In this document: positions 1 to 6,744 of the stretch, one piece after another
Layout of the letters: each line of letters opens with the position of its first letter
Numbering within the stretch: the first letter of the stretch is position 1
Assembly (NCBI GenBank): GCA_031266495.1
Contig: JAISAX010000043.1
Location: 1-6,744 of the forward strand
Source of the DNA: Opitutaceae bacterium
GTDB taxonomy: Bacteria; Verrucomicrobiota; Verrucomicrobiae; Opitutales; Opitutaceae
Reading direction: 5' to 3'
DNA length: 6,744 nucleotides
Made by a program: the position numbers and the translations under genes
Notes under the pieces: generated by a model
What the model was told of the DNA's origin: nothing
Seen by the model: the letters and a program-made list of their open reading frames with translations, nothing else
The model's database searches: none

Positions 1-778
1 AGGGGGCGCGGAGGGCGGGGTCGCGGGTGAGGCACATGCGGCAGTTGTAGGCTTGCACGCAGGCGTCGCCGGAGCCGGTCGGGAGGGGGGGGCGGGGGGA
101 GATGCCGGGGAGGAGGCCGCTGGCGGGGTCGCCTTCGCGTATCCAGGGGCTGACGGGGATTTCGAACTGGTGGTGTTCGCGGATTTGCACACCGTTGAGG
201 AGTTCGCCGTAACGGTCGTTGCCTTCGCGTCCGATGGTGAAGGGGACTCCGGCGGCGGCCATGAGGTCGCCTTCATAGGTGCAGTCCATGAAAAACGGGG
301 CGCGGACAGTGAGGCCGCTTTCGAGACGGATTTCGCGGATGCGGTTGTCGGTGACCGTAACGGCGGTGGCGGCGGCGGCGGCGGTGGTGCCGGTGGGGAG
401 AAACTGGCGGTGGACGAGGGTGAGGCGGTCGGAGCCGAGTCCGGCTTCGGCGAGCATTTTTTGGTAAACGGCGGAGGCGGCGGAGGGTTCGAAGCGCCAT
501 TCTTCCCCGGTGCCGTAGTGTTCGCCGAGGCGGCGGTAAAATTCGCGGGCGATGCCTCCGATGGTGGTTTTGTTGCCGAAATCGGTGAGGCCGAGTCCGC
601 CCGTGGTGAGCCCGCCGAGATGGGCGCCGTTGTTGAGCAGCACGACGCGGAGGCCGCGGCGGACTGCCGTAATGGCCGCAACAATACCGGAGGAAGTGCC
701 GCCGTAAATGCAGAGATCGGCGGCAAGCGTCTGGCCTGCGCGGGTGTCGTGTTCGGTGTTGTAATAATTCAGGGACAT
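1..778 (-). CDS. FAD-dependent oxidoreductase, N-terminal part (cut by left edge)
   Basis: Reading the minus strand from the ATG at 778-776 gives 259 uninterrupted codons, open at the window edge. Residues 22-31 (LCIYGGTSSG) form a beta strand plus the glycine-rich loop of a Rossmann FAD-binding fold, followed by a hydrophobic helix and a second strand (VVLL). The LGGLTTGGLGLTD stretch near residue 55 and CTYEGDL at 166-172, followed by AAAG, are typical of the FAD-dependent oxidoreductase family usually assigned to PF12831. YNCRMCLT at 244-251 is another stretch I recognise from that family. No signal peptide is visible, so a cytoplasmic location is likely. The redox substrate is unknown; relatives in Verrucomicrobiota and Planctomycetota often lie in carbohydrate loci. 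A run of GCC codons near residue 140 makes an alanine-rich stretch. The gene diverges from an AraC regulator that may control it. No Shine-Dalgarno is seen: a heptamer array almost abuts the start codon. Confidence 0.85.
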   Translation of the reverse strand, partial: MSLNYYNTEHDTRAGQTLAADLCIYGGTSSGIVAAITAVRRGLRVVLLNNGAHLGGLTTGGLGLTDFGNKTTIGGIAREFYRRLGEHYGTGEEWRFEPSAASAVYQKMLAEAGLGSDRLTLVHRQFLPTGTTAAAAATAVTVTDNRIREIRLESGLTVRAPFFMDCTYEGDLMAAAGVPFTIGREGNDRYGELLNGVQIREHHQFEIPVSPWIREGDPASGLLPGISPRPPLPTGSGDACVQAYNCRMCLTRDPALRAP

Positions 779-780
779 CG

Positions 781-808
781 GGAGTGCGGAGTGTGGAATG
801 CGGAATGA
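781..808. repeat. Heptanucleotide tandem array, 4 units
   Basis: Four contiguous 7-base units, GGAGTGC, GGAGTGT, GGAATGC and GGAATGA. On the minus strand they lie 2 bases upstream of the oxidoreductase start codon, where a ribosome binding site would be expected. In minus-strand reading the units take the form xCATTCC/xCACTCC, which resembles the CATTCTA array at 2852-2879. Confidence 0.75.
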
Positions 809-820
809 GCGGGGCGCGGA

Positions 821-852
821 GCGTGGCGGTGTGGTGGCGTGGCGGTGTGGTG
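821..852. repeat. Perfect 16-bp tandem duplication
   Basis: The 16-mer GCGTGGCGGTGTGGTG occurs twice head to tail, at 821-836 and 837-852, in the leader between the divergent oxidoreductase and AraC genes. It looks like a recent slippage duplication of G/T-rich DNA. No regulatory role is evident. Confidence 0.9.
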
Positions 853-912
853 AATGTTTCCCTGAAAGTTGCGAATGGAGAGCGGGCCGGGCGAGAATGG
901 AGACTGGCGTTT

Positions 913-920
913 TTTATACT
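913..920. promoter_or_regulatory. Candidate overlapping divergent -10 elements
   Basis: This is the only AT-rich stretch between the divergent genes. TATACT at 915-920 differs from TATAAT at one position and lies 20 bases before the AraC ATG at 941. On the minus strand, TATAAA at 918-913 could serve the oxidoreductase, with a weak TTTTCA about 17 bases further upstream. No convincing -35 is seen for the AraC direction. This is a sequence match only. Confidence 0.3.
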
Positions 921-940
921 TTCGCTTATCTGTTTTGAAA

Positions 941-1921
941 ATGTCGCGTCTCCGTCCTTCCGTTTCCATTTCCGTTTCCTCCAGAGCCGTTCTTGCTTCC
1001 GGGTCCGTTGCCGGGACGTCGGAGCGGCCGCTGGCGCAGGTGGACCCGGAGGCGCCGATGCACGCATGGGGCGGGTTGCGGTCAGAGTTGTTGTGGGTGT
1101 ACGACGGTCTGGTGGAAGAGGCTGCGCGCGATGTAGTGACGGATCGGAGACATGGTTACTGGACGTGGCTGTTGCTGGAGGGCGCTGTGCGGGTGGGGGA
1201 GGGGCGGGGCGCAGTCCGTGCGAAGGCGGGGGAGTGGATCGTGTGCCCGCACGAGGCGGGGAGGCAGGTGTTCGAGCCGGGGTCGCGGATCGTGTCGGTG
1301 CATTTCCGGGCGCAATGGCCGTCGGGGGAGAATCTGTTTGTCGGGAGCCAGGCGCATGTATTCCCGGCGCCGCGGTATCCGAAGCTGGAGCGGACAGCGC
1401 GGGCGTTGTGCCGGATCGCGGGGGCGCATTTTCCGGGGGTGACACAGCATTTGTTGATACAGTCCACGGACTACCGGACGTTCTGGCGGTTGCAAAAGAC
1501 GTTCGCGCAGTGGTTGCTGGATTTTTCAGACGCGCTGGTGGCGGAGGGGCGGGTGTTCGCGCAGTCGGGCGAATGCGATCCGCGGGTGGTGCGGGCGGCG
1601 CATTGTCTGAACAGCGCGCCGTTGAACGAGCCGTTTCCCGGCGAGCGGTTGCGACAGGAAACCGGTTTGGGACGGGCGCGGATCGAACAGTTGTTTTACG
1701 AGCAGTTCGGGCTGCATACGAAGGAGTACTGGAACCGTCTGCGCGCACAGGCGGCGATGCACGATCTGGAGGACGGAGGGCGGTCGGTGAAGGAGGTGTG
1801 TCACCGGGTGGGTTTCAAGCAGCCGTCGCATTTCACGAAGTGGTTCGCGCAGCAGGCAGGGGTGTCGCCGCTGGCCTACCGGAACCAGATCATGCGAAAG
1901 CGGGAGACGGCGGGGGTGTGA
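941..1921 (+). CDS. AraC-family transcriptional regulator
   Basis: A 326-residue DNA-binding regulator. The C-terminal part from about residue 211 is an AraC/XylS domain. Helix-turn-helix 1 lies around residues 237-257 (LRQETGLGRARIEQLF). Helix-turn-helix 2 lies around 282-314 (SVKEVCHRVGFKQPSHFTKWF) and is followed by GVSPLAYR, the usual family ending. The N-terminal part, with WLLLEGAVRV, then AGEWIVCPHEAGRQ and VSVHFRA, has the strand pattern of a cupin-like effector domain, commonly a sugar sensor in this family. I chose ATG 941 because it follows the candidate -10 TATACT; upstream starts at TTG 869 or ATG 875 stay open but add residues that look like translated leader. No clear Shine-Dalgarno precedes it. 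The gene diverges from the oxidoreductase and lies upstream of the exported-protein genes, so either could be its target. A palindrome begins 3 bases after the stop codon. Confidence 0.88.
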   Translation: MSRLRPSVSISVSSRAVLASGSVAGTSERPLAQVDPEAPMHAWGGLRSELLWVYDGLVEEAARDVVTDRRHGYWTWLLLEGAVRVGEGRGAVRAKAGEWIVCPHEAGRQVFEPGSRIVSVHFRAQWPSGENLFVGSQAHVFPAPRYPKLERTARALCRIAGAHFPGVTQHLLIQSTDYRTFWRLQKTFAQWLLDFSDALVAEGRVFAQSGECDPRVVRAAHCLNSAPLNEPFPGERLRQETGLGRARIEQLFYEQFGLHTKEYWNRLRAQAAMHDLEDGGRSVKEVCHRVGFKQPSHFTKWFAQQAGVSPLAYRNQIMRKRETAGV

Positions 1922-1923
1922 GT

Positions 1924-1957
1924 GTAAGGCACCGTTTATTTCCTTACGGTGCCTTAC
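1924..1957. repeat. Palindromic element, short copy of the 6339-6498 arm
   Basis: A perfect 12-bp inverted repeat, GTAAGGCACCGT at 1924-1935 and its complement at 1946-1957, encloses the 10-base loop TTATTTCCTT. Positions 1929-1954 match the right arm of the 160-bp element (6473-6498) at 25 of 26 positions, the one change being G1948 versus A6492. The 10 loop bases are identical. No T-run follows, so it is not a classical intrinsic terminator, although a hairpin 3 bases past the AraC stop could protect or end the transcript. Confidence 0.85.
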
Positions 1958-1959
1958 AT

Positions 1960-2000
1960 CCATCCTGTCGCGGGCAGTTCGAGGCCGTGGCACAGGATGG
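1960..2000. repeat. 9-bp inverted repeat next to the palindrome
   Basis: CCATCCTGT at 1960-1968 is exactly complementary to ACAGGATGG at 1992-2000, with 23 bases between. The right arm overlaps a candidate -35 element. It may be a terminator-like stem for the AraC transcript or part of the next gene's control region. There is no U-tract to decide. Confidence 0.5.
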
Positions 2001-2030
2001 CAGGAAACCCGGGCGTTACTATAACGTAAC
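1997..2030 (+). promoter_or_regulatory. Candidate promoter with overlapping palindrome for the pseudopilin gene
   Basis: ATGGCA at 1997-2002 (4 of 6 matches to TTGACA) and TATAAC at 2020-2025 (5 of 6 matches to TATAAT) are separated by exactly 17 bases. The inverted repeat GTTAC-N6-GTAAC (2015-2019 and 2026-2030) brackets the -10, a position where a bound repressor would block transcription. Transcription would start near 2032, about 40 bases before the ATG at 2073. Both promoter and operator are inferred from sequence only. Confidence 0.4.
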
Positions 2031-2072
2031 AATCTCCTCCCGCCCTCCCGCTCTCCTGTCCACGATGTTTCC

Positions 2073-2828
2073 ATGAGATCCACAACTTCGATACCCCGGA
2101 CATTTCGTCCGCCCTGTTCCCGGTTTTGCATGCGTACGCGACGCAGCACCGGAGCCTTTACCCTGGTGGAATTGCTCACCGTTATCGCCATCATCGGCAT
2201 CCTTGCGGCGATCATCATCCCGGCGGCCCAGCGCGTCCGGAAGACTGCCTTGCAGGCCGCCGGACGCAGCAACCTTCGTCAGCTCATGGCCGCCACGCTC
2301 GCCTACACGTCCGAAAACCGCGATTCCCCGCCCGGGCCTGCTGCCCGCGCGCAATATGCCGTTCTCCGGAAAAACGACGAAACGCAACTCTCCTGGGTTC
2401 TCCGTGACTATCTCGGCGTGCCCGCCAAGGCGCTCGACAATACGGTTCTCCCTGCGGTCATCCCGCCGCTTCTCCTCGCCAAATACAATCCCGCCACCAC
2501 CGCCGCCTACTTCGCCCTCGGCAATATTTACCTTTCCAGGACCGAAATGCTGAAACCCTGGGGCGCGACCAATTCCGACTGGAAAGCTTGGTATCCGGAA
2601 TCCTGGCACAACCCCATGATGCTGGCGGCCATTCCCGATCCCTCGCGGCATGTCGCCCTTATGGACCTGGACCTTGAAGTCAGACCCGAAACAGGCGCCG
2701 GTTCCGTCGCCATTGTCGGCGTTATGCCTGTTCCCCTCCATGACAACTCGCGCAACGCCGCCTTCTGGGACGGTCATGTCGCCACTCTTCCCCTCGATTA
2801 CAATCTCTATCCCGGTTACACTCCCTGA
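2073..2828 (+). CDS. Prepilin-type N-terminal methylation / H-X9-DG protein
   Basis: A 251-residue type II secretion-like pseudopilin. A basic leader is followed by GAFTLVELL at 27-35 and a hydrophobic helix to about residue 50, the class III signal processed by a PilD-type prepilin peptidase. The C-terminus has an exact H-X9-DG motif (H223, D233, G234, followed by HV), typical of the very numerous Planctomycetota/Verrucomicrobiota family of prepilin-type processing-associated proteins. The protein is expected to be membrane-anchored and exposed at the periplasmic or outer face; its role is unknown. If Phe29 is mature residue +1, so that Glu33 is the conserved +5, then position -1 is alanine rather than the usual glycine. 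ATG 2073 fits the candidate promoter, but ATG 2130 would give a shorter leader (MRTRRSTG) and is also plausible. It is the first of three consecutive genes for exported proteins. Confidence 0.85.
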   Translation: MRSTTSIPRTFRPPCSRFCMRTRRSTGAFTLVELLTVIAIIGILAAIIIPAAQRVRKTALQAAGRSNLRQLMAATLAYTSENRDSPPGPAARAQYAVLRKNDETQLSWVLRDYLGVPAKALDNTVLPAVIPPLLLAKYNPATTAAYFALGNIYLSRTEMLKPWGATNSDWKAWYPESWHNPMMLAAIPDPSRHVALMDLDLEVRPETGAGSVAIVGVMPVPLHDNSRNAAFWDGHVATLPLDYNLYPGYTP

Positions 2829-2851
2829 ACATTCCGCCGCCCCCCCCTCGC

Positions 2852-2879
2852 CATTCTTCATTCTACATTCTACATTCGT
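2852..2879. repeat. Heptanucleotide tandem array, 4 units
   Basis: Four 7-base units, CATTCTT, CATTCTA, CATTCTA and CATTCGT, lie 23 bases after the pseudopilin stop codon and run straight into the C-rich tract. They share the CATTC core with the minus-strand reading of the array at 781-808. Confidence 0.8.
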
Positions 2880-2912
2880 CCCCCCTCCCCCCCCCCCCCC
2901 TCTCTCTCTCTC
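2880..2912. repeat. Homopyrimidine tract C6-T-C14-(TC)6
   Basis: A 33-base pure pyrimidine run on the plus strand: six C, one T, fourteen C and six TC dinucleotides, followed by CTGCCTCTC. It lies about 86 bases upstream of the PEP-CTERM start codon. Its architecture is the same as at 3832-3860. Such runs are prone to polymerase slippage and to i-motif, triplex or G-quadruplex structure, and their length may be misassembled. Confidence 0.9.
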
Positions 2913-2924
2913 CTGCCTCTCGCC

Positions 2925-2946
2925 CGTCTGTCATTAAAAACAGACG
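2925..2946. other. 7-bp stem-loop in the pseudopilin/PEP-CTERM intergenic region
   Basis: CGTCTGT at 2925-2931 pairs with ACAGACG at 2940-2946 around the loop CATTAAAA. No T-run follows, so a terminator role is weak. The A-rich DNA just downstream (2964-2998, including TATCAT at 2964-2969) probably holds the promoter and leader of the next gene. Confidence 0.35.
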
Positions 2947-2998
2947 ACAAAACAGCAATCCGGTATCATAACATAAAAACAACTACACACATCATTCC

Positions 2999-3799
2999 AT
3001 GAAAACGTCATTCGCCCGCACTGCCCGCACTGCCCGCATCACCCGCGCCTCCCTCGCCGTCGTGTGTCTTCCACTGGCGCTTTTTTCCGCCGCCGTCACC
3101 ACCACCACCGCCGCCCGCGCCGTGGTGCTCTCCAGCCTTGCCAGCACCGCGCTCCCGCCGGAAGACGTGAGGAACCTCGGCAGTTCTCTTGTCGGCGTAA
3201 GCCCTTCCGACGGAACCACTGCCCGCTATATCGCCGCGGACAATCAGCGGAGCATCACGCAAACCTTCGTCTGGAACAGCGACCTCGCCATGGCGGGACT
3301 CGGACTGCTTGTATCCGGCAACCAAAACACGGTTAGCGGCCAGATGTTCACCGCCTCGCAGGAATTCGCCCTCGACATCCAGGAGATCGATAATGCCACT
3401 TATCCCCGAAAGGTTGTAACAGGCGGGACGATCACCGTGTCATTCACGCTCACTACCGCACTCGTCAACGCAGGCCAGTTTCTCTACATCCGGTTCGACA
3501 CCCCGCTGGCACTGGAAAAAAACAAAAGCTACGGATTCAACCTCCGTCCAACCGGGTTGGTGCCCTCCAATGCCCTGGCCATTGAAAAGTCCATGGCAGC
3601 CTACGCAGACGGTGTGAGCAGCCAGTCCTCATCTGTATCGATCATCGCCACCGACGCCGCTTACGGGAACAACACCAACCTCGCTTACGCCTTCTTCACG
3701 ACCACCGCGCCCGCGCCTGTTCCCGAGCCTGCGACCACGGCGGCCCTTTTTGGCGGACTGACGATTTTGGCCTGTTGTATTTTTCGCCGCCGGGGCTGA
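2999..3799 (+). CDS. PEP-CTERM sorting-domain protein
   Basis: A 266-residue exported protein. The N-terminus has a long basic region followed by a hydrophobic segment and a likely signal-peptidase site near residue 40 (ARA before VVLSS). The C-terminus carries the full PEP-CTERM tripartite signal: VPEPATTAAL, a hydrophobic helix and the basic end FRRRG. This signal is read by the exosortase system (EpsH/XrtA type), which removes the tail and places the protein at the cell surface or in extracellular polymer. The body (about 41-240) is Ser/Thr/Ala-rich and probably beta-rich (ITVSFTLT, FLYIRFDTPLAL), with no domain I recognise. It may be an adhesin or a polysaccharide-associated protein. A 9-bp repeat encodes ART-ART-ARI-TRA in the signal region (3014-3049). 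No Shine-Dalgarno is seen; the leader is A-rich and unstructured. The exosortase gene is not in this window. Confidence 0.88.
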   Translation: MKTSFARTARTARITRASLAVVCLPLALFSAAVTTTTAARAVVLSSLASTALPPEDVRNLGSSLVGVSPSDGTTARYIAADNQRSITQTFVWNSDLAMAGLGLLVSGNQNTVSGQMFTASQEFALDIQEIDNATYPRKVVTGGTITVSFTLTTALVNAGQFLYIRFDTPLALEKNKSYGFNLRPTGLVPSNALAIEKSMAAYADGVSSQSSSVSIIATDAAYGNNTNLAYAFFTTTAPAPVPEPATTAALFGGLTILACCIFRRRG

Positions 3800-3831
3800 C
3801 GAGACAGCGGATACAAGACGGACGTTCACTT

Positions 3832-3860
3832 CCCCCCCCTCCCCCCTCTCTCTCTCTCTC
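3832..3860. repeat. Homopyrimidine tract C8-T-C6-(TC)7
   Basis: Eight C, one T, six C and seven TC dinucleotides, followed by TTGCACCTCTCTC. This is the same C-run, single T, C-run, (TC)n order as at 2880-2912, with similar flanking sequence after it (CTGCCTCTC versus TTGCACCTCTC). It lies about 32 bases upstream of the beta-propeller ATG, so it falls in the leader or core promoter. Confidence 0.9.
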
Positions 3861-3892
3861 TTGCACCTCTCTCTGCGCTCGTGCCATCAACC

Positions 3893-5134
3893 ATGATACC
3901 TCCGGTCATCCGACTGTTTTTTCACATATCTCTCGCCATTCTTGCCACTCTCGCCGCGACCGTGGCCGCCGTTTCAGCACCGCTGGTCCAGCGCATGGTC
4001 GAGAGTCCGGAAGGCTGTTATTTCACGTATCCGCATGCCAACGGATTTTTGCCCGATGGCCGCACCCTGGTGCTGGCGCGTCCCGATGCTCCGCCGCCCG
4101 GAGGCAAGAGCGGCCGCATCACCTTTCTCCTCTTCGATCCGGCGACCGGTGCGACTTCGCCCGCCGGTTCCCTCGCCGGCGTCAAGATGTATTACGGCAT
4201 TTCGCAAACCGGCGTGCTCGTGACCAACGCCGGCAATTCCCTTGTCGTGATGGCACTCTCCGGTGGCGAGGCCACCGCCCGCGTGCTTTGGGAATCCGCC
4301 GCTCCCTGGCGCCTGAGCGATCTTCCGGACATCTCGCCTGACGGCGAAACCGTCCTCGCCGATTTTCACGACTACACCCCGCCCGGCCGTCACCAGATGC
4401 GCCTTTTTCGCGTGGACGGTGACAACGCCGGGGGCGGGCGCGTAGTGCTGGAAAAATCCTGGCTGCTCAACCACACGCATCGCAGCCCGGCCGACCCGGC
4501 GTGGATTCTGTTTTCACACGAAGGCAGCCTCGTCACCGATCGCATGTGGGCCTGGCATCCGGACGCGGCTCCGCAAGGCCGGGCGATTTTTGACCAGATC
4601 GCGCCTGACGGAAAACCCCTCTACATCGGCCACGAACTCGCCATGCACCACAAGCCCGCCGCGCTCGCCGTGGCCTTCGGTAACAGCCCGGGCAGCCCGC
4701 GCGGACTCTACGAGACCGGTTTCGCCGGTTCCGGTGCCGACATCGTGGATACGCCTCATGCCCGCCCGGTTTCGCCCGGCGAACGCGACTGGCACTGCAA
4801 CATCAGCCGCGACGGACGCTGGGCGGTTGTGGACACGATGGGACGCTTCGACGACACCGGCCCCATCCTCCCCGGCTGGGCCGACAACGGCGGCGTGAGC
4901 GACATCGTCGCCGTCAACCTCCGCACCGGCGCCCGGCAATTTCTCCATCGCGGCAGTTTCCTGCGCCCGCACCCCTGGCATCCGCATCCGCACATCAGTC
5001 CGGACGGCCGCCGGGTGATCTGCAACGATGCGCAAACCCGCCGCGTCCGCGTGCTGGAAATCGATCCCGCCGCGCTGGAGGCGTTTCTTGGCGGCGACGG
5101 GCCGGGTGGGACGCCGGTGGTTGCTCGACAATGA
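3893..5134 (+). CDS. Secreted beta-propeller, oligogalacturonate lyase-like
   Basis: A 413-residue exported protein. Residues 1-29 are a Sec signal peptide (hydrophobic LFFHISLAILATLAATVAAVS, cleavage expected after VSA). The rest shows the repeating ISPDG-type loops of TolB/PD40 beta-propellers, at 147-151, DG near 240, SRDG near 305-308 and ISPDG at 368-372. Several features recall oligogalacturonate lyases (polysaccharide lyase family 22): SHEG at 208-211 followed by DRMW, GHE at 246-248, WHCNIS at 300-305, and the His-rich loop HPWHPHPH at 360-367, which could form a metal site. In PL22 these enzymes cleave short oligogalacturonides by beta-elimination with Mn2+ held by histidines. Characterised PL22 enzymes are mostly cytoplasmic, so the signal peptide is notable. 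The enzymatic role is inferred; a non-catalytic propeller is possible. ATG 3893 is preferred over GTG 3881 because it starts right at the signal peptide. Confidence 0.72.
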   Translation: MIPPVIRLFFHISLAILATLAATVAAVSAPLVQRMVESPEGCYFTYPHANGFLPDGRTLVLARPDAPPPGGKSGRITFLLFDPATGATSPAGSLAGVKMYYGISQTGVLVTNAGNSLVVMALSGGEATARVLWESAAPWRLSDLPDISPDGETVLADFHDYTPPGRHQMRLFRVDGDNAGGGRVVLEKSWLLNHTHRSPADPAWILFSHEGSLVTDRMWAWHPDAAPQGRAIFDQIAPDGKPLYIGHELAMHHKPAALAVAFGNSPGSPRGLYETGFAGSGADIVDTPHARPVSPGERDWHCNISRDGRWAVVDTMGRFDDTGPILPGWADNGGVSDIVAVNLRTGARQFLHRGSFLRPHPWHPHPHISPDGRRVICNDAQTRRVRVLEIDPAALEAFLGGDGPGGTPVVARQ

Positions 5135-5244
5135 CAGCCCCGGTGGCTGTCTCCGCGCTACCACCCTGCATCCGGGGGCGGCTGGCCGGCAAGATTCCTG
5201 GCGGCTTGCGATTCTCCGGCGAGGGCGCGCACGCTGGTCACAAC

Positions 5245-6357
5245 GTGAAGCTCGATGCATCCAGGATCACCATGGCGGCGGTGGCGGCCAGGGCGGGCGT
5301 CAGCCGCATGACGGTGTCGCGGGTTTTTCGTGACGATCCGTCCATCCCTCCGGCCACGCGCGAGCGTATCCGGCGTGTGGCGACGACGCTCGGTTACCGG
5401 CCCGATCCGCAAATTTCGCAATTCATGGCGCGGGTGCGCGTCAGTCACCGCGTCGGGGCCGAGACCATCGCCTGGCTCACGACATGGCCTGCGGCCGACG
5501 CCTGGCGGAAAAACTCGGCGAGTCTTGCATTCTACGAAGGTGCGTGTGCCCGCGCCGCCGAATTCGGTTACAAGATCGAGCCATTCTGGCTGGGAGAGCC
5601 GGGCATGACCGGACGGCGGATGAGCGACATCCTGCGGGCGCGTGGTATTCGCGGTGTATTGGTGGGGCCTCTGCACGAAGTGGGTTACCGGATCGATTTG
5701 CAATGGGAGCATTTCGCGGCGGCGACCTGCGGCGGCTATTCGCTGGTCGAGCCTGGATTGCACCGTGCCTGCTGCCATTATCTGCACGCGGTGAAAACCG
5801 CTTTCGGTGCGCTTGGCCGGCTGGGTTACGAGCGGATTGGCGTGGCCTTTGGCGACGAGGTGAACGACCGCCTCGCCGGCGAGTGGCTGGCCCAGGCGTA
5901 TCTGGAACAGAGCCGGTTGCCCGGGACGCGTCGCGTGCCGCCATTGATCGCGGCCCGGTGGGCCGAGGGAGGATCGCGATTCATGAAGTGGTTTTGTCGA
6001 TACCGTCCCGATGCTGTCCTGTCGTTCGAGCAGGTGCCGGGCTGGCTGGCGGCGAACGGAGTGCGTATTCCGGATGACTGCGGTTTCGCACTGATCGACA
6101 TACCGATGAAAGGTGTCGCCTATGTGGATGAACAGCGCGGAGCCGTCGGCGCGGCTGCGCTCGATCTCGTCATCGAACAACTCAATGTGAACCGGCTCGG
6201 TCCGCCGGCCACCCCCAAGATTGTGCTGGTGGAATGCAAGTGGGTGGATGGTCCCACCGCGCCGCCAAAGGCGCCGGGTCCGGGGGCGAGGGTCGAAGGT
6301 CAAAAGTCGGAAGGTCGAAGGTCGGAAAGCCGGAAGTCAGGCACTGTAAGGAAATAA
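5245..6357 (+). CDS. LacI-family transcriptional regulator
   Basis: A 370-residue DNA-binding repressor. Residues 10-30 (MAAVAARAGVSRMTVSRVFRD) are the helix-turn-helix, followed by IPPATRERIRRVATTLGYRP. The usual hinge helix (NxxARxL type) is replaced by DPQISQFMARVR, a variant I associate with Verrucomicrobiota members. Residues about 70-335 form the periplasmic-binding-protein-like effector domain (ETIAWLTTWP; GIRGVLVGPL; LGRLGYERIGVAFGD; YRPDAVLSFEQVPGWLA; GFALIDIP), expected to bind a sugar. I chose GTG 5245 because it gives a normal-length LacI N-terminus. ATG 5131 overlaps the previous stop (ATGA) and would allow translational coupling, but adds 38 residues without recognisable domain; ATG 5272 is another option. 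The natural end is probably near WVDGPTAPP (333-341). Residues 349-365 are encoded by heptamer repeats, and 366-370 plus the stop by the arm of the 160-bp element. Confidence 0.87.
   Translation: MKLDASRITMAAVAARAGVSRMTVSRVFRDDPSIPPATRERIRRVATTLGYRPDPQISQFMARVRVSHRVGAETIAWLTTWPAADAWRKNSASLAFYEGACARAAEFGYKIEPFWLGEPGMTGRRMSDILRARGIRGVLVGPLHEVGYRIDLQWEHFAAATCGGYSLVEPGLHRACCHYLHAVKTAFGALGRLGYERIGVAFGDEVNDRLAGEWLAQAYLEQSRLPGTRRVPPLIAARWAEGGSRFMKWFCRYRPDAVLSFEQVPGWLAANGVRIPDDCGFALIDIPMKGVAYVDEQRGAVGAAALDLVIEQLNVNRLGPPATPKIVLVECKWVDGPTAPPKAPGPGARVEGQKSEGRRSESRKSGTVRK
6291..6338. repeat. Degenerate heptamer/octamer tandem array
   Basis: Units are GGTCGAA, GGTCAAA, AGTCGGA, AGGTCGAA, GGTCGGA, AAGCCGGA and a partial AGTC. 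Two units are 8 bases long, which shifts frame within the array. The array lies inside the LacI reading frame and encodes a basic tail rich in Arg, Ser, Lys and Glu. It abuts the 160-bp palindromic element. Confidence 0.8.
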
Positions 6358-6498
6358 ACGGTGCGAAGATGCGCCGGGATTGAAGAGGGAGCCAAGGAGC
6401 TGACACGGGAGTTTACCGAGGTAAATGACCGTGGCAGCGACGCTGGCTCCCTCTTCAAGACCAAGCAGATTCGCACCGTTTATTTCCTTACAGTGCCT
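6339..6498. mobile_element. 160-bp nested palindromic element (MITE- or BIME-like)
   Basis: The outer arms 6339-6367 and 6470-6498 are perfect 29-bp inverted repeats (ends AGGCACTG and CAGTGCCT). Inside, 6380-6394 and 6444-6458 form a perfect 15-bp inverted repeat (TTGAAGAGGGAGCCA and complement). The core continues with GCTG/CAGC (6399-6402/6435-6438), CACGG/CCGTG (6404-6408/6429-6433) and TTTAC/GTAAA (6412-6416/6421-6425) around the tetraloop CGAG. About 58 base pairs can form in one long hairpin. TCA occurs at 6337-6339 and again at 6498-6500, a possible 3-bp target duplication if the element is 6340-6497. No transposase is encoded; the 68-codon plus-strand frame inside is a palindrome artefact. 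The arm recurs at 1929-1954. The family is not recognised. It is either a non-autonomous transposable element or two REP-like hairpins in inverted orientation. Confidence 0.75.
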
Positions 6499-6586
6499 CA
6501 GCACCGGCCCGCCGGAACGGCGGCATTCCTGCCGCTGCGACGAGGCGCGGGTAAGTGTTTAGCGTGATCGGGAAGGTCCGGGGAGC

Positions 6587-6625
6587 GCACGCGTCTCGCG
6601 TGCTTTGCCCGGCGTCTCGCCGGGC
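6587..6625. repeat. Twin hairpins with identical 9-base core
   Basis: Hairpin 1 is GCACGCG (6587-6593), loop TCT, CGCGTGC (6597-6603). Hairpin 2 is GCCCGGCG (6607-6614), loop TCT, CGCCGGGC (6618-6625). They are separated by TTT and both have the core GCGTCTCGC with different outer stems. This resembles a REP-type extragenic palindrome pair. Tandem strong stems could also end transcription, but no U-tract follows. Confidence 0.8.
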
Positions 6626-6630
6626 AATCC

Positions 6631-6652
6631 GGGGGCGGGGGGGGGGGGGGGG
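6631..6652. repeat. G5-C-G16 homopolymer tract
   Basis: Five G, one C and sixteen consecutive G on the plus strand. It is strongly slippage-prone and able to form G-quadruplexes, and the length in an assembly is uncertain. It separates the twin hairpins from the AT-rich island. Confidence 0.9.
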
Positions 6653-6696
6653 ACCGAAGTAAGAATTATTAATGAAAACCTTAAGTTACCCGTGGC

Positions 6697-6742
6697 CCCC
6701 CACCAGCCACCCGGTGGGGGTTCGGTTGGCAACCCCGCGGGG
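6697..6742. repeat. Cluster of GC-rich inverted repeats at the right edge
   Basis: CCCCCACC (6697-6704) pairs perfectly with GGTGGGGG (6713-6720) around an 8-base loop. It is followed by GGTT-GGC-AACC (6724-6734) and the palindrome CCCCGCGGGG (6733-6742). The last two overlap, so alternative folds are possible. This could be a further intergenic repeat or control region of a gene outside the window. Confidence 0.6.
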
Positions 6743-6744
6743 CC

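Follow-up and report, generated by a model that had tools for sequence, protein, structure and literature searches.

A 160-base palindrome in the window, the 6,744-nt stretch of DNA analyzed here over its whole length, seems to be one member of an old, widely distributed family of hairpins that move. Its folded core recurs in relatives at many places in the genomes of Verrucomicrobiota and, contrary to expectation, of Pseudomonadota. The best explanation, to which we give a probability of roughly three in four, is a trans-phylum MITE-like family whose members, about 160 bp long, are mobilized in trans by a DDE transposase with a TNA target and carry a conserved structured core with a putative function. 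The relatives are dispersed, have inserted at TNA and duplicated 3 bp there, and form one long hairpin kept by compensatory changes, with an internal loop, CAAGG opposite RACGC, that is nearly invariant in 25 aligned cores; a DDE transposase as the mover and a function of the core are what we infer. A transposase of this kind, as in the IS1031 group of the IS5 family, would recognize the arms in trans, excise or copy the element, and insert it at TNA. The folded core, as a transcript or as extruded DNA, would be maintained by selection and would probably account for the persistence of the element, perhaps by serving as a structure for mRNA processing or at mRNA 3' ends; alternatively, it may be a site for a protein that the element needs.

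In the window, the palindrome spans positions 6339 to 6498. Its left arm (6339-6367, plus strand) and right arm (6470-6498, minus strand) are reverse-complementary over all 29 bases, and the triplet TCA, of the TNA type, stands at 6337-6339 and again at 6498-6500. The perfect arms and flanking TCA described in the earlier note were thus confirmed on the sequence, and the pairing extends further inward than claimed there: the repeat finder reported a wider inverted pair of 44 nt around the arms, 86% complementary with a spacing of 92 nt, and an inner stem pairs TTGAAGAGGGAGCCA (6380-6394, plus strand) with TGGCTCCCTCTTCAA (6444-6458, minus strand) perfectly over 15 bases. Since the terminal A and T belong to both the arm and the target repeat, the element proper is GGC...GCC, 158 bp at 6340-6497, and its plus orientation was set by the asymmetric core. 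The left TCA was accepted as a target repeat from the TNA borders and the empty site found in relatives. The conserved folded core, delimited by the match to the core model R2, lies at 6378-6459 on the plus strand and contains the two strands of the internal loop, CAAGG at 6393-6397 and GACGC (RACGC in the alignment) at 6439-6443, and an apical hairpin, GTTTACC-GA-GGTAAAT, at 6411-6426, supported by the fold and by the alignment of relatives.

The 160 nt fold into a single hairpin of -118.5 kcal/mol, compared with a mean of -45.7 for shuffled sequences (z = -20.75), and none of 200 shuffles was as stable; the opposite strand reached -108.9 (z = -18.7). Internal loops of the hairpin are small and mostly symmetric, and the symmetry of the palindrome is not due to chance. 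In the window, every Rfam family stayed below its gathering score, and a permissive scan returned eight weak matches, mostly to microRNA models and far under the cut-offs, such as any long hairpin would be expected to give. Open reading frames of at least 60 amino acids that overlap the element extend into its flanks, and no transposase is encoded within the 158 bp, so that the element is short, has terminal inverted repeats, and lacks an internal transposase, as MITEs do.

The palindrome comes after a LacI-type ORF (5131-6357) on the same strand, and its left arm, which includes the A-rich motif GGAAATAAA, similar in kind to that of other subfamilies, contains the final five sense codons of this ORF (GTVRK) together with its TAA stop (6355-6357). 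Among proteins of named organisms, the LacI-type protein is most similar to one of Opitutaceae bacterium TAV4 (71% identity), with one of Geminisphaera colitermitum at 58%, and the window genes look like those of termite-gut Opitutaceae, as far as their sequences indicate. In related LacI-type proteins, the C terminus lies a few to about 25 residues past the conserved GPTAPP; the tail of the window ORF (6289-6357) has 30-odd residues with low-complexity repeats (GGTCGAAGGTCGGAAAG) and ends at the stop inside the element, and the relatives are shorter. Directly after an AraC-type gene, at 1924-1957, is a 34-base palindrome, GTAAGGCACCG-TTTATTTCCTTA-CGGTGCCTTAC, that matches 25 of 26 bases of the right arm of the element and was found by the covariance model R1 at E 0.03 with filters off; from its sequence, it may be a solo end of the element or what an internal deletion has left of it. 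Intergenic regions contain long runs of C or G, and runs of CT, at 2880-2907, 3828-3861, and 6633-6652.

A BLASTN search with the 160 bases, in which the best three candidates per genome were scored, gave matches at E 0.01 in 14 of the 252 genomes of the Geminisphaera family, and the matches were strong in six (G218, G118, G214, G093, G122, and G221; best E values 6e-22 to 4e-8). Several of the weaker matches cover only 20 to 35 bases and may be due to chance; R1 found nothing in G013 and reached E 0.07 in G001. The strong matches fall in the interior of the query, and their flanks reveal hairpins of about 160 bases, each with its own arms. R1 was built from 13 such Opitutaceae copies, scored the window element at 163.1 bits on the plus and 77.6 bits on the minus strand, and matched 13 of the 252 family genomes and 11 of 387 genomes in a Verrucomicrobiota sample. 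At least nine places were recorded in G218 and at least six each in G118 and G122, counts that are lower bounds, since 3, 7, 11, 58, or 150 candidates were scored per genome depending on the search, and in which one place may count on both strands. Several unrelated sites per genome, another mark of MITEs, were therefore observed in relatives of the window element, and the multiple copies at different sites that the earlier note had asked for were found there.

The elements are 158 to 170 bp long across relatives, and their arms follow one plan, GG(N about 10)AAATAA, in every subfamily that was compared. Among eight representatives, the arms were 58 to 63% identical, compared with 34 to 35% after shuffling. 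In subfamily B, from G122 and G119, 14 paired-arm units were recognized among 27 arm matches, with 0 in the reversed-pattern control; the remaining arm matches are broken or cut by contig ends. Exact patterns of the window arms had 0 matches in viral contigs and 0 in genome contigs, so the ends of the window element were not met elsewhere, and blastn of the window element against phages and plasmids gave no match.

Some copies had unusual surroundings. Locus L278 (361-819, contig C105 of G554) holds four tandem core copies at a spacing of about 125 bases. At about 7035-7234 of L182 (G221), an A-type element without its right end adjoins a B-type arm, an arrangement that, judged from the sequence, possibly reflects nested insertions. 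A palindrome of about 55 bases, AGGGCACTTTGATT...AATCAAAGTGCCCT, abuts an element in L145 (149-205, G016) and L249 (782-2161, G093); similar ends, AGGGCACTTT, border an IS-like unit that encodes a PF01609 transposase and lies in another genome. In the Verrucomicrobiota loci L157, L160, L266, and L297, copies adjoin sequence that by eye resembles a tRNA 3' end on the opposite strand, and a scan of L298 placed a tRNA near the copy.

Mobility was evident in one gene of a relative. In G122 (L180, 2977-3138), the element interrupts a stretch encoding the C terminus of pyruvate phosphate dikinase, and TAA is doubled: the filled site reads ...TTCTGCCATAA[GGG...CCC]TAAGGTCG..., that is, CCA-TAA[GGG..CCC]TAA-GGTC. 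The uninterrupted site with a single TAA is present in G118 (L173; ...TTCTGCCATAAGGTCGG..., short form CCATAAGGTC), and an uninterrupted paralogue lies on the same G122 contig as the filled site (...TTCTGCCACAAGGTCGG..., short form CCACAAGGTC). The enzyme was assigned on the G118 copy (TIGR01828, E 1.3e-74; PF02896), and the interrupted G122 copy, which diverges beyond the insertion too, may be a decayed duplicate. The empty site with one target triplet that the earlier note had named as a test was thus found, with one TAA in G118 and two in G122.

Borders were compared in 47 copies, namely 53 less two without flanks at contig ends and four without a GG..CC pair. TNA was present on the left in 28, on the right in 26, and on both sides in 17; the 30 of 47 copies without TNA on both sides count against the best explanation. 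The two-sided copies carried the same N in 14 of 17 cases, and a palindromic arrangement with complementary N occurred in 0 of 17. Left and right triplets were equal in 15 of the 47, compared with a shuffled mean of 5.4, and 0 of 20,000 shuffles reached that number. The target-site duplication expected of a MITE was thus seen both in the filled and empty TAA sites and in these borders, and the proposal of a non-autonomous mobile element with a TNA duplication is supported by the relatives at unrelated sites; it is through these relatives that the window copy itself is judged to be probably mobile. A preference for stop codons was considered and rejected: the TNA target alone yields TAA- or TGA-like borders, and one copy is intragenic. 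Two insertions are common to two genomes each, in L183 and L184 (elements identical at 156 of 162 positions, flanks 92% and 86%) and in L175 and L186 (131 of 163, flanks 92% and 80%), so that some copies persist long.

The reach of the family was determined with R2, a model of 25 cores that covers the core only. It matched the window at 87.0 bits (E 1.7e-21), a copy that is among its training cores, and at E 1e-3 it matched 46 of 387 Verrucomicrobiota genomes. The family of G282 had matches in 29 of 78 genomes, with at least 52 in G336 and at least 40 in G508, numbers that may likewise include one place on both strands. In a set of 385 Pseudomonadota genomes meant as a negative control, 62 were matched. 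The best of these matches show the whole plan, TAAGGGC..CGGAAATAAATAA...TTCAAGGCG...CAACGCAGAA...AGACCAGCAGAAT...CCCTAA. With a strict pattern, CAAGG...RACGC was present in 29 of 40 Pseudomonadota matches and absent in 11, including all six from G692. TNA flanked 9 of 12 Pseudomonadota copies on both sides, with the same N in seven of the nine.

A profile built on sequence alone from the 13 Opitutaceae copies found 3 of 10 Pseudomonadota loci, all ten having been picked with R2, and 0 in 20 shuffles; one of the three matches covered model positions 2 to 162 at E 1.1e-6. R2 gave nothing at E 0.1 in three whole control genomes (14.2 Mb), nothing at E 1 in 28 viral loci (240 kb), and nothing under E 0.33 in 80 LacI-relative loci (774 kb; best 17.0 bits). 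A Pseudomonadota relative had no blastn match in phages and plasmids, and among the matches listed against E. coli genomes the query was represented solely by its tRNA-Ile end, no record covering 80%. Two tRNA genes flank the core in G793 (L313, 1501-1583; L377; L378) and in G843 (L380), and the L313 copy is inside the 16S-23S spacer of an rRNA operon.

Among the 13 copies found by BLASTN, double changes that keep the pair occurred at 30 of 51 pairs, and covariation was 0.373 compared with 0.167 ± 0.013 after shuffling and at most 0.093 with slid partners. For the 25 cores, from ten groups, the corresponding values were 20 of 24 pairs and 0.642 compared with 0.183 ± 0.019, with slid partners at or below 0.164, so the covariation required of a structured RNA exceeds what column composition yields. 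The CAAGG and RACGC columns are invariant or above 90% in the 25 aligned cores, and 'nearly invariant' is valid for these cores only, because 12 of 37 elements were excluded, five because they nearly duplicated groups already represented and seven because no loop pair could be read in place (L150, L158, L151, L142, L189, L187, and L185); the G519 elements, among those excluded, differ in the first loop. Because shared descent inflates covariation and transposon ends must match, these values indicate a maintained palindrome and not by themselves an RNA. Higher conservation in the core than at the ends was considered and dropped, as mean identity was 0.58 and 0.63 in the arms and 0.51 in the core (eight representatives, 28 pairs), and only the loop nucleotides stand out in the core.

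The earlier note had taken the perfect arms as a sign of recent activity. The arms are perfect; the recency argument is weaker than stated, because compensatory change maintains pairing across copies. As a refutation, it had named a single copy at a syntenic position together with compensatory changes typical of a conserved RNA; the changes are present, in a combination with mobility that the note had not foreseen, and the element is in 0 of 80 LacI-relative loci, so the syntenic half did not hold. The likeness of the first eight bases to IS26 ends, which it thought a coincidence, looks like one, and the 8-bp duplication is absent.

A tentative reading, which we hold to have about half the standing of the best explanation, takes the core itself as the selected unit: a structured RNA or extruded single-stranded DNA module common to both phyla, with lineage-specific ends and a loop recognized by a protein, which would be the mover or else a factor of the host. 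If true, this would be a transposon family defined by an RNA-like core and not by its transposase.

Slightly less probable is movement by a transposase outside the IS5/IS1031 type, for example an IS630/Tc1-like enzyme for the TA-flanked subfamily, with different movers for different subfamilies. Borders of subfamily B in G122 and G119 read TA|GGG...CCC|TA, G519 copies have CTAG-like borders, and others have TNA; the common arm plan argues against separate movers. The TNA target and 3-bp repeat of the IS1031 group are both seen in relatives, with TA instead in subfamily B, and the target points to this group as a likeness, not as membership; the element could be assigned to no IS family. No arm-like ends were found at 30 PF01609 loci in 9 of 10 genomes, no matching ends at three PF13340 loci (3 of 10 genomes, one over the cut-off), and analyzed loci totalling 1.66 Mb had no arm pairs at a distance from each other. 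Because the genomes are mostly fragmented assemblies, this failure to find an autonomous element is weak evidence against the best explanation.

It is unlikely that the family is first of all a structured RNA gene or cis-regulatory RNA, with the arms as its outer stem and its spread secondary, by retro- or recombination-mediated routes. Variable covarying stems around a nearly invariant internal loop are a classic RNA-like pattern, and copies lie beside tRNA ends and, between two tRNA genes, in a 16S-23S spacer. Such an origin is opposed by the exact 3-bp TAA duplication around the intragenic copy, the TNA border repeats, and a genomic neighborhood that is unconserved across the 80 LacI-relative loci. 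The strand test over 57 copies gave a weak excess of G-U pairs (272) over A-C mismatches (204), and no orientation bias was seen toward the 5' neighbor (same strand 20, opposite 22, unknown 11; n = 53) with a crude gene call that gave the wrong strand at the LacI region of the window. Rfam scans of 20 relatives' loci found no family over the elements and rRNA, tRNA, and StyR-44 elsewhere in the loci, so membership in a curated RNA family was not found.

A REPIN, that is, two inverted REP units moved by a RAYT tyrosine transposase, is very improbable: the 3-bp target duplication and a conserved core of more than 80 nt do not fit, the GTAG/GTGG tag is not conserved in alignments A2 and A6, and no GTAG- or CGTC-tagged REP units of 20 to 40 bp were recognized, despite the inverted hairpin units, a window arm that can fold on itself (GCACTG...CGGTGC), the solo copy at 1924-1957, and the richness in GTAG repeats described for O. 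terrae, also of the Verrucomicrobia (PMC3733652). A plain transcription terminator or chance palindrome, suggested by a strong hairpin after a same-strand gene, can practically be set aside given how long the palindrome is, its relatives at unrelated sites, its flanking target repeats and conserved core, and the absence of a T-run after the hairpin.

MITEs are usually seen as short-lived, lineage-bound IS leftovers. The conservation of a loop and covarying stems across two phyla, and the dozens of matches that some genomes contain, suggest that the interior of a MITE may function; we know of no other MITE with such a two-phylum conserved core, and of no mover assigned to ERIC. The analysis provides a searchable model (R2), a concrete loop for mutation, and a mover to seek. 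It is also a caution for searches aimed at structured RNAs or at MITEs, since the same object can qualify as both. Such a family would also account for one class of palindrome at which MAG assemblies break.

No description of this family was recognized in the open-licence literature searched, from which PMC3733652, PMC10969869, PMC7031236, PMC12016507, and PMC4853749 were consulted. By anatomy and behavior, the element is a MITE and not a REPIN. It resembles REPs and REPINs as a dispersed palindrome; REPs are 20 to 40 bp long, carry a GTAG or CGTC tag, and are plentiful in Opitutus terrae (PMC3733652), whereas the present elements have 158 to 170 bp, a target duplication, and no tag. With the IS1031 group of the IS5 family, described as preferring 5'-TNA-3' and producing a 3-bp direct repeat (PMC12016507), it shares both properties, but no such transposase with matching ends was found in the genomes searched. 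Candidate structured RNAs from comparative screens likewise show covariation with conserved loops; unlike them, the element is mobile and multi-site, with no host gene association and no Rfam match. Large MITE families with unknown parents are also described in a Thiomargarita paper. Bacterial MITEs such as ERIC, Correia/NEMIS, RUP, and Nezha are, according to a review, short and mostly extragenic, with inverted ends and a target duplication, and like the present element they have no apparent coding capacity and a predicted stable hairpin transcript (PMC10969869); the present family differs from them in having one core, with a nearly invariant loop and covarying stems, in two phyla.
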